Source: Armatimonadota bacterium
Lineage (GTDB): Bacteria > Armatimonadota > DTGP01 > JAKQQT01
Assembly (NCBI GenBank): GCA_036504095.1
Contig: DASXVS010000071.1
Coordinates: 248,001 to 312,000 of the forward strand
Direction: 5' to 3'
Length of the DNA stretch: 64,000 bases
The notes beneath the pieces were generated by a model that was not told the origin of the DNA, did no database searches, and saw only the letters and a program-made list of their open reading frames with translations. Below, piece by piece: positions 1 through 64,000 of this stretch. A program made the position numbers and the translations under genes. The first letter of the stretch is position 1, and every line of letters begins with the position of its first letter.

Positions 1-1374
1 CTAATTGGAGTCTCGCGGTCGGAATGGTCCGACGATGATTTCCGCAACGCGATGCGGGAGGCCGCGGACCGTGATTCCCGCCGCCGGCCGGTCGATGACA
101 CGGTCTGGCGCAGCCTCGCCGAGGGGATGCGTTATCTGTCCGCCGATTTCACTGACGTTTCTTCCGAGGAGCGGCTGAGGCCGCTGCTGGAGCAGTCGGA
201 TGCGGTTCGACATACGGAGGGAAACCGCCTCTTCTATCTTGCAGTGCCCCCCAAAGCGTTTCGCCCCATTGTTGAAAACCTCCAGAAGGAGGACCTGGTG
301 AACGCCGACGACGGCGATGCGCACTGGTCGCGCGTGGTCATCGAGAAACCTTTCGGCCGGGACCTGGATTCCGCGATCGCCCTCAATGCCGAGATCAGCC
401 GGCTTCTCGGTGAGCGCCAGATATACCGGATCGATCACTATCTCGGCAAGGAGACCGTTCAGAACATCCTGGTTCTTCGCTTCGGCAACAGGCTGTTCGA
501 GCCGTTGTGGAACCAGCGCTATGTCGACCGCGTTGAGATTACCATCGCGGAGACCCTCGGCATGGAAGGCCGCGGCGCTTTCTACGACGAAACAGGCATC
601 CTGCGGGATATCATCACCAACCATGGATTGCAGTTGCTCGCGATGATCGCCATGGAGCCCCCTATTTCGCTCGGGGCGGACGCTATCCGGGACGAGAAAC
701 TGAAGCTGCTCCGTTCGATCCGACTGATCTCGAGCGATCAGGTTGATCGCTACGCGGTGCGGGGCCAGTACGGTTCAGGGTTTATCGGCGCCGCCGCCGT
801 GCCCGGTTACGCTGACGAACCGGGGGTAACGGCCCCATCCAGCACGGACGTCTACGCGGCGCTGGAGCTCTATGTGGACAATTGGCGATGGGCGGGGGTG
901 CCGTTCTTCATCCGGGCCGGCAAGCGGCTGCCGAAACGCGTAACGGAGATCGCGATCCATTTCAAGGGGGTGCCGCTGAACCTGTTCGAAGGCACGCCGG
1001 CGCCGCCCAGCCCGAACGTGCTGAGCCTTCGCATCCAGCCGAACGAGGGCGTCACGATGCTCGTCGATGCGAAATTGCCGGGAGCGGTGATGCAGATGCA
1101 GCCGGTGCGGATGGATTTTGATTACTCGTCGGCATTCGGAGCCGATCCGCCCGACGCCTATGAACGGCTGCTGCATGACGTGATGGTTGGAGATCAGACT
1201 CTGTTCACTCGCGGGGACGAGGTCGAGGCGGAATGGCGCGTGGTGACCCCAATCCTTCAGAAGTGGGCGAGTTCACCCGCGTCCGGCTTTCCGAACTACG
1301 AAGCAGGGTCCTGGGGACCGGCGGATGCGGACGCCCTGCCGGCCCACGTCGGCGCTCACTGGAGGAGGCTCTAA
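1..1374 (+). CDS. zwf: Glucose-6-phosphate 1-dehydrogenase, 5' end cut by window edge
   Basis: Oxidises glucose-6-phosphate to 6-phosphogluconolactone with NAD(P)+, the first step of the oxidative pentose-phosphate pathway. The frame is open from base 1: seventeen in-frame codons, including a G6PDH-like GVSRSEWSDDDFR stretch, precede the first ATG at 52, so that ATG is internal and the N-terminal dinucleotide-binding segment lies outside the window. The family active-site motif RIDHYLGKE is at about nt 430-456, and the EKPFGRDL, RNI-like and FIRAGKRLPKR blocks are all present. The C-terminus looks complete. The gene is followed after 3 nt by opcA and then pgl, which makes a pathway operon. 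Identification is secure; only the start is missing. Confidence 0.96.
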   Translation, partial: LIGVSRSEWSDDDFRNAMREAADRDSRRRPVDDTVWRSLAEGMRYLSADFTDVSSEERLRPLLEQSDAVRHTEGNRLFYLAVPPKAFRPIVENLQKEDLVNADDGDAHWSRVVIEKPFGRDLDSAIALNAEISRLLGERQIYRIDHYLGKETVQNILVLRFGNRLFEPLWNQRYVDRVEITIAETLGMEGRGAFYDETGILRDIITNHGLQLLAMIAMEPPISLGADAIRDEKLKLLRSIRLISSDQVDRYAVRGQYGSGFIGAAAVPGYADEPGVTAPSSTDVYAALELYVDNWRWAGVPFFIRAGKRLPKRVTEIAIHFKGVPLNLFEGTPAPPSPNVLSLRIQPNEGVTMLVDAKLPGAVMQMQPVRMDFDYSSAFGADPPDAYERLLHDVMVGDQTLFTRGDEVEAEWRVVTPILQKWASSPASGFPNYEAGSWGPADADALPAHVGAHWRRL

Positions 1375-1377
1375 CCG

Positions 1378-2475
1378 ATGGAGCAATCGGGAGCATCCGC
1401 CGTTCAGCGCGCCGCGCCTCTGGACCCGCTGCGGATTCAGCAGATTCTGGACGACCTTTGGCGCGAGTACCGCGCCCAGCAAGCGGGCGTGCCGGTTGCG
1501 CGAGCCCGCCTGGCCAACCTCATCTCGTTCTGCCGCACCCGCGAGGAAAGCGACGAAGCGTCCCGGGTCGTCACGCGCCTGAATGCCGTTCGGCCGGTTC
1601 GGAGCATCGTTGTCGTTGCCGACGAGGCCGGCGGGGCCGCGGATGCCGAGGCGTCTCTTCGCTGCGGCCTCACCGGTGTGAACCACGTGTGCTTTGAAGA
1701 AATCGTGATACACGCGCCCGGTGATCTTGCCCGCACCATCCCTTCGCTTGTCGAGCCCCTGACGGTGACCGATCTGCCGGTGTACCTCTGGTTTGTCGGC
1801 GACCCGCCGCTGTCGGACCCGGGGATCGAGCGTCTACTGGGGCTCGCGGACCGCGTTGTGACCGATAGCCACACCTTCACGGACCCGTTGCGGAGATTTC
1901 ACGCGCTGGCCGACCTCGTGCGCCGGCACACAGGCAGTTGTGTTTTCACCGAGATGACCTGGACGCGCATGGGTACCTGGCGTGAAGCGGTGGGTAAGCT
2001 GTTCGATCCTATGCCAAGCAGGGAGTTTCTGCCCCGCATCAAAAAAGTCCGGATGACGAGCGCTCGTTCGGCGGGTATACCATCAGACCGTTCCCTCGTG
2101 ATGACGGGCTGGCTCGCGGCGCGGTTGGGCTGGAAGGCCGTCTCGTCCAACGGCACGGAGGGCGCTGCATTTGAAGGCCCCGAAGGCGCCATCGAGGTGA
2201 CGTGGGCCGAGGGGCCGCCGGCGGCCCGGGGCCATCTGCTGGGGATCACGATGCAGGCCGGCGAGGTCGAATTCCGCGTAAGCCGCGTTCAGGACGATCC
2301 ACTGGGCGCCGTTCGATCGAGCATCATGTGTTCCGGTGATGAACAAACCGGCCCGGCGTACAGCCCGGCGATCTGGCAGACGCACGAGTTGCTCTGCAAC
2401 GCCCTGGAAATTCGGACCCCGTTTCGCGACTGGGAGGACGCATTGAACGTCATTGCGGGCATCGCGCCCGCCTGA
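1378..2475 (+). CDS. opcA: Glucose-6-phosphate dehydrogenase assembly protein OpcA
   Basis: OpcA-family protein of 365 aa, known from cyanobacteria and actinobacteria as a factor that assembles or allosterically activates G6PDH. The central block (RPVRSIVVVADE, then CFEEIVIHAPGD, then LPVYLWFVGDPPL) matches the family, and the position directly behind zwf with a 3-nt gap is the family's usual context. The ATG at 1378 follows the GGAGGAGG-type ribosome site at 1361-1368. No catalytic residues are expected. The neighbourhood implies that this organism tunes G6PDH activity through OpcA, and it narrows the phylum to groups that carry this gene. Confidence 0.93.
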   Translation: MEQSGASAVQRAAPLDPLRIQQILDDLWREYRAQQAGVPVARARLANLISFCRTREESDEASRVVTRLNAVRPVRSIVVVADEAGGAADAEASLRCGLTGVNHVCFEEIVIHAPGDLARTIPSLVEPLTVTDLPVYLWFVGDPPLSDPGIERLLGLADRVVTDSHTFTDPLRRFHALADLVRRHTGSCVFTEMTWTRMGTWREAVGKLFDPMPSREFLPRIKKVRMTSARSAGIPSDRSLVMTGWLAARLGWKAVSSNGTEGAAFEGPEGAIEVTWAEGPPAARGHLLGITMQAGEVEFRVSRVQDDPLGAVRSSIMCSGDEQTGPAYSPAIWQTHELLCNALEIRTPFRDWEDALNVIAGIAPA

Positions 2476-2481
2476 GGCAAA

Positions 2482-3216
2482 ATGATGACCGAACCTGTCG
2501 TTCAGATTTATCCCGATCTCGATTCCTTGAGCGCCGCCGCCGCGGCGGTCTTCGTGCAGACGGTGCAGACGGCGCTTTCCCGCGGCCGCGACGCGTGGAT
2601 TGCGTTGAGCGGAGGATCGACGCCGCGCCGGCTCTACGAGACCCTGGCCGGCTTTCCCCGGCGCGAACGCGTTCCGTGGGACTGCGTCCAGATCGTTCAA
2701 GTGGATGAGAGGCCGGTTCCCCCAGACAGTCCGGACAGCAATTACCGCCTTCTGCGGGAAACGCTGCTGGAACGTGTTCCGGTGCCCCCGGCACACGTTC
2801 ACCGGATTCCGGCGGAGCTGGGGGCGGCGGAAGCCGCGGATTCCTATGAGGAGGAATTGAAAGCGGCGATGCCGTTGGGCCCCGATGGCTTCCCGCAATT
2901 CGACCTGATATTGCTCGGGCTGGGCGACGATGGACACACCGCGTCCCTGTTCCCCCGCTCACCCGGCTTGCGTGAGAAAGAGCGCTGGGTGATCGCGAAC
3001 CCGGTCGAGAAACTGGGCGTCGAGCGCATCACTCTGACGTATCCCGTTCTGAACCACGCCGTTCGCGTGGCCTTCCTGGTGAGCGGTTCGGGGAAGAACG
3101 CCGCGCTGGGCGCGGTGTTGCGCGGGCTTCGCACCGTGGAGGATCTGCCCGCGCGCGGGGTGAATCCCGTGACGGGTTCCGTCATCTGGATGGTCGATTC
3201 CGCCGCCGTGGGTTGA
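2482..3216 (+). CDS. pgl: 6-phosphogluconolactonase
   Basis: Hydrolyses 6-phosphogluconolactone to 6-phosphogluconate in the cytoplasm, the step after G6PDH. The protein is 244 aa, the usual length for the DevB/SOL family in the glucosamine-6-phosphate isomerase fold. Visible motifs are SGGSTPRRLYE at residues 43-53, VDERPVPPDSPDSNYR at about 75-90 and LGLGDDGHTASLFP at about 146-159, which contains the conserved GDDGH-ASLFP core. It is third in the zwf-opcA-pgl operon, 6 nt behind opcA. ATG ATG at the start gives two equivalent start codons. It ends 39 nt before the convergent metallopeptidase gene. Confidence 0.94.
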   Translation: MMTEPVVQIYPDLDSLSAAAAAVFVQTVQTALSRGRDAWIALSGGSTPRRLYETLAGFPRRERVPWDCVQIVQVDERPVPPDSPDSNYRLLRETLLERVPVPPAHVHRIPAELGAAEAADSYEEELKAAMPLGPDGFPQFDLILLGLGDDGHTASLFPRSPGLREKERWVIANPVEKLGVERITLTYPVLNHAVRVAFLVSGSGKNAALGAVLRGLRTVEDLPARGVNPVTGSVIWMVDSAAVG

Positions 3217-3255
3217 GACGAGCCAGACACCGCTCCCCGCGGAGGGATGCCGTCT

Positions 3256-3987
3256 CTACAGAGCCAGCAGCATGCCGTTCTTGTTGAGCCATTTGCGATA
3301 GGCCTTGTGGTCCGGGCATTGATCCTCAACGAGAGTCCAGAACGCCGGCGAGTGGTTTGGCTCTTTCAGGTGAGCGAGTTCGTGGATCACGACGTAGTCA
3401 AGCACGGCTGGCGGAGCCATCAGCAGGCGCCAGTTGAATGAAAGCGTTCCCCGCGATGAGCAGCTTCCCCATTTGGTCTTCTGTTCGCCGATTCGGATGC
3501 GCTGCCACGAGTACCGCGTGGTAGCGTTCAGCGTCAGGACGCGTTCCTCGAATACCGCGCGAGCCACCTGGCGGAACCACGTGCGGAAGATGGATCGTCG
3601 ATGCTCTTCCGTGGCGCTTTCCGGTTGATGCAGGATAAAGGCATCGCCGTCGTACCGCAGGCTGATGCGGCCATCCGCCGAAGGCTGGATCGCAAGTGGC
3701 ACCGCTTTGCCGCGATACGGGATGGCGCTCTTACCGTCAGCGCAAACGGGGCGCGCCTGGCTGCGAAGCTTGGCGAAACGTTCCTGCTGCTTCGTCACCC
3801 AATCCGCGTGGCGCTGAACGAACTCGTCATATCCGGTGATCCGGGCCCGGTGGGGCACGACGACTGTCACCGATCCATCCATATCGACTCGCAGCCGCAC
3901 CTTCCTTGCGCGTGCGCTGCGCCGGACGGTGTATTCCGGCAGGCGCTGGCGCGCGGTGTCGTCGCCGCTGGATTCGTTTATGCCCAT
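3256..3987 (-). CDS. YgjP-like (DUF45/WLM) zinc metallopeptidase
   Basis: A 243-aa protein of the YgjP-like metallopeptidase family. The zinc motif HELAH is at residues 202-206, with a likely third ligand at H212 (HLKEPNHSPAFW). It is preceded by the family block TKWGSCSSRGTLSFNWRL at about 171-188. No signal peptide or membrane segment is seen, so it is presumably cytoplasmic. The physiological substrate of this family is not established. In some genomes relatives accompany restriction systems, but nothing of that kind is here. Its start overlaps the end of the PhyH-like gene by 10 nt, so the two are probably co-transcribed. Confidence 0.88.
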   Translation of the reverse strand: MGINESSGDDTARQRLPEYTVRRSARARKVRLRVDMDGSVTVVVPHRARITGYDEFVQRHADWVTKQQERFAKLRSQARPVCADGKSAIPYRGKAVPLAIQPSADGRISLRYDGDAFILHQPESATEEHRRSIFRTWFRQVARAVFEERVLTLNATTRYSWQRIRIGEQKTKWGSCSSRGTLSFNWRLLMAPPAVLDYVVIHELAHLKEPNHSPAFWTLVEDQCPDHKAYRKWLNKNGMLLAL

Positions 3988-4763
3988 GTCGGGATGTACT
4001 CCGGATTCAGCCCGCGCAGCATCATTCCCTGGCCCCTGGACACGTGAACGTCCATGGTCGGGTGGTCGGTCGGATCGCGCATCTGGATGAGCCAGTTACG
4101 CCTCGGCCCGCTGGAAGTATTCAATCCGGATCCGTGAATGGTGAGGTAGTTGAACACGATAACGTCGCCGGCCGACGCTGGGCAGGGCAGCTGGTCGTCC
4201 ACCGGGTAGTCCTCCGGCCGGAGAAAGAGTCCGGACGAATCGAGTTCCAGCGGGCCCGCGAGGTGGCTGCCGGGCACAACCCGGAGGCACCCATTCCCGA
4301 CATTGGTGTCGTCCAGGTGGATGCTGGCCGCGAGCATCGTATGGCGTTCGTGCGGGAAGTACGGGTAATCCTGATGCATGGGAAATGGCGCGCCGCGCTC
4401 CGGCGGCTTCACCACGAGCTTCGTGTGATGAAGCTGAATGTTGGGGCCGATCAAGGCGGCGATGGAGGACAGGAGGGCTTCGTTGAGCAGCATGCGGCTG
4501 AACACGGCATCGTGGAACTGAGCGTCGTGTACGCCGGTGATGTCGAGACGGGAGCGTTCCTCTTCGGAAAGAAACCTTCCTTGCCAGAGAAACGAGGGGT
4601 TTTGCTTGGCTTCGATCGCGCGAACGATGACACAGTCGGCCGCGGTTCGCATGGCGGCAACATCGCCGGGCCCGAACACGCCTTTGAGATGAAGATACCC
4701 GTTAGCCCGGTAGAAATCCACGTCCGAAATTGAGAGCATGTCTCCCCTGCTGCCTTCGACCAC
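3978..4763 (-). CDS. Phytanoyl-CoA dioxygenase (PhyH) family protein
   Basis: Probable Fe(II)/2-oxoglutarate-dependent oxygenase of 261 aa. The metal-binding triad can be placed: HQD at residues 130-132 (H130, D132) and a distal His in the TIHGSG segment at about 210, followed by Arg residues at about 221-222 where 2-oxoglutarate is bound. The double-stranded beta-helix core block SIHLDDTNVGNGCLRVVPGS is typical of PhyH. The substrate cannot be read from sequence, since bacterial homologues act on diverse small molecules. The start is either GTG at 4763 or ATG at 4739; a purine-rich AGGGGAG lies just before the latter, so 4739 may be the true start. Overlaps the downstream metallopeptidase gene. 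Confidence 0.88.
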   Translation of the reverse strand: MVEGSRGDMLSISDVDFYRANGYLHLKGVFGPGDVAAMRTAADCVIVRAIEAKQNPSFLWQGRFLSEEERSRLDITGVHDAQFHDAVFSRMLLNEALLSSIAALIGPNIQLHHTKLVVKPPERGAPFPMHQDYPYFPHERHTMLAASIHLDDTNVGNGCLRVVPGSHLAGPLELDSSGLFLRPEDYPVDDQLPCPASAGDVIVFNYLTIHGSGLNTSSGPRRNWLIQMRDPTDHPTMDVHVSRGQGMMLRGLNPEYIPTWA

Positions 4764-5013
4764 TTCAGCCGGTCAACTCAATCGCGACGGCCGGTGACCC
4801 TCTCTCAGATTAGCCTGGGTGGAGGACCGGCTGTCCACTGTGCCGTGCGCCGGAAGGGAGGCGTGTCTGAACGCCAGATGGAGCGACGTTAGCCGTAGCG
4901 AACAATGGCCTCCATGGCGGATTGGCCCTGCGGGCCGGAGCGGGCGTAAAACAGGGGTGTTTTCGCTTGATTGAATCGGGGATAATTGAACCGCGAAGTG
5001 ATGCCCCGCGGCC

Positions 5014-5451
5014 CTATTTCCTGCGAAGCCCCTCCAGGGCCATCGCGTGAGGAGATGCCGCCGTGACGCGCTGCCCGGCACGTCCGCGGTCCAACGCTTT
5101 TCGAGCGCTTTCCTCCAGGGCTTGCACGTGTTCCTCGGGGTTCAAGCCCGCAATCTGGAACATACGACCGGCCGTTTGGAGATGTGTTGCTAGAATCCAC
5201 CCGATATTGCGGTTGCGAACCGCAAGCGCCCATTGGACGAGTGCGCCGTACGTGACGGTGTCCATCTCCGCAAGGCCGTCGTCCACGACGAGAATGGGAA
5301 GGCTTGACCCGCTGACGCTGTCGCGCGCGCCGCGAATGCGGGCCGCCCCCGCTGCGGATGCGGGGCCGGCAAGGCCCACGCGTATGAGGCCGGGTTCCTC
5401 CACCACGGTCACGCGGAACTCTTCGATTGTGGGTGGTCTCTTGCTTGCCAT
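5014..5451 (-). CDS. Hypothetical protein with a STAS-like segment
   Basis: A 145-aa soluble protein. The stretch ILVVDDGLAEMDTVTYGALV followed by a helix and then GWILATHLQTAGRMFQIAGL follows the pattern of STAS domains (strand, short loop with Asp, helix, strand, helix ending in AGL), the fold used by anti-anti-sigma factors. The usual phosphorylatable Ser after the Asp is replaced (DTVTYG), so if STAS it is divergent and Thr would be the candidate residue. It is the last gene of a minus-strand block with a TPR protein and two unknowns. The STAS reading is a by-eye inference; the gene itself is supported by coding appearance and an isolated ATG start. Confidence 0.62.
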   Translation of the reverse strand: MASKRPPTIEEFRVTVVEEPGLIRVGLAGPASAAGAARIRGARDSVSGSSLPILVVDDGLAEMDTVTYGALVQWALAVRNRNIGWILATHLQTAGRMFQIAGLNPEEHVQALEESARKALDRGRAGQRVTAASPHAMALEGLRRK

Positions 5452-5640
5452 CGGGTCTGTTCTAAATCAAGCTCATGCTGCCGACTGTATTCATCGTAGC
5501 AACGACACTGGGAATTCGCCCCGTCCGATAGTCGCATTTCGCTCGCCTCAGGGGTCGTAAGTATCTGGGACCCGGCGCCAACGATCCGCCTGCGGTTCGC
5601 CCGAACAAACGGCCTCCTGTAATGACGCAAGGATAAGCGG

Positions 5641-6489
5641 CTAACACTCCGTTTTCGCATCCCGTTCCCGACATGGGGAGGCTGTTCGATCGATTTGGTT
5701 CCCGCCCGTCCGGTACGCCTCAGGGTTCGACCGGATGAATTGGGCGGCGTCCTCGTGATAAAGCGACAGGAAGGTCGGCCACTCGCTGTGGTGGGAGTTC
5801 GTGTTGAGTATCCCCGATAACTGAGGGTTGCGCGGCAAGTAGGTACCAAGCACCCGTGCCGTCTCGTCCCATCGCTTCAGGCGGCACGCGCTATCGGCGA
5901 GGTTCCATGCCCGCTCTGTGTCCAGGTCACCGGTGTAGATGCGGCAGATTGCCGCGGCGATGCGGTGCTCGCGGTAGCTGAAGCGCAAAAAGCGGTCCCT
6001 GCGGGTGGCGTCCGCTTCGCGCGATGCTCGCCGCGAGTAGATGGTGCCGCGATTAGTGTGCAGGGCCAGCCGGAAACGGACCTGTAGAGCCGGTTCCGCG
6101 CCGGCGATCAACCGCTTCATGCGGGAAGTCTGTCTCAGGGCCGCGTCCCAGTCGGCCATCGCCGTGAACACCAGCCCGAGAGTGTTTTCGCTCTTGTAAG
6201 CCACCATGTCGTGCGCATTCGCGACGGCGATGGCGCGCTTGAACCACTTGACCGCGCCATCGAAATCCTGAGCGTTGAACGCCTTCCACGCGCGCGCATG
6301 CGCATCCGCTGCTTCCGGGATGGAGTCGGCCGGCGTGATGACAGCCGACTTGTTGTCCTTGACATCGAGTACGTCGTTGCCCACGCCGCCGGCGCGGGCG
6401 GCGCGGCCAAACACGGGCTGGAGCGCGTTATCGTGCGCAAAGAGCCGCGGCAGACTGCCTGGTCCCTTTGGGGACATGGAACGCCTCAC
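5641..6489 (-). CDS. TPR-like hypothetical protein
   Basis: A 282-aa protein built mostly of helical hairpins resembling tetratricopeptide repeats. One covers about residues 62-95 (HARAWKAFNAQDFDGAVKWF), a second follows (LGLVFTAMADWDAALRQ), and a third is near the C-terminal half (AWNLADSACRLKRWDETARV). There is no recognisable catalytic or DNA-binding motif. The start GTG at 6489 overlaps the stop of the upstream 424-aa gene as GTGA, indicating translational coupling; an in-frame ATG at 6477 is an alternative. A role as a scaffold or peptide-binding regulator would be usual for TPRs, but the function is unknown. Confidence 0.72.
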   Translation of the reverse strand: MRRSMSPKGPGSLPRLFAHDNALQPVFGRAARAGGVGNDVLDVKDNKSAVITPADSIPEAADAHARAWKAFNAQDFDGAVKWFKRAIAVANAHDMVAYKSENTLGLVFTAMADWDAALRQTSRMKRLIAGAEPALQVRFRLALHTNRGTIYSRRASREADATRRDRFLRFSYREHRIAAAICRIYTGDLDTERAWNLADSACRLKRWDETARVLGTYLPRNPQLSGILNTNSHHSEWPTFLSLYHEDAAQFIRSNPEAYRTGGNQIDRTASPCRERDAKTEC

Positions 6490-7760
6490 TCTCCCTGCGC
6501 AAGCGCCGCCGGGGCGGCGGCCAGCAACGATACGCCGGCATCGGGGGACGCGGCGATTTCCAGCGTCCGGTAAAGAGAACGAAGGGTTCGGTTGCGTTTG
6601 GCCGGTCCGGCGCTGAGGGCGATTTCTTTGCGGGTGGCCATCGCCGTCAGCAGGCCCAGTTGGAGGCTCTTGAGGGCCTTCGGCGCTCTGGCTTCAACCA
6701 CTGCACGCGCCCACTCGACTCCCCGCTTGCCGTTTCGTTCGGTGACCGTTACCACAAGCTCGGTTCGCAATGCCAGCGCTTCCATGGCTTCCACGAGGCG
6801 CTCCAGCGCCGCGCGTCGCTGCGCTTCGGGCAAGTCGCCGGGGTACTCCGCCTCGCCGGTGGCGGCGTGCAGAACCTGCAGCATAACGCGCCGCTCTTCG
6901 CCACGGAAGGCCCGCCACACCACGCCATCGCTGACCGTTGCGCCCTGTACAGCGGCCATACGGGCCAGGCGAGCCTCAGGATCGGCCAGCCATTCAACCA
7001 ACGTCAGACGCCGTGACACCAGGCTGGCGTCCTGCGGCAGAGGTTCGTGCTTCAGAATACGGTCAAGCACGCTCAGATAGGAAGCCACTGTGCGCGATTG
7101 GGCGCGGCGAGCCACCACTGAACGGGCCCATTCCGCTCCATAGGGCGCGAACTCCACGAGGTCGAGGATTTCGGTTTCGGAGGAGCAGAGCTTTGGACCA
7201 AGGTAGTGCCCCTGCTCGAAATACCGGGCGGTGATCGAATAAAGCGTGAACGGCGCCCAGGTCCCGAGGTCCGGCCACGCGCGCCCGCTGAACAGGAACG
7301 CGTTGATAGCGCCGCGGGCGACGTGCTCGTCGCGCGACGGCAGTGGTTTCGGGTAGAGCGCGTCATACGCTGCTTCGCCGAGATCCGCCAGTTCAGCGGG
7401 GGACAATTTCGCGAGGCGCTTCGAGATGTTGGCGGCGTCACAGCCCAATCGGGAGGCGAGCCACGGTTTCATAGCGGCTATGACGGCGGCGTATTCCGGC
7501 CACATCTCCGGCATGGCGCGCTTATGCATCGCCGCAAGGAGATCTTCCCATACGCGGCGCGCAACCTGTTCCGCGTGGTCCGCCGGGAGGTCGCATGGCC
7601 CGAGTTTGCGCTCTGCGCCATCGTGAACCGCGGAGAGGACGCGCATGCGCATCACGGGATACCACAGATCTCCAACTGCCCGCAGGTGCGCGGGACTGTT
7701 GCTTTCAGCCCCCGCGATATCCGCCACCAGCCCTCGCCAGTAATCTATTACTCTTGGCAT
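6486..7760 (-). CDS. Conserved-looking hypothetical protein, 424 aa
   Basis: I do not recognise this protein. It is predicted to be soluble and largely alpha-helical, with many Ala/Arg/Leu-rich amphipathic stretches, no signal peptide and no membrane segment. Tryptophan-rich patches occur near the N-terminus (YWRGLVADI, GDLWYPVMRM) and in the middle (WPDLGTWAPFTLYSITARYF). It is coupled to the TPR gene downstream by a GTGA overlap and follows a 57-aa secreted-peptide ORF by 75 nt, so the three may form one unit. The long uninterrupted frame and the coupling support a real gene. I cannot assign a domain. Confidence 0.68.
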   Translation of the reverse strand: MPRVIDYWRGLVADIAGAESNSPAHLRAVGDLWYPVMRMRVLSAVHDGAERKLGPCDLPADHAEQVARRVWEDLLAAMHKRAMPEMWPEYAAVIAAMKPWLASRLGCDAANISKRLAKLSPAELADLGEAAYDALYPKPLPSRDEHVARGAINAFLFSGRAWPDLGTWAPFTLYSITARYFEQGHYLGPKLCSSETEILDLVEFAPYGAEWARSVVARRAQSRTVASYLSVLDRILKHEPLPQDASLVSRRLTLVEWLADPEARLARMAAVQGATVSDGVVWRAFRGEERRVMLQVLHAATGEAEYPGDLPEAQRRAALERLVEAMEALALRTELVVTVTERNGKRGVEWARAVVEARAPKALKSLQLGLLTAMATRKEIALSAGPAKRNRTLRSLYRTLEIAASPDAGVSLLAAAPAALAQGE

Positions 7761-7835
7761 AATCGGCGCCTCCAGGAACCTTCAACAAGACCGGAGAACC
7801 AAAACCGAGAATCCGGTCCCGAACCCGGGACCGTG

Positions 7836-8009
7836 TCAGCCCTTCCTGGAGGGCGACGTTCCGTCACCGATATCACCGTCGGCGACCATGGCGTGGATCG
7901 TCGGACACGATGCGTGCCGCGACTGATCCACAGATATCCGCTGCCCTGCCAGTGCCGTCAGCGCGGCAAACAGGCTCAACATCAAAATCGATTTCACAAT
8001 GTACTTCAT
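7836..8009 (-). CDS. Small secreted or lipobox-less exported peptide, 57 aa
   Basis: A short ORF with a strong Shine-Dalgarno, GGAGG at 8016-8020, six bases before the ATG at 8009. The first 22 residues look like a classical signal peptide: MKYIVKS, a hydrophobic core ILMLSLFAALTALA, then G-Q at the likely cleavage site. The remaining 35 residues are hydrophilic with one Cys (C35) and a Gly/Ser/Arg/Lys-rich tail. A TAGAAT hexamer about 60 nt upstream could be a -10 element. No family is recognised. It sits at the head of the minus-strand block containing the 424-aa and TPR genes. The ribosome site and signal peptide together make a real gene likely. Confidence 0.6.
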   Translation of the reverse strand: MKYIVKSILMLSLFAALTALAGQRISVDQSRHASCPTIHAMVADGDIGDGTSPSRKG

Positions 8010-8209
8010 AGCGGACCTCCCGTCGGCTGGAGCCGAGGACCAATCATCAGATACCTGTATTCTACACTGTCCGGCTGGTTCTCACACATATATGACGTGT
8101 GCGGCGCAGTGTTCCTTTCGGCATAGCGGTGATAATGGCAAAACCGTCTCGATCGCCTACATCCCTTAGACGGGCCGCCTGGCGGCTTCGTTCCACCCTC
8201 CACGCTGCG

Positions 8210-8860
8210 TTAGAAGAGGGAAAGGGGTGTGGGGCTCGGGGCTGGGGCGGCCGGCTGCTTCTTCAGCTCGATGACCTTGCGCCGGGCCGCGCCGAGGTCG
8301 CCAACGAGGAGCCCGTACGATGAATCGAAGGCCGGGCCGTGCTGGCGGAGGATATACGCCGGGTGAAGCACAGCGGTGATTGAGCGGCAGTATGGAGAAT
8401 CGAACCACTTGCCGCGTTCCGACGTGATCGCGAAGCCTTTGTGGATCATTAATTCCGCGGCAGGGCGCCCGACGCACACGATGACCAGCGGGTTGATGAT
8501 CTCGATCTGCTGTGCCAGCCAGGGATTGCAGGCATCCACTTCCTCCTGGCGCGGGGGCCGGTTGCTGACTCGGCCGTCTTCCAGCAGCGTCGCGCGGCAT
8601 TTGATGATGTTGCAGATGTAGATGTGTTTGCGGGTGATGCCGTTCTCTCGCAGCGCTTTGTCCAGCAGGACGCCTGCGCGCCCCACGAACGGCGTGCCGG
8701 TAGCGTCTTCCTGCTCGCCGGGGCCTTCACCAATCAGGAGCATCGGCGTATCAGGGTTGCCGTCACCGAAAACGACGTTCTTTCGGCTTTCGGCCAGGCC
8801 GCAGCGCGTGCACCGTGATGCCTCCTCGGCGATCGGTTGCAGGAGCTCGATCCTGGTCAT
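8210..8860 (-). CDS. Family 4 uracil-DNA glycosylase (Fe-S type)
   Basis: Removes uracil from DNA to start base-excision repair. The protein is 216 aa. Motif A, GEGPGEQED, is at residues 44-52. The four cysteines expected to hold the [4Fe-4S] cluster of family 4 enzymes are visible: C17 and C20 (CTRC), C88 (IIKCRA) and C111 (DACNPW). The C-terminal motif LHPAYILR is at about residues 165-172. A short low-complexity Pro/Ala tail follows. Its ATG overlaps the stop of the upstream HIT gene as ATGA, so the two are translated from one transcript. Confidence 0.93.
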   Translation of the reverse strand: MTRIELLQPIAEEASRCTRCGLAESRKNVVFGDGNPDTPMLLIGEGPGEQEDATGTPFVGRAGVLLDKALRENGITRKHIYICNIIKCRATLLEDGRVSNRPPRQEEVDACNPWLAQQIEIINPLVIVCVGRPAAELMIHKGFAITSERGKWFDSPYCRSITAVLHPAYILRQHGPAFDSSYGLLVGDLGAARRKVIELKKQPAAPAPSPTPLSLF

Positions 8861-9375
8861 TCCATTTCCGCTCCGGCTGCATCAGCGAGGATGGCGGACA
8901 GGGCCGAGGAGACTTTGCGGTAGGTCTCCGCGAGGCTATCGGGCAGAACGCGAACGTCGCCTACGGCCGCCATGAAATTCGTGTCCCCCACCCAGCGCGG
9001 TACGACGTGCATGTGTAGGTGGTCCGCGATGCCTGCGCCGGCGGCCGAGCCCAGGTTGGCGCCAACGTTGAAACCGTCCGGGTGGTAGACTGCCTGGAGG
9101 GCCGTGATCCCGCGCTGAACGAGAGCCATCAAGTCCCCCATTTCCTCAGGGGTCAGAGTGGTGAAATCTGCTGTGTGCCGCAGAGGCGCGGCCATCAGGT
9201 GCCCGTTCGTGTACGGATACGCGTTGAGCATCAGCAGCGCGTGCTTCGAGCGCGCCAGGACGAGGTTATCGGTGTCTGTGGCCTGATCGCGTACGCGACA
9301 GAACAGACATGCCTCGTCTTTCGAATCCCTCGAAACAAACTCCATACGCCATGGCGCAAATAAGCGATCAGACAC
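8857..9375 (-). CDS. HIT-family nucleotide hydrolase/phosphorylase
   Basis: Histidine-triad protein of 172 aa. The catalytic HxHxH triad appears as HLHMHVVPRW near residues 118-127, and the N-terminal half has the fold's LNAYPYTNGHLMAAP block. An N-terminal LFCRV element with two Cys in the vicinity suggests the Ap4A phosphorylase-like HIT branch, but the substrate (dinucleoside polyphosphate or nucleoside phosphoramidate) cannot be decided by eye. It is the first gene of a two-gene unit with uracil-DNA glycosylase, coupled by an ATGA overlap. The upstream region to MarC is divergent and short, so both promoters should lie in 9376-9474. Confidence 0.92.
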   Translation of the reverse strand: MSDRLFAPWRMEFVSRDSKDEACLFCRVRDQATDTDNLVLARSKHALLMLNAYPYTNGHLMAAPLRHTADFTTLTPEEMGDLMALVQRGITALQAVYHPDGFNVGANLGSAAGAGIADHLHMHVVPRWVGDTNFMAAVGDVRVLPDSLAETYRKVSSALSAILADAAGAEME

Positions 9376-9474
9376 TCACTTCTCCCGGGGGGCCACTAGA
9401 CTGCTTCGAGTCCGCAAGACAGAATACAGAAGAGACGCCGCACCGCTGCGCGGCTAGAAAGCGGAAGGTCCAGT

Positions 9475-10074
9475 ATGCCCCACGTATTCACCGATATCGT
9501 CCGTGCCACCATGGCGCTGTGGATTATCCTCGACCCTATCGGTCTCCTGCCCATCGTGATGGCGCTCACCGCCGGCCAGGATCCGCGCGAACGGCAGGCG
9601 ATGCTCTACAAGTCAGGAGTGGTCGCATTCCTGCTGCTGCTGGTGCTTACTTTCACAGCCAAATCCGTGTTCAAATTGTACGGCATCGAGGAGGCCGATT
9701 TCCAAATCGGCGGTGGCATCATCCTGTTTGGAATCGCTTTGCACACAATTAACCAGCGGCACTGGGACGAGGGGTTCAGCGGCCACGGCATGGGAATCGT
9801 GCCCATCGCCTGTCCCCTGCTTATCGGTCCAGGAGCGATCCTCGCCAGCCTCCTGATCCTGGACCGTAACAGCCTGGCGGTCACATTGATTTCCATCACT
9901 GCCGCATTTGCACTCGTGCTGCTGGTCTTCCGTTTTACCAACGGTTTGTACCGAATTCTGGGTGAAACCGGCGCCGGTGTGGTCGCCCGCCTGATGGGCA
10001 TCCTGTTGGCGGCCATCGCGGTTCAGTTCATCCGGCAGGGAGTGGTCCACATCCTCGCCGCGGCGCAGCATTGA
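9475..10074 (+). CDS. MarC-family integral membrane protein
   Basis: A 199-aa inner-membrane protein with six hydrophobic segments, the normal size and topology of the MarC/UPF0056 family. Recognisable elements are ALWIILDPIGLLPIV near the N-terminus, the GGGIILFGIALHTI helix and the GMGIVPIACPLLIGPGAI loop, which is the most conserved stretch of the family. The transported substrate and physiological role of the family are unsettled, and early links to multidrug resistance were not confirmed. It is monocistronic as far as I can see: divergent from the HIT gene and separated from ispH by a promoter-like region. Confidence 0.91.
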   Translation: MPHVFTDIVRATMALWIILDPIGLLPIVMALTAGQDPRERQAMLYKSGVVAFLLLLVLTFTAKSVFKLYGIEEADFQIGGGIILFGIALHTINQRHWDEGFSGHGMGIVPIACPLLIGPGAILASLLILDRNSLAVTLISITAAFALVLLVFRFTNGLYRILGETGAGVVARLMGILLAAIAVQFIRQGVVHILAAAQH

Positions 10075-10105
10075 AGTACGGGAACTCGGACGGCGGCATC
10101 GGTGG

Positions 10106-10129
10106 TATAATAGTACTTGTTAATAGTAC
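10106..10129 (+). promoter_or_regulatory. Candidate ispH promoter with direct repeat
   Basis: A perfect TATAAT hexamer is at 10106-10111. The octamer AATAGTAC occurs twice, at 10109-10116 and 10122-10129, one copy overlapping the -10 element, a layout that suits an operator. No good -35 hexamer is found at 16-18 nt spacing, so an activator or an alternative architecture would be needed. The ribosome site GAGAGGAG precedes the GTG at 10155. Confidence 0.45.
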
Positions 10130-10154
10130 CGCGGTATTGTGAGAGGAGCGGCGG

Positions 10155-11006
10155 GTGGAAATCGTCTTTGTTGAGGAACTGGGGTACTGCCCCGGCGTTG
10201 AGCACGCCTTGCGCGTGGCCAACACGGAGTTGGACAAGGCGGACGGGCAGGTCTTCGCACTTGGGGCGCTCATCCACAACCAGCAGGAGATGGGCCGCCT
10301 TTTCGGCAAGGGGCTGAAAGTCATCAACAGCTTTGGAGACGTCGAAGGCGGTACCGTTGTAGTGCGAGCCCACGGGATCCCGTACAAGGAGTTCGATGAA
10401 GCCCGCGAGCGCGGCCTGAACGTGAAGGACGGCACGTGCTCCATCGTCACCCGGGCGCAGCGAGCCGCGCGGACTCTGAGGCGCGACGGCCGGCGCGTGC
10501 TCATTTACGGCGACCCCCAGCACCCGGAAGTCATCGGCGTTGTCGGGGCCGTGGACGGGGAGGCGGAAGTCGTGCCGTCCCTCGAAGCGGCGAGAGAACT
10601 GCGGATCGGGCCCGGAGAGCGCCTCGGTCTCATCTGCCAGACGACCAAACAGCCGGAGAAATTCCACGCCATCGCCGACGCCCTGCGCGAGCGGGCCGAC
10701 CTGAAGGTGTCGGACACGATCTGCCCCTACGTCATCGAGCGGCAGACAGAAACCCGGCAGGTCGCGGCAGAGGTGGACGTGATGATCGTCGTCGGAGGCC
10801 ACAACAGCAGCAACACGCGTCATCTCGCCAATCTGAGCGTCAGCGCCGGCACCGCCGCGTACCAGGTGGAGATCCCGGACGAGGTGCGCCCCGAGTGGTT
10901 CAAGGGCGTGGCGCGCGTGGGGGTAACCAGCGGGTTGAGCACGCCGATGTGGGTGGTTGATCAGGTCTGTCAGCGAATCCGCGAAATCGGCGAAATGCAG
11001 GCCTGA
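10155..11006 (+). CDS. ispH: 4-hydroxy-3-methylbut-2-enyl diphosphate reductase
   Basis: Last enzyme of the MEP isoprenoid pathway. It reductively dehydrates HMBPP to IPP and DMAPP using an Fe-S cluster. The protein is 283 aa, full length for the family. The three cluster-binding cysteines are visible: C12 in GYCPGVEHA, C95 in GTCSIV and C190 in DTICPYVIERQ. The substrate-binding motifs IHN (H41), RAHGIP (H73) and QTTKQ are also present. The GTG start at 10155 is supported by the GAGAGGAG ribosome site. DMAPP made here is also the donor for MiaA encoded 850 nt downstream, though shared transcription is not evident. Confidence 0.96.
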   Translation: MEIVFVEELGYCPGVEHALRVANTELDKADGQVFALGALIHNQQEMGRLFGKGLKVINSFGDVEGGTVVVRAHGIPYKEFDEARERGLNVKDGTCSIVTRAQRAARTLRRDGRRVLIYGDPQHPEVIGVVGAVDGEAEVVPSLEAARELRIGPGERLGLICQTTKQPEKFHAIADALRERADLKVSDTICPYVIERQTETRQVAAEVDVMIVVGGHNSSNTRHLANLSVSAGTAAYQVEIPDEVRPEWFKGVARVGVTSGLSTPMWVVDQVCQRIREIGEMQA

Positions 11007-11032
11007 AATCGGGGAACAAAGGAAGGGTTTCG

Positions 11033-11087
11033 TTCGTTGAGCCGCGTGGTTGGTGCATAATTGCCGCCTCGGGCGGCGCTCAACGAA
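11033..11087 (+). promoter_or_regulatory. Structured leader before the PEP-CTERM gene
   Basis: TTCGTTGAGC at 11033-11042 is exactly complementary to GCTCAACGAA at 11078-11087, enclosing a smaller GCCGCC/GGCGGC hairpin at about 11063-11077. The outer arm ends just before the AAAGGAAGG ribosome site of the next gene, so folding could influence its translation. It could equally act as the ispH terminator, although no U-run follows. Confidence 0.35.
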
Positions 11088-11099
11088 AGGAAGGTTCTA

Positions 11100-11765
11100 A
11101 TGCTCCGAAAATTCCGGCCTGCCATCGTGGCCGGCCTTGCCTACTGCCTCGCGGCGCCACCGTCCGGCGCACAGGTGATTGATCCACAGGGCGACTGGTA
11201 CTCCCCCAACGTCGCCACTCATCGTCCCGATCTCGATGTGCGCACAGCCGACGGCATCTATGCGGATGGCGCGGGCTGGCGGGTTACCGCCACGATGGAT
11301 GGCCCCATCGATCCGACTCAGCAAGCGGCTTACGTCTGGGGCTTCGGACGCGGGTCAACGGCGGCCGTCGCGCCGTTTCCCGGTGAACCGAACGTCAAAT
11401 TCGACTCCGTGCTCAGCTACAACACCCACGATGGCACCGCGTCCGTCCGCCTCTTCGATACGAGCGTGGTCAACGTCCTGACGCCGGATCTGTTCGGGTT
11501 CAGCGGGTCGACCGTGACCGCTATCATCCCCTCAGCGTTCCTGCCAACGGTGCCCGGTGGATTCGATGACGATGAGTTCACGTGGAATCTCTGGCCGCGC
11601 ATCCCGGGCGGTCCTGCGACCAATATCTCGGACTTTGCGCCTGATAACGCAATGGTGAAGTTCATCACCGTGCCGGCCGGCGCGATTCCCGAGCCCGGCA
11701 CGATGGCGTTACTCGCCTCAGCAGTGCCGTTGGCGCTGCTCGGCAGTATAAGACGCAGGGCGTGA
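11100..11765 (+). CDS. PEP-CTERM sorting-domain exported protein
   Basis: A 221-aa exported protein. The start ATG at 11100 is preceded by AAAGGAAGG and followed by a signal peptide (MLRKFRPAIVAGLAYCLAAP, cleavage near SGA-Q). The C-terminus carries a textbook PEP-CTERM signal: IPEPGTM, a hydrophobic helix ALLASAVPLALLGSI and a basic RRRA tail, which an exosortase/archaeosortase-type enzyme would process. The middle is a beta-rich, Asp/Gly/Pro-containing region without recognisable enzymatic motifs. No exosortase is encoded in this window. The function beyond surface or extracellular-matrix location is unknown. Confidence 0.85.
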   Translation: MLRKFRPAIVAGLAYCLAAPPSGAQVIDPQGDWYSPNVATHRPDLDVRTADGIYADGAGWRVTATMDGPIDPTQQAAYVWGFGRGSTAAVAPFPGEPNVKFDSVLSYNTHDGTASVRLFDTSVVNVLTPDLFGFSGSTVTAIIPSAFLPTVPGGFDDDEFTWNLWPRIPGGPATNISDFAPDNAMVKFITVPAGAIPEPGTMALLASAVPLALLGSIRRRA

Positions 11766-11856
11766 CCATAAGAGGAATCATCATCGGCCTCCCGGCAAGT
11801 AGTCGGGGGGCCGATTGCCGTTATACTGACTGCAGACTTCAGCCACCGAATCTGAT

Positions 11857-12756
11857 ATGCTTCTACCTCTCATCTGCGGGCCCACTGCCGTCGGAAAGAC
11901 GGCTCTATCGATACAGGTTGCGCGGCGACTCGATGCCGAGATCGTGTCCGCCGACTCCATGGCGGTCTACCGCGGGCTTGAAGTCGCCACAGCCAAGCCG
12001 GACGCGTCCGAGCGGGCCGCCGCGCCGCATCACCTCGTGGACGTGGTGGACGTGAGCGAGCCATTCAGTGTCGCCGATTTCCGTGAACTGGCCGCGGCGG
12101 CGATTGCGGACATTGCGGCGCGCGGTCGATTGCCCATCGTGGTGGGAGGCACGCGGCAGTATATCGACGCGCTGACAAAGGGCTTTATTGAAGCCCCACC
12201 CAGCGACCCCAACGTTCGGGAGAGGCTCGAATCCGAAGGGCTGGAAGCGCTCCGTGCCAGGCTTGAGGAGTTGGATCCCGAATCGGCCGGCCGACTGCAT
12301 CCCCACGATCTGCGGCGAACCGTCCGCGCCCTGGAGGTTCTGGAACTGAGCGGGCGGCCCATGAGCGCCTGGCAGGCGGACAGCCGGGCCGCGCCGTCGC
12401 CCTACAGCAGGCTGCTGTTCGGCCTGACGATGGATCGCGAGCGATTGTACGACAGGATCAATACACGGGTGGATGCGATGATGAGCGCGGGGCTTGCGGA
12501 TGAGGTTCGCGGGCTCCTCGGCCAGGGACGCCTGGGACCGACCGCTATTCAGGGACACGGGTACAAGGAAATCGCCGGCGCCATCCGGGGCGAGTACAAT
12601 CTCGAGCGCGGCGTCTATCTGCTCAAGCGGAACACGAGGTGGCACGCGCGACACCAGTTGTCGTGGCTTCGGCAGCAGCAGGACACAATCTGGATAGACG
12701 TTGACGACGCTTTCGCCGCAGAGCGGGCGGTGGACGCCATAGACGCCGCGCGGTGA
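11857..12756 (+). CDS. miaA: tRNA dimethylallyltransferase
   Basis: Transfers a dimethylallyl group from DMAPP to N6 of A37 in tRNAs reading U-starting codons. The 299-aa protein has the P-loop GPTAVGKTALS at residues 6-16 and the DSMAVYRGLEVATAKP block near 33-48, which is nearly invariant in MiaA. The GGTRQYIDAL block and the C-terminal YxxxI-TR-YxxxQ-like element (LKRNTRWHARHQLSWL) are also visible. A TATACT hexamer at 11822-11827 may be its -10. The substrate DMAPP is supplied by IspH encoded just upstream. Confidence 0.96.
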   Translation: MLLPLICGPTAVGKTALSIQVARRLDAEIVSADSMAVYRGLEVATAKPDASERAAAPHHLVDVVDVSEPFSVADFRELAAAAIADIAARGRLPIVVGGTRQYIDALTKGFIEAPPSDPNVRERLESEGLEALRARLEELDPESAGRLHPHDLRRTVRALEVLELSGRPMSAWQADSRAAPSPYSRLLFGLTMDRERLYDRINTRVDAMMSAGLADEVRGLLGQGRLGPTAIQGHGYKEIAGAIRGEYNLERGVYLLKRNTRWHARHQLSWLRQQQDTIWIDVDDAFAAERAVDAIDAAR

Positions 12757-12816
12757 TCGCGGGCCGGCTTGTCGCACGGGGTGCGCAGCGTTACCATGTA
12801 GTCAGGAGGAGCGTGA

Positions 12817-13353
12817 ATGACGGAACAACAATACCTGGTTGTCAGCGGCCTGGGGCCGGACCGCCCCGGCATCGTAGCGGCGACGACGCGCTACCTGACC
12901 GAACACGGCGCCAATGTGGAAGACAGCCGCGCCGTGGTTCTCGGCGGCGAGTTCGGACTGATGGTGCTCGCATCCGGAACGGCGGCCGCTGTGGCAAAGG
13001 TCCAGGAGGATCTTGCCGAACTGGTAGAGGCCACCGGCCTCCAGTTTCAGACCCGCCCGACGGTGAGCCCCGAGGACCATCGCCGTTCGCGGGCGCTCCC
13101 CTATCGCGTGGAAGCAAACGCGCTGGATCACGAGGGCATCGTTCAGGCTGTTGCGGAAGCGCTTTACGCAGCGGGAATCAATATCGTATCACTTGAAACC
13201 ACCGTCAGGAATGCTCCCGTCACGGGGACGGAGCTGTTCAGCCTTGTCGCGCGGGTCGATATTCCGGACGGCGTGGCGGTCGAGGCCGTGCGCGCGTCGC
13301 TGGCCGCCGTCGCGCGGGCTCAATGCCTGGATGTTGAGATGCGGCCGGAATGA
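12817..13353 (+). CDS. Double-ACT-domain protein (GcvR-like)
   Basis: A 178-aa protein composed of two ACT domains. The first begins YLVVSGLGPDRPGIVAATTR and the second is at about residues 90-170 (YRVEANALDHEGIVQAVAEA). The arrangement is that of GcvR-type regulators and related amino-acid-sensing proteins, including the characteristic D-RPGIV loop that binds small ligands. It has no DNA-binding domain, so it would act by binding another protein or a metabolite. The ribosome site AGGAGGAG precedes the ATG. No glycine-cleavage gene is in the window, so the regulatory target is not indicated by context. Confidence 0.85.
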   Translation: MTEQQYLVVSGLGPDRPGIVAATTRYLTEHGANVEDSRAVVLGGEFGLMVLASGTAAAVAKVQEDLAELVEATGLQFQTRPTVSPEDHRRSRALPYRVEANALDHEGIVQAVAEALYAAGINIVSLETTVRNAPVTGTELFSLVARVDIPDGVAVEAVRASLAAVARAQCLDVEMRPE

Positions 13354-13407
13354 CATGGATTGGTTCTAACGTGAGCAGGCCCCGGGTTGGCCCCGATTAG
13401 TTTCGTC

Positions 13408-14382
13408 ATGCGCATACTCCTGCTCAATCAGAACCATATCGGCGATGCCCTGTTCACCACACCCGCTATTGCCGCCCTGCGGGCTGCATTGCCCGACGCG
13501 ACAATCGTAAACGCGGCGGTGTCCGGCATCGAACCTGTCTTCGCGGCCAATCCCCACCTCTCGGAGCGTTGGGATCGCCCCACCGCCCGGGTTTCGGACT
13601 ACCCCCTTTACGCCTTGAGGATCCGGCGCGCTCGTTTCTACGCGGTCGTCTCGTTCTCGGCCAGTTCCACCCTGTTCGGTGTGTACGCGAGGTTCAGTGG
13701 TGCTCCGGTGAAAATCGGTTTCAACCACCCGGCGACACAGCGGTTCATGACCCATTCCGTTGATCTTCACGACGTCGAACAACACCACGCGGTGGATCAC
13801 CTCGACCAGGTGGCGCTGCTCGCCGATATCCGGCGGGACTTCCCGATGGAAATGCCGCTCATGCCGGCCTGGCGCGAAGAGGCGGACCGGGCTCTTGCGG
13901 GGTTGGCTCTTCCGGGCGGTCGCCCGATCATAGCGCTGAATCCCGGCGCCACGGTGGACCGTAAGAAATGGGCGCCCGAACGGTGGGCGGACCTCGCCGG
14001 CCGCCTGACCCTTAGCGGGTGTCAGCCGGTGCTTTTCGGCGGTCCGGGCGATGCCGACCTTACGGCTCTGATACAGTCCGCAACGTCATGCCCGTTGCCC
14101 TCGCTGCAGGGACAGCTCTCGCTGGGCTGCCTGGCCGCCGCGATTACTCGGTGCGCCGCTTTCGTGAGCGGAGATACCGGTCCCATGCACGTCGCCGTGG
14201 CCGTCGGCACACCCGTCGTAGCGCTGCACGGCCCCACGGACCCCGCGCGCACCGGGCCGTACACGGAAAATGCAGTGGTGATTCACCACCCTGAGGCTGG
14301 CCCCGACCCTGATATATACGGCCGCATGGAGACGGTCACAGTGGACGAAGTCTTCGCGGGCGTGCACTCCGTGATTTCGTAG
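13408..14382 (+). CDS. Glycosyltransferase family 9 (heptosyltransferase-like)
   Basis: ADP-heptose:LPS heptosyltransferase-type GT-B enzyme, 324 aa from ATG at 13408 (an in-frame TTG at 13387 is possible). The family N-terminus is clear: RILLLNQNHIGDALFTTPAI. The C-terminal donor site is also clear: ALNPGATVDRKKWAPERWADL in pieces, FGGPGD, and SGDTGPMHVAVAVGTPVVAL followed by HGPTDP. It therefore probably adds a sugar to a surface glycolipid or polysaccharide. It precedes a polysaccharide synthase fusion gene, which fits an envelope-glycan context. The acceptor and sugar donor cannot be read from sequence. Confidence 0.9.
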   Translation: MRILLLNQNHIGDALFTTPAIAALRAALPDATIVNAAVSGIEPVFAANPHLSERWDRPTARVSDYPLYALRIRRARFYAVVSFSASSTLFGVYARFSGAPVKIGFNHPATQRFMTHSVDLHDVEQHHAVDHLDQVALLADIRRDFPMEMPLMPAWREEADRALAGLALPGGRPIIALNPGATVDRKKWAPERWADLAGRLTLSGCQPVLFGGPGDADLTALIQSATSCPLPSLQGQLSLGCLAAAITRCAAFVSGDTGPMHVAVAVGTPVVALHGPTDPARTGPYTENAVVIHHPEAGPDPDIYGRMETVTVDEVFAGVHSVIS

Positions 14383-14490
14383 GAGCGCATCACCCGGCCA
14401 CTCCTCCGCGGAATCTGAACAAATTCCACTTCACACGCTATTCTTACGGATGCCGGAACGCACAGGTTGCGGCAGACCGGGGGGAACCGC

Positions 14491-17400
14491 GTGGAGCAGG
14501 AGCATCATCCGAAGCCTATTTTCTATGACGAGCGCGGTCGCCGATGGCCCGCGATTCTGCGTGCGTGGGCGATGCTGGCGCTGGTTCTGTCGGTTCTGTC
14601 TGCCGTTTTCATGGCGACAATCATCGGGGCCCCTCCGCTCCGCGCGCTGAAACTCCCCGCCCCGGGGTTTATCCCCGACCCTCAGAGGCCGCCGTCGGTT
14701 GTCGGCGCCAGGGTCAAAGAGCAGACGCGGTACGCGCTCGCCCTGAAGATGACGCGCAGTAAGGCCGCGCTGGAACGCCACATGCGCGCGCACCGGGCCC
14801 TGACGGCGGCTCCCCTAGTCCGCGCGAGGGACCGAAAACCTCTTTCGGTGGTGGCGGGGTTCTACGTGAACTGGGATGCCACTTCGTATGCATCGCTCAC
14901 GCAAAACGCCCGTGCGCTGACGCACCTGATGCCCGAATGGCTTCACCTGGGCAAGGACGGATCGACATTCCGAACGGAGGAGTCGAAGAAGGTCATCGAT
15001 TTCTGCGATAAGCACAACCTCCCGATCCTTCCACTCCTCAACAACGTGGACGCGGGCGACTTCGAGCCGGATCGAATCCACAAACTCCTGGTCTCGGACG
15101 CCGCCCAGGCCAAACTTGCACAGGGCATCGTTGCGTACCTTAAGAAGCATAAGTTCAAGGGGCTCAACCTCGATATCGAAGGTGCGGCTGATGCCGATCG
15201 CGACTTGATGTCCGGGTTCGTCTACAGCCTGGCCGATGCGCTGCACGCCAACAGACTGCTTCTTTCGATGGACGTGCCGTTGGAGGAGCAGGCGTATGAC
15301 CTCGCCGCGCTCGGCGACGCTTGCGATTTCATCGTGCCGATGCTGTACGATCAGCACGATGCCACAGGAACTGCGGGGCCGATCGCGGGACAGGATTGGT
15401 TTGAGGCGAAAGCGAAGGAGATCTATACCCTCGTGCCGCCCAATAAGGTGGTCCTCGGCCTAGGATCATACGGGTATGACTGGCGCAACGGCCAACCGAC
15501 CGCGCACAGCATGACGTACGAAGAGGCTGTCGTGACGGCGCGCGACGAGGAAGCGAAGATCGCGTTCGATGAGAACTCGCTTAACCCGCACTACGCATAC
15601 ACGGACGATCGGGGCGCGCCGCACAGCGTCTGGTTCCTTGATGCGGTCACGATGTACAACAACCTGCGCAGCCAGCGCGAGGCGAAGCCGCTGGGCGCCG
15701 CTCTATGGGTGCTTGGGAGTGAGGATCCCAGCGTCTGGTCGTTCTTCCGTCGAGACAAACTGGCCACTAATACCGACTCGCGCGGGCTCCGGGCGATATC
15801 GTTCGAGGAGGAGGTCGACACCGAAGGCTTGGGCGAAATCCTGAGCATCGCTTCTCAGCCGGCCGATGGCTATCGGGATATTTCGACAGATCCAACGGGC
15901 TATATCCGCACCGAGCGGTATGTGAAATACCCGTCCCCGTATCTGATTCGGCTGCGCGGGGGGGATCAGCGCAAATCGATAGCGCTGACGTTTGACGACG
16001 GGCCGGACCCGAGGTGGACCCCGAAAATCCTGGACATCCTCCAGCATTATCACGTGCCGGCCACATTCTTCGTTCAGGGCGCGCAAGCGGAACAACACCC
16101 CGACCTCGTGCGCCGTGAGTATGCCGAAGGGCACGAGATCGGCAATCACACCTTCTACCACCCCGATCTGAGCATCGCCAGCCCGACGCGAGTGCGCCTG
16201 GAACTGGATGCAACCCAACGGGCGATCCAGCACCTGACGGGACATTCCACCGAACTATTCCGCGCGCCGTATTCCGTTGACACCACACCGACCAAGGCCA
16301 GCGAGATCAGGCCGCTTCTGACCGCTCAGGCTCTGGGATACGTTACGGTGGGTGCGAATATCGACCCCAACGACTGGGCGCGGCCGGGCGTTAAAGCCAT
16401 CCTCTACGGCGGCAATCCCGCCCCCGGAGCGGAGAAAGACGTTGAAACGATCGACGGCGTCCTCACGACTGCGGTGCTGGGGCTGCAGCCGAACGCGGAT
16501 TCCATGCACATCGTACTCCTGCACGATTACGGCGGAGACCGAACGCAGACCATCCAGGCTCTGCCGCACATCATCGAAGGTCTCCGCGCCGAGGGGTTCA
16601 CTTTCACGACCGTGAGCGGCCTGATGGGCCAGTCTCGCGATGCGGTCATGCCGCCGGTCTCAGGCCGGGACATCCAACTGGTGGGTGTGGACTCATTTGT
16701 GTTCGACCTGATATTCGGGTCCAAATCGGCGCTTCAATGGGTGTTCTACCTCACTCTGCTGCTCGGGGTATCCCGCGTGCTTTTTACCGCGGCATTCGCC
16801 CTCGTCCAGGCGCGCCGCGCGCGTCGGGAGGTATTCGACCCTCGATACCATCCCAAGGTTTCCGTTGTTATCGCGGCGTACAACGAAGCGGAAGTCATCG
16901 AGCGCACCGTTCAGGCAATTTTGGGCTCTGACTATGACGACGTTGAGATCATCGTCGTTGACGATGGCTCAATAGACGACACTTCCGCAGTCGTTCACCG
17001 CGCGTTTCAGCACGAACCGCGTGTTACCTTGCTTCGCAAGGATAATGGCGGGAAGGCCGGCGCCTTGAACACAGGCCTCGACTATGCTCGTGGCGAGATA
17101 GCGATTGGCCTGGATGCAGACACGTTGTTCGCGCCAAACACTATCTCGCTTCTGGTGCGCCATTTCCACGACCCCCGCGTTGCGGCCGTTGCCGGAAATG
17201 TGAAGGTCGGAAATCGCGTGAACCTGTGGACGCTGTGGCAGAGCCTTGAGTATATTGCGAGCCAGAACTTCGACCGCCGCGCGTATGCGGCGCTGAACTG
17301 CATCACGGTGGTGCCGGGCGCCATCGGCGCCTGGCGGCGAAGCGTGATTCTTGAGGCCGGTGGCTACCTGGCGGACACGCTGGCGGAGGACACGGACCTG

Positions 17401-17922
17401 ACGCTGCGTGTGCGAAGACTGGGGTACGTGCTCAAGACGGAAAACGATGCCCTCGCATATACCGAAGCGCCAGACAACGTGCGCGCTTTGGCCAAGCAGA
17501 GGTTCCGCTGGGCGTTCGGCACCCTCCAATGCCTGTGGAAACATCGCAAGGTGTTGTTCCGGCGCAAGTACGGAGCGCTGGGGTTCGTTGCGCTGCCCAC
17601 ACTCTGGCTGTTCCAGATGGTGTTCCAGGCCGTCTCGCCGGTGGTGGACCTGATGATCCTCGTCGCGATCTGGAGCGGAAACTTTCCCACCGTCCTGTTC
17701 TATTACGGCTTGTTCTTCTTCGTGGACCTGATCGGCGCTGCGATGGCCGTGTGGTTGGACGATGAGGACTGGCGCCTGCTGCTCTGGATGTTCTGGCAGC
17801 GGTTTGTCTACCGCCAGGTGATGTACTACGTGATCTTCCGCAGCGTCATGGCCGCGTTCCGGGGGCACCACGTCGGATGGGGGAAACTCCAGCGCAAAGG
17901 GACGGCGACCGCGGCGCGGTAG
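14491..17922 (+). CDS. GH18-like / polysaccharide deacetylase / GT2 synthase fusion
   Basis: One polypeptide of about 1140 aa with three enzyme modules. After an N-terminal membrane segment (about residues 20-45) comes a GH18-like barrel with LNLDIEG (D228, E230). A NodB-type CE4 deacetylase follows with LTFDDGPD (D502, D503) and the zinc motif HTFYH (H553, H557). A membrane helix at about 750-770 leads to a processive family 2 glycosyltransferase starting near 788 (VSVVIAAYNE, VDDGS, DAD, EDTD, QRFRW at 1003), then C-terminal membrane helices. The topology places GH18 and CE4 outside and GT2 inside. It probably makes, trims and de-N-acetylates a beta-linked GlcNAc-type polymer. GTG at 14491 has a GGGGGGAA ribosome site; TTG at 14467 is an alternative. 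Confidence 0.9.
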   Translation: MEQEHHPKPIFYDERGRRWPAILRAWAMLALVLSVLSAVFMATIIGAPPLRALKLPAPGFIPDPQRPPSVVGARVKEQTRYALALKMTRSKAALERHMRAHRALTAAPLVRARDRKPLSVVAGFYVNWDATSYASLTQNARALTHLMPEWLHLGKDGSTFRTEESKKVIDFCDKHNLPILPLLNNVDAGDFEPDRIHKLLVSDAAQAKLAQGIVAYLKKHKFKGLNLDIEGAADADRDLMSGFVYSLADALHANRLLLSMDVPLEEQAYDLAALGDACDFIVPMLYDQHDATGTAGPIAGQDWFEAKAKEIYTLVPPNKVVLGLGSYGYDWRNGQPTAHSMTYEEAVVTARDEEAKIAFDENSLNPHYAYTDDRGAPHSVWFLDAVTMYNNLRSQREAKPLGAALWVLGSEDPSVWSFFRRDKLATNTDSRGLRAISFEEEVDTEGLGEILSIASQPADGYRDISTDPTGYIRTERYVKYPSPYLIRLRGGDQRKSIALTFDDGPDPRWTPKILDILQHYHVPATFFVQGAQAEQHPDLVRREYAEGHEIGNHTFYHPDLSIASPTRVRLELDATQRAIQHLTGHSTELFRAPYSVDTTPTKASEIRPLLTAQALGYVTVGANIDPNDWARPGVKAILYGGNPAPGAEKDVETIDGVLTTAVLGLQPNADSMHIVLLHDYGGDRTQTIQALPHIIEGLRAEGFTFTTVSGLMGQSRDAVMPPVSGRDIQLVGVDSFVFDLIFGSKSALQWVFYLTLLLGVSRVLFTAAFALVQARRARREVFDPRYHPKVSVVIAAYNEAEVIERTVQAILGSDYDDVEIIVVDDGSIDDTSAVVHRAFQHEPRVTLLRKDNGGKAGALNTGLDYARGEIAIGLDADTLFAPNTISLLVRHFHDPRVAAVAGNVKVGNRVNLWTLWQSLEYIASQNFDRRAYAALNCITVVPGAIGAWRRSVILEAGGYLADTLAEDTDLTLRVRRLGYVLKTENDALAYTEAPDNVRALAKQRFRWAFGTLQCLWKHRKVLFRRKYGALGFVALPTLWLFQMVFQAVSPVVDLMILVAIWSGNFPTVLFYYGLFFFVDLIGAAMAVWLDDEDWRLLLWMFWQRFVYRQVMYYVIFRSVMAAFRGHHVGWGKLQRKGTATAAR

Positions 17923-17933
17923 CATCCAAACAT

Positions 17934-17970
17934 TCAGCATCCGGCCAGAGTGCCGGATGCCGGATGCTGA
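17934..17970. terminator. Two overlapping, mutually exclusive hairpins after the GT2 fusion
   Basis: Between the fusion gene and tRNA-Ser, TCAGCATCCGG at 17934-17944 can pair with 17960-17970 (11 bp). Alternatively GCATCCGGC at 17937-17945 pairs with 17952-17960 (9 bp, 6-nt loop). The two folds exclude each other because they share the left arm. No U-run follows on either strand, so termination is plausible but unproven. Confidence 0.4.
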
Positions 17971-17974
17971 GGAA

Positions 17975-18064
17975 TGGCGGAGAGAGTGGGATTCGAACCC
18001 ACGGTAGAGTTACCCCTACAACGGTTTTCGAGACCGTCTCCTTGAACCGCTCGGACATCTCTCC
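17975..18064 (-). tRNA. tRNA-Ser(CGA), CCA encoded
   Basis: The minus strand folds as a class II tRNA. The acceptor GGAGAGA pairs perfectly with TCTCTCC and the D-arm follows TGTCCGAG. The anticodon arm ACGGT-CTCGAAA-ACCGT gives anticodon CGA (reads UCG). The long variable arm is TAGGGGTAACTCTA and the T-arm is GTGGG-TTCGAAT-CCCAC. The discriminator is G, and CCA is encoded at 17975-17977. It lies between two plus-strand genes on the opposite strand. Confidence 0.97.
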
Positions 18065-18166
18065 CGAACCATCGTTATGATACTTCACAAGCGTGGAGGT
18101 GTCAAGGCGGTCATGCGCCGCGGCCGTGGCGGCCCGCCTTGACGCTCACAACGGCAATCCCCTAGG

Positions 18167-18880
18167 ATGGCGATATCACCGGGCAAGGGGGACGTCAGTA
18201 ATTTGGAAAGCGTTGTGCTGGTCACCGATCGCGCGGAGTTGAGGGAGTTGTGTCGACGTGCTCTGCGCCAGGGACCCCCGTTTCGCGTGATATCGCCCGA
18301 TGAATGGCGAAAAGCCGAATTTGGCAGCACACGGGACCGCCTCTTTATCGTTGACTTGCCCACCGCCCGCTCCACCCGCGACCTGCTTCCTGTCGCCGAA
18401 AACTGGCCCCACGGCTTTGCGGGTTCGCTCATCGCCGTTCTCGGACAGGATTCCCTCCCCGGGTTTAATCCCAGCGCGGTGATCGACGATCTCCTCGTCG
18501 AGCCATTTCTTGAGGCCGAAGCCGCCCTTCGCGTTCGTAATCTCCTCTGGAAGACCCGGATGGCGGCGCCGCCGGAGATCATGGTCTTCGGCGACCTGGC
18601 GATTGACAGCGGTTCCTACGAAGTGAATATCGCCGGCGTCACGCTGGACCTGACGTACAAGGAATATGAGCTTCTGCGTTTCCTTGCGGCGAATCCGTCC
18701 AGGGTATTCACGCGCGATATGCTGCTTAGCCGTGTGTGGGGCGAGGACTACTATGGGGGCACGAGAACGGTGGATGTGCACGTCCGGCGCCTTCGCCTCA
18801 AACTCGGTGCGCAGCACGATTCGCTGATCGGAACCGTGCGAAATGTGGGCTACCGCTTCGTGGCCCCGGATACCCTGTAG
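18167..18880 (+). CDS. Orphan OmpR-type response regulator with degenerate receiver
   Basis: A 237-aa protein with a receiver-like N-terminal half and a C-terminal winged helix of the OmpR/PhoB type. The DNA-binding end is clear: LTYKEYELLRFLAANPSRVF, then a recognition helix TVDVHVRRLRLKL and the GTVRNVGYRF wing. The receiver is unusual. An Asp at the phospho-acceptor position is present (D63 in FIVDLP), but the conserved Lys of the VKPF motif is Glu (VEPF, E112) and the acidic pair near the N-terminus is reduced to VTDR. No histidine kinase is adjacent. It is therefore probably an atypical, possibly phosphorylation-independent transcription factor. The target is unknown. Confidence 0.85.
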   Translation: MAISPGKGDVSNLESVVLVTDRAELRELCRRALRQGPPFRVISPDEWRKAEFGSTRDRLFIVDLPTARSTRDLLPVAENWPHGFAGSLIAVLGQDSLPGFNPSAVIDDLLVEPFLEAEAALRVRNLLWKTRMAAPPEIMVFGDLAIDSGSYEVNIAGVTLDLTYKEYELLRFLAANPSRVFTRDMLLSRVWGEDYYGGTRTVDVHVRRLRLKLGAQHDSLIGTVRNVGYRFVAPDTL

Positions 18881-18894
18881 CGCGAACCCTTCGC

Positions 18895-19863
18895 CTACCG
18901 CCGGCTGAACGTGAATACGCCGAGCGCCACAATGCACAGGCACATCGTGACGGCGTACAGGATCAGCACCGTCTCACGCTGCGACAGCCCGCTTCTCAGC
19001 AGCCTGTGGTGTACGTGGCCCTTATCCGCCTGGGTGAGCGGCTGCATTGTGACCAGGCGCCGGATCACCACGAAAACGGCGTCCAGGATCGGCACACCCA
19101 TCACCAGCACGCTCACACTGAGCGTTACCACGGTGGCGATCTTGGTGAGACTCAGGATGGACAGGCAGGCGAGCATAAAGCCCAGGAACTGAGCGCCGGC
19201 GGTCCCCATGAAGATCCGGGCCGGATTGAAGTTGTGGCGCAGGAACCCGATGGCGCTGCCGCAAACCGTGGCTGCCATCACGGCCGCGACCACGTTGTGA
19301 GTCTGGAGCGCCATGAGGGCCAGGGTTGCGCAGCTGATTGCGCTGACGCCGGCCGCCAGTCCGTCCACCCCGTCGATGATGTCCGTGGCTTTCGTCGTGA
19401 AGAAGATCCACGCCATGGTGATGGGCACGGCCAGGTGGAGGTTATCGAGATCCCACGTTCCGGGCCCGAGCGGGTTGGTCACAAAGGATATCTTCACGCC
19501 CTGCAGTGTTACGAGCCATCCGGCGAAGAGCAGTACGGCCATCTGCGCGAGCGCGGACAGGTCGAACTTGTCGTCCAGCACGCCGAAGACCGCCACGAGG
19601 AACGCCGCGCCGAGGATGGCCGCCACCTTGTCCTCATGCGGTCCGCGCGGCACCGTAAGGAGGATCGCCAGTATCGTGGAGCACACGATGGCGATGCCTC
19701 CCCAGAGCGGCATGTCCTTCGTATGGACGTCGCGAACCCGCGGAACGCGCATTGCCCCCGCCGCCCGGGCCACCTGCTCCACTACCGGTGTCAACAGGTA
19801 GGAGCCAAAAAGCGCCAGTGCGAACGCCACCAGACATAGTATCAGCCCATTCATTACATGCAT
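18895..19863 (-). CDS. WecA/TagO-type UDP-GlcNAc:undecaprenyl-phosphate GlcNAc-1-phosphate transferase
   Basis: Multi-helix inner-membrane phosphoglycosyltransferase of 322 aa in the MraY/WecA family. It starts the lipid-linked synthesis of surface polysaccharides by moving a sugar-1-phosphate onto undecaprenyl phosphate. Motifs visible are LDDKFDLSA (Asp pair), the TDIIDGVDGLAAG loop, FNPARIFMGTAG, and the cytoplasmic HVHHRLL motif, which distinguishes the WecA group from MraY. It is convergent with the response regulator gene (14-nt gap). Two glycan genes (GT9 and the GT2 fusion) lie just upstream, consistent with a surface-polysaccharide role. The exact sugar is inferred from the family. 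Confidence 0.9.
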   Translation of the reverse strand: MHVMNGLILCLVAFALALFGSYLLTPVVEQVARAAGAMRVPRVRDVHTKDMPLWGGIAIVCSTILAILLTVPRGPHEDKVAAILGAAFLVAVFGVLDDKFDLSALAQMAVLLFAGWLVTLQGVKISFVTNPLGPGTWDLDNLHLAVPITMAWIFFTTKATDIIDGVDGLAAGVSAISCATLALMALQTHNVVAAVMAATVCGSAIGFLRHNFNPARIFMGTAGAQFLGFMLACLSILSLTKIATVVTLSVSVLVMGVPILDAVFVVIRRLVTMQPLTQADKGHVHHRLLRSGLSQRETVLILYAVTMCLCIVALGVFTFSRR

Positions 19864-20089
19864 AAGACCCTGCCGCCCCGACGGCGATTGCTTCGCGCCG
19901 ACAACAGGGCAAACGTAAGGGAAACGTGCTTGTCACGTTGCGATGACCGCACCAAGTTATTATTGGCGTTCGTGAGCGGCATTGAACATGCCGCCGCCGC
20001 CTCAATTTGTACACCGCGTTCAACCTTCCGAAATGGCATAAAGACTTGTGCGTGGCCGTTCAAACAGACGGACGCAGGAGGAATGCATT

Positions 20090-21148
20090 TTGGACTTTAC
20101 GCAACTGCTTCAGGAAGCTGCCGCTCAGAACGCGTCGGACGTGTTCCTGAAAGAAAACACACCGCCCGCCGTCCGGTTGGCGGGCCGGATCGTGCGGACC
20201 GAACACCCGCCTGTCAACAGCCAGATGATTCGCCAGTTCGCGCAAACCGTGATGACGTCCGATCAGATGGCGCGCTTCGACAAGCGGCACGAAATGGACC
20301 TGGCGTTCACGATTCCTGGAGTCAGCCGGTTCCGCGCTAATATTTACCAGCAGCGCGGTAGCTGGAGTATGGTCCTTCGTCTCGTCCCCCTGTATGTGCA
20401 GCCTCTGGATGATCTCCAGATGCCGACGCCGATCCGTGAACTGACCAAACTGCGGCAGGGGCTGATCCTTGTGAGTGGACCGACGGGGAGCGGGAAATCG
20501 ACCACTCTCGCCGCGATGATCGATGAAATCAACTCAACCCGCAACTGCAACATCGTGACCGTCGAAGACCCGATCGAGTTCGTGCACGCGGACAAATTGT
20601 CGATCGTCAGCCAGCGCGAGGTCGGCGCGGACACGGAATCGTTCACCGACGCGCTCAAATACGTGGTGCGGCAGAGCCCTGACGTGATCCTCATCGGAGA
20701 GATGCGCGATATTGAGACGATGACCGTGGCGATGGCGGCAGCGGAAACGGGGCATCTGGTGCTCAGCACGGTGCATACGTCGTCGGCCCCTGAAACGGTG
20801 GACCGCCTGATCAACATGTTCCCGCCGCATGCGAAGATCGACGTCTGCACGCGCCTGGCTAAGACGCTTCGTGGATGTCTCGCGCAGGCGTTGATTCCCA
20901 CTGTGGATGGGACCGGTCGTACGGCGGCCATCGAGATCATGCTGTCCGGTCCGACGATCAGCAAATTGGTGGAAGAAGGGCGGTCCGGCTCGATCCAGCA
21001 GGCGATCAGCGAGGACCGGTTCTACGGCATGCAGACGATGAACGAGGCGCTGCACAAACTAGTCGCCGCCGGCACGGTTTCCGAGGACGATGCGCTGTCT
21101 CATTCACCTAACGCGTTGGAGCTTCGGCAGATGCTGCGGCGTAAATGA
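20090..21148 (+). CDS. PilT-family ATPase 1 (divergent)
   Basis: Type IV pilus retraction-type hexameric ATPase, 352 aa. The TTG at 20090 is the best start, with AGGAGGAA at 20076-20083. Walker A is VSGPTGSGKSTTLAAMI, the Asp box is VEDPIEF, Walker B is DVILIGEMRD and the His box is AETGHLVLSTVHT. The C-terminal AIRNLIRE motif that is important for retraction in PilT is replaced by TISKLVEEGRS, unlike the two paralogues downstream, so this copy may be PilU-like or have a different role. No other pilus gene is adjacent. It is followed by a strong hairpin. Confidence 0.9.
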   Translation: MDFTQLLQEAAAQNASDVFLKENTPPAVRLAGRIVRTEHPPVNSQMIRQFAQTVMTSDQMARFDKRHEMDLAFTIPGVSRFRANIYQQRGSWSMVLRLVPLYVQPLDDLQMPTPIRELTKLRQGLILVSGPTGSGKSTTLAAMIDEINSTRNCNIVTVEDPIEFVHADKLSIVSQREVGADTESFTDALKYVVRQSPDVILIGEMRDIETMTVAMAAAETGHLVLSTVHTSSAPETVDRLINMFPPHAKIDVCTRLAKTLRGCLAQALIPTVDGTGRTAAIEIMLSGPTISKLVEEGRSGSIQQAISEDRFYGMQTMNEALHKLVAAGTVSEDDALSHSPNALELRQMLRRK

Positions 21149-21158
21149 CGCCCTAACC

Positions 21159-21191
21159 GCCGGGTTGCATCGGGATCCGCTGCAACCCGGC
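21159..21191. terminator. Bidirectional terminator-like hairpin after PilT1
   Basis: GCCGGGTTGCA at 21159-21169 pairs perfectly with TGCAACCCGGC at 21181-21191 (11 bp, 11-nt loop). It lies in the 63-nt gap between convergent genes. There is no clear U-run on either strand, so it is Rho-independent only by position and stability. Confidence 0.6.
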
Positions 21192-21211
21192 CCTTGGCAT
21201 CCCTCGCGCTT

Positions 21212-21556
21212 TCAGCGGCCGTTGTGGGAGAGGATCCTTTCCGGGAGAGCCGGCATAGGTTCGCGCAAATCCACGCCGCAGATTCGCTGCACCTGTGCGA
21301 TGAACCACACCTCGTACGCCGAGTCCGCGGTCGCCCAGTTTGCCAGTGACTTTGCCGGATCCGGGGAGTCGAACGTTACGATAACCATATCACCGTTCGG
21401 CGTCTGCTGAAGATACCATTCCTCACGGGTTATCTCTTCGCGAGCCAGGGTATCCAGGAACTCCGAACGGCGTGGACCGGCCACTTCCGTAGCGAACCGC
21501 CGGGCGGCCTCCGTCTGTCCGTGCAGGACGGGAAAAGCAACCACAATACTGGCCAT
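21212..21556 (-). CDS. Hypothetical protein, 114 aa, possible ferredoxin-like fold
   Basis: A small soluble protein beginning MASIVVAFPVLHGQTEAARR, with a helix, a short strand (EEWYLQQTPNGDMVIVTF) and a C-terminal helical part. The alternation, with a hydrophobic strand followed by a DSPDPAKSLANW segment, resembles small dimeric alpha-beta-barrel (DUF6176-like) proteins, but this is a visual impression and no function follows. An AGGAG lies nine bases before the ATG at 21556, and a TTGACT hexamer lies further upstream. It is convergent with PilT1 and divergent from leuS. Confidence 0.65.
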   Translation of the reverse strand: MASIVVAFPVLHGQTEAARRFATEVAGPRRSEFLDTLAREEITREEWYLQQTPNGDMVIVTFDSPDPAKSLANWATADSAYEVWFIAQVQRICGVDLREPMPALPERILSHNGR

Positions 21557-21668
21557 ATATTCATTCTCCTAATTGAATCTATATGATGCGGTAAAGTCAA
21601 AGGTAGCTTTAGCCCGCCGAATCTGACCAACGATCGGGCGACTCCACGTCTGCCCGTGACCACGACGT

Positions 21669-21697
21669 TTGCCCTCTCGCGAACCGTTCTTTAGAAT
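21669..21697 (+). promoter_or_regulatory. leuS promoter
   Basis: A good sigma-70-type promoter: TTGCCC (-35) at 21669-21674, a 17-nt spacer and TAGAAT (-10) at 21692-21697. This predicts transcription from about 21704 and a short leader of some 27 nt with the AAAGGACGG ribosome site before ATG 21731. No T-box-like leader can fit in this space. Confidence 0.7.
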
Positions 21698-21730
21698 GAA
21701 AGCATACACACGCTCTCAAAGGACGGGATT

Positions 21731-24196
21731 ATGGCGGACGAAACGGAACGCGAGCACAAATCGGACGGACGATACCACCCTGCGGATATCGAGGCCAAAT
21801 GGCAGGCGCGATGGGAAGCGGAGCGCCTTTTTGCGCGAAAGGACCCGGGCGGGGACAGCAAGCAGTACGTCATCGAAATGTTTGCGTACCCCAGCGGAGA
21901 CCTTCATTGGGGACACGTCCGCAACTACACGATCGGCGACGTCTTTGCCCGCTACCAGACGGCGCGGGGCAAAAACGTATTCCACCCGTTCGGGTTTGAT
22001 GCGTTTGGCCTGCCGGCCGAGAATGCAGCCATCAAGCGGAACGTGCATCCGGCCGAGTGGACGCACGCCAATATTGCCCACATGACGTCTCAGTTGAAGC
22101 GCATGGGTTATTCCTATGACTGGGACCACACCCTGAACACCTGCGATCCCGAGTACTATCGCTGGAATCAGTGCCTGTTCCTGAAGTTTCACGAGCGCGG
22201 CCTGGCTTACAAGAAAAAGTCGCTGCTGAACTGGTGCCCCCAGGACAAGACCGTCCTGGCGAATGAACAGGTGCTCAACGGGTGCTGCGAACGCTGTGGG
22301 ACGCCGGTGGTGAAGCGCGAACTGAGCCAATGGTTCTTCCGGATCACCGACTACGCGGACCGCCTCCTGGAAAACCACGCCCAACTCGATTGGCCGCAGG
22401 CCGTCATCGAGATGCAGAAGAACTGGATCGGCCGCAGCACCGGCGCGCTGATTGATTTTGACCTTGAGGCCCCGTTCGCGGGCGAAAGCCTTTCCGTCTT
22501 TACCACCCGGCCGGACACCCTGTTTGGCGTCACCTATATGGTGCTGGCGCCGGAACACCCGCTGGTTGCCCGGGTAAAGGAAGCCTTCCCTGCCGAAGCA
22601 GAACGGATCGGGGCATTTGTGGAGAAGGTCGGCCGGGAGTCGGAGATCGATCGCACGGCGGAGGACAAGCCCAAAGAAGGCGTCCCGCTGCCCATTTTCG
22701 CGATTAATCCTGCCAACGGGGACCGTATCCCGGTGTGGATTGCCAATTACGTGCTGGTGGAGTACGGAACCGGCGCCGTGATGGCGGTACCCGCGCACGA
22801 CGAGCGTGACTTTGCCTTCGCGAAGCAGCATGCTCTGCCGATTGTGGAGGTCATCGCGCCGTCAGCCGACAGCCATCCGTCTTCGGCCCTCGATGCCGCA
22901 TATACCGACCCGGGCGTGATGGTGAACTCGGCCGAGTTTACCGGCTTGTCCAACGCGGACGGGAAAGGTAAGGTGGTCGCCGGGCTGGAAGGGAAAGGTA
23001 AGGGTAAGGCTACCGTCAACTTCCGCCTGCGCGACTGGTGTATCTCCCGCCAGCGGTATTGGGGAACACCGATACCGATGGTGTATTGCGACTCCTGTGG
23101 GATCGTGCCGCTCCCCTACTCCGCTTTGCCCGTTACCCTGCCGACAGACGTTGCCTTTACCGGCCAGGAGAATCCGCTGCAGACCAGCCCGAGTTTCCTG
23201 ATGACGTCCTGTCCCACCTGTGGCGGCCCGGCGCGCCGGGAGACGGACACCATGGACACGTTCGTGGATTCATCGTGGTATTTCCTGCGCTACCTGAATC
23301 CGCGGAACGAGACCGTTCCGTTCGATTCCTCAGATGTGAAGGAATGGATGCCGCTGGATATGTATATCGGCGGACGGGAACACGCGACGATGCATCTCAT
23401 CTACGCGCGCTTCTTTACCATGGCGCTGCACGATATGGGGCTGGTCGATTTCGATGAACCGTTCACGCGGCTGTTCAACCAGGGCATTCTCACCCAGGGT
23501 GGCAGCAAGATGAGCAAGCGCGGGAACGCTACGCCGCCAAACCAGCTCCTGGACAAGTACGGCGCGGATGCGTGCCGCATGTTCATCCTTTTCGTCGCCC
23601 CTCCGGAGGAACGCACCGAATGGAATGAAGCCGGCGTGGAAGGCACATTCCGCTTCCTGACACGCGTATGGCGCTTCGTGACACAGCCGAAGCCGTCGGG
23701 CAGCGCCTTCCTCGATTCTGATGAACCGGTGCGGCGGGCCTTGCATCGAACGATTCAGAAGGTCACCGAGGATATGGATGGCCTCCGATACAACACCGCG
23801 ATCGCCGCGATGATGGAACTCATGAACGCCCTGTCCACTGCGTCCCTCTCCGGCGCGGCCTGGAGCGAAGCGGCGACGGCGCTGGTTCAGATGCTCAACC
23901 CCTTGGCGCCGCATTTCGCGTGCGAGGCCTGGCAGATGATGGGCCACCGTGAAACGCTTTACGCCAACGCCTGGCCCGCCTTCGACGCGGATCTCGGCCG
24001 GGAAAACGAGGTCGAGATCGTCCTTCAAATCAACGGCAAGGTGCGCGACCACCTGACCGTCGCCGCGGGAACGCCGGCGGCCGACCTTGAGGCGATGGCG
24101 CGCTCCAGCGAGAAGGTATTGGCTGCGCTGGACGGTAAGCAGATCAGGAAGATCATCGCCGTGCCGGACAAGCTGGTGAACGTCGTAATCGGTTGA
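21731..24196 (+). CDS. leuS: Leucyl-tRNA synthetase
   Basis: Class I aminoacyl-tRNA synthetase charging tRNA-Leu, 821 aa, full length. The HIGH motif is HWGH at residues 59-62 within FAYPSGDLHWGHVRNYTIGD. The KMSKS motif is KMSKR near residue 594 (GGSKMSKRGN). The CP1 editing domain is present (TTRPDTLFGVTYMVLAPEHP), as is the zinc-knuckle-like CXXC pairs region (CDSCGIVPLP, CPTCGG). The C-terminal anticodon-binding region and the small LeuS-specific tail (EIVLQINGKVRDHL) are intact. A strong promoter precedes it. It ends 21 nt before the convergent GH19 gene. Confidence 0.98.
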   Translation: MADETEREHKSDGRYHPADIEAKWQARWEAERLFARKDPGGDSKQYVIEMFAYPSGDLHWGHVRNYTIGDVFARYQTARGKNVFHPFGFDAFGLPAENAAIKRNVHPAEWTHANIAHMTSQLKRMGYSYDWDHTLNTCDPEYYRWNQCLFLKFHERGLAYKKKSLLNWCPQDKTVLANEQVLNGCCERCGTPVVKRELSQWFFRITDYADRLLENHAQLDWPQAVIEMQKNWIGRSTGALIDFDLEAPFAGESLSVFTTRPDTLFGVTYMVLAPEHPLVARVKEAFPAEAERIGAFVEKVGRESEIDRTAEDKPKEGVPLPIFAINPANGDRIPVWIANYVLVEYGTGAVMAVPAHDERDFAFAKQHALPIVEVIAPSADSHPSSALDAAYTDPGVMVNSAEFTGLSNADGKGKVVAGLEGKGKGKATVNFRLRDWCISRQRYWGTPIPMVYCDSCGIVPLPYSALPVTLPTDVAFTGQENPLQTSPSFLMTSCPTCGGPARRETDTMDTFVDSSWYFLRYLNPRNETVPFDSSDVKEWMPLDMYIGGREHATMHLIYARFFTMALHDMGLVDFDEPFTRLFNQGILTQGGSKMSKRGNATPPNQLLDKYGADACRMFILFVAPPEERTEWNEAGVEGTFRFLTRVWRFVTQPKPSGSAFLDSDEPVRRALHRTIQKVTEDMDGLRYNTAIAAMMELMNALSTASLSGAAWSEAATALVQMLNPLAPHFACEAWQMMGHRETLYANAWPAFDADLGRENEVEIVLQINGKVRDHLTVAAGTPAADLEAMARSSEKVLAALDGKQIRKIIAVPDKLVNVVIG

Positions 24197-24217
24197 TCCG
24201 CTGTGGATTCCCGCGGG

Positions 24218-25087
24218 TCAACCCGTGGTTAGGCTGCCGGTCCAGGTGCCGCCGTCCCAGCCTGCCTTGCCCGGCAAGTCTCGAAGGGCAACGAATCCCG
24301 TGCCGTTGCGCATCACCATCGGCACGCGGTGGTTCGCCTTCGCCCCGTCCTGCACGATGGCCCGCCCCTTTGATGCATCGATGATGCGCAGCCGCGCGGC
24401 TGCCGCCATGGGGCGAAGCGCCACCATCAGAGTCTTGTCCTGGTAAAGGTAAGGTTGCGCCGAGGTGACTTCCTTGCCGTTCACTACCACATGGATCGGC
24501 ATAGGCGGGGGAACGTCCGGTTGCAGGATGCGTTTGGCCCGCTCGTAGTACGCCCGGCGGTCGGCCGCGCCGTTTGTTCCGCCATTGATCACGCGCGTAA
24601 TCTGGTCGAATTTCCCGGCGTCCGCGAGTTCGTTGAGGTTGTGCTGTTTCCAAAACAGGCCGGCAATTCGGAAGCCGGCCTCGGGCTGCGCCGCCATTCT
24701 GGGGTTAGCCAGCAAGTCCAACCCGAGCAGGTCGCCAAAGCGGGCGTAATTCGCGCGGCCGGTCAACTGGATCGGCCCCCGGCCTTTGAAGCGGCGACCA
24801 TCACCCGGGCGGGTGTTCCCCAGGTCCTTACGGCCTTCGTACTGCTCCCCACTGGCCATCTCCTCCATGTAGCGGAGTTCACATGACTCATGGGCTATCT
24901 GGGCAAGGAAGGCAGCCTTTCGGAGTAGGGCGTCGATCAGGAATTCGTCCATCGCCAGGACCAGATGCGGGAGACAAGTATCCCGGCGCGATGACCTGAG
25001 GTGCGGCATGATGCCGGAGAGCTCTTCCGCAGTTAGCATGGCGCCCCTCCGCGACGCTTGGAACCGCGGCCGCGAGGGGATTCTCAT
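24218..25087 (-). CDS. GH19 chitinase/endolysin-like protein with copper-amine-oxidase-type C-terminal domain
   Basis: The N-terminal 180 or so residues are a GH19 lysozyme-like domain of the phage-endolysin type: FLAQIAHESCELRYMEE (catalytic Glu region), YEGRKDLGN, GRRFKGRGPIQLTGRANY and VINGGTNG. It would cleave peptidoglycan or chitin. After a Pro linker, the last 90 residues (VVVNGKEVTSAQPYLYQDKT and on) resemble the stalk domain at the N-terminus of copper amine oxidases, used in secreted proteins for binding. No signal peptide is apparent, as in holin-dependent endolysins. The start may be ATG 25087, inside the loop of a hairpin, or ATG 25039 (MLTAEELSG), which fits phage homologues better. 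It lies between leuS and an excisionase-like gene. Confidence 0.85.
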   Translation of the reverse strand: MRIPSRPRFQASRRGAMLTAEELSGIMPHLRSSRRDTCLPHLVLAMDEFLIDALLRKAAFLAQIAHESCELRYMEEMASGEQYEGRKDLGNTRPGDGRRFKGRGPIQLTGRANYARFGDLLGLDLLANPRMAAQPEAGFRIAGLFWKQHNLNELADAGKFDQITRVINGGTNGAADRRAYYERAKRILQPDVPPPMPIHVVVNGKEVTSAQPYLYQDKTLMVALRPMAAAARLRIIDASKGRAIVQDGAKANHRVPMVMRNGTGFVALRDLPGKAGWDGGTWTGSLTTG

Positions 25088-25102
25088 CCTCGCGGCCGCG
25101 GT
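25063..25102. promoter_or_regulatory. Perfect 15-bp hairpin at the start of the GH19 gene
   Basis: ACCGCGGCCGCGAGG at 25063-25077 is exactly complementary to 25088-25102, with a 10-nt loop that contains the upstream candidate start codon (25085-25087). On the minus strand it lies between the HTH gene and GH19. It could terminate the HTH transcript or hide the first start codon, leaving ATG 25039 as the one used. Confidence 0.55.
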
Positions 25103-25111
25103 CTCATTCCA

Positions 25112-25393
25112 CTAAGATAGGACGGGGTCTCGCCGGAAAGGCGTTCGGTCGTTGATGGACAGAACGGTGACGTGCGGCGCCCGATGGGATGGGCGGAGCC
25201 TTCCCCCGTTGGAGTCCATGCCCGCCGCCCACTGCTCCAATTCCCAACGTCCGACGAGCCGATGCTCGTCTCGCCCGGCGCGATACAAGACGATCGTCGG
25301 AAGGCTCCCACTGCAAATGGCGTCGTGGATCGCTGCGGGGGCCACGCCCTTCAGCTCTGCGGCTTCGTCAATCGTAAGGTAACGGTTTGCCAT
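25112..25393 (-). CDS. Excisionase-like small helix-turn-helix protein
   Basis: A 93-aa protein from ATG 25393, with AGAGGA upstream. The N-terminal half is a MerR/excisionase-type HTH: YLTIDEAAELKGVAPAAIHD, then a turn and CSGSLPTIVLYRAG, then a wing-like RLVGRWELEQW. This is the HTH_17 pattern of phage and plasmid excisionases, though transcription regulators also use it. The longer reading frame upstream runs through the tRNA-Sec gene and is not coding. Its position on the 3' side of tRNA-Sec, next to an endolysin-like gene, suggests a relic of a mobile element. No integrase is nearby. Confidence 0.7.
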   Translation of the reverse strand: MANRYLTIDEAAELKGVAPAAIHDAICSGSLPTIVLYRAGRDEHRLVGRWELEQWAAGMDSNGGRLRPSHRAPHVTVLSINDRTPFRRDPVLS

Positions 25394-25543
25394 GCCCGTA
25401 ATCCTCTGCTGCCAAAAAGTGTTACACCGTGCAAGCTGAATATCGGAGCTATGACGGCGCCTCTTTAGGGTGGCGGCGGATAGACTGAACAAATGGAGGC
25501 CTTTGGACCGTCTGGACATGTGGGAGGCGCGCGCCGGCGGGAT

Positions 25544-25641
25544 TGGCGGGAGCGTGTGGGAATCGAACCCACCCAGGACGGCGTAACCGCCCCGGACACG
25601 GTTTTGAAGACCGCCCGGGCCACCAGACCCGATCCGCCCCC
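25544..25641 (-). tRNA. selC: tRNA-Sec (anticodon UCA), selenocysteine tRNA
   Basis: The minus strand folds as a bacterial selenocysteine tRNA. The 8-nt acceptor GGGGGCGG faces ACGCTCCC, with one G-T wobble and one terminal G-A mismatch. The D-stem is 6 bp long with a 4-nt loop (CGGGTC-TGGT-GGCCCG). The anticodon arm GCGGT-CTTCAAA-ACCGT has anticodon TCA at 25605-25607. The variable arm is long and the T-arm is GTGGG-TTCGATT-CCCAC. The discriminator is G, with CCA encoded at 25544-25546. The 8-bp acceptor, the extended D-stem and the UCA anticodon together separate it from Ser and suppressor tRNAs. No selA, selB or selD lies in the window. Confidence 0.93.
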
Positions 25642-25714
25642 GTTTACATACGAAACCATAGCACAACGTGTAAGCCAGGCGCTCTCACTGACAACGCGGT
25701 CTTCGCGCGCTCGC

Positions 25715-25720
25715 TATACT
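25715..25720 (+). promoter_or_regulatory. Candidate -10 box of the pilT2-pilT3 unit
   Basis: TATACT lies 18 nt before the ATG at 25739, and GGAGGA is the ribosome site in between. A CTGACA hexamer upstream is 21 nt away, too far for a standard sigma-70 promoter, so only the -10 is offered. It would give a very short leader. Confidence 0.35.
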
Positions 25721-25738
25721 GATTTGCGGAGGATATGA

Positions 25739-26917
25739 ATGACAGTTGAACCGCCTACCGGCACGAATTCCGCCCCGTTCGCTCAAGCTTCGCCGGCTGT
25801 TCCCGCCGTCGCGGAAACCCGTTTCCGGGTTGACGACCTTTTGCGCGAACTCGTGTCTCGCGACGCGAGCGACCTGCACCTGCGCGTCGGTGAGCCGCCC
25901 GTGATGCGAGTCCACGGTGACCTGATTCGAACCACCTATCCGGCTCTCACCCCCGAAGATACCGAGGCGATCGCGGACCAGCTTCTCAACGAGGAGCGCC
26001 GGAAGCGATATGATGAATTCCTGGAGGCGGACCTCAGTTACAGCATCCCCGGCGTGTCCCGATTCCGCGTGAATTTCTTCCGCCAGCGGGGCCACGTGGG
26101 CGCCGTGATGCGGGCCATCCCCATCAAGATTAAGACCATTGACGATCTCGGCTTGCCGCAAGTGACCAAGGATTTGTCCCTTCGCCCGCGCGGATTGGTA
26201 CTGGTTACCGGGCCGACAGGGTCCGGCAAATCCACGTCGCTCGCGGCGATGATCCACCACATCAACACCCTGACGCGCAAGCACATCATCACCGTCGAGG
26301 ACCCCATCGAGTTCCTGCATAACGACATCAATTGCGCGGTCGAACAGCGCGAACTGGGAATGGACACCCACTCGTTCAACGAGGCCCTGAAACACGTGCT
26401 GCGCCAGAATCCGGATGTCATCCTCGTTGGTGAGATGCGCGACCTTGAGACGATATCGCTGGCCATCACCGCGGCGGAAACCGGCCACCTCGTGTTCGCG
26501 ACATTGCATACAACGGACGCCCCGCAGACCGTTGACCGGGTCATTGACGTATTCTCGCCGGACCAGCAGCAGCAAATCCGCATGCAGTTGTCGGTCACGC
26601 TCCTGGCCGTTATCTCGCAAACCCTTATGCCGCGAGCCGACGAATCGGGGCGCGTTGCGGCGTTCGAGGTGATGGTTTGCACTCCGGCTATCCGGGCCCT
26701 GATCCGGGAGGGCAAGACGCACCAGTTGTACACCGACATCCAGACCGGCTCCGAACACGGAATGATCAGCCTGGACCAGTACCTGCTGGATCTCGTCCGC
26801 AACCGGGTGATCAAGTACGAGGACGCCCTCGCAAAGTCGAGCAACCCGAAGGACTTCGAGCAGCGTGCCCAGAAGATGATGGCGGAGATGAGTGCGACCC
26901 ACGGGGTGCGCCGCTAA
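25739..26917 (+). CDS. PilT-family ATPase 2
   Basis: Twitching-motility-type ATPase, 392 aa. A Pro/Ala-rich N-terminal extension of about 25 residues is followed by the PAS-like N-domain (ELVSRDASDLHLRVG). The RecA-like core has Walker A VTGPTGSGKSTSLAAMI, Asp box VEDPIEFLH, Walker B DVILVGEMRDLETI and His box AETGHLVFATLHTTDA. The retraction-linked motif AIRALIREGKTHQ is retained. It is the first of two tandem pilT genes, with 49 nt between them. It would energise retraction of type IV pili or a related filament at the inner membrane. No PilB, PilC or pilin gene is in the window. Confidence 0.94.
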   Translation: MTVEPPTGTNSAPFAQASPAVPAVAETRFRVDDLLRELVSRDASDLHLRVGEPPVMRVHGDLIRTTYPALTPEDTEAIADQLLNEERRKRYDEFLEADLSYSIPGVSRFRVNFFRQRGHVGAVMRAIPIKIKTIDDLGLPQVTKDLSLRPRGLVLVTGPTGSGKSTSLAAMIHHINTLTRKHIITVEDPIEFLHNDINCAVEQRELGMDTHSFNEALKHVLRQNPDVILVGEMRDLETISLAITAAETGHLVFATLHTTDAPQTVDRVIDVFSPDQQQQIRMQLSVTLLAVISQTLMPRADESGRVAAFEVMVCTPAIRALIREGKTHQLYTDIQTGSEHGMISLDQYLLDLVRNRVIKYEDALAKSSNPKDFEQRAQKMMAEMSATHGVRR

Positions 26918-26966
26918 ACGACCCTTCCTCGTTCGACAGGCGGGGATACGAGAAAACATAAACAGA

Positions 26967-28160
26967 ATGAGCAATAACGTACAACTAGCGCCCGCGGAGC
27001 AGCCGGCCGTGGTAACGACCGAGTCGGTTAGCGAAACCATGATGCGGAATCCGCGTCAGACGTTGGATTACCTTCTCACCGAGATGGTGAAGGCTTCCGG
27101 CTCCGATATGGTCCTCAAAGAGGGCGCGCCTCCGCTGTTCAGAATCCACGGGGATCTGTTTCCGACCCAGTTTCCCCGGCTCACGGCGGATAACGTCCAG
27201 ACGCTTTGCTACTCCATCGTGACGGACAGGCAAAAGGAGTCCTTTGAAAAGGGCCTGGAACTGGACGTGGCCCACGAGATCGCCAACGTATCTCGATTCC
27301 GGGTCAACCTGATGTTCCAGCGCAACGCCGTAACCGGGTGTTTCCGCGCCATTCCGCTGGACATCAAAACGATGGAGCAGCTGAACCTGCCGGCGGTGTG
27401 CCGGTATTTCTGCGAACGTCCGCGCGGATTGGTCCTGGTCACCGGGCCGACCGGTTCCGGCAAAACCACTTCCCTTGCAGCGATGATCAACTACATCAAC
27501 GAACGGATGGCGGTCCACGTCATGACCGTCGAGGATCCAGTTGAGTTCGTGCACGAGGACAAGAAGGCGTTGATCAACCAGCGCCAGTTGGGAACGGACA
27601 CGCTCTCCTTCGCCAACGCGTTGAAATTCGTCCTCCGCCAGGACCCCGACATCATCCTGGTCGGCGAAATGCGCGACCTCGAAACCATCGCGCTTGCCAT
27701 CACCGCCGCCGAAACCGGCCACCTCGTGTTTGGAACCCTGCACACCACTGACGCCGTCCAGACGGTGGACAGAATCATCGACGTCTTCCCGACGCACCAG
27801 CAGCAGCAGGTGCGCATGCAGATGTCGGTTAACCTGATCGGCGTCGTCTCGCAGACCCTCCTGAAGACCGCGGATGGCCAGGGGCGCGTGGCCGCCTTTG
27901 AGACAATGGTGGCCATCCCCTCAATCCGCAACCTGATCCGCGAGGCCAAGACCCATCAGATCAACTCCGCGATCCAGACAGGCGCCCGTCAGGGCATGAT
28001 GAGCCTGGACCAGAATCTCGCCGAATTGGCGCGGCGGCGGGTAGTGAAATTCGAGGACGCTGCTGCCAAAGCGGGCAATCTTCAGGAATTCATGAACATC
28101 TACGGCGAGTCTGTGAGCCAGGACCAGATGGCGGCGGCCCAGGCGGCCCGAAACAGGTAG
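26967..28160 (+). CDS. PilT-family ATPase 3
   Basis: Third PilT paralogue in the window, 397 aa from ATG 26967. An upstream in-frame extension overlaps pilT2 and is unlikely. The core carries Walker A VTGPTGSGKTTSLAAMI, Asp box VEDPVEFVHEDK, Walker B DIILVGEMRDLETI, His box AETGHLVFGTLHTTDAVQTV and the C-terminal motif SIRNLIREAKTHQ. The N-domain segment KASGSDMVLKEG matches PilT1 (SDVFLKE) more than PilT2 (SDLHLRV), so each copy is distinct. The tail ends in a Gln/Ala-rich stretch. It is probably co-transcribed with pilT2 and convergent with the nickel/cobalt transporter gene. Confidence 0.94.
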   Translation: MSNNVQLAPAEQPAVVTTESVSETMMRNPRQTLDYLLTEMVKASGSDMVLKEGAPPLFRIHGDLFPTQFPRLTADNVQTLCYSIVTDRQKESFEKGLELDVAHEIANVSRFRVNLMFQRNAVTGCFRAIPLDIKTMEQLNLPAVCRYFCERPRGLVLVTGPTGSGKTTSLAAMINYINERMAVHVMTVEDPVEFVHEDKKALINQRQLGTDTLSFANALKFVLRQDPDIILVGEMRDLETIALAITAAETGHLVFGTLHTTDAVQTVDRIIDVFPTHQQQQVRMQMSVNLIGVVSQTLLKTADGQGRVAAFETMVAIPSIRNLIREAKTHQINSAIQTGARQGMMSLDQNLAELARRRVVKFEDAAAKAGNLQEFMNIYGESVSQDQMAAAQAARNR

Positions 28161-28243
28161 CGCGGGGCGGGAGCCGCTGTCCGCAAGCACTATTCGTCCT
28201 GAAATGCGGGCCCGGTTGCGGATTCGGGATGAGCGTGCCTGCC

Positions 28244-29953
28244 CTATCCCCGCCCCGTAAGGACGCGTGTGGCGGCGAGGGATTGAAGCGCGAGGGCGAT
28301 ACCGATCGCCAGCACGATGGCGTTCCCGACGATTGAGACTGCCCGCACTCCCCGCGGCGTGAGCCGGGCCAGTGGCGTGCGCTGCTGACCCCAGACGACT
28401 GCCAGTCCGGCCGCGGTGAGCGTTACGGCCAGTCCGGCGCTGAATGCCACGATGAGCGCCATGCCATACAGCGTCTGGTGGATCGCAATGGCGCCCAGAA
28501 GGACGATCAGCGCATCGGGGCAGGGAACGATGCCACCGCTTATCCCCAACGCCAGGAGGCTGCCTACCGTGATGCTGTTCGGCACCGAGTGGGTATGTTC
28601 ACCCCCGACACCATGGGAATGCGTGACGGCGTGGTCGTGATGATGGTGCTGTGTGTGCTCACCGTGATGAGAGTGCGCGGCGCTATGGGCGCGTTCCCGC
28701 CCGATCTCCCGCAGCCTCGCCAGAAGCATGCCGCCTCCGATGAGGGCGACCAGCACACCGGACGCGACTCCCAACCAGGGCTGGAGAACCTCGGGCAGAA
28801 CGAACTGCGAGCCATACAACGCCACCGCGCCCAGCAGGAAAACGCCGAAGGTGTGACTGAGCGTGACCGTTATCCCGAGCAGGATGGCGTGCCGGGCCGT
28901 TCCCCGCTGGCCCACGAGGTAAGCCGCGACCAGGGTCTTTCCGTGTCCAGGTTGCAGCGCGTGTATTCCCCCAAGGCAGAACGCGATGAGGAGCGACATC
29001 AGCAGAACAGCCGGGGTGATTCGCTTGACAGCCACCAGTGAGTGAAAGGCTCTCGCCCAGCGGGATGGTGGTGGCGCCGCGGATGCCACCGGCGGTTGGG
29101 TGGGCGCGGGCGCGGGAAGAGCAACGGCCGCCGGCGCCGGTCGGGCGCCCGGCGCGGGAGCCGGCCGTACCTTGGTCGTGGGTTTCAATGACGCTGTCGC
29201 CTTCGGTGCCGGGCTCGTATCGATTCCCGGAACGTCGATTAACGGCGCCCAGGGCACTGCGACGGGAGGTGTTGAGACGGTTGCGTGTTTCACCGGGGCT
29301 GGCGTTGCCGCGATTCTCTGTACGGGCTTGGGCGCGGGCGGCGCCGCCGGTATGTTGACTGTGAAATCGGCGGAGGAATCCTGAGGGGGATTCGAAAGAC
29401 GATCGGGCGGATAGGCTCGAAGCTCGCGGCTGATTTCCTTGTTCAGCGTGTTTCCCGCAATCGGCGGGATGCCGGTCGCGGCTTCGACGACCATCTCCTT
29501 CCAACCGGGACGTTCGGGGTAGTTCGCATCCTTGAACTCTATCCGGTGAATGCCCGGACGGAGAGGAGCCACCGCGTCCAATTCCACCTTCATCGTTGCC
29601 AGGTTGGCCACACCCGGCGTGAACCTGGCGTCGGCGCCTTTGAGAGTCCAGCTTACCGCGGTTCCATCCACGCTTGTCGGGAGGTTGCCAAGCCAGCGGG
29701 GCGTCCGCGACCGAATGTACGACTTGACTTCCGCATCGGAAACGTCGTTGTCCGAATTGAGATCCATCACCTGCCGCTCCACCATGGTCGGCAGTTCAGC
29801 CATGTCGAGCACGTATCTGAGTCGCAGAGACCCCTTCTCAACGCGGAGTCGCGCGTAGTGGTTGATCGTGAAATTCCCCATCGGATGCGCCGCCGCCGCG
29901 ATGGGCGAAAGCGTGAGTAGAAGCGTTATCTGGCAGATTCGAGCGAGTTTCAT
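28244..29953 (-). CDS. NicO/RcnA-type nickel-cobalt transporter with large N-terminal periplasmic domain
   Basis: A 569-aa inner-membrane protein. A signal peptide is followed by HPMGNFTINHYA, the conserved start of the periplasmic domain seen in several NicO proteins, where the new N-terminal His could bind metal. A domain of about 180 aa leads into a Pro/Ala-rich linker of about 100 aa. The transporter follows: helix with FCLGGIHALQPGHGKTLVAAYLVG, a cytoplasmic His-rich loop at about residues 424-450 (HSHHGEHTQHHHHDHA), and GISGGIVPCPDALIVLLGAI. HALxPGHGK and the GGxxPCPxA motif define the NicO/RcnA branch. It probably exports or imports Ni2+/Co2+; direction cannot be told. Confidence 0.9.
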   Translation of the reverse strand: MKLARICQITLLLTLSPIAAAAHPMGNFTINHYARLRVEKGSLRLRYVLDMAELPTMVERQVMDLNSDNDVSDAEVKSYIRSRTPRWLGNLPTSVDGTAVSWTLKGADARFTPGVANLATMKVELDAVAPLRPGIHRIEFKDANYPERPGWKEMVVEAATGIPPIAGNTLNKEISRELRAYPPDRLSNPPQDSSADFTVNIPAAPPAPKPVQRIAATPAPVKHATVSTPPVAVPWAPLIDVPGIDTSPAPKATASLKPTTKVRPAPAPGARPAPAAVALPAPAPTQPPVASAAPPPSRWARAFHSLVAVKRITPAVLLMSLLIAFCLGGIHALQPGHGKTLVAAYLVGQRGTARHAILLGITVTLSHTFGVFLLGAVALYGSQFVLPEVLQPWLGVASGVLVALIGGGMLLARLREIGRERAHSAAHSHHGEHTQHHHHDHAVTHSHGVGGEHTHSVPNSITVGSLLALGISGGIVPCPDALIVLLGAIAIHQTLYGMALIVAFSAGLAVTLTAAGLAVVWGQQRTPLARLTPRGVRAVSIVGNAIVLAIGIALALQSLAATRVLTGRG

Positions 29954-30242
29954 AGGCAGTGCAGAATGGTTGCGGGTGGGGGCGTTTGCCGCTCCGAAAA
30001 AAGTACAAAAATCCGGGTGTTAATTTACTCTGGCGAACGACGCGTTCGTCATGAGGGGCCATAATCAATATTAAGGATCGCCTTCACCCAGACTTGGAAG
30101 CCCTTCCCTATTCTACCGATTTGGGCGGTATGGGAAGCGGCGCGCGGCTGAAATTGAGCGCTTTTTTGGCGACCTTACAAATTGGTTGCGGCGAAGCCTA
30201 CAAATCGTTGTCCGCCGTGCCGATGATGTCGTAAATTCAAGA

Positions 30243-31205
30243 TTGTCTTATTCTGAAACACCCGCAGCCGTCCAGGGCTATCACATCCCGGTTCTCCTGG
30301 CGCAGTGCCTGGACCTGCTATCGATTAAGCCGGACGGAGTGTACCTGGATGCCACCTTGGGTGGTGGCGGGCATGCGCGGGCGATTCTGGACCGCCTTGG
30401 CCCCGGTGGAAGGCTGATCGGCGTTGATCGGGATGCGGACGCTCTCGAATGCGCCAAGGGGTGGCGGGACCCATATGGGGACAAGTTTGAGGCCATAAGG
30501 GCATCGTTTGCCGGTTTGCGGCAAGCGCTGGGTGACCCGCAAGAACCATTTCTGGACGGCGTGCTGTTCGACCTGGGAGTGTCTTCGCATCAACTGGATG
30601 TCGCCGGTCGCGGCTTCTCCTTCCGGGCGGGCGGCCCGCTTGATATGCGGATGGACGCTCGGGACGCCATGACCGCGGAAGACATTGTTCGAACGTGGGA
30701 CGCCGACGAAATCAAGGACGCGTTGCGGAAATACGGCGAGGAGCGTTACGCCGGCAGGATAGCGAGTGCGATTGTACGCGAACGGGATCGCATCAAGACG
30801 ACTGCCGATCTCGCGGCGGTGGTGAAGCGAGCGGTTCCCGGACAGGGAGCGAGTGAGCGCATACACCCTGCGACACGGACGTTTCAGGCCTTTCGCATAT
30901 TGATCAACGACGAGATGGAAGCGTTGGAACAGGGCCTGGAACAGGCGGTTTCGCTGCTCCGGCCTGGTGGGCGCATCGTTGTGATCTCGTACCATTCGCT
31001 GGAAGACCGTATCGTAAAGAACGCGTTCCGGGAGTGGTCAAAGGGCTGTATATGCCCGCCGCGCATGCCGTTGTGCCGGTGCGGGCACACGGCGACCGTG
31101 AAGATATTGACGAGGAAGCCGGTTGTTCCGACCGACGAGGAGATTCGGGAGAACCCGAGAGCCCGGAGCGCGAAAGCAAGGGGTGCGGAAAGACTTCCGG
31201 TTTGA
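30243..31205 (+). CDS. rsmH: 16S rRNA (cytosine-1402 N4)-methyltransferase
   Basis: SAM-dependent methyltransferase that makes m4Cm1402 in the ribosomal P-site region. Motifs visible are HIPVLLAQCLDLL, the SAM loop DATLGGGGHARAIL, GVDRDADAL, FDLGVSSHQLD and the C-terminal ISYHSLEDRIVKN. The start is uncertain: TTG at 30243 gives 320 aa and begins 10 residues before HIPVLL, as in homologues, while a TTG at 30186 would add 19 residues. It heads a short division cluster (rsmH, ftsL, ftsI), as in the dcw clusters of most bacteria, but no mraZ precedes it. A terminator-like hairpin separates it from ftsL. Confidence 0.95.
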   Translation: MSYSETPAAVQGYHIPVLLAQCLDLLSIKPDGVYLDATLGGGGHARAILDRLGPGGRLIGVDRDADALECAKGWRDPYGDKFEAIRASFAGLRQALGDPQEPFLDGVLFDLGVSSHQLDVAGRGFSFRAGGPLDMRMDARDAMTAEDIVRTWDADEIKDALRKYGEERYAGRIASAIVRERDRIKTTADLAAVVKRAVPGQGASERIHPATRTFQAFRILINDEMEALEQGLEQAVSLLRPGGRIVVISYHSLEDRIVKNAFREWSKGCICPPRMPLCRCGHTATVKILTRKPVVPTDEEIRENPRARSAKARGAERLPV

Positions 31206-31261
31206 ACCTCAAAGATGGAACAGGTTGGATGGTCAGGGGGCACGATGATGAGCGCCCCAAT

Positions 31262-31284
31262 GCCCCTTGCCCGCGGGGCTTTTT
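31262..31284 (+). terminator. Intrinsic terminator-like hairpin between rsmH and ftsL
   Basis: GCCCC at 31262-31266 pairs with GGGGC at 31275-31279 across an 8-nt loop and is followed at once by five Ts (31280-31284). The stem is short, so termination may be partial, giving less expression of the two division genes downstream. Confidence 0.6.
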
Positions 31285-31337
31285 ATACATCGGGCGCGTG
31301 TTAAATTCTGTCTCATTCGGTAACACAGAGGTTTGAA

Positions 31338-31805
31338 GTGATAGCCCCGCGTACACACCAGCGGATAATTTCAAAGCGCAAACAGGCCAAGATGCCCCCG
31401 ACGCCCGGCCGCGCCGGAACCCGAAGGCATCCGCGGACCAACGCCCGGTCGCTCGTGGTGCTGAGGCGCGATCTCATCATCGTCGCCTCGATCGCGTGTA
31501 CCCTTCTGATGGTGCACGTCTTCCAGTACGCCTGTGTCGCGAAAGCGGGCTATGAACGCGCTCGCCTGCGGGCGGAAATCCACACCCTGGCCCAGGAGAA
31601 CAGCAACCTGCGCGCCGATGTGGAAATACTGGAGCGGCCGCAGAGGATCGATCATCTGGCGCGCCAGCGCGGGATGATCCAGCGAACCGACGCCGACTTC
31701 GTGGCCCTGGCGCCCCTGCCGCAGAAGCCCGCCAACCCGGATCGTCCGATGATCGCCGGCTTCCTGCCGGAATGGCTGAACAAACTCGTCTCACACAAGC
31801 GCTAG
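31338..31805 (+). CDS. FtsL/DivIC-like cell division protein
   Basis: A 155-aa bitopic membrane protein. A basic N-terminal cytoplasmic tail (about 45 residues, rich in Arg and Lys) is followed by one membrane helix (DLIIVASIACTLLMVHVFQY) and a periplasmic coiled coil (AEIHTLAQENSNLRADVEIL), which ends in the DHLARQRGMIQ block typical of FtsL/DivIC. It would form the FtsQLB-type regulatory complex of the divisome. Its identity is supported mostly by its place between rsmH and ftsI, as primary sequence is poorly conserved. GTG 31338 has AGAGG upstream; ATG 31392 is an alternative. The stop is 9 nt before ftsI. Confidence 0.82.
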   Translation: MIAPRTHQRIISKRKQAKMPPTPGRAGTRRHPRTNARSLVVLRRDLIIVASIACTLLMVHVFQYACVAKAGYERARLRAEIHTLAQENSNLRADVEILERPQRIDHLARQRGMIQRTDADFVALAPLPQKPANPDRPMIAGFLPEWLNKLVSHKR

Positions 31806-31814
31806 GAGGGATCG

Positions 31815-33710
31815 ATGGCGCGCAAGTCGTTCAGCCTCGGCCAAAGGGGACGCATCCTCTTCGCCCTCCTCGCACTGGGCTATTCAATCATTGGTGTGCG
31901 CCTCGCCTGGATCCAGGTGGTCAGGCGAGGCGCATACCAGGCCCTCGCAGACCGTTACCATCTCCGCACCATCGTCATCCCGGCCAAACGCGGTGTGATT
32001 AAGGACCGGAATGGCGAACTGCTGGCCATCAACGCCGACGCCGGTTCGGTGAGCATCGACCCTTCGTTTTACTGGAATCCCGCCAAATGGCCGGTCGAAC
32101 GCTTGCAGCCGGTTGAGGGCGGAAAAAAGGGCCGCAGGCGAGTTGAGACTCGCGTCCAGCCCGACCGGGATGCGGCCGCAAAGACCATCGCGGACACCCT
32201 GCAAATGGACTTCGCCGAGGTGCGCCCGAAACTGGACAAGCGAACGGAGTTCGTCTACCTAAAACGCCACGTGTCACTGGACAACATCCGCCGCGCCGAT
32301 GCCGCCCAGATTCTGGGCCTGCGCATCGACGATGAACCGAAGCGAATGTACCCGATGGGAAGCCTTGCCGCCCATATCCTCGGGTTCACCAACTCGGAAG
32401 GCGTTGGGCAGTACGGCATGGAACTTGTGTGCGACAGACTCCTCGCCCGGAAAGACGGTTCCGAAGTGCAGGAAGTCGACCGCAAGGGGCGTATCATCCC
32501 GGGCACTCTCCGCTCGGAAAAGGACCCCCTCGACGGCGCAAGCGTAACCCTCACGATCGACGCGAGGATACAACAGGTCGCGGAACGCGAACTGGGCCGC
32601 GCATGCGACCAGTACAAGGCCATTGGTGGAACCTGCACCGTGGTTGACCCGAATACCGGCGAAATCCTCGCCATGGCCAACTATCCGCGTTTCGACCCTA
32701 ATCAGCCCTACAAGGTGACGGCAAAGGATGAGAACGGCCGGCCGCGCCCCGATATGGTGTGGAAAGCGCACGCGGTTACGGACAACTATGAGCCCGGTTC
32801 AACCATGAAGGGCATCACGGCGTCCGCGGCGGTGAATGAACACGCCGTCTCGCTGACCGAACGCTTCAATTGCCCGCAGCAGATCCGGATCGGATCGCAC
32901 ACCATCCACGACGTTACCCATGGGACGGGCGCGTTCGGCATGCTCGACCTCGCCGGAATCCTCGCCCACTCCAGCAACGTAGGCATGTCACAGGTGGGAT
33001 TGCGTCTCGGCGCCGCCCGCCTTGACAAATACGTCCACGCGTTTGGCCTGCTGGACAGGACCGGCATCGAGGTTCCCGGTGAAGGCCGTTCGGGCCTTCC
33101 GCCTGCATCGAGTTGGGCCCGTCATTTTACGGCGACCATCGCTTTCGGGCAAAGCATCAGTTTCACGCCATTGCGGCTCGTGATGGCGTACGGCGCAATC
33201 GCAAATGGCGGCACCCTTCTGAAGCCGAGCATCATCAAGCGGATTGAGAGGCCCGCAACCGCGAACACCCCGGCCCAATCCGAGGAGCGCAAGCCGCAAA
33301 GCGTCCGCCGCGTGATTACACCGGAAACCGCGCGAACGATGACAGCGCTTCTCTCAAACGTAGTGACCGACGGAACCGGCAAGCCCGCCAAAATCCGGGG
33401 GTATCAACTTGTCGGCAAGACCGGATCCGCGCAGAAAGTGGTCCACGGGCGCTACGAATCCGGAAAGTTCATCGCTTCTTTCATCGGTTTCCTGCCACGC
33501 GACAAGCCCCGCGCCGTGATCCTCGTAACGGTGGACGAGCCGAAGGGTACTCACTGGGGCGCCACCGCGGCGGCGCCGGTGTTCCGGGAAGTGGCGCGCC
33601 AGACGATGTGGTACCTGAACGTCCCGCCGGACGATCCATCCGACCGCTTTGACGGCAGCGAGCCAAGGACCTGGCCGGTAACGGGCAGGAAGCGCACCGC
33701 TCGTCGCTGA
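31815..33710 (+). CDS. ftsI: Peptidoglycan transpeptidase FtsI / PBP2-type (class B PBP)
   Basis: Class B penicillin-binding protein of 631 aa that cross-links septal peptidoglycan. An N-terminal membrane anchor (ILFALLALGYSIIGVRLAWI) is followed by the dimerisation domain with RGVIKDRNGELLAINADAGS. The transpeptidase domain has the acyl-serine motif STMK (S329-K332), SSN near residue 386 (AHSSNVGMSQVG) and KTG (K535) in VGKTGSAQK. An Arg/Lys-rich C-terminal tail of about 15 residues follows. Homologues include E. coli FtsI and B. subtilis SpoVD. It closes the short division cluster: no murE, murF or mraY gene follows, which is unusual for a dcw cluster. Confidence 0.96.
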   Translation: MARKSFSLGQRGRILFALLALGYSIIGVRLAWIQVVRRGAYQALADRYHLRTIVIPAKRGVIKDRNGELLAINADAGSVSIDPSFYWNPAKWPVERLQPVEGGKKGRRRVETRVQPDRDAAAKTIADTLQMDFAEVRPKLDKRTEFVYLKRHVSLDNIRRADAAQILGLRIDDEPKRMYPMGSLAAHILGFTNSEGVGQYGMELVCDRLLARKDGSEVQEVDRKGRIIPGTLRSEKDPLDGASVTLTIDARIQQVAERELGRACDQYKAIGGTCTVVDPNTGEILAMANYPRFDPNQPYKVTAKDENGRPRPDMVWKAHAVTDNYEPGSTMKGITASAAVNEHAVSLTERFNCPQQIRIGSHTIHDVTHGTGAFGMLDLAGILAHSSNVGMSQVGLRLGAARLDKYVHAFGLLDRTGIEVPGEGRSGLPPASSWARHFTATIAFGQSISFTPLRLVMAYGAIANGGTLLKPSIIKRIERPATANTPAQSEERKPQSVRRVITPETARTMTALLSNVVTDGTGKPAKIRGYQLVGKTGSAQKVVHGRYESGKFIASFIGFLPRDKPRAVILVTVDEPKGTHWGATAAAPVFREVARQTMWYLNVPPDDPSDRFDGSEPRTWPVTGRKRTARR

Positions 33711-33788
33711 CGGGGCCAGGCCTGGCCCGGCTTTGGTTGGACCGGTTGACAATCCATCTCGGGCGGCTGACATCGTGATTCCAGCACT

Positions 33789-34697
33789 ATGCCACCGCCC
33801 TTCCATCTGATGTCCCGGCGCGCGGTCGGGATGGTCCTCGTCACGCTTTCCGCGGCGGCGTACGGGTGCAATCCCATTCTCGTCAAGATTGCGCTGCGTG
33901 CGAACACAGGCCCGGCGACGCTGTTGTCGATCAGGTACGGCATTGCCGCGGTCTGCCTGCTGGCGTTGATGGCGTTGCGACGCGAGGCCTTCCCACGGGG
34001 TCGTGCGTTGGGTGCGCTGGTCCTGTTGGGCGCCCTTGGCAACATGGGGCATTCGGGGCTATACCTTCTAGCCCTGTCAAAGGCTCCAGCCGCTTCGGTT
34101 GCGATCCTGCTATTTGTTTACCCGGCCCTCGTCACGCTCATGGCAGCGTGCTTCCTCAAAGATCACATACCGGCGCTCAAGTGGATTGCCGTCGTGGTGG
34201 CTCTTTCGGGCGCGATGCTTGCCGTCGGGCACGGACCAGGCGCAATGACGGTCGGAAGTCTCCTGGCGTTGGCCGCTGCCACGTGGTATGCCGCCTATAT
34301 AGTGGTCAGCAGCCGGATAACAGAGAGGTACACCACTCTCGCCTCGACGACCGTGGTCGTCGCGTCATCGGCGGCTATCTTCCTCATCGCGACGCTTGTG
34401 ACGGAAGTAAGACCGCCCACGACCACCGCCGGGTGGGCGGCAGCCACCGGCACGGCGATCGTTGGGACAGTCATCGCGATACTGTCGTTCTTCGGCGGGC
34501 TAAGCCGGGTTGGTCCGGTCACAACCTCTACCATGGGGACGCTGGAGCCAATAGTCACAGTGGTGTTGGCGGCGGCTGTGCTGGGCGAGCACCTGACGCC
34601 CATCCAGTTCCTGGGCGGCGTGATGGTCCTGGGCGCGGTGTTCTTGCTTTCGCATGCCGATGGCCGAAACGAGAGATTGCCCGCGCTCGACACATAA
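33789..34697 (+). CDS. EamA/DMT-superfamily transporter
   Basis: A 302-aa integral membrane protein with ten predicted helices made of two EamA repeats. The first repeat starts RAVGMVLVTLSAAAYGCNPI. The second starts MTVGSLLALAAATWYAAYIV and ends with the family block TMGTLEPIVTVVLAAAVLGE, then LTPIQFLGGVMVLGAVFLL. The substrate is unknown, as members move metabolites, nucleotide sugars or amino acids. It stands alone between ftsI and a PIG-L-like gene, separated from the latter by a heptamer repeat array. The start ATG 33789 is the first in frame and has no strong ribosome site. Confidence 0.88.
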   Translation: MPPPFHLMSRRAVGMVLVTLSAAAYGCNPILVKIALRANTGPATLLSIRYGIAAVCLLALMALRREAFPRGRALGALVLLGALGNMGHSGLYLLALSKAPAASVAILLFVYPALVTLMAACFLKDHIPALKWIAVVVALSGAMLAVGHGPGAMTVGSLLALAAATWYAAYIVVSSRITERYTTLASTTVVVASSAAIFLIATLVTEVRPPTTTAGWAAATGTAIVGTVIAILSFFGGLSRVGPVTTSTMGTLEPIVTVVLAAAVLGEHLTPIQFLGGVMVLGAVFLLSHADGRNERLPALDT

Positions 34698-34703
34698 TCT
34701 ACA

Positions 34704-34752
34704 GGGCTGAGGGCTGAGGGCTGAGGGCTGAGGGCTGAAGGCTGAGGGCTGA
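34704..34752. repeat. Heptamer tandem repeat (GGGCTGA)7
   Basis: Seven adjacent 7-bp units run from 34704 to 34752. Six are GGGCTGA and the sixth unit (34739-34745) is AGGCTGA. The array ends 24 nt before the ATG of the PIG-L-like gene. Read on the minus strand it encodes the Pro/Gln/Ser/Ala-rich translation typical of a dispersed repeat family, not a protein. Confidence 0.95.
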
Positions 34753-34776
34753 GCCCATCGCCTGGCCGGAGGAGGC

Positions 34777-35484
34777 ATGATGGCTGACAACTACGTTCTG
34801 GCGGTAGGCGCGCACTGCGGAGACATGGAGATCAGCGCCGGAATGGTCGTCGCCAAGCTGGCCCGCCTGGGCAAGCGGACCGTATTCCTGCACCTCACGC
34901 CGGGCGAGAAAGGCCACAAGACGCTTTCCCCGGATGCCTACGCCGCGCAGAAGCGCAGGGAAGCCGTGGCGGCGGCCGAAGCGTTCGGCGGCGAAGCGCT
35001 CTTCCTCCCGTATAAGGACGGCGAACTCCCGGCGGACGAAGCGCTCAAGTTCCAGATCGCCGACATCATCCGCGAGGTTAGACCGAAGGTCCTGCTGGCG
35101 CACTGGACCGGTTCCATGCACAAGGACCATACCGCGGCCGGCGAGGTGATCCCGGACGCGGTTTTCTACGCTGCTATCAGGGGTTTTGAGCGTCCCCTGC
35201 CCGCCCACGGCGTCGTTCGCACCTATTACACCGAGAACTGGGAAGATCCCATCGATTTCAGGCCTGAGCTCTTTGCGGAGGTCGAACAGCAAGACGTCGA
35301 CCTTTGGGAGCAAGCCTGCCGGAAATACGCGCTCTTCGACGGCGGGGTCAGCGATTTCGACTACCTCACCTACTACCGCAGCCTGGCCCGCGTCCGCGGG
35401 CTGGAGATCATGTCGCCGACCGGCCTGGCGCAGGCGTTTGGCCTCCCCCCTCTTTCGCGCCGCCGCCGGGTATCGGAGATCTGA
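34777..35484 (+). CDS. PIG-L (LmbE) family deacetylase-like protein with altered HPDD motif
   Basis: A 235-aa protein of the GlcNAc-PI de-N-acetylase family, zinc enzymes that remove N-acetyl groups from amino sugars (mycothiol, bacillithiol and GPI pathways). The second metal motif HKDHTAAGEV is intact, at about residue 112. The first motif, normally HPDD, reads H13-C14-G15-D16: the zinc ligands His and Asp remain, but the general-base Asp is Gly. The enzyme may therefore be slow, may use another base, or may be non-hydrolytic. GGAGGAGG precedes the double ATG start. Its context is an EamA transporter upstream and the pyrophosphatase downstream; no thiol-biosynthesis genes are seen. Confidence 0.85.
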   Translation: MMADNYVLAVGAHCGDMEISAGMVVAKLARLGKRTVFLHLTPGEKGHKTLSPDAYAAQKRREAVAAAEAFGGEALFLPYKDGELPADEALKFQIADIIREVRPKVLLAHWTGSMHKDHTAAGEVIPDAVFYAAIRGFERPLPAHGVVRTYYTENWEDPIDFRPELFAEVEQQDVDLWEQACRKYALFDGGVSDFDYLTYYRSLARVRGLEIMSPTGLAQAFGLPPLSRRRRVSEI

Positions 35485-35542
35485 GTCCGCAGGGTCCGGA
35501 CGCCCGTTGTGGTAAAATGTGGCGTGATGAATGCAATCTCTG

Positions 35543-35573
35543 TTGACGCATCGCGTCATTGGCGGGATATAGT
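35543..35573 (+). promoter_or_regulatory. Candidate hppA promoter
   Basis: TTGACG at 35543-35548 and TATAGT at 35568-35573, with a 19-nt spacer. The spacing is longer than optimal, but both hexamers are good. The predicted start leaves a leader of about 40 nt that includes AAGGGG before ATG 35623. Confidence 0.45.
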
Positions 35574-35622
35574 AATCTGGCCCAACGTTTGAAGCCCAAC
35601 TCTGAAGGGGGACCTTATTAAA

Positions 35623-38088
35623 ATGGTTAGACCCAATGAGGGTTGCTGTTCCGTGACTGAACGCAAGACCCTCCCCCTGACCGGCATGCTCCGTCCGCTG
35701 AGTATGCTTGTCAGTTTCTTCCTGTTGCTTGCAGCGACAGGCAAATCATTCGCCGGGGAATCCGACGTAACTCTGCCTCCCATTGAAGGAAGCAACTTCA
35801 ATGTCCTGCTTCTGATCCTCGGATGCGCGATCGTCGCGCTGCTCGTTGGCTGGGGCATCGCCGCCAGCGTGAAGAAGCTTTCGGCCGGTTCGCCGGCCAT
35901 GCAGGAAGTCCAGAAGGCCATCCAGGATGGCGCGATGGCGTACCTCGGCCAGCAGATCAAAGCGATGTTGCCGCTCGTGGTCATCATCACGATCGGCCTG
36001 TTCTTCATGTACAAGCCTGTCTATATCGAACAGGCCGTCAAGTCCGGTCAGGGCGAGGGCTACGGCCTGTTCCTGGCCTTCGGCGTTGCCATCGCCTTCC
36101 TGCTCGGCGTTACGTGCTCTTACATCGCCGGATTCGCGGGTATGAAGATGGCGGTTCAGGGCAACGCCCGGGTGGCGAATGCCGCGCTCACATCCTTCAA
36201 GCTGGCTCTTGAGACCGCGTTCAAGAGCGGCGCCGTGGCCGGAATGGTCACCGTCGGAATGGGTCTGGCGGGCGCCGCGATCATCTTTATGATCTTCAAG
36301 CAGGACGCGATGAAGGTCCTGGTCGGCTTCGGTTTCGGCGGTTCTCTGGCTGCCCTCTTCATGCGCGTCGGCGGCGGCATCTTCACGAAGGCCGCGGACG
36401 TTGGCGCCGACCTGGTCGGCAAGGTTGAAGCCGGCATTCCGGAAGACGACCCGCGCAACGCGGCGACGATCGCGGACAACGTTGGTGACAACGTTGGCGA
36501 CTGCGCCGGTATGGCGGCGGACGTCTTCGAATCTTACGAAGTTACCCTGGTTGCCGCCATTATCCTCGGCGCCGCGACGGCCGCTTCGGTATTCGGCGGC
36601 GGCGTAATCGGCGGCCAGATGGCCTTGAAACTCGTCATGTACGCCCTGATGGTCCGCGGAGTCGGCGTCATCGCCTCCATCATCGGCATTTTCTCCGTAC
36701 ACGGCAAAGACGACATCAAGATGAACCCGATGCAGCCGATCAGCCGTGGCTTCCTCATCGCCATCATCGCGTCGCTTGCGGGCTTCGCCATCGTGTCCTA
36801 CTTCTACATGGGTGGCGCGGACCCGTCCGGAGCGATCAAATCCAGCACCGGCGTGGTCTTCCCGTGGTATTCGTTCTTCTTCGCCAACAGTCTGGGAATT
36901 GCGCTCTCCTTCGTGATTGAGAAGATCACCGACCACTTCACCGGCGTTGACAAGCGCCCGGTCACCGATATCGCCAACGCGGCCCGCACAGGCCCGGCGA
37001 CGATCATCCTCACGGGTTTCGCGCAGGGCCTCGAGTCCTCGGTGTGGAGCGCGCTCGCCATCTGTGTAACCATCATCACCAGCACCGTCCTCTTCCACGG
37101 CAACGCCGAGATGTCCATGTACGGTATCGCACTGACGGGCCTCGGCCTGCTGGCGACCACCGGCTTCATCCTGGCGGAAGACACCTACGGCCCGATCGCC
37201 GACAACGCAAACGGCATCTTCGAGATGTCCGGCGCGCTGAAGGACGAAGAAGCCAAGGGCAACTTCAACCCCGGCAAGATCGTCAATCGCCTCGACATGG
37301 TCGGCAACACAACCAAGGCGCTCACTAAGGGCTTCGCCATCGCCACCGCCGTCATCGCCGCCGTTGCCTTGTTCCGCTCGTTTATGACGGACGCCCAACT
37401 CACGAATATCCGAATCGATATTCCCATCGTCTTCGTCGGCGCCCTCATCGGCGCTTCGGTTCCCTTCCTCTTCTCGTCGTTCGCCATCAACGCGGTCTCC
37501 CGCGCGGCCCAGCTACTCATCTTTGAAGTGCGCCGCCAGTTCCGCGAGAAGCCGGGCATTATGGCCGGCACCGAGAAGCCGGACTACGCGAAATGCGTCT
37601 CTATCGTGACCGCCGCCGCGCAGAAGGAACTGATCTCCCCGGGGATCCTCGCTGTCGCCACTCCGGTAATCGTGGGATTCGGCCTCGGTGCGGAAGCGCT
37701 AGGTGGATACCTCGCCGGCGCCATCCTCAGCGCGCAGCTTCTCGCTGTGATGCTGTCCAACTCCGGTGGAGCGTGGGACAACGCCAAGAAGAAGATCGAA
37801 GACGGCTTCCTGGGTGGCAAGGGCACCGATGCCCATAAGGCCGCCGTCGTCGGCGACACGGTTGGCGACCCGTTCAAGGATACCGCCGGCCCGGCCCTGA
37901 ACCCGTTGATTAAGGTTATGAACCTTGTGGCGGTCCTGATGGCGCCGGTCATCGTGGTGATCGAGCGGGCGGCAAATGCCTCCGGCAATCACACGACGCA
38001 GATCGTCGTCTGCGTTGTCGCCGGCATCTTCCTGCTGGGCGCCATCTTCTGGAGCAAGCGCGCCGGAGATGACATCATCGCGTCATAG
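35623..38088 (+). CDS. hppA: Membrane-bound proton-pumping pyrophosphatase, K+-independent type
   Basis: Couples hydrolysis of inorganic pyrophosphate to ion pumping across the membrane. The protein is 821 aa with about 16 helices. The substrate-binding signature DVGADLVGKVEAGIPEDDPR is present, followed by NVGDNVGDCAGMAADVFESY. The second conserved Asp cluster is near the C-terminus (GDTVGDPFKDTAGPALNPLI). The residue that decides potassium dependence lies in GNTTKA (K565); Lys here marks K+-independent H+-PPases, whereas K+-dependent ones have Ala. The N-terminus has an extra hydrophobic, signal-like stretch (residues 22-45), so the mature start may be after AGES. It is followed by a very strong hairpin. 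Confidence 0.96.
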   Translation: MVRPNEGCCSVTERKTLPLTGMLRPLSMLVSFFLLLAATGKSFAGESDVTLPPIEGSNFNVLLLILGCAIVALLVGWGIAASVKKLSAGSPAMQEVQKAIQDGAMAYLGQQIKAMLPLVVIITIGLFFMYKPVYIEQAVKSGQGEGYGLFLAFGVAIAFLLGVTCSYIAGFAGMKMAVQGNARVANAALTSFKLALETAFKSGAVAGMVTVGMGLAGAAIIFMIFKQDAMKVLVGFGFGGSLAALFMRVGGGIFTKAADVGADLVGKVEAGIPEDDPRNAATIADNVGDNVGDCAGMAADVFESYEVTLVAAIILGAATAASVFGGGVIGGQMALKLVMYALMVRGVGVIASIIGIFSVHGKDDIKMNPMQPISRGFLIAIIASLAGFAIVSYFYMGGADPSGAIKSSTGVVFPWYSFFFANSLGIALSFVIEKITDHFTGVDKRPVTDIANAARTGPATIILTGFAQGLESSVWSALAICVTIITSTVLFHGNAEMSMYGIALTGLGLLATTGFILAEDTYGPIADNANGIFEMSGALKDEEAKGNFNPGKIVNRLDMVGNTTKALTKGFAIATAVIAAVALFRSFMTDAQLTNIRIDIPIVFVGALIGASVPFLFSSFAINAVSRAAQLLIFEVRRQFREKPGIMAGTEKPDYAKCVSIVTAAAQKELISPGILAVATPVIVGFGLGAEALGGYLAGAILSAQLLAVMLSNSGGAWDNAKKKIEDGFLGGKGTDAHKAAVVGDTVGDPFKDTAGPALNPLIKVMNLVAVLMAPVIVVIERAANASGNHTTQIVVCVVAGIFLLGAIFWSKRAGDDIIAS

Positions 38089-38116
38089 TGATCCGCGGAT
38101 CACGGTGGTATGAAAT

Positions 38117-38156
38117 CAGGAGGCAGGCAGTGGGATATCCCACTGCCTGCCTCCTG
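38117..38156. terminator. Perfect 40-bp palindrome after hppA
   Basis: Bases 38117-38136 are exactly complementary to 38137-38156, a 20-bp perfect inverted repeat with no spacer (GGGATATCCC at the centre), followed on the plus strand by TTTC. It can fold into a long hairpin 29 nt after the hppA stop and acts as its likely terminator. The CT-rich run at 38163-38215 shares its CTCCCGCCTCCTG flavour. Confidence 0.8.
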
Positions 38157-38226
38157 TTTCTTCGTCTCCCGTCCCCGCACCCTCGCCCCTTGCCTCCCGC
38201 CTCCTGGCTTCAGTATCCTGCTTACT

Positions 38227-38427
38227 ATGTACACTTGGACCGATCACCTCGAAGTGGGCCGTATCCTCGCCCAGATGTATCCCGACGACGACCCGTGGAC
38301 GATGTCATTCCAGGACCTCAAAGCGCGCACCCTCACCGTGCCGGAATTCAACGGCAATGAGGATGATGATATTGAGGACTACGAACTGGAAGGCATCCAA
38401 TCCGCCTGGGGCTGGGGCAAGGAGTAG
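38227..38427 (+). CDS. iscX: IscX (YfhJ) iron-sulfur assembly accessory protein
   Basis: A 66-aa acidic protein. It starts MYTWTDHLEVGRILAQMYPD and continues with DPWTMSFQDLKARTL, matching the E. coli IscX pattern (WTD, YPD-DP-T, F-DL) and its acidic C-terminal helix ending IQSAWGWG. In E. coli IscX binds the cysteine desulfurase IscS and iron and modulates Fe-S cluster assembly. The ATG at 38227 is chosen because the homology begins there; the upstream frame is repeat-derived. Unusually, no isc genes are adjacent: it stands alone between a hairpin-rich region and a 267-bp repeat element. Confidence 0.88.
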   Translation: MYTWTDHLEVGRILAQMYPDDDPWTMSFQDLKARTLTVPEFNGNEDDDIEDYELEGIQSAWGWGKE

Positions 38428-38694
38428 GGCTGAGTATTGAGTGTTGAGTTTTGAGGTGTGAGTGTGTGCCGTGTGTCATCCTGAGCGAAGACTCCATGAG
38501 GCAAGCCGCACCACAACAGATGAAAGCGGTGACAGCCACCCTCTCTGTCGTCCGAAGGACGATTGGCCGAAGGCCCTTCAGACGGGTACTTCAGTGCCCG
38601 GTCGGTAGCGCTGTTTTCATAACTGCGAAGGATCTCAACTTAACGTCGCGATGTTTCGCCGCGCTCAACATGACGACTTCTCAATACTCAAGCC
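38428..38694. repeat. 267-bp dispersed element with nested terminal inverted repeats
   Basis: The outer ends GGCTGAGTATTGAG (38428-38441) and CTCAATACTCAAGCC (38680-38694) are inverted copies with one indel. The inner pair TGTCATCCTGAGCG (38474-38487) and CGCTCAACATGACG (38662-38675) is also inverted with three mismatches. The interior contains GCGAAGGATCT and smaller hairpins. It fills the gap between the iscX stop and the SDR stop codon exactly. The sequence type (TGTCATCCTGAGCGAAG) is familiar to me as a non-coding dispersed repeat in many bacterial genomes. No ORF in it looks genuine. Confidence 0.8.
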
Positions 38695-39426
38695 TTACCG
38701 AAGATATGACCCGCCGTTAACGTCCACGCAGATACCGCTCAGGTATCGGCTTTCGGGCTGTGCGAGGAACGCGACGACATTCGCGACGTCTTCCGGTTCA
38801 GCCACGCGCCCTTGGGGGATCTCCGAGCATATCGCGTCACCGCGCGCCGACAACGCTTCCGCCGCCATATCGGTACGCACCCATCCGGGTGCTACGGCAA
38901 AGACTCCGATTCCTCTCGGCGCGAGCTCGATGGACAGGCTCTTCGTGAGGTTGATCATCGCGGCCTTGGACGCCGCGTAGGCCGAAAAGCCCGCTTCCCC
39001 GCGGTGGCCGGCACGGCTGGCAATGTGGACGACCGATCCCCCACCCTCCTCCAAACGATCGAGGAACGCGAACGTAAGGTCCGCCGCCGAAAAGAGGTTC
39101 ACCTGGAACTGCCGGCGCCACGCCTCTCTCCACACGGTCAGGTCTGCGCCATCACACGGACTCGGCTGGTAGATCCCTGCGTTGTGGACCAGGAGTGACA
39201 GCGGCTCCTCCACCGCCGCCGACAGGCCTTCCACGGCCTTCGATTCGAGCAGGTCGACCGCCACGACGCCGTGCCCTTCGCCGGGAAGATCGGCCATCAA
39301 CCGTGCTCCCGCGCCTAAGCGCGAGCAATGAGCCAGGACCTTGTAACCGTCACTCGCGAGCCGGAATGCTATCGCGGCGCCTATTCCTCGCGAAGCGCCG
39401 GTGACGAGCGCGTAGCGATCAGCCAT
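38695..39426 (-). CDS. Short-chain dehydrogenase/reductase (FabG-like)
   Basis: Classical SDR of 243 aa with the NAD(P)-binding TGASRGIGAAIA at residues 9-20, NAG at about 84-86 and the catalytic Ser plus YxxxK as SRAGHRGEAGFSAYAASKAA. The C-terminal VAPGWVRTDMA and YLSGICVDVNGG are also typical. It may act as a 3-oxoacyl-ACP reductase or on another hydroxy/keto substrate; the exact one is not decidable. The start ATG 39426 overlaps the yqeG-like gene by 8 nt, so it is the last gene of the alaS-side minus-strand operon. Its stop codon abuts a repeat element. Confidence 0.88.
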   Translation of the reverse strand: MADRYALVTGASRGIGAAIAFRLASDGYKVLAHCSRLGAGARLMADLPGEGHGVVAVDLLESKAVEGLSAAVEEPLSLLVHNAGIYQPSPCDGADLTVWREAWRRQFQVNLFSAADLTFAFLDRLEEGGGSVVHIASRAGHRGEAGFSAYAASKAAMINLTKSLSIELAPRGIGVFAVAPGWVRTDMAAEALSARGDAICSEIPQGRVAEPEDVANVVAFLAQPESRYLSGICVDVNGGSYLR

Positions 39427-39967
39427 GCTCTTCCCGTCCCGTCTGGCGTGGAGGCATCTTGCCTGCCTTGGCCAACCGCCGCAGTATCATCCCCTCTATG
39501 CGGCGATTGAACTTCGTGATGAACAACTCCCTTTGGGCGATGCGGTCGACGTAGATTGCCATCAGCCCCAACCGCCTCGCTCCGAGGATGTCCGTAAGCA
39601 GCTGATCCCCTATTACGGCCACCTGCGACTTCGCGAGGCTCATCTTCCACACGGCGTTACGGAAGCCCGCCCTGCGCGGTTTGGAGACGCCTGAGACGTA
39701 CGTTGCGCCGATGGCATCGCAAATCTTGGACAGGCGCGCATAGCGCCGGGTGTTGCTGGCAACACAGAGCGCAAAACCCATCCCGTTCGCTCGGTGCGCC
39801 CAGGCAAGGACGTCCGGAGGGATGTCCGACGAGCGCCACGCAACAAGCGTATTGTCCAAGTCCAGGATGAGCCCGCGAATGCCCCGGTCCCACAGAGCAT
39901 TCAGGTCCACCGACGACGTCTTGTCGAAGTGGAGGTCGGGCTTGAAGATGTCCAGCGATTGGCTCAC
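39419..39967 (-). CDS. YqeG-family HAD-type phosphatase
   Basis: HAD-superfamily phosphatase of the YqeG type, 182 aa from GTG 39967, which begins two bases after the mltG stop; ATG 40015 upstream is less likely because it would overlap mltG. The HAD motif I is LILDLDNTLVAW, motif II is the Ser/Thr in CVASNT, motif III is the Lys in VSKPRRAGF, and motif IV is VIGDQLLTDILGA. The KPDLHFDKTSSVDLNAL start resembles Gram-positive YqeG. The substrate is unknown; in yeast the related Gep4 is a phosphatidylglycerophosphate phosphatase. Confidence 0.87.
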   Translation of the reverse strand: MSQSLDIFKPDLHFDKTSSVDLNALWDRGIRGLILDLDNTLVAWRSSDIPPDVLAWAHRANGMGFALCVASNTRRYARLSKICDAIGATYVSGVSKPRRAGFRNAVWKMSLAKSQVAVIGDQLLTDILGARRLGLMAIYVDRIAQRELFITKFNRRIEGMILRRLAKAGKMPPRQTGREEHG

Positions 39968-39968
39968 A

Positions 39969-40988
39969 TCAGCCTCCGTTTGCCTCAGCCCGCGACTCCT
40001 GCGTCGCCAGGACATGCTCTTCGAGGGTCCGCGTGAAAACGTGTGTCCCGTCCGGATTGGCGGTGTAATACAGGTAGGGCACTGTGGCGGGGTGAAGCGC
40101 GGCCCGAATCGCGCCGAGGCCGGGGTTGCAGATCGGTCCCGGCGGCAATCCGGTCACCTTGTACGTGTTGTAGGGCGAATCTACCTCCAGGTCGCTGTAG
40201 AGCAGGCGTTCCTTGTGGCCAACCACATACTGCACGGTTGCGTCCACTTGCAGCGGCATCTTCCTGCTCAGCCGGTTGTACAGCACACCGGCGATCAGCG
40301 GCTGATCCGATTTGACCTTCGCCTCGCGCTCAATGAGGCTGGCCATCGTGATCACCTGCCCGAGGCTGTATCCCCTCTTCTCGCTCGCGCGTAGATCGTC
40401 CGCCAACGGCTCGAGGACTTTCTTCCCGAAGTTGTCCAGCATCGTCTGAATAATCTCCCGGTCCGTTGTCCCTCGGGCGAAGTCATACGAATCAGGAAAA
40501 AGGTAGCCCTCCAGGTTGGGCGGCGCTCCGAACGTCGTGGCGAATGACGAGCCGCGCCGGGACGCCAGGAAAACCCAATCAGCGGCGCTCACACCCGGAA
40601 CCTCGGCGGCGCGTGCGCCGATCTGGTCAATCGTGAAGCCTTCCGGAATCGTGATGCGCACTACGCGAACACTCGCCCCCAGCCTTAGTTCATGCAGGAT
40701 GCGCGCGGTCGACATGGATGGCGCGAGCCGGTATACCCCTGCCTCAATAGTGGGCTCTCCGTCGAGGCGCGCGAGCGCGCGGAAGGCCAACGCGTTGTTG
40801 ATGAGGCCGCGCCGTTGAAGGATCCGCGCGATGCGGGCGGTGGTGGAGCCGGGCGGGATGGTGACATCCACGCTTCGCCTGGAGCCGGAAGCCGGGCCGA
40901 ACAGCGTGATGCCGAGCATGCCCGCCAACAGGATGAACACCGTGAGCGCGATCCAGAACAGCGGTCGTGGCTGGTGTCGTCGTCTCAT
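39969..40988 (-). CDS. mltG: Endolytic murein transglycosylase MltG (YceG-like)
   Basis: Membrane-anchored lytic transglycosylase of 339 aa that cuts nascent peptidoglycan strands and ends glycan polymerisation. An N-terminal membrane helix (FWIALTVFILLAGMLGITLF) is followed by a LysM-like segment and the YceG domain. Key blocks are EGYLFPDSYDFARGT, the catalytic Glu in TMASLIEREAKVKSD, LYNRLSRKMPLQVDATVQY and the C-terminal PYNTYKVTGLPPGPICNPG. The start overlaps the ruvX stop as ATGA. In many bacteria mltG sits beside ruvX, yqgF or tmk, matching this order. Confidence 0.94.
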   Translation of the reverse strand: MRRRHQPRPLFWIALTVFILLAGMLGITLFGPASGSRRSVDVTIPPGSTTARIARILQRRGLINNALAFRALARLDGEPTIEAGVYRLAPSMSTARILHELRLGASVRVVRITIPEGFTIDQIGARAAEVPGVSAADWVFLASRRGSSFATTFGAPPNLEGYLFPDSYDFARGTTDREIIQTMLDNFGKKVLEPLADDLRASEKRGYSLGQVITMASLIEREAKVKSDQPLIAGVLYNRLSRKMPLQVDATVQYVVGHKERLLYSDLEVDSPYNTYKVTGLPPGPICNPGLGAIRAALHPATVPYLYYTANPDGTHVFTRTLEEHVLATQESRAEANGG

Positions 40989-41434
40989 CGCGCTTCTCCG
41001 GAGCCCGGACGGTCCAGATAAGCCTGAAGGATAAGGGTTGCCGCGACTTTGTCCACCACCTGTTTTCGCTCCTTCGATTTGCGGTCGGCGCTGATCAGCA
41101 TACGGTTCGCCTGAGCGGTTGTGAGGCGTTCGTCTATGGTTTCGATCGGTGTGTCAACCCGCTTAGCAAGATCCTCCAGAAACGCCTGCACCTTCTCCGC
41201 CTGTGGCTTGAGCGTTCCGTCGAGGCTGTATGGCATCCCCGCGATAATGGCCGCTGCATCGAGGTCGCGCGCCAGGTCTGCAATGCGATTCAGTTCGCGG
41301 CCGTCTCTCGTGATAACCTCCAGCGGCAGCGCCATTGTCCCCAAGTGGCTCACGGCCACGCCGATGCGCCGGTCCCCAACGTCCAGTCCGATGTAAGTAT
41401 TCGTGATCACTGTCTTATCCGTTCCGGGACCCAT
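40985..41434 (-). CDS. ruvX: Putative Holliday-junction resolvase RuvX/YqgF
   Basis: RNase H-fold protein of the YqgF family, also linked to pre-16S rRNA processing. From ATG 41434 it is 149 aa. The GTG at 41410 has the better spacing, four bases after the upstream stop, and starts right before the motif. The catalytic Asp motif is YIGLDVGDRRIGVAVS. The further blocks GMPYSLDGTL, ETIDERLTT and VVDKVAATLILQAYLD are as in the family. It is coupled to mltG by an ATGA overlap and overlaps the preceding membrane-protein gene by up to 20 nt. Confidence 0.92.
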   Translation of the reverse strand: MGPGTDKTVITNTYIGLDVGDRRIGVAVSHLGTMALPLEVITRDGRELNRIADLARDLDAAAIIAGMPYSLDGTLKPQAEKVQAFLEDLAKRVDTPIETIDERLTTAQANRMLISADRKSKERKQVVDKVAATLILQAYLDRPGSGEAR

Positions 41435-43493
41435 CCTGGATGATCTTGAGCGCCGGCGGCTCCAATGCGAGCATGACGCCGATCCCTATCGCAACGGCCG
41501 CCATCAGGCCCAGCATCACCACGCCGGTATCCTTGGAAAACAGCGCCAGGACGCCGCCGTACAGAACGGACCGAACGCCAAGCGCCATCCAGGGGTAGGC
41601 CTGGGTTGCTCGCCGACGCAGCACGCCCAGCCTGCGCCACCAGTACCAGGCGAAGCCCGCTCCGAGCGTGTAGAGGGCCCACGCGACCGGGGTAACGAAC
41701 AGCCGCGCGTTCATCTCCACCTTGTTCAATACGATCGCTGCGCGGTGGTGGTCATCTGACGAACTGAAAAACCGGCCGATGTGGGTCGCGTGCACGGCAT
41801 GGGCGTCCGAAATGACGATCGCGGCAAAACAGAAACCTCCGATCAGCAGCGGCCAGAGCCAGGGATGACGCACACCCGAGCGCCGGGCGACGAAATACCA
41901 CGTCACGCCTCCGGTGACCAACGCGACGATGAGTCCTCCCATATTGGCGCCGAACGTGGGCCAGCCGATGAAGAGGGCGCACCCCGCATACCAGGCGCCG
42001 AGGACCGCGATTGCCGCCGTTGACGCTTTCTCAAGGGCGGAGCGCTGAAGCGTAACAAGCCCCAGGAACGTGAAGGCGGCGATGAACAGGGCGCCGTATT
42101 CGTTTCCCAGTCCGTAGAAGCGTATGCCCGTCTGGTAGAAATTGGAGAGCGGGGAAAGGCGCAACGGCATCCCATGTCGCGCCACATCCGCAATGACGAA
42201 AGCGCAGAACGCCCCCGCGGCGACCTGGATCGTCGCGAGGATGCGGTCCTCCCGCGATGCGGCCAGTGCGCGCCCGAGCAGGATGAATGCCGCCAGGAGC
42301 GCGACCGTGGCCGCTACCGCGAGCGCATAGAATACGCGAACCGCCTCGGGCTGCCGCCACGCCGACACAGCAACACCCAACGGCGCTGCGACAGCCAACA
42401 GCATCGCATATTGGAGCCAACGTTTCAGTGTGGGCAAACCCTTCGCCCCGCTCAGCAGTGAACCCGCGAGTATCAGGGCGATCGCTCCGAAGGCGATGGC
42501 GTAGTTCACCGTGTCCGTCGCGTTTTCAATGACGCCCAGGGCGTCCTGAAGGCGGATCGTTTCCTCGACCGGTTTCGGCATGCCGTGCCTCAAGCCCTCA
42601 GGGGCGCCGGACCGGATCACCCGTCCCACCGCATCCGCCGGCGCTTTGCCCGTGACCATGGCGATCAGGGTGGGCGCCACGTCCAGGTTGCTCACTACGC
42701 CCGGAGTCCGCGTCGTATCGCTGGTGAGGCGTCCGTGCAGATTGGAAACGGCGATCCACATCCATTCTCCTACGCCGATAGCGACAATGGATGCTCCGGG
42801 GCTCTCCTTACGTAATGTCGCTAGAACGCTATCTTCCTCGGAAAGACGCTTTAGCATTTCGGTTGGACTGAGGACGCTGGGGTTGAACGGGTCAATCGGG
42901 TCTACGACGACAACAGACGCGTGTTGTGCCGCCGCATGTACGCACCTGGCGAACCGGCTGGGCACCGCTGCCGACAAGTTCCCCTGCCACAATCCGGTGT
43001 CAGTCGGCCCTCCTGGCATGAACAGGCTGGCAGTGGATACAAAGGCAATGGCGCCAGGTCCACCAACTGGAACGATCTTTCCAAATGGAGCAACCTCGGC
43101 CGCCAAATACCCGAGGCGCACTGGTTCACTGTTCAAAAGGAGAGCGCCATTCACACGTGCTTCGTCGGTAACGACGCCCGTGTCGCGATCATAGCGCTGG
43201 CGGTAGGTCACGTAACCGTTGGCTCCGCAGGTCTCCACCGCCAGTACATCCGGCGGCCCGGTCGTCATAAACGCCACGCCGCCGTGCGTAATCAGAGATT
43301 GCAGTGCAGGCGCGTCAGCCTCGAAAACGTCACGAACGGTAGGCGCCGAACTCAGAAACAGAATGACTTTCGGAGTGCAGCGCGCTGGAAAGCTCAAGCC
43401 GGCAAACAGCGCACACAGAAGCACACCGAGGCTCCGGGCCCTCGCCCATCGACCTCGGTGTATCTCCGCGCCCTCTGTGGCTCTGTAGTTCAT
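41415..43493 (-). CDS. Alkaline-phosphatase-superfamily-like protein with polytopic membrane domain
   Basis: A 692-aa protein with two parts. The first 310 or so residues look like an exported phosphatase/sulfatase-like domain (VVVDPIDPFN, SNLDVAPTLIAMVTGKAP, which resembles the metal-site D-APT block of such enzymes). The remainder has about ten membrane helices with conserved-looking loops (YGLGNEYGALFIAAFTFLGL, FSSSDDHHRAAIVLNKVEMN). It belongs to the alaS / ruvX / mltG operon. The N-terminal 40 residues before CTPKVILFL, including the signal peptide, are encoded by a dispersed inverted repeat, so the natural start may differ. Related proteins may process cell-envelope polymers; the function is not established. 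Confidence 0.78.
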   Translation of the reverse strand: MNYRATEGAEIHRGRWARARSLGVLLCALFAGLSFPARCTPKVILFLSSAPTVRDVFEADAPALQSLITHGGVAFMTTGPPDVLAVETCGANGYVTYRQRYDRDTGVVTDEARVNGALLLNSEPVRLGYLAAEVAPFGKIVPVGGPGAIAFVSTASLFMPGGPTDTGLWQGNLSAAVPSRFARCVHAAAQHASVVVVDPIDPFNPSVLSPTEMLKRLSEEDSVLATLRKESPGASIVAIGVGEWMWIAVSNLHGRLTSDTTRTPGVVSNLDVAPTLIAMVTGKAPADAVGRVIRSGAPEGLRHGMPKPVEETIRLQDALGVIENATDTVNYAIAFGAIALILAGSLLSGAKGLPTLKRWLQYAMLLAVAAPLGVAVSAWRQPEAVRVFYALAVAATVALLAAFILLGRALAASREDRILATIQVAAGAFCAFVIADVARHGMPLRLSPLSNFYQTGIRFYGLGNEYGALFIAAFTFLGLVTLQRSALEKASTAAIAVLGAWYAGCALFIGWPTFGANMGGLIVALVTGGVTWYFVARRSGVRHPWLWPLLIGGFCFAAIVISDAHAVHATHIGRFFSSSDDHHRAAIVLNKVEMNARLFVTPVAWALYTLGAGFAWYWWRRLGVLRRRATQAYPWMALGVRSVLYGGVLALFSKDTGVVMLGLMAAVAIGIGVMLALEPPALKIIQDGSRNG
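43405..43490. repeat. Degenerate inverted repeat at the start of the membrane phosphatase-like gene
   Basis: ACACCGAGG / CCTCGGTGT arms (within 43415-43470), flanked by CTCTGTGGC- and CACAGAAG-type runs, form a degenerate inverted element of the same style as the CCGCAGAGGACGCAGAG element at 56990-57068. It overlaps the first 30 codons of the gene on the minus strand and encodes its signal-peptide core. Confidence 0.6.
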
Positions 43494-43506
43494 TTCCGGT
43501 ACGCGA

Positions 43507-46095
43507 CTACGAACGTCCCAGTTGTGCCCGCAATGCGGGTTCCGCCGCCGCGACCGCGTCGGCGACCTTGGATGCGTCCTTGCCGCCGGCCTGGGCGAAA
43601 TCCGGACGGCCGCCGCCCCCTCCGCCCGCGACCTTCGCCACCTCGCGGACCAGGTTGCCGGCGTGCGCTTGCTTCGTCAAATCCTTGGTCACCTTCGCCA
43701 CAAACATCGCTTTACCATCCGCGGCCGCCGCGCCGAGAACGACAACGCCGGATTTTAAGGTGTCCGCGATCTCGTCCGCCGCCGATTTGAGCTGTTCGGC
43801 ATCCGCGTCGTCGAGCACGCTGGAGACCAACTTCACGCCGCAAACTACAACCGCGGTGTTCGCCAGCTCTCGGACCGCGCCCGCGCCGCCCGACTTCCGC
43901 AAGCGTGAAACATCCTTCTTCAACGCGGCGATCTGCGAGAGCAGCCCGGCCACCTTGGCGGGAACGTCGGCAGGAGTTCCGCCCACTTGTTCAACGGCGT
44001 TCTGGAGGATTGTGTCACGCTCCCGGGCGTATTCCCAGGATTTCAGGCCGGTCACCGCCTCTATGCGCCGCGTGCCGGACGCGATGCCTGATTCCGACGA
44101 AATCTTGAACAACCCGATATCGCCCGCCCGTTGGGCGTGGGTGCCGCCGCAAAGCTCCTTGCTGTAATCGCCGACCGAGACAACCCGCACTTCGCTGCCG
44201 TACTTTTCGCCGAACAGCATCATCGCGCCCATTTTGCGCGCCTCTGAGATCGGCATCGACTCCGAGCAGACAGGAGCGTTCTCCAGTACCCGCTCATTCA
44301 CCAGGCGCTCGATCTGTTCCACCTCAGCGGCGGTGAGAGCCGCCAGGCTTGCGAAATCGAATCGCAGGCGGTCCGGTTCGACGAGGGAGCCCTTCTGCGT
44401 CGCGTGAACCCCCACCACCTGGTGGAGCGCCCAATGAAGCAGGTGGGTGGCCGTGTGGGCGCGCGTGATGGCGCGCCGGCGCGACGTATCAACCCGCGCC
44501 ACTACGTTGTCGCCCGGATTGAGAGAGCCGTCGATCTCGTGGATGAATATGCCGCCGACCTTGGTCGTGTTCAGGACGCGGGCATTGCCGATGGTCCCCG
44601 TGTCGCCGGTCTGTCCGCCCGATTCGGCGTAGAACGGTGAACGGTCAAGGATTGCCTTGTTGCCGTCCACGATATCAAAGACCGTGACTTCCGCTTCGGT
44701 CGTGTCGTAGCCCACGAACTCCGTGGCTGGGTACTTGCCAAGGTCGACATCCGGGCCGTTCTTCGCGCTGCCGTGTTTGCCGGACAGGTCGGAATGCTCC
44801 GCTTCGGCGGCGGTGTACTCATCGATATCGACCGGCGGAAATCCGCGTTCGGCGAGGATCTCCTGCGTCATCTCAATCGGGAATCCGTAGGAACTCCACA
44901 ACTGGAACGCCTCGGCGCCGGTCAAAGCGGTTCGGCCTTCCTCGCGAAGCATGGTCTCCAGCGCATTGATGCCTTGCGGGAGCAACTGGAAGAAGCGCTC
45001 TTCTTCAAGCAAGAGCGCTTTGGTGATGAACGCCTGTTTCTCGACAAGTTGCGGGTAGCCGGGTTTCATCTGCTCCACGACAATGGGGACGATGGTATGG
45101 AGGAACGGCCCCTCAATGCCCAGCATCACGCCCTCGCGGTCGGCGCGGCGGATGAGGCGGCGGAGGATGTACTCGCGGCCGGAATTCTCGGGAAGGATGC
45201 CGTCCATGATCATGAACGTCGCCGCGCGCGCATGGTCCGCGATGATCCGCTGCCGGAAGAGGTCGTCTCCTTCGATCTTGCCGCCGGAAGCCTCCACCAG
45301 TTCCGATACCTTCGCCATGATCGGGGCAAACAAATCTGTGTCATAAACGCTGTTCACGCCCTGCACAATGCGTGTCAGGCGCTCCAGCCCCATCCCGGTG
45401 TCGATGTTCTTCGTAGGCAGCGGCACAAACGATCCGTCCGGCTGCTTCTGGAATTCCGTGAACACGTGGTTCCAGAACTCAAGATAGCGGTCGCCTTCGT
45501 CGCCGGGAGCGTCGCCCTCGTAATCCGGTCCCAGGTCGTAATACAACTCGCTGTCCGGGCCGCACGCGCCGGGAATGGCCAGCGGGCCCCACCAGTTGTC
45601 GGCGAGGCGAACCACGTGATCGGGGCGCAGGCCGATCTCCTCCGTCCAGATGCGGTACGCTTCCTCATCATCCGGGTAGATCGTCGCCCAGACGCGGTCC
45701 ATGTCCATCCCGAGAACATCGCGGATGAACTCGACGCCCCAAATCAGCGACTCGCGCTTGTAGTAGTCGCCGAACGAGAAGTTACCCAGCATCTCGAAGA
45801 ACGTATGGTAACGGCCGTAGCGGCCAACGTTCTCGATATCGGTCGTGCGGGCGCAGCGCTGGCAGCCGGCCACCCTTGCGTGGTCCGCCTTTTCGCGGCC
45901 TTCGATGACATCGCGGAAGATGACCACTCCTGCGGATGTCAGGAAGATGCTTGGATCGGTTGGCACGAGTGAGATGCCGGGGTGGACGTAATGCCCCCTG
46001 GCGGCGAAGAAGTCCAGGAATGCCTGGCGGATTTCGTTTGAAGTTCTAGGTTTCATCAGGAAAGGGATTCTCGGTTCGCGTACGGGCTCAGGCAC
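43507..46095 (-). CDS. alaS: Alanyl-tRNA synthetase
   Basis: Class II synthetase charging tRNA-Ala, 862 aa. The catalytic-domain start TSNEIRQAFLDFFAARGHYV and motif 2 region (GNFSFGDYYKRE) are clear. The editing domain carries HTATH, with a second zinc motif C-GGTHA in ELCGGTHAQRAGDIG. The C-terminal C-Ala domain is present, ending in the Gly-rich GGGGGGRPDFAQAGG. The likely start is ATG 46056 (MKPRTSNE); GTG 46095 is in frame upstream and has AAGG near it. It is the first gene of the operon alaS - phosphatase-like membrane protein - ruvX - mltG - yqeG - SDR. A TATACT hexamer lies upstream on the minus strand. Confidence 0.97.
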   Translation of the reverse strand: MPEPVREPRIPFLMKPRTSNEIRQAFLDFFAARGHYVHPGISLVPTDPSIFLTSAGVVIFRDVIEGREKADHARVAGCQRCARTTDIENVGRYGRYHTFFEMLGNFSFGDYYKRESLIWGVEFIRDVLGMDMDRVWATIYPDDEEAYRIWTEEIGLRPDHVVRLADNWWGPLAIPGACGPDSELYYDLGPDYEGDAPGDEGDRYLEFWNHVFTEFQKQPDGSFVPLPTKNIDTGMGLERLTRIVQGVNSVYDTDLFAPIMAKVSELVEASGGKIEGDDLFRQRIIADHARAATFMIMDGILPENSGREYILRRLIRRADREGVMLGIEGPFLHTIVPIVVEQMKPGYPQLVEKQAFITKALLLEEERFFQLLPQGINALETMLREEGRTALTGAEAFQLWSSYGFPIEMTQEILAERGFPPVDIDEYTAAEAEHSDLSGKHGSAKNGPDVDLGKYPATEFVGYDTTEAEVTVFDIVDGNKAILDRSPFYAESGGQTGDTGTIGNARVLNTTKVGGIFIHEIDGSLNPGDNVVARVDTSRRRAITRAHTATHLLHWALHQVVGVHATQKGSLVEPDRLRFDFASLAALTAAEVEQIERLVNERVLENAPVCSESMPISEARKMGAMMLFGEKYGSEVRVVSVGDYSKELCGGTHAQRAGDIGLFKISSESGIASGTRRIEAVTGLKSWEYARERDTILQNAVEQVGGTPADVPAKVAGLLSQIAALKKDVSRLRKSGGAGAVRELANTAVVVCGVKLVSSVLDDADAEQLKSAADEIADTLKSGVVVLGAAAADGKAMFVAKVTKDLTKQAHAGNLVREVAKVAGGGGGGRPDFAQAGGKDASKVADAVAAAEPALRAQLGRS

Positions 46096-46427
46096 ATTGC
46101 CTTACGCTTGAAGTATAGCATGGCCCCGGAAGCCTCCCGTGATCTTGCGCGCGCGCTGACAGGCTGACACGCACCGCGCCGTGGGGAATTCGCCCTCTTC
46201 TCGCAAGGCGGCTGGGAGGGGTATTCGGGCCGTGTGAAAGGGAGGCGCCGGCGTTGCGGTGGACCGGTCTGATGCCTGGAAGGGCTTCCCCCGCGGGATG
46301 TGCCCGGATCCGGCGAGGCCCTTTCGCGAATCAAAAGGTGGGGAGTGAACCGCGATCCATATTGGGCGACACGCGGCCGCTTATCAGTGCGGCGTGCTGC
46401 AAGGATCGTCCGGTCGCGTTTCGCCGG
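46096..46427. other. Intergenic region, 332 bp
   Basis: Between alaS and the anti-sigma gene, which are both on the minus strand. Apart from a TATACT-like -10 element about 20 nt upstream of the alaS start on the minus strand (complement of 46116-46121), I see no ORF, tRNA, riboswitch or repeat that I can support. Confidence 0.5.
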
Positions 46428-47264
46428 CTAGCCGGCGTCAGCCTTGTACCCGCGGATGCCCACCAGATATCGGCCTTCGTCGAGGTTTGGGAAGGTCGCG
46501 GTGTAGCGGTCGCCCATGTCAAGCCCGGACTGTGTCATCACGCCCGCGCCGCGGTCGCTCACCAGGTCCACGATAGGAGCCGCGGCCACATACTCGCCGC
46601 TCTTGTGGATCACCACGGTGATGATTCCGCGACCGGTCGTGCGATCCGATGAGCCGGAAACCTCGCCGCTCACCTCATCGGTCACGAATGCTGCGTTGTG
46701 CCAGAACGCCGAAGGGGCCGTAATGTTTTGGGGCTGCCCCATCGCGACGGCCGGTGATGGAGTGAGCCGGGCAGTCGTCTGGGGCGTCATGGCGTCCCGG
46801 ACCAGGCCGCTGGCCGACGTATAGGCGCCGTGGGCGGCTTCCACGATCATCTCGATGCCCGCGGCGAATTTCCGGCCGATGGCTTCTGACCACGCCGGCT
46901 GGGAAAGGGGGTCCAGAGAAGTGAGATGGTTCAGGCCTTCATTAAGTCGTTCCATATGTTTGGTACACACCTCGCAGTTTTCCAGATGGTCATGTATGGC
47001 CGTCGAAATGGCCTTCGGAGCCTCGCCGAAACAGTAGGACTCGAGATCCATTGCCGTCGGGTGCGCAAGCCCCAGAGATGCCAGCCGTTCGGCGTTCCAG
47101 CCGGCGTCCAAAGCGTCCGTAAAGCGCCCAAGCGCGATTAATCCGGCCCTGCACTCTTCACACACTTCGAGGTGTTGTCTCAAACCAGCCTCGTCATCGG
47201 AAGTCAGTTCACCCGTCGAAAGCGATACGAGTTGTTCTTTACTGATATGGAGTTCTTCGTTCAT
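46428..47264 (-). CDS. Soluble anti-sigma factor with two zinc-binding ZAS motifs
   Basis: A 278-aa protein. Two zf-HC2 motifs of the anti-sigma type are near the N-terminus: H31-x3-C35-x2-C38 (HLEVCEEC) and H93-x3-C97-x2-C100 (HLENCEVC). Most proteins of this kind have one such motif followed by a membrane helix; here no hydrophobic segment is visible. The C-terminal 100 residues are beta-rich (GIITVVIHKSGEYVAAAPIV, then RYTATFPNLDEGRYLVGIRG), resembling a small sensor or carbohydrate-like module. It lies 98 nt behind the sigma gene on the same strand, so it is the probable cognate anti-sigma factor. The signal is unknown. Confidence 0.82.
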   Translation of the reverse strand: MNEELHISKEQLVSLSTGELTSDDEAGLRQHLEVCEECRAGLIALGRFTDALDAGWNAERLASLGLAHPTAMDLESYCFGEAPKAISTAIHDHLENCEVCTKHMERLNEGLNHLTSLDPLSQPAWSEAIGRKFAAGIEMIVEAAHGAYTSASGLVRDAMTPQTTARLTPSPAVAMGQPQNITAPSAFWHNAAFVTDEVSGEVSGSSDRTTGRGIITVVIHKSGEYVAAAPIVDLVSDRGAGVMTQSGLDMGDRYTATFPNLDEGRYLVGIRGYKADAG

Positions 47265-47362
47265 TGGCGGCAGCCCTCAGTATATCGAATCTGTTCTCCC
47301 GCAAATAAGAAACGCTCCTCAGTAAGCAATCTTACGTGCGAAGAGTGAAGGATGACGCTTCA

Positions 47363-48199
47363 TTATGAGCCGACGAGCGTCCACATCGTTGCCTTGGCGC
47401 GCGCGAGGCGCCGCTTAGCCGTACCCACGGGCAAGCCGCTGTCCGCGGCGATCTGCTTAACCGAGAGATTGCTGTTCCACCAGGGTAAAAACACCTCTCG
47501 CAGGTCCTCGGGGAGCCGCCGGGCGACTTCGGCGATCTGGCGCCGCCTCGCGCGGTCAGTCCCGGTGGCGTACGCCGAAAGGAGATTTCGGTACAGGCGT
47601 TCCGTGCACCGCTTCAGGGAGACATCCAGCATCTGGACGGTAACCCCCTGCTCCGCGGCTATCTGCGCGTGCGGGCGGCCGCCTAGAACCGCCTCGCAGA
47701 CCACGTTACGGCACCAGGAATCCAGGCTGTTGATAGCGTAGGCGAGTTCCGCGGTGCGCTCCGCTCCCATCGAGGACTCTTCCGGTCCCTTGTCGTAGTC
47801 GGCCATCCTCCCGATGCGCGCCGAGTTCTCCACAAAATCGCGGAGCGTAGACTCCGTGCCTTCGGCGGTTTCGAATGCCATGTCCAGTGAAATGGCAAAT
47901 CGGCGATCGAGGTTCCTTCGGACGCTGTCCGCGGTGACGCTGGTCACAACCCGGTAAAGGTAGGAGCGGAACTGACCGGCCTCGCCCGTGAAGCCCTGCC
48001 GGACGCGGGCGATGAGGCGGAGCAAAACCTCGTTGGGAACGTCCTCTTCCAGTTCCGCCCTGTCCAGGGCGTCGATCCATCGGGCCTTCTGAGCGATGGC
48101 CACGGCGCATCGGACCACACGGCGACGGAGTTCGGTAGCGCATTTGGAATCGCCTTCCGATGCTCTCATTGCCAGCGCGAGTTCCCCGATAGGTTCCAA
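47363..48199 (-). CDS. ECF-like sigma factor with two C-terminal HTH segments
   Basis: A 278-aa sigma-70-family protein, longer than the usual 180-220 aa. A region 2-like segment (EVLLRLIARVRQGFTGEAGQ, then FRSYLYRVVTSVTADSVRRN) is followed by a linker and a region 4-like HTH at about residues 155-205 (SLDSWCRNVVCEAVLGGRPH, AQIAAEQGVTVQMLDVSLKR). A second, similar HTH is at about 225-275 (LPEDLREVFLPWWNSNLSVK, QIAADSGLPVGTAKRRLARA). Either could contact the -35 element. TTG 48199 follows GGAAAG. It is paired with the double-ZAS anti-sigma gene downstream. A TATGAT element upstream (48265-48270) is a promoter candidate. Confidence 0.82.
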   Translation of the reverse strand: MEPIGELALAMRASEGDSKCATELRRRVVRCAVAIAQKARWIDALDRAELEEDVPNEVLLRLIARVRQGFTGEAGQFRSYLYRVVTSVTADSVRRNLDRRFAISLDMAFETAEGTESTLRDFVENSARIGRMADYDKGPEESSMGAERTAELAYAINSLDSWCRNVVCEAVLGGRPHAQIAAEQGVTVQMLDVSLKRCTERLYRNLLSAYATGTDRARRRQIAEVARRLPEDLREVFLPWWNSNLSVKQIAADSGLPVGTAKRRLARAKATMWTLVGS

Positions 48200-48387
48200 T
48201 GGCTTTCCGCGTTCCCGGCCGAAGTGGCTGAATGGGCTGATACTCTGCGGCCTCGTCTGGTCTAATCATACCCCGAGGGGCGTGCAATGGGCCACCCGAG
48301 GTCACGCGGGGGATTTCGACGGGGCCTGCCTCTTCGGCACCGGGGGACGGCGCCGGAAGCGGGGAAGGCGGTGCGCACCCGGCTTGC

Positions 48388-49230
48388 TCAATCGGCCAGG
48401 TTCTCACACGCATGCTCATGCATGCCTTCAACGGAGGGCTCCACGCGGACTTTGAGCTTCACCTCAACCAGTCCATGCTCCGGCACCTCGACGCGCGCGA
48501 CGCTCTGCGCGGCGTCGATCTCCACCACCCGGCCGCTCCCGAGAGCCGTCTCGAACTCCTCGCCGATGATTGGGGGGCCGTCGTGCGCTTCGGAATAGAA
48601 CTCGTACTCGTAGCGGAGGCAGCACTTTAGCTTGCCGCAATTGCCGGAAAACTTGGACGGGTTCAGGAACAGGCTCTGTTCCTTGGCCATACGCATGGAA
48701 ACAGGCTCGAAAATCTGCATCCACGAGGAACAGCAGATTTCGCGGCCGCACGATGCCAGGCCTCCGATCATCTTGGCGTGGTCTCGCGCGCCCAGCTGGT
48801 GCATCTGCACGCGAACGCCCATGGCGCTCGCGAGCACGCGAACCAGTTCCCGGAAGTCTACGCGGCCCTCGGCGGCGAAGAATACGGTGATGCGCGCGCC
48901 ATCCCAGTCCGCATCGACGTCGATGAGTTTCATCGGCAGGTCGAGCGCGGCGATCTTCTGGGGAACGAGTCCTCGCGCGCGCTCCTCCAACCTGTGATTG
49001 GCTTCGTTGCGGGCCATGTCCTCGGGTGTCGCCACGCGCATAACCGAGTGCAAGTGCGAAGGGAGCGCGTCATCCGGGGTCTCCCGGGCCGCAAGGGTGA
49101 CTTTGGCGACGCGCGGACCCGCGGCGGTGTCGACGAGAACCGAATCGCCGATTTCCGCCTCCACATCGCCCGGGAGAAAAAACTGAATGGGCCCAGACGG
49201 CTCAAATGTTACGCCGATAGCAGTTCGCAT
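48388..49230 (-). CDS. PSP1-domain protein (RicT/YaaT-like)
   Basis: A 280-aa cytoplasmic protein. The start ATG 49230 has AGAGGGG upstream (an ATG 78 nt further up is less likely). The PSP1 C-terminal conserved region is evident: AIGVTFEPSGPIQFFLPGDV, ITVFFAAEGRVDFRELVRVL, and the Cys-rich CGREICCSSWM with KLKCCLRYEYEFY, the paired Cys motifs of YaaT/RicT, where they help bind Fe-S clusters. In Bacillus RicT joins RicA and RicF to stimulate mRNA processing and phosphorelay. No partner genes are in the window. It ends with a beta-strand-rich OB-like tail. Confidence 0.88.
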   Translation of the reverse strand: MRTAIGVTFEPSGPIQFFLPGDVEAEIGDSVLVDTAAGPRVAKVTLAARETPDDALPSHLHSVMRVATPEDMARNEANHRLEERARGLVPQKIAALDLPMKLIDVDADWDGARITVFFAAEGRVDFRELVRVLASAMGVRVQMHQLGARDHAKMIGGLASCGREICCSSWMQIFEPVSMRMAKEQSLFLNPSKFSGNCGKLKCCLRYEYEFYSEAHDGPPIIGEEFETALGSGRVVEIDAAQSVARVEVPEHGLVEVKLKVRVEPSVEGMHEHACENLAD

Positions 49231-49396
49231 ATACACGTCCCCTCTAATGGATAATTCTACCACGCGGGCCCGGAGAGGTAAAACGGAAGCGTGGACAGGA
49301 TGCGACATGAAATGCCGGTCAGACGCATACGCCTATAATGGGCTTGATGATCATATGTTTCTGGCAGATGCGTCCGCGCGTCTGGAGGGTGGGAAT

Positions 49397-49918
49397 GTGA
49401 ACGACGCAGCGGAACTCCACATTGGCGGCGAGGCAGATGACAAGGCACAAGCCTACCGTTTGCTGGCGGCTCAAACGACCGCGTTGCTGGAGGGCGAGAG
49501 CGACGCAATCGCCAACGCCGCCAATCTGTCCGCGCTCCTCTATGCGACGCTGCCCGACCTGAATTGGGCGGGATTCTACCGCCTCCAGGGAGATGAACTC
49601 GTGTTGGGGCCGTTTCAGGGCAAACCGGCGTGCGTTCGCATCGGCATCGGGCGGGGCGTCTGCGGCGCCGCCGCCGCCGGCCGGAGGACCATCGTTGTCC
49701 CCGACGTTCATGCGTTCCCGGGACATATCGCGTGCGACTCGGCCTCCCGCTCGGAGATCGTCGTTCCGGTGATCGTCGGAGACTTCCTGCTTGGCGTTCT
49801 GGACCTGGACAGCCCCACGGCGGCGCGCTTCGATGACGTGGACCGCGATGGACTGGAGGCCGTCGTTGCGGCGTATGTTCGAAGCCTCACGCCCCGTGAC
49901 GGTCGAGTTGTTTCGTAA
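49397..49918 (+). CDS. Free-methionine-(R)-sulfoxide reductase (GAF domain)
   Basis: Reduces free methionine-R-sulfoxide, an antioxidant function. The 173-aa protein is one GAF domain. The three catalytic Cys of the fRMsr family are in place: KPACVRIG, GRGVCGAAA and HIACDSASRSEIVVPV. The core LNWAGFYRLQGDELVLGPFQ matches the family. The GTG at 49397 is the likely start, with GGAGGGTGGGA before it; an in-frame extension to 49187 crosses the divergent PSP1 gene and is not expected. It is divergent from PSP1 and 100 nt upstream of the Gfo/Idh/MocA gene. Confidence 0.9.
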   Translation: MNDAAELHIGGEADDKAQAYRLLAAQTTALLEGESDAIANAANLSALLYATLPDLNWAGFYRLQGDELVLGPFQGKPACVRIGIGRGVCGAAAAGRRTIVVPDVHAFPGHIACDSASRSEIVVPVIVGDFLLGVLDLDSPTAARFDDVDRDGLEAVVAAYVRSLTPRDGRVVS

Positions 49919-50021
49919 TTGTCCTTCATTAGTCGGACCAAGCGCTATGACTGAGTTCCAAAACCCCGATTTGAGCCTGCATAATGATTTCATACCACGC
50001 TCAACAGAAGGAGACCACGCT

Positions 50022-51065
50022 TTGAAGACCGTGAACATCGGCGTCATCGGCGCCGGTGGCATTGCCACGAACGCCCATCTTCCCGCTTACCGGAAGTGCG
50101 AAGCTGCCAATGTGGTGGCGATCGCCGACATTAACGAAACGGCCCTGGAGAAGGCCAGGACGGACTTTGATATCCCTCACGGATTCACCGACTACCGCGA
50201 AATGCTGGCGATGGAAGACATCGACGCGGTTTCCGTTTGCACCCCGAACTTCATGCATAAGGAGCCTGCCATCGCCGCGATGCGCGCCGGCAAACACGTG
50301 CTCTGTGAGAAGCCGCTGGCGATGAACGCCGCGGAGGGCGAGGAGATCGTTGCCGTTTCCAAAGAAACGGGCAAGCAGTGCATGGTTGGGTTCGTTTCGC
50401 GCTTCGGCGCGGATGCCCAGACGCTCAAGCGCTTCATCGATGCCGGCGAACTCGGCGATATCTACTACGGGCGCGCTCAGTACTTGCGTCGCCGCGGCAT
50501 CCCCGGTTGGGGCGTGTTCGGCCAGAAAGAGAAGCAGGGTGGCGGCGGTCTCATTGACATCGGTGTGCACGCGCTGGACCTGGCGCTCTGGCTGATGGGC
50601 TACCCGAAGCCGGTAACTGTGAGCGGCATCTCCGTGGCCAAGTTCGGCACCCGCGAGGGCGTCGTCGGCCTGATGGGCCAGTGGGATGTCAGCACGTTCA
50701 CCGTTGAAGACTTCGGAGCGGGCTTTATCCGCTTCGAAAACGGATCTGTACTGCTGCTGGAATCCTCGTTCTGTCTGAACATGAAGCCGGCTAGCTTTCG
50801 CCAGATTGAGCTCTTTGGGGACCAGGGCGGGGCGACCATCGAGCCCGTCGCCATCTTTGCCGAGAGGCACGGAGTCCTGACGGACCTCACGCCGGCGCAT
50901 GTACCCCCTACCAAGGGCTTCGAACTCGAAATCAGCGCGTTCGTGGAAGCCGTTGCAAATGGCACTCCGGTGCCGATCCCGGCCGAGAACGGCGTAGTGG
51001 TGAGCAGGATCATTGACGGCATCTATGAGTCGAGCGAACTTGGCCGGGAAGTCATAATCGGATGA
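50022..51065 (+). CDS. Gfo/Idh/MocA-family dehydrogenase 1
   Basis: NAD(P)-dependent oxidoreductase of 347 aa acting on a sugar or inositol-like polyol. The TTG at 50022 is the best start, with AGAAGGAGA seven bases before it. The Rossmann motif is IGVIGAGGIATNAHLPAYRK, the EKPLAMN catalytic Lys motif is at about residue 97 and the DIGVHALDLALW segment is at about 185. The C-terminal substrate domain contains GSVLLLESSFCLNMK. The substrate cannot be identified. It is the first gene of a sugar cluster with an MFS transporter, a second dehydrogenase, ManC and RpiA; a hairpin lies before the MFS gene. Confidence 0.9.
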   Translation: MKTVNIGVIGAGGIATNAHLPAYRKCEAANVVAIADINETALEKARTDFDIPHGFTDYREMLAMEDIDAVSVCTPNFMHKEPAIAAMRAGKHVLCEKPLAMNAAEGEEIVAVSKETGKQCMVGFVSRFGADAQTLKRFIDAGELGDIYYGRAQYLRRRGIPGWGVFGQKEKQGGGGLIDIGVHALDLALWLMGYPKPVTVSGISVAKFGTREGVVGLMGQWDVSTFTVEDFGAGFIRFENGSVLLLESSFCLNMKPASFRQIELFGDQGGATIEPVAIFAERHGVLTDLTPAHVPPTKGFELEISAFVEAVANGTPVPIPAENGVVVSRIIDGIYESSELGREVIIG

Positions 51066-51078
51066 GACGACTCCGGCT

Positions 51079-51109
51079 CCGGGTGTCCGGTCACGCGTCG
51101 GACACCCGG
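51079..51109. terminator. Hairpin between Gfo/Idh/MocA and the MFS gene
   Basis: CCGGGTGTCCG at 51079-51089 pairs perfectly with CGGACACCCGG at 51099-51109 (11 bp, 9-nt loop). No U-run follows, so it may stop transcription poorly or shape the mRNA between the two genes. Confidence 0.5.
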
Positions 51110-51142
51110 CCTGTAAACGAAATCGCCGTGGTGATGACCTAA

Positions 51143-52492
51143 TTGGAAACACAGAGCCCAACTCGACACGCACCCGACGCGTACATGCGCCGCTCCCTCT
51201 CCCGGCGTCTCATCGGCCTGATAGGCGTGTCGCTTTTCTGCGAAATATCCTATGCGTTGGTCACAACCTTCGCGCTTCCGCTCTATCTGCATAACTCCCT
51301 GGGGTGGCTTGAGAAGCAGGTTGGCCCGGTTCTCTCGGCTTTCCTTCTCGCCGAAACGGTCGCCAAGCCCGGCTGGGGAGTTCTGAGCGACAGATTCGGG
51401 CGCAAGCCGCTGATCATTGTCGGGATTCTTATTTCGGCGTCGGCAGTGGTTGCGATGACGGCGGCCAATTCCCCGTGGATGACCGGCGCCCTGGGACCCG
51501 CCGCGTCGGGTTTATCCTCGGCGCTTGGGTGGCTGATCGGTGCGCTCCACCTGCCCCTCGAGAATCCTAGCATTCCGGCATCGCATCTGGCGTTCCTCGG
51601 CCTCTCCGCGCTGAACGGCGTCGGCGGCGCGGCGCTGTGGCCTAACGTGTTTGCGTCTGTCGGCGACGTCACCACCGACGAAGAACGCGTGGGCGCCATG
51701 AGCGTCTTCAATATGATGTACATGATCGGCCTGGGTGGCAGCGCGCCGCTCGGAAGCCTGGTCGCGCGCATCACCGATACGCCAAGCCGCATTTTCGTAG
51801 TCACGGCGGGACTGTTCGCGGTGGCGCTGCTCAGCGCGGCGTTTCTGATACCGCGGGTCCACGGGCATACACCCCACGCGGGGGGCAAACCGGATCCGGA
51901 ACACCGCGTGATCCTGCCGGTGCTGTTCTTCTTTATGGCGATGTCATTCACGCAAACCCTTGGCCTTCAGCTGATGAACGGGCCGCTGGTGTTCTACCTG
52001 AACCAGGATCTGCACCTGGACCCCAAGCACATCGGCACCCCGTTCATCGCGCTCGCGATCATAGTGGCGGCTCTCGCGATTCCGGTCGGCACGTGGGGCG
52101 GACGCTGGGGGCGTGTGAAATCCGTGAGGCTGGGCCTTATGTTCGCGGCCGTCGGTATGTTCCTGCTGCCGATGAAGCCGACGATCATCTGGTGGCTGCT
52201 GGTCGCGGTCCCGATGATCATCGGCTTCCTGCTGAGCATCCCGGCGTGGCTCGCCATTCTCACGGAACTGGCGCCGATCGCATGGCGCGGACGAATCTAC
52301 GGCTACGTGGCCACTGCGCAGGGATTGGGCGCGGTGATGGGGCCGTCGCTTGGAACGTGGCTGTACGGCGACAAGGGGCACGGCGCTCCGTTCCAGGTCA
52401 GCGGCATCATTCTGGGGTTGACGCTCGTGGCATCGTTCTTCGGGCTGCATGAGGGCATGCGTGCCGTGAAGGAAGCGAAGGTCAGGCGTTAG
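51143..52492 (+). CDS. Major facilitator superfamily transporter
   Basis: A 449-aa protein (TTG 51143) or 435 aa if ATG 51185 (MRRSLSRRL) is the start. Twelve membrane helices are predicted. The MFS loop motif between helices 2 and 3 is GVLSDRFGRKPLIIVG. The central loop at about residues 240-260 is His/Pro-rich (VHGHTPHAGGKP). The substrate is unknown, but its place between two sugar dehydrogenases suggests sugar uptake or export. The second half carries GTWGGRWGRVKSVRLG, the repeat of the loop motif, which supports an intact transporter. Confidence 0.89.
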   Translation: METQSPTRHAPDAYMRRSLSRRLIGLIGVSLFCEISYALVTTFALPLYLHNSLGWLEKQVGPVLSAFLLAETVAKPGWGVLSDRFGRKPLIIVGILISASAVVAMTAANSPWMTGALGPAASGLSSALGWLIGALHLPLENPSIPASHLAFLGLSALNGVGGAALWPNVFASVGDVTTDEERVGAMSVFNMMYMIGLGGSAPLGSLVARITDTPSRIFVVTAGLFAVALLSAAFLIPRVHGHTPHAGGKPDPEHRVILPVLFFFMAMSFTQTLGLQLMNGPLVFYLNQDLHLDPKHIGTPFIALAIIVAALAIPVGTWGGRWGRVKSVRLGLMFAAVGMFLLPMKPTIIWWLLVAVPMIIGFLLSIPAWLAILTELAPIAWRGRIYGYVATAQGLGAVMGPSLGTWLYGDKGHGAPFQVSGIILGLTLVASFFGLHEGMRAVKEAKVRR

Positions 52493-52624
52493 GGGACGGG
52501 GAGACACCGTCGCGCCTCCAGATTCCCGGCTCCCAACCTTCATCCCGCGGCGGTGTTGCCTTGCGCGCGCGCGCTTGGCCACACTACGGGTAATCACTGT
52601 GACAGACCTGTCGAGGCATCTTCC

Positions 52625-53692
52625 ATGAAACGAACCCTTGCCATCTTCGGCGCCGGCGGTTGGGGGTGGAACTGGACGGAGCGATCGCTGCGCGATCCTG
52701 GTTTTGATACCCTCGCATACGTGGACTCGAACCCGGCGACTCTCGACCGCATTGCGGACCGGGGTGTTCCTCGCGACCGGCTTTTTCTCGATGCCCAAAC
52801 GGCGCTGGACGCGACGCGGACCGACGCGGTAACGGTCACCATTCCTAACCCGGCGCGGGTGCCCATCCTGTTTCGCGCGCTGGAGGAGGGGCGGCACATC
52901 CTCGTCGATAAGCCGCTGGTTCACACTACAGGCGACCTGAGCGCCCTCCTCCAGAAGGCCGCCGCCCGCAGATCCGTGTTTATGGTGGCTCAGAACTACC
53001 GGTTCTTCCTGGGCCTTGTCATTGCGCGTCAGTGGCTGGAGGGCGGCAGGTTCGGCCCCCCGGGCGGCATCCATGTGCGTTTCCTGCGCCGCTCGCCCAT
53101 GGGGGGAAAGGGATTCCTGAGCGCGCTTGAGGGCGCGGCGCCGCTGGGTTTGGAGATGCTGATCCACCAATTTGACCTCCTCCGCTTCCTGCTTCGTTCC
53201 GAGCCGCTGACGGTCAAGGCGGATGGTTGGCGCAACGCGTGGTCTCGTGGCGCGGGGTGCGATGCGCTGGACATTCATATGGAGTTCCCCGATGGGGTTC
53301 ACGTAGCATTGGACGCAGACTGGAGTTATTCCACCGACGCGACAGACTGGCCCGGCGACTGGGACATCTCGCTTCGGGACGGTTCCATCTCACTGGGCAA
53401 CCCGGGTCGCTCGTGGCGAGCCTTCGATGCGTCGGGCAGCGTGGTGGCGGCCGACGCCGGTCCAGACACGGAATCGGATACGGCCCAAAGCCTGGACCGG
53501 GTGTGGCACGAATTCAAAAAGGCGGTGGACGGCGTCGAGTCGGGCGAACAGCCGCCTCGCGAGGGGTTCTGCCCTCTGGAAGACAATTCGAAGAGCCTGG
53601 CTATTGCACTGGCGGTGTCGGCCTCGGTCGAATCCGGTGAAACGGTAGACTATCCTGTGTTTGTGCGAGCGAATCGCATTTCTGTCCGGTAA
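52625..53692 (+). CDS. Gfo/Idh/MocA-family dehydrogenase 2
   Basis: A second NAD(P)-dependent oxidoreductase, 355 aa from ATG 52625. The N-terminal nucleotide site is FGAGGWGWNWTERSLRD, a less common variant of GxGxxG with Trp residues. The catalytic Lys motif is ILVDKPLVH (DKP in place of EKP) at about residue 102, followed by MVAQNYRFFLGL. The C-terminal domain includes GLEMLIHQFDLLRFLL. It is divergent from dehydrogenase 1, so the pair may act on different steps of one pathway. The start is chosen as the ATG where homology begins. No ribosome site is strong. Confidence 0.87.
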   Translation: MKRTLAIFGAGGWGWNWTERSLRDPGFDTLAYVDSNPATLDRIADRGVPRDRLFLDAQTALDATRTDAVTVTIPNPARVPILFRALEEGRHILVDKPLVHTTGDLSALLQKAAARRSVFMVAQNYRFFLGLVIARQWLEGGRFGPPGGIHVRFLRRSPMGGKGFLSALEGAAPLGLEMLIHQFDLLRFLLRSEPLTVKADGWRNAWSRGAGCDALDIHMEFPDGVHVALDADWSYSTDATDWPGDWDISLRDGSISLGNPGRSWRAFDASGSVVAADAGPDTESDTAQSLDRVWHEFKKAVDGVESGEQPPREGFCPLEDNSKSLAIALAVSASVESGETVDYPVFVRANRISVR

Positions 53693-53748
53693 GGCCCTAC
53701 CGCGCGGGAGATCGCGCGCGATGGCGCATTCATCACTAAGGAGATCGC

Positions 53749-54807
53749 ATGGTTGCTGTGTTTATGGCAGGTGGCAGTGGAACGAGGCTGTGGCCGTTGT
53801 CGCGGGAGGATAACCCGAAGCAGCTGCACGCGCTCATCGGCGAAGATAGTCTGATGACACAAACGGTCACGCGGGTCTTGCCCCTGGTTTCCGCCGAAGA
53901 CGTCTGGATTGTCACGAATGCCCGCTACGTTGACCGCATCGCCGAACACGCGCCGGGTGTCCCGCGCGACCATGTGATCGGTGAACCGTTTGCGCTGGGC
54001 ACCAACCTGGCCGTGGGACTGGCCGCTATCCATGTGGCAAAGCAGGACCCGGATGCGATTATGTTCGTCGGGTGGGCGGACTCGTACATCGAGAACGGCG
54101 ATGCCTTCCTGGCCGCCCTGAGCCTCGCGGAAAAGGCTGCCAGGGAGTGCGACGGCGTGGTCCTCGGCGTCCGGCCCACGTACGCCGCCACCGGATACGG
54201 GTACATCGAGATCGGCCGGCCGCTCTCAGGATGCGAAGGCGCGTGTCGTATCGCCCAGTTCCTCGAGAAGCCCGACCAGGAGACGGCGGAAGAGTTCCTG
54301 CAGAGCGGACGCTATCTATGGAATCCGGGCATCAGCGTGTGGAAAGCGTCCGCCCTGCTGGACCTGATGAAGCACTGCAAGACGGACCACTATGAGGCGC
54401 TTATGGAGGTGTCGGCAGTCCTCGGGACCCCTCAAGAGCAGGAGGTCATGGAGCGCGTATTGCGCCCCTTGGACAAAGACGCTATCGACACGGCGATCTT
54501 CGAAAAAGCCAGCAACCTTGCGACCGTCGCTGTGGACCTGGGTTGGAGCGACGTCGGATCGTGGGCGTCACTGTTCGACGTTCTCGCACCCGAGGGCGGA
54601 AATGTGACACGCGGGCCGGTCATCGCCGTCGATACGGAAAACTGTCTGATCTTCGGCCAGGATCGGTTGATCGGGACGCTCGGCGTCTCGGATCTCGTGA
54701 TCGTAGACGCCGGCGACGCCATCCTCGTCGCTCGCAAGGAAGACGCTGAACGACTGAAGGATCTGCACCAGACTATCCGCGACGCGGGCCATCCGGAGTA
54801 TCTCTAA
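53749..54807 (+). CDS. manC: Mannose-1-phosphate guanylyltransferase
   Basis: Makes GDP-mannose from mannose-1-phosphate and GTP, the donor for mannose, fucose and rhamnose in glycans. The 352-aa protein has the N-terminal pyrophosphorylase signature FMAGGSGTRLWPLSREDNPK and the active-site blocks FVGWADSYIEN (the usual D-H reads WAD here) and GYGYIEIG, then FLEKPD, RYLWNPGISVW and DLGWSDVGSWASL. It lacks the C-terminal phosphomannose isomerase domain found in bifunctional enzymes. The conserved VMPADH-type segment is altered to VGWADS. Its stop is followed at once by rpiA (TAATTG). Confidence 0.92.
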   Translation: MVAVFMAGGSGTRLWPLSREDNPKQLHALIGEDSLMTQTVTRVLPLVSAEDVWIVTNARYVDRIAEHAPGVPRDHVIGEPFALGTNLAVGLAAIHVAKQDPDAIMFVGWADSYIENGDAFLAALSLAEKAARECDGVVLGVRPTYAATGYGYIEIGRPLSGCEGACRIAQFLEKPDQETAEEFLQSGRYLWNPGISVWKASALLDLMKHCKTDHYEALMEVSAVLGTPQEQEVMERVLRPLDKDAIDTAIFEKASNLATVAVDLGWSDVGSWASLFDVLAPEGGNVTRGPVIAVDTENCLIFGQDRLIGTLGVSDLVIVDAGDAILVARKEDAERLKDLHQTIRDAGHPEYL

Positions 54808-55479
54808 TTGGACGCTAAGGAAGCGGCGGGACGCCGCGCGGCGGAGTTCGTGAGCGAAGGGATGGTCGTTGGGCTGGGCACCGGCTCAACGGCCCTTCAC
54901 GCGATCCGCGCCCTCGGCGAGCGCGTTGCGAAGGGACTGAGCATCCGCGGCATTCCCACCTCCGAGGCCAGCCGGCGCCTGGCGACCGAACTCGGCATAC
55001 CGCTTGTGGGCCTGGGCGATGTGCCGTATATCGATGTCACAATCGACGGCGCCGACGAGGTTGACCCCCACTACAGCCTCATCAAGGGCGGCGGAGGCGC
55101 GCTGTTGAGGGAGAAACTGGTCGCTTCGTCAAGCCGGGAGATGATCGTCGTGGCCGACGAGAGCAAAATTGTGCCGTGTCTCGGCGCCTTCCCGCTGCCG
55201 GTCGCCATCGTACCGTTCGGCTGCGAGACGACTTTGAAGCGGCTGTCCATCCACGCGCGGGGCCTGGCCCTGCGGGAGGCCGGTGGCCGCCCGTTCGTGA
55301 GCGACGACGGGCTATACATCGTGGATATGCACACGGCGCCCATCCACAACCCGGACGGCCTTCACGCGGCGCTGAAAGGCACGCTGGGCGTCGTCGAAAC
55401 GGGCCTGTTCATCGGCCTGGCAACGAAAGTCGTTGTCGGCCGTTCCGACGGCAGCGCCGGCGTGCTCGAACCCGGATAG
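54808..55479 (+). CDS. rpiA: Ribose-5-phosphate isomerase A
   Basis: Interconverts ribose-5-phosphate and ribulose-5-phosphate in the non-oxidative pentose-phosphate pathway, complementing the zwf-opcA-pgl genes elsewhere in the window. The 223-aa protein has GLGTGSTALHAI at residues 22-33, the DGADEVDP active site at about 80-87, KGGGGALLREK at about 94-104 and VVADESK at about 115. The TTG start directly follows the manC stop, so translation is probably coupled. The C-terminus is complete, ending some 25 nt before a terminator hairpin. Confidence 0.94.
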   Translation: MDAKEAAGRRAAEFVSEGMVVGLGTGSTALHAIRALGERVAKGLSIRGIPTSEASRRLATELGIPLVGLGDVPYIDVTIDGADEVDPHYSLIKGGGGALLREKLVASSSREMIVVADESKIVPCLGAFPLPVAIVPFGCETTLKRLSIHARGLALREAGGRPFVSDDGLYIVDMHTAPIHNPDGLHAALKGTLGVVETGLFIGLATKVVVGRSDGSAGVLEPG

Positions 55480-55504
55480 CCGCTGGGGAACCTCACCGAA
55501 GGAT

Positions 55505-55529
55505 GCGGAATCGATGAACCCGGTTCCGC
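55505..55529. terminator. Terminator between convergent rpiA and trmFO
   Basis: GCGGAATCG at 55505-55513 pairs with CGGTTCCGC at 55521-55529 (9 bp with one G-U pair in RNA, 7-nt loop) and is followed by a T-rich TTGCCTTCCTTTT. It fits as the end of the manC-rpiA transcript. Confidence 0.65.
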
Positions 55530-55555
55530 GTTGCCTTCCTTTTGCGCGCTCAGTT

Positions 55556-56971
55556 CTACTCCCGGCCCCTCAGATACCGCTCCATCGCCGCGATGCCGCG
55601 CTCTACCATCGCGGCGTGGCGGACAAGTTTCTTCGCCTTGAGGCCGCTTGGCGGCAGGATGCCGAAGCAGGCGTTCATGGGTTGAAAGTTCTCCGGATCC
55701 GAGAACGCGACGTAACGGCACAGCGCTCCGAGGATGGTCTGGGGCGGCAGAGGACGGAAGGACTCCCCTTTGAGTTGAGCGGCAAGCGCCCGGCCCGCGA
55801 CGATGCCGGTGGCGGCGGACTCTACATAGCCTTCCACACCCACGATCTGCCCGGCGAAGTAGAGGACCGAGGGCTGTTGGCTGACGGCCGGGGCCTGAGG
55901 CCCGGGGACTGAGGGCCGGGGGCTCAGGATCCCAGACAGATCGCCATTGCCGCCTTCCCGCTCGTGAGGACCCACGAACCGCAGGGTGGCATCCAGGACG
56001 CGCGGGGAATTGACGTACGTGTTTCGGTGCATCGCGCCGTATTGGGCGAACTCGGCATTCTCGAGCCCCGGCAGCATTCGGAACACGCGCTTCTGTTCCG
56101 GGAATTTCAGGCGCGTTTGAAACCCCACGAGGCCGTAGAGCGTGGCGGCGAGGTTCTCCTGGCGCAGTTGCGCCACCGCATAGGCCCGCTTCCCGGTACG
56201 GGGATCGTTCAGCCCCACCGGTTTCAGAGGGCCAAAGGTCAGCGTTTCGCGTCCGCGTGAGGCCATCTCCTCGATCGGCATGCAGCCCTCGAACACGTGC
56301 ATGTTCTCAAAATCGTGCCCTTCTACCCGCTCCGCGGCCAGCAGCGCGTCGAGGAAGGTGTAATACTCGTCCTGGGTCATCGCGCAGTTCAGGTATCCAC
56401 CGTCGCCTTTGTCGTATCGGGAAGCGTGATAGACGCGATCCAGGTCGATGCTGTCCGCCTCGATGGTGGGGGCGATTGCGTCGTGAAAGTAGAGGTAGTC
56501 GGTCCCGATCCGGGTGGCGATGTATGCGCTCAGGGCGTCCGATGTGAGCGGGCCGGTGGCGATGATTGTCGGCAGGCCGGCGGGAGGCTCGGTGATTTCT
56601 CCGCGGATCAGCGTGATGTTAGGATGCCCTTCAATCGCGTCCGTGATGAAATGGGCGAACGTGTCCCGATCGACCGCCAGCGCTGCGCCGGCCGGCACCT
56701 TTGAGGTCTCCGCGCCGCGCATCGTAATCGAACCCATCCGGCGCATCTCCTCCTTCAGGAGGTGGGATGCCGCCGCGGGAGCATCGGACTTGAAGGAGTT
56801 GCTGCAGACGAGTTCCGCGAGGTCTCCGGTCTTGTGCGCCGGCGTCATCTTTACTGGGCGCATTTCGGCCAGGGAGACGCGAACGCCCGCCTCGGCGAGC
56901 GCCCAGGCCGCCTCAACACCTGCAAACCCTCCGCCAATCACAAGCGCCTGTGTATTATCTTCGATTATCAC
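55556..56971 (-). CDS. trmFO: Methylenetetrahydrofolate-tRNA-(uracil-5-)-methyltransferase
   Basis: FAD-dependent enzyme that makes m5U54 in tRNA using methylene-tetrahydrofolate. The protein is 471 aa. The N-terminal FAD site is VIGGGFAGVEAAWALA, followed by the family motif CSNSFKSD. The C-terminal block FAGQIVGVEGYVESAATG and the MNACFGILPP segment are intact. A Pro/Ser/Gln-rich insert of about 20 residues (around residues 362-382) precedes FAGQI and is encoded by a degenerate copy of the heptamer-type dispersed repeat. The start is GTG 56971, with AAGG close by. It is downstream of cimA, separated by an inverted repeat. Confidence 0.95.
   Translation of the reverse strand: MIIEDNTQALVIGGGFAGVEAAWALAEAGVRVSLAEMRPVKMTPAHKTGDLAELVCSNSFKSDAPAAASHLLKEEMRRMGSITMRGAETSKVPAGAALAVDRDTFAHFITDAIEGHPNITLIRGEITEPPAGLPTIIATGPLTSDALSAYIATRIGTDYLYFHDAIAPTIEADSIDLDRVYHASRYDKGDGGYLNCAMTQDEYYTFLDALLAAERVEGHDFENMHVFEGCMPIEEMASRGRETLTFGPLKPVGLNDPRTGKRAYAVAQLRQENLAATLYGLVGFQTRLKFPEQKRVFRMLPGLENAEFAQYGAMHRNTYVNSPRVLDATLRFVGPHEREGGNGDLSGILSPRPSVPGPQAPAVSQQPSVLYFAGQIVGVEGYVESAATGIVAGRALAAQLKGESFRPLPPQTILGALCRYVAFSDPENFQPMNACFGILPPSGLKAKKLVRHAAMVERGIAAMERYLRGRE
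55869..55927. repeat. Degenerate dispersed repeat inside trmFO
   Basis: A run built of GGGCTGT, TGGCTGA, GGGGCCTGAGGCCC and GGGGACTGAGGGCCG units (plus strand), similar in type to the (GGGCTGA)7 array at 34704-34752, with GGGCC-TGA-GGCCC as a perfect hairpin in the middle. It is in frame with trmFO and adds Pro/Ser/Gln-rich residues. Confidence 0.65.
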
Positions 56972-56989
56972 TTTGCCTTACTGTTTTCT

Positions 56990-57068
56990 ACCGCAGAGGA
57001 CGCAGAGGGGCGCAGGGCAGATGCGATTATCCTCTGCGTTCCTCCGCGCACTCTGCGTCCTCTGCGGT
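56990..57068. repeat. 79-bp element with perfect 18-bp terminal inverted repeats
   Basis: ACCGCAGAGGACGCAGAG at 56990-57007 is exactly complementary to 57051-57068, and the inner part repeats the same CGCAGAG and CTCTGCG words. It lies between the cimA stop and the trmFO start and would form a long hairpin in any read-through transcript. The CCGCAGAGGACGCAGAG style is one I recognise as a dispersed repeat in several bacterial phyla. Confidence 0.85.
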
Positions 57069-57077
57069 TAACTCCGA

Positions 57078-58664
57078 CTAAGCCGACCAGTCGTGGCGCA
57101 GGAGCCCGTAGATCACAGCGTCCACGAGGGCCTGCCACGACGCTTCGACGATATTCTCCGAAACGCCGATCGTGCTCCACGATACGGCGCCCTCGGCCGT
57201 CTCGATGTGGACGCGCACCTTGGCTGCCGTACCGGCGGCGCCGTTGATCACGCGGACTTTGTAGTCGGTGAGACGGATACGATCGAGTTCCGGATAGAGG
57301 GGCAGCAGGGCCTTCCGCAGCGCCCCGTCCAGCGCGTTCACAGGTCCGTCTCCCTCCGCCACGGTGAGAATCTGTTGGCCTGAGGCGCGAATCTTCACTG
57401 TGGCTTCGGTAGTGGGCTGGCCTTCGCGCCGCTCAACGATGACCCGAAAGGTGTCCAGGTCGAACAGAGGCCGCACTTTCCCGACGGAGCGGCGTACAAG
57501 GAGCTCGAACGACGCTTCGGCGTCTTCGAACACGTAGCCTTCATGTTCCATTTCCGCCAGCCGCGTCAGGAGGGCTTTCGTCTCTGGCGAGCTCTTTTTC
57601 AGGTCGACCCCCCACTCCATCGCCTTAAGCTGCAGCGTTGCGCCGCCGCTGAGTTCCGACAGGAGGACCCGGCGCGCGTTGCCCACAGCCTCGGGTGCGA
57701 TGTGTTCGTAGGACAGCGCGTTCTTGACGACGGCGTCTACGTGCACGCCGGCTTTGTGCGCGAAAGCATTGCGCCCCACAAACGGCTGGCGCTCGTTGGG
57801 GATGATGTTGGCTATCTCGTCAACCGCGTTCGACAAAAGGGTCAGCTCCCGCAGGCTCTCCTCCGGAATGCACGGGACTCCCATCTTCAGCTGAAGAATG
57901 GCGATGATGGAGGTAAGGTTGGCATTCCCGGTGCGCTCGCCGATGCCGTTCATTGTGCCCTGCACCTGGGTCGCTCCCGCGCGAACGGCGGCAACGGCAT
58001 TGGCGACGCCCACTTCGGCATCGTTGTGCGGGTGGATCCCGATGGGCGCCTTCACCTTTCCCAGAACGTCGCACACGATCTCTTCGACCTGCCAAGGCAG
58101 CGACCCGCCGTTGGTGTCGCAGAGCACCAGGCTGTCCGCGCCGCCCTCTTCGGCGGCATTGAGCGCGGCCACGGCATATCCAGGGTCATCTTTATAGCCA
58201 TCGAAGAAGTGCTCGGCGTCGTAGATGACCTCCCGCCCGTTAGCCTTGAGCCACGCCACGGAATCCCGGATCATCTCGAGGTTCTGCTCGGGCGTCACAC
58301 GGAGCACATCGGAAACGTGGAGCCGCCACGACTTGCCGAAGATGGTGATGACCGGCGTTTCCGCCTCCAGCAACTGCCGGAGGATGGCGTCATCCTCTGC
58401 GTGGGTGGTGGCGCGGCGTGTGCTGCCGAAGGCCGCGAGTCGCGCCTGCCGGAAGGGGATGTCCTTGATGCGACGGAAGAACTCGATATCCTTCGGGTTG
58501 CTCCCGGGCCAGCCGCCTTCAATATAGGGGATGCCGAAGGCGTCGAGCCGGCGGGCGATCTTGATCTTGTCTTCGATCGAAAACGAGATCCCTTCGCCCT
58601 GGGAACCGTCGCGAAGGGTAGTATCATACACTCGAACGAGTGAGAAGCCGGTAGATTCTTGCAT
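57078..58664 (-). CDS. cimA: Citramalate synthase
   Basis: Condenses pyruvate and acetyl-CoA to citramalate, opening the threonine-independent route to isoleucine. The 528-aa protein has the DRE-TIM start VRVYDTTLRDGSQGEGISFS, the metal-site IHPHND, and the GNANLTSIIAILQLKMG and NAFAHKAGVHVDAV blocks characteristic of CimA rather than LeuA. A C-terminal LeuA-dimer-like regulatory domain is included (KVRVINGAAGTAAKVRVHIE). The AAAGGA ribosome site precedes ATG 58664. A leader with a short ORF and hairpins lies upstream, so expression may be attenuated. No leuCD or ilv genes are in the window. Confidence 0.93.
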   Translation of the reverse strand: MQESTGFSLVRVYDTTLRDGSQGEGISFSIEDKIKIARRLDAFGIPYIEGGWPGSNPKDIEFFRRIKDIPFRQARLAAFGSTRRATTHAEDDAILRQLLEAETPVITIFGKSWRLHVSDVLRVTPEQNLEMIRDSVAWLKANGREVIYDAEHFFDGYKDDPGYAVAALNAAEEGGADSLVLCDTNGGSLPWQVEEIVCDVLGKVKAPIGIHPHNDAEVGVANAVAAVRAGATQVQGTMNGIGERTGNANLTSIIAILQLKMGVPCIPEESLRELTLLSNAVDEIANIIPNERQPFVGRNAFAHKAGVHVDAVVKNALSYEHIAPEAVGNARRVLLSELSGGATLQLKAMEWGVDLKKSSPETKALLTRLAEMEHEGYVFEDAEASFELLVRRSVGKVRPLFDLDTFRVIVERREGQPTTEATVKIRASGQQILTVAEGDGPVNALDGALRKALLPLYPELDRIRLTDYKVRVINGAAGTAAKVRVHIETAEGAVSWSTIGVSENIVEASWQALVDAVIYGLLRHDWSA

Positions 58665-58689
58665 GGTCAGGTGTCCTTTCTCGGTAGTG

Positions 58690-58743
58690 GGCCTCGGGAT
58701 GAGAGGCCGGGGCGCGCTGCCGTCGGAGTATCTGCGCCGACGG
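58690..58743 (-). promoter_or_regulatory. Two leader hairpins upstream of cimA
   Basis: On the minus strand, between a short ORF and cimA, CCGTCGG/CCGACGG arms (58720-58726 and 58737-58743, 7 bp, 10-nt loop) are followed by GGCCTC/GAGGCC (58690-58695 and 58703-58708). The first begins five bases after the short-ORF stop, the geometry expected for attenuation, but no U-run or antiterminator pair is obvious. Confidence 0.45.
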
Positions 58744-58748
58744 TCTTT

Positions 58749-58820
58749 TCAGTGGTCGGACGCGCCAATACCCTCGGCGCGACGACTCAGAGTCATCAGC
58801 GCCGGAACCCTCACCATCAT
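58749..58820 (-). CDS. Putative leader peptide of cimA, 23 aa
   Basis: A short ORF starting ATGATGGTG at 58820 and ending TGA at 58749. It begins MMVRVPALMTLSRRAEG and contains single or few Ile, Leu and Val codons, not the dense run of regulatory codons seen in classic ilv or leu leaders. It follows a TATAAA-like -10 element by a few bases and precedes two hairpins and cimA. No obvious ribosome site is present. It could be a leader peptide or just an open stretch. Confidence 0.4.
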   Translation of the reverse strand: MMVRVPALMTLSRRAEGIGASDH

Positions 58821-58826
58821 CTGTGT

Positions 58827-58848
58827 TTTATATCTACAGTTCACTGTA
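58827..58848 (-). promoter_or_regulatory. Candidate cimA promoter with overlapping palindrome
   Basis: TATAAA at 58827-58832 (minus strand) is next to a near-perfect palindrome TACAGT-TC-ACTGTA at 58835-58848, which would lie in the spacer or -35 region and so could be an operator. No good -35 hexamer is found at the usual distance. Confidence 0.4.
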
Positions 58849-59168
58849 CATCCCGTCTTGCGAGTGCTGTTCATTACTTATAACACAACACGGGGGGCCC
58901 TTGCAAAGCACCGTGGGACAAGTCTGATGCTTTGGGTGTGAGGTTGGTTTGCGGGGGGCCGCGTCGAAAGCGATCGCGCGGTCGCCGCGTGGGAAGGTGG
59001 TCTTTCGGTCTTGCCTGGTCTAAAATCAGAACTGGCCACTTGGTGCTCTTTGGGAAGCACAGGTGTGTTCTGTCGGCAGTGCGGAGCGCCCACGCCTTGA
59101 CAGCGTGGTCGCGGGTTCGCGCGCCTCGCAGCATGCCCCGCATTTTTCTCGGGGAAAGGTATCATCCA
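58849..59168. other. Intergenic region, 320 bp
   Basis: Between the divergent cimA leader and the SGNH hydrolase gene. It has a TATAAG-like element on the minus strand around 58880 and several GC-rich stems, but I see no tRNA, known riboswitch or ORF that I can support. A purine-rich GGGGAAAGG at 59151-59159 belongs to the SGNH gene's start. Confidence 0.5.
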
Positions 59169-61073
59169 TTGAGTTCGATATTTCGCGTAAGACTGTGTTA
59201 CATTCTGGCCTGTGTTCTGTTAGCCGGCGCCCCGTCCGTCGCGGATGCGGCGAAGACGTCCGGTTTGATCGTTGTCGTATTGGGATCGTCAACGGCCTGG
59301 GGTGCTGGGGCGACGCCGATCACTCAGGCGTGGTCCTACCGGTACGGGGCCTATCTTCAGGGGCTCGATCCTAGCAATCGATTTATCAACCTCGCCGTGT
59401 CGGGCTACACCACCTACCACGTTCTGCCGACTGGAACCCCGCCTCTCACAGGGCGGCCCTCTCCCGATCCACAGCACAATATCACTGCAGCCCTGGCCCT
59501 CCACCCGGACGCGGTGATCGTGAATCTTCCTTCCAACGATACGTCGATGGGGTTTTCGGCCGCCGAGCAGGAGGCCAACTACAGAACCATTGCCCGGGTG
59601 GCGGGTGAGGCGAACGTTCCGATCTGGATCGCCACATCCCAGCCCCGCAATATGACGCTGATTATGCGAAACACCCAGAAGGAAGTGCGCGATTGGATTC
59701 GCATGATTTACGGTCAGCGGTCGGTCGATTTCTGGACAACCGTCGCGCGGCCCGACGGCACTATCGCCTCGGGCTATGACAGTGGAGATGGCATTCATTT
59801 GAACAATGCCGGGCACGACGTTCTGTACCGCCGCGTCATCGCGGCGGGCATACCGGAACTGCTCGCACGAACCACAACCACGGCGGTGAACGATCCCTAT
59901 GGCGACCTGGACGGAGATGGAGCGGTTACCGACGCCGATGTCGCCCTGATGACCAGGTACCTGGCCGATCCGACGCAGCTCACCGCGGCGCAGCAGGATC
60001 GCATTCGTCGGTATGGTGACGTAGCCAATGTCGTGAACCAGACAACCATCGGCAACGGGGTCGTCGACTCAAACGACACGATGAGGCTGCTGCTGCTCTC
60101 CGGCGGACAGATCGACGCCGGCACCGCCGGGCCTGTTCGTCAGGACTATGGCGATGTGAATGGCGACGGCCACGTAGACATCGTCGATGCCCTCCTCGTC
60201 AGCCGATCCATGGCCGGGCTGGTGACGGACCCGGCCATCCTCGAACGAATCCACACGCGCGGCCTTGGTGACGTCTCGCCAACGGTGCCGTCCGTGACCT
60301 TCGGAGACGGTACAATCGACTCGAAGGATCTCACGGTCCTCACGGCGCGGGCGGCCGGCAACGATGCCAACCCGCCGGCCTACGTGGACTATTGGCCGCT
60401 GCACGTCGCCGATCCGGCCGCACCGCTGATCAAACCCGACCTCGTGGTGGCAACGGACATCTCGGGCCTCACCGGTGACGCTAACCATCAGGTGCGCTTT
60501 GTCACGGATGCCGTGGAAGAGCGTCGCGGCTACACCGTGACGAGGATTGCCGGAAGCGACGGCAGCGTTCTCGCCGCATTCAAGGGGATCGACGGCAGCA
60601 TTTACGCCCTCTACGTGGATTATCCGCAGGCGTTCGGTGACCACCGCCTCGAATTCATGTCCCCATTGAAACTCCTGGACGCGTCCGCCGCTCGCGGGCC
60701 CGCAGCGCCCTGGGCGGCAAGCACCACGGGGGCATTTTCCGGCATTCCTTCGCAGTCCGTGATCGCAACGGGAACGGTTCTGGACCGCGCTGACCACTAT
60801 ACGCCCGCGGCAGGGGACTTTACGATCGTCGCGCCCGGTTCGACCTGGTCAAAGGCGGTGCGCGCGCGCCTCGACATCGCGCTGTTGCGCGGTGACTGGG
60901 GCACGATGGACATGCAGCAGGCGTTCTTCTATGAGTTTGCGCCGTTCATCGGGGTGGTCGAGCGCGCGCAGTCGCCGTACCGTGGCAGCCTAGCCGCAGC
61001 AACGGACCGCCCGGACCTCGTTGTCAACGAGATCACCTCCAGAGGCATCCAGTACACCCGCACTGCGCCGTAG
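59169..61073 (+). CDS. SGNH/GDSL-type hydrolase with dockerin-like repeats
   Basis: Exported protein of 634 aa from TTG 59169, with GGGGAAAGG before it; an ATG at 59133 is an alternative. After a signal peptide (YILACVLLAGAPSVADA) comes an SGNH esterase/lipase domain. Its block I is VVVLGSSTAWGAG (Ser nucleophile region, GSS in place of GDS), block III is NLPSNDTS and block V is DGIHLNNAGH with the catalytic Asp and His. Two EF-hand-like, dockerin-type calcium repeats follow (YGDLDGDGAVTDADVALMTR, YGDVNGDGHVDIVDALLV, and a third FGDGTIDSKDL). The C-terminal region is beta-rich. It probably acts on an extracellular ester or glycan, anchored by dockerin-like contacts. Confidence 0.85.
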   Translation: MSSIFRVRLCYILACVLLAGAPSVADAAKTSGLIVVVLGSSTAWGAGATPITQAWSYRYGAYLQGLDPSNRFINLAVSGYTTYHVLPTGTPPLTGRPSPDPQHNITAALALHPDAVIVNLPSNDTSMGFSAAEQEANYRTIARVAGEANVPIWIATSQPRNMTLIMRNTQKEVRDWIRMIYGQRSVDFWTTVARPDGTIASGYDSGDGIHLNNAGHDVLYRRVIAAGIPELLARTTTTAVNDPYGDLDGDGAVTDADVALMTRYLADPTQLTAAQQDRIRRYGDVANVVNQTTIGNGVVDSNDTMRLLLLSGGQIDAGTAGPVRQDYGDVNGDGHVDIVDALLVSRSMAGLVTDPAILERIHTRGLGDVSPTVPSVTFGDGTIDSKDLTVLTARAAGNDANPPAYVDYWPLHVADPAAPLIKPDLVVATDISGLTGDANHQVRFVTDAVEERRGYTVTRIAGSDGSVLAAFKGIDGSIYALYVDYPQAFGDHRLEFMSPLKLLDASAARGPAAPWAASTTGAFSGIPSQSVIATGTVLDRADHYTPAAGDFTIVAPGSTWSKAVRARLDIALLRGDWGTMDMQQAFFYEFAPFIGVVERAQSPYRGSLAAATDRPDLVVNEITSRGIQYTRTAP

Positions 61074-61126
61074 CACCGCGCGCAGCCTGGGCAGCGGCCC
61101 CGAACACGGCCGGCGGCAGGAAGAAA

Positions 61127-61161
61127 GAGGCTTGAGAACGGCATCGCCGTTCTCAAGCCTC
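61127..61161. terminator. Bidirectional terminator between SGNH hydrolase and the ABC ATPase
   Basis: GAGGCTTGAGAACGGC at 61127-61142 pairs perfectly with 61146-61161 (16 bp, 3-nt loop). On the minus strand it is followed by TTTCTTCC, which suits an intrinsic terminator for the ABC gene; on the plus strand the U-run is weak. Confidence 0.85.
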
Positions 61162-61184
61162 AATTCTCATATCCCAATTCCGCC

Positions 61185-62291
61185 CTAGAAGATCGCCTGC
61201 TCTGTTTCGCGGTCGAACGCGTGAGTGCGGTCGATGTCCACAACGAAGTCGGTGTTTGCCTGTTCCTTGAGCGGGGTCTCTGAATCGACGTCCGCGACGA
61301 TCGGGTGGTTGCCCGCCATCAGGTAAAGGTACGCGCGGTCGCCCATAATTTCACGGACATCAACGAGGGCGGTGAACTCGTTGCCCGTGCCATTCACCAG
61401 ATCCGGTCGCGTGACTTTCGCAAAGATATCGCTTGGGCGAACGCCCCACACGATCTCCTTGCCCACGTAAGCCTTGAGGCTTTCGGCGAGCCTGCCTACC
61501 GGCTTCACCTTGATGGCGCCGGCATTGAAAACCGCGGCGCCGCCCTCGTCCTCAACCTTGCCGTAGACGAAGTTCATGGCGGGGCTGCCGATAAATCCGG
61601 CGACAAACATGTTGACTGGCTGGTTGTAAAGGCTCAACGGCGAGTCAACCTGCTGGATCACGCCGTCCTTCATGACCGTGATGCGGTCACCCATCGTCAT
61701 GGCTTCCACCTGGTCGTGCGTCACATAGATGGTGGTCACGCCGAGACGTCGGTGCAGCTTGATAATCTCGGACCGGGTCTGCACGCGAAGTTTGGCGTCG
61801 AGGTTGGAGAGCGGTTCGTCCATCAGGAAGACGAGCGGCTGGCGGACGATGGCGCGGCCCAGGGCGACGCGTTGGCGCTGGCCGCCGGAAAGCGCCTTGG
61901 GCTTGCGGTCCAGCAACTGCTCCAACCCGAGCATGCGGGCGACTTCATCAACGCGGGTCTTGATCTCCTGCCGCGGCACCTTGCGGAGCTTGAGGCCGAA
62001 GGCCATGTTGTCAAACACGGTCATGTGCGGATAGAGGGCGTAATTCTGGAAGACCATCGCGATGTCGCGGTCTTTCGGGGATACGTCATTGACGAGGCGT
62101 TCGCCGATGTAGATCTCGCCGTCCGTGGGCTCTTCCAGGCCGGCAATCATGCGGAGCGCGGTGGTTTTTCCGCAACCCGAGGGACCAACGAAGACCATGA
62201 ATTCGCCGTCCTTGATGTCGAGGTTCATCTTGTTGACGGCGGTGATGGTCTTGAAGGACTTGGTGAGTTCCTTCAGTGTAACTGTTGCCAT
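61185..62291 (-). CDS. MsmK/UgpC-type sugar ABC transporter ATP-binding protein
   Basis: ATPase subunit of 368 aa, the type that energises several carbohydrate ABC importers. The start ATG 62291 has AGGAGG. Walker A is [11 protein letters not shown], the signature is [14 protein letters not shown], Walker B is [16 protein letters not shown] and the His switch is [13 protein letters not shown]-terminal TOBE domain begins at about residue 245 ([12 protein letters not shown]). The long upstream in-frame extension is repeat-derived and not part of the protein. No permease or binding protein is adjacent, so it is probably a shared ATPase, as MsmK is in other bacteria. Confidence 0.93.
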
Positions 62292-62369
62292 TGTGCCTCC
62301 TGAGGAGGAGCAGTCGGAAGACGCGAGGCAGAAGACAGGAGACGAAGCGATGCGGGCACCGCTACGTTC

Positions 62370-62397
62370 TACTGACTGCTGACTACTGACTACTGGC
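62370..62397. repeat. Heptamer repeat (TACTGAC)-type, about four units
   Basis: TACTGAC, TGCTGAC, TACTGAC and TACTGGC run in sequence at 62370-62397, a period-7 array upstream of the ABC ATPase gene, like the 34704-34752 array in unit size though not in sequence. Confidence 0.8.
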
Positions 62398-62472
62398 TGC
62401 TTCTGGATGCCGGGCCGGCGGGTTCGTCCGCACGTCCCCAACGGGGAAGCCCGGCGTGGCCCATTATCATAG

Positions 62473-62501
62473 ATTTAAGGGGCCATGCGTATTGTGTACA
62501 A
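62473..62501 (-). promoter_or_regulatory. Candidate promoter for the ABC ATPase gene
   Basis: On the minus strand TTGTAC at 62496-62501 and TTAAAT at 62473-62478 are separated by a 17-nt spacer. It would place the heptamer repeat array in the leader. The rest of 62292-62614, between the two genes, has no other feature that I can support. Confidence 0.4.
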
Positions 62502-62614
62502 AGCGCTGCGGCTAATGGAAATGGTGGCCGGCCGTTAGAAGCTGCTACGCGACGCACGCCGGTTCAAACGCATATCGGGGCGAATGAGGGCGGTGGCGCT
62601 GCCTCGTGCGACCG

Positions 62615-63877
62615 TCACCAGACGCGCATCAGCAGGCCCGTGAGGAGTTTCGGATAAAAGAACGTGGATTTCTGAGGCATCGTCTCGCCGCCGAGGGCGA
62701 TCACCCTCACCGCGTCGGTTGGCGTGTGCTTCAGGAGGAACGCGAAAGCGGCGCCGTTCGCGACGGATTGAATCGCCTCGGCCGGATCGCGCGTGTAACT
62801 GATATGCGGGCTCTCGCCGGAACCCAGCCCCAGCACACGGGCCATAACGATGCCGTGCAGGATCGACACATCCAGGGACCGCCACGCTTTGCTGTGTTTG
62901 CCCTCGATACGGTCGCCGATTTCCTCCGGACGCCACGGCGTAAGCAGGTAATTCCCCTGACCTGCCGCCAGCATCCCGATCGCGATGCCTTCGCTCGCTT
63001 CCATCGCTTCCTCGACCTCGCGAGGTGAATCGAATGTCTCGATGGCGAAGAACTCGTCCAGCGACTCGATGACGGCGTCGAACTCGGTTGAGATGCCGGT
63101 CACGATTCGGTGCGTCGGCAAGACCAGCAGCTCCGGATCGTCCATCGCCGCCAGGGTCATCATCGCGTAATCCCACGGGCCGGGCCCCGCAGTTGCGTTC
63201 AGATCCCTCTTCACCCCCAGCGATGCCGTGTATCGGTGATGGCCATCCGCGATGATAACCTGCCGTTCTTTGAGGTCGGCCTGGATCGCGGCGATGGCCG
63301 CGGGATGGTCTATCCGCCAGACGCGATTGCGCTCCCCGGTCGGCAGGGTTACGTCCGCGATGGGCTCGCCCTGTGAATTTTCCCTCAACGCGGCGCGGAA
63401 GGTCTCGCCGTTGCCGAGGGTAAGGCCGAACAGCGGCTCGAAGTTAGCCCTGGTCGTCTCGATCAGGCGCTGGCGGTCATCCTTCGGCCCCTGGAGTATC
63501 TGCTCGTGCGGGAGGATGACCGCCTCGTCCCACTCATGCAGCCGGCACGCGCACACCAGATGACTGCGGCGGTACGCCTTGCCACGCCATTCGAAGTCCT
63601 GCGCGAGCACATACAGGCAAGGCCGGTCGTCCTGGATCAAAACGCCCTCGCGGCGCCACTGCTCGAAACGGTCGCGCGCGCGGGTGTAGCGGTTGTCGGC
63701 GCCGGTATCGCCTTCTCTCGAGGGCGCCAGGGTCAACTGGACACCGCTGAACGGCTCCGCGGCCAGGCGGGCACGCTCCGCCTCCTTGATCACGTCATAG
63801 GGCGGCACGACCACGCTCTTGAGCGGGACGACGTCCGGGTTGTAGCGCACAGCGGCGAAGGGTTGAATATCTGGCAT
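62615..63877 (-). CDS. DUF1015-family protein
   Basis: A 420-aa protein of the DUF1015 (COG4198) family, whose role is unassigned. The start matches the family closely: MPDIQPFAAVRYNPDVVPLK, then SVVVPPYDVI. The mid-region ILPHEQILQGPKDDRQRLIE and the block VIIADGHHRYTASL, with a conserved DGHHR core, are the most typical stretches. No signal peptide or membrane helix is visible. It is next to the tail of another minus-strand gene, so it is part of a longer operon extending beyond the right edge. Confidence 0.92.
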   Translation of the reverse strand: MPDIQPFAAVRYNPDVVPLKSVVVPPYDVIKEAERARLAAEPFSGVQLTLAPSREGDTGADNRYTRARDRFEQWRREGVLIQDDRPCLYVLAQDFEWRGKAYRRSHLVCACRLHEWDEAVILPHEQILQGPKDDRQRLIETTRANFEPLFGLTLGNGETFRAALRENSQGEPIADVTLPTGERNRVWRIDHPAAIAAIQADLKERQVIIADGHHRYTASLGVKRDLNATAGPGPWDYAMMTLAAMDDPELLVLPTHRIVTGISTEFDAVIESLDEFFAIETFDSPREVEEAMEASEGIAIGMLAAGQGNYLLTPWRPEEIGDRIEGKHSKAWRSLDVSILHGIVMARVLGLGSGESPHISYTRDPAEAIQSVANGAAFAFLLKHTPTDAVRVIALGGETMPQKSTFFYPKLLTGLLMRVW

Positions 63878-63930
63878 AAAGGGCTATCCGATGCGCGAGC
63901 GGGTCAGTGAGCCTAAGAGTGTTGACGTCC

Positions 63931-64000
63931 TCACTGGAAAAGAAGGTCAATGAGGTGGTGGCCTTCGGGCACCACGAAGTTCGTGTCGCGCATGCCGCGC
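63931..64000 (-). CDS. C-terminal end of an unidentified gene (cut by window edge)
   Basis: The minus strand has an open frame from the right edge to a TGA at 63931-63933. It encodes RGMRDTNFVVPEGHHLIDLL and then two residues. Only 22 residues are visible, too few to identify a family. It is on the same strand as the DUF1015 gene, 53 nt ahead of its start, so it is likely the upstream member of the same operon. Confidence 0.5.
   Translation of the reverse strand, partial: RGMRDTNFVVPEGHHLIDLLFQ

Follow-up and report, generated by a model that had tools for sequence, protein, structure and literature searches.

The window analysed here is a 64,000-nucleotide stretch of an Armatimonadota genome assembly (GenBank GCA_036504095.1, contig DASXVS010000071.1, positions 248,001 to 312,000 of the forward strand), and it carries on its minus strand a gene for selenocysteine tRNA (tRNA-Sec), selC (Table 1). 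A preliminary description of this DNA, made from the sequence without database searches, had placed a tRNA-Sec gene at 25544-25641, named no strand, and proposed a covariance-model search as a check. Both tools that we applied bear out the assignment: ARAGORN called tRNA-SeC(tca) over exactly this interval, and the Rfam model of bacterial tRNA-Sec, RF01852, matched it over its full length (model positions 1-91) with 74.2 bits (E = 2.4e-13), compared with a gathering cut-off of 47 bits. The cloverleaf contains a D-stem of 6 bp with a D-loop of 4 nt, the anticodon UCA, a long variable arm and a T-stem of 5 bp, so that the 6-bp D-stem, anticodon and long variable arm given in the preliminary description are all seen; in each of these features, as well as in G73 and acceptor strands of 8 nt, the gene is like the bacterial tRNA-Sec represented by RF01852. 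Its folding energy of −56.3 kcal/mol corresponds to a z-score of −3.45 against dinucleotide shuffles, indicating a fold stabler than that of the shuffled sequences.

Table 1 Coordinates of the tRNA-Sec gene, its parts and related features (window positions unless another locus is named)
Feature	Position	Strand	Description	Basis
selC (tRNA-Sec gene)	25544..25641	minus	98 nt, encoded CCA counted; UCA anticodon	ARAGORN, Rfam RF01852, cloverleaf
tRNA-Sec acceptor 5' strand, GGGGGCGG	25634..25641	minus	8 nt; paired at positions 1-7, G·A at position 8	
tRNA-Sec acceptor 3' strand	25548..25555	minus	8 nt	
tRNA-Sec discriminator G73 and encoded CCA	25544..25547	minus		sequence, cloverleaf
tRNA-Ser(CGA) gene	17975..18064		called as a separate gene	ARAGORN
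Peroxiredoxin-like UGA gene	G000:C24:191611-192177 (= L157 1423-1989)	minus	motif UPYC	PF00578, 92.8 bits

selC is found upstream of a T2SSE-family (PilT-like) ATPase gene at 25739 that is transcribed divergently from it, and a search for sigma-70 promoters and terminators near the tRNA-Sec gene gave no match. An open reading frame on the minus strand (25112-25666) overlaps the tRNA-Sec gene in its long form and shows a weak match to the excisionase-type HTH_17 domain (24.7 bits, under the cut-off); because the HTH part begins near 25380, the true gene is probably shorter. Elsewhere in the window we observed two multidomain plus-strand frames. One, of 1151 residues (14467-17922), combines a GH18-like domain, a polysaccharide deacetylase and a family 2 glycosyltransferase; the other (58932-61073) joins a GDSL lipase domain to dockerin type I repeats, and dockerins outside cellulosome producers may merit attention.

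The acceptor is the part of the molecule that differs from RF01852. Where the preliminary description had reported an 8-nt acceptor stem, both strands are indeed 8 nt long, but only seven pairs form, and the eighth position opposes G to A instead of forming a base pair. The acceptor and T-stem of this tRNA therefore add up to 12 standard pairs, compared with 13 in the 8/5 fold; bacterial tRNA-Sec with 12 pairs is already known (PMC5330540). Across 72 scored tRNA-Sec loci of Armatimonadota, a sample made up partly of top-scoring matches, the eighth acceptor pair was non-standard in 58, mostly as G·A, while the same position was non-standard in 6 of 18 classified loci from other phyla. On this comparison of sequences we regard the eighth-pair mismatch as a recurring variation that is commoner in Armatimonadota.

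We considered whether the gene might instead encode tRNA-Ser or a suppressor of opal (UGA) codons. Both the UCA anticodon and the long variable arm would be possible in a suppressor derived from tRNA-Ser, and in almost every genome searched the Sec model also matches tRNAs of other kinds. Nevertheless, the full-length match at 74.2 bits, the 6-bp D-stem with its 4-nt D-loop and the 8-nt acceptor strands speak for tRNA-Sec, and a tRNA-Ser(CGA) was called separately in the same window. In addition, the genome encodes both selA and selB, and selA co-occurs with tRNA-Sec throughout the phylum, as described below. Taken with this evidence, a serine or suppressor identity is very improbable.

If the gene is tRNA-Sec, the proteins that serve it should be sought in the genome as a whole, as the preliminary description had recommended after noting that selA, selB and selD are absent from the window. 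All three sit on other contigs of the source genome (4.68 Mb in 80 contigs, 98.6% complete). We found a single selA (485.7 bits, cut-off 267.9), one selB above its cut-off (367.1 bits versus 242.25) and one selD above its cut-off (372.9 bits versus 125), each an intact open frame, and the encoded SelB contains the GTPase domain, the beta-barrel and two SelB winged-helix domains. The genome thus resembles other bacteria with a SelA/SelB/SelD system in that all three proteins exceed curated cut-offs, and differs in two respects: selA, selB, selC and selD are each on a different contig, four in all, and no sel operon was observed; and SelD is the Cys form (APCGGCASK), with Cys where some bacteria have Sec. 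Neither of the outcomes that the preliminary description had named as contrary to its reading, a covariance-model assignment to tRNA-Ser or a suppressor and a genome lacking selA and selB, was observed. In a tree of SelA proteins, the sequence from this genome joined that of a sister genome, G059, with a support of 99, and the pair was placed near Chloroflexota with a support of 93 (unstarred); we claim no transfer on this basis.

We next turn to possible clients of this machinery. Among ten matches to PF00578 (AhpC/TSA) in the source genome, exactly one contains an internal TGA (Table 1). With this codon read as Sec, the gene encodes a protein of 189 residues with the motif FYRGVW-U-PYC, in which UGA replaces the first active-site Cys of WCPYC; an AGGAGG ribosome-binding site stands ahead of the ATG, and the plain list of open reading frames divides the gene into two fragments. 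A family of Prx-like thiol:disulfide oxidoreductase selenoproteins (PF00578, UxxC) is listed in Table 1 of PMC13188914. The protein found here is like that family in its PF00578 domain and active-site UPYC, and differs from it in a signal-like N-terminus and in its best NCBIfam match, NF040769 (SelL-related), which at 58.3 bits lies below the cut-off of 120. The protein is probably exported. Judged from its sequence, this PF00578 protein with a UxxC motif is likely to be a selenoprotein, giving the Sec system of the source genome at least one predicted client.

Homologues of the gene were then compared across 291 Armatimonadota genomes, with close homologues defined by an E-value of at most 1e-30. 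Close homologues in six genomes (G019, G053, G055, G083, G084 and G123; 41-54% identity) have TGA at exactly the same codon, while those in three others (G016, G017 and G080) have TGT or TGC at the equivalent position; more distant homologues in G006, G208 and G226 again have UGA at this codon. At the level of close homologues, selA was detected in 6 of the 7 UGA genomes and in 0 of the 3 Cys genomes, the one exception being 73% complete. UGA-bearing genomes in which selA was not detected comprise G053, G006 and G209, which are 72-88% complete. When all 79 genomes with a peroxiredoxin match were included, the association was moderate, with selA in 13 of 16 genomes with TGA versus 31 of 63 others (p = 0.026), the position of the TGA codon having been checked in 10 of the 16.

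The sequence following the UGA was examined for a hairpin. In the source-genome gene, a stem of 7 bp (CTGGCCC/GGGCCGG) with the loop AGUU starts 18 nt past the UGA. The same register is fully paired, with differing bases, in G019, G006 and G208, and other UGA homologues have a stem in a slightly shifted register with a loop that is mostly GGU or GGA. A search for the best stem returned a hairpin with G within the first two loop positions in 10 of 10 UGA homologues. As groups, UGA homologues exceeded Cys homologues in stem quality (p = 1e-4, for rows that are related to each other), whereas for single genes the fraction of synonymous recodings that matched the hairpin ranged from 1 to 61% (21% for the source genome) and most single genes were non-significant. 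The post-UGA hairpin is compatible with a SECIS element, short of proof.

Two further genomes are of interest with respect to this family. G005 (L184) has a Cys-form peroxiredoxin and no detected selA, yet a strong hairpin persists where a SECIS would lie, which may possibly reflect a recent Sec-to-Cys change. G059, which represents a sister genus, carries both tRNA-Sec and selA (L227, L228), and a peroxiredoxin search at an E-value of 1e-10 gave no match in it; other selenoproteins are therefore to be expected in that family.

Other known client families were also searched in the source genome. The most common selenoprotein is formate dehydrogenase; a search for it gave four PF00384 matches, which correspond to NuoG, a NuoG/HoxU-like protein (two matches) and an ActB-like protein, and none has an internal UGA. 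The CMD/AhpD (PF02627), thioredoxin (PF00085) and SelW-like (PF10262) families likewise contained no UGA-containing gene. The failure to find a formate dehydrogenase, SelW-like or CMD-like selenoprotein, along with a SelD of the Cys form, leaves few known clients, as would be anticipated if tRNA-Sec and the sel genes persisted as a relic in a genome that makes no selenoprotein. Such decay is difficult to reconcile with sel genes that are all intact, and with a peroxiredoxin-like gene whose UGA is kept at one codon across several genera, and we consider it highly unlikely. Reassignment of UGA throughout the genome, with the UCA-anticodon tRNA reading UGA as part of an alternative code, has a negligible probability: the codon serves LeuRS, RsmH, a penicillin-binding protein and selA as an ordinary stop and so is not generally reassigned, and internal UGA is absent from nearly all matches searched.

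We conclude, with a probability of about 0.96, that the gene is selC, encoding a bacterial tRNA-Sec that serves as adaptor in a complete selenocysteine system with SelA, SelB and SelD. The preliminary description had reasoned from the tRNA that the organism decodes UGA as Sec, and this view gains support from a genome with selA, selB and selD together with a peroxiredoxin-like gene that has UGA at a conserved Cys position. By analogy with the known bacterial pathway, SerRS would charge tRNA-Sec with serine, SelD would make selenophosphate, and SelA would use it to turn Ser into Sec; SelB would then bring Sec-tRNA to UGA codons followed by a hairpin within the coding region. Charging, conversion of Ser to Sec, recoding of UGA and the redox function of the client are all transferred from that pathway. 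We regard this as an ordinary, standard bacterial Sec system, for which nothing mechanistically new is needed.

To place the system within its phylum, we counted tRNA-Sec as present at 60 bits or more in the 291 Armatimonadota genomes. By this threshold tRNA-Sec occurs in 143 genomes and selA in 141, about half in either case, and the two coincide closely: 133 genomes have both, 10 have only the tRNA, 8 have only selA and 140 have neither. The genomes matched to Fimbriimonas ginsengisoli Gsoil 348 and Chthonomonas calidirosea T49 score 73.7 and 64.8 bits, respectively, for tRNA-Sec, and both have selA. The assignment of the genome set to Armatimonadota is backed by G246, whose SelA is identical to that of a named member of the phylum; a comparison of LeuRS with named genomes did not by itself assign the phylum. 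The preliminary description had held selenocysteine use to be poorly documented in this phylum, and our literature search agrees, yet the trait is evidently common. We found no literature linking selenocysteine with Armatimonadota or C. calidirosea in a search of freely accessible article text; within the literature searched, Armatimonadetes and selenoprotein appeared together only in a single paper, on Planctomycetes. The F. ginsengisoli genome paper describes a tRNA complement that covers each of the 20 amino acids and leaves selenium unmentioned (PMC4072686). According to a large survey (PMC5029168), almost every bacterial phylum includes selenium users, so the presence of selenium use in Armatimonadota is expected and unsurprising.

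Extending these observations to the phylum, we give roughly even odds to a broader proposal: that Sec decoding is widespread and overlooked in Armatimonadota, occurring in about half of the species and in two cultivated type strains, that it operates partly through Sec-containing peroxiredoxins, and that the tRNA-Sec acceptor usually lacks a canonical eighth pair. If this is true, SelA and SelB of the lineage would have to be adapted to such an acceptor. Because gene callers split UGA-containing genes in two, the annotation of Armatimonadota selenoproteins is probably faulty, and this possibly extends to the genomes matched to F. ginsengisoli and C. calidirosea. The analysis documents both the trait and a candidate selenoprotein for a phylum in which Sec use is apparently undescribed; it places Armatimonadota among the Sec-decoding phyla, with cultivated strains available for testing.
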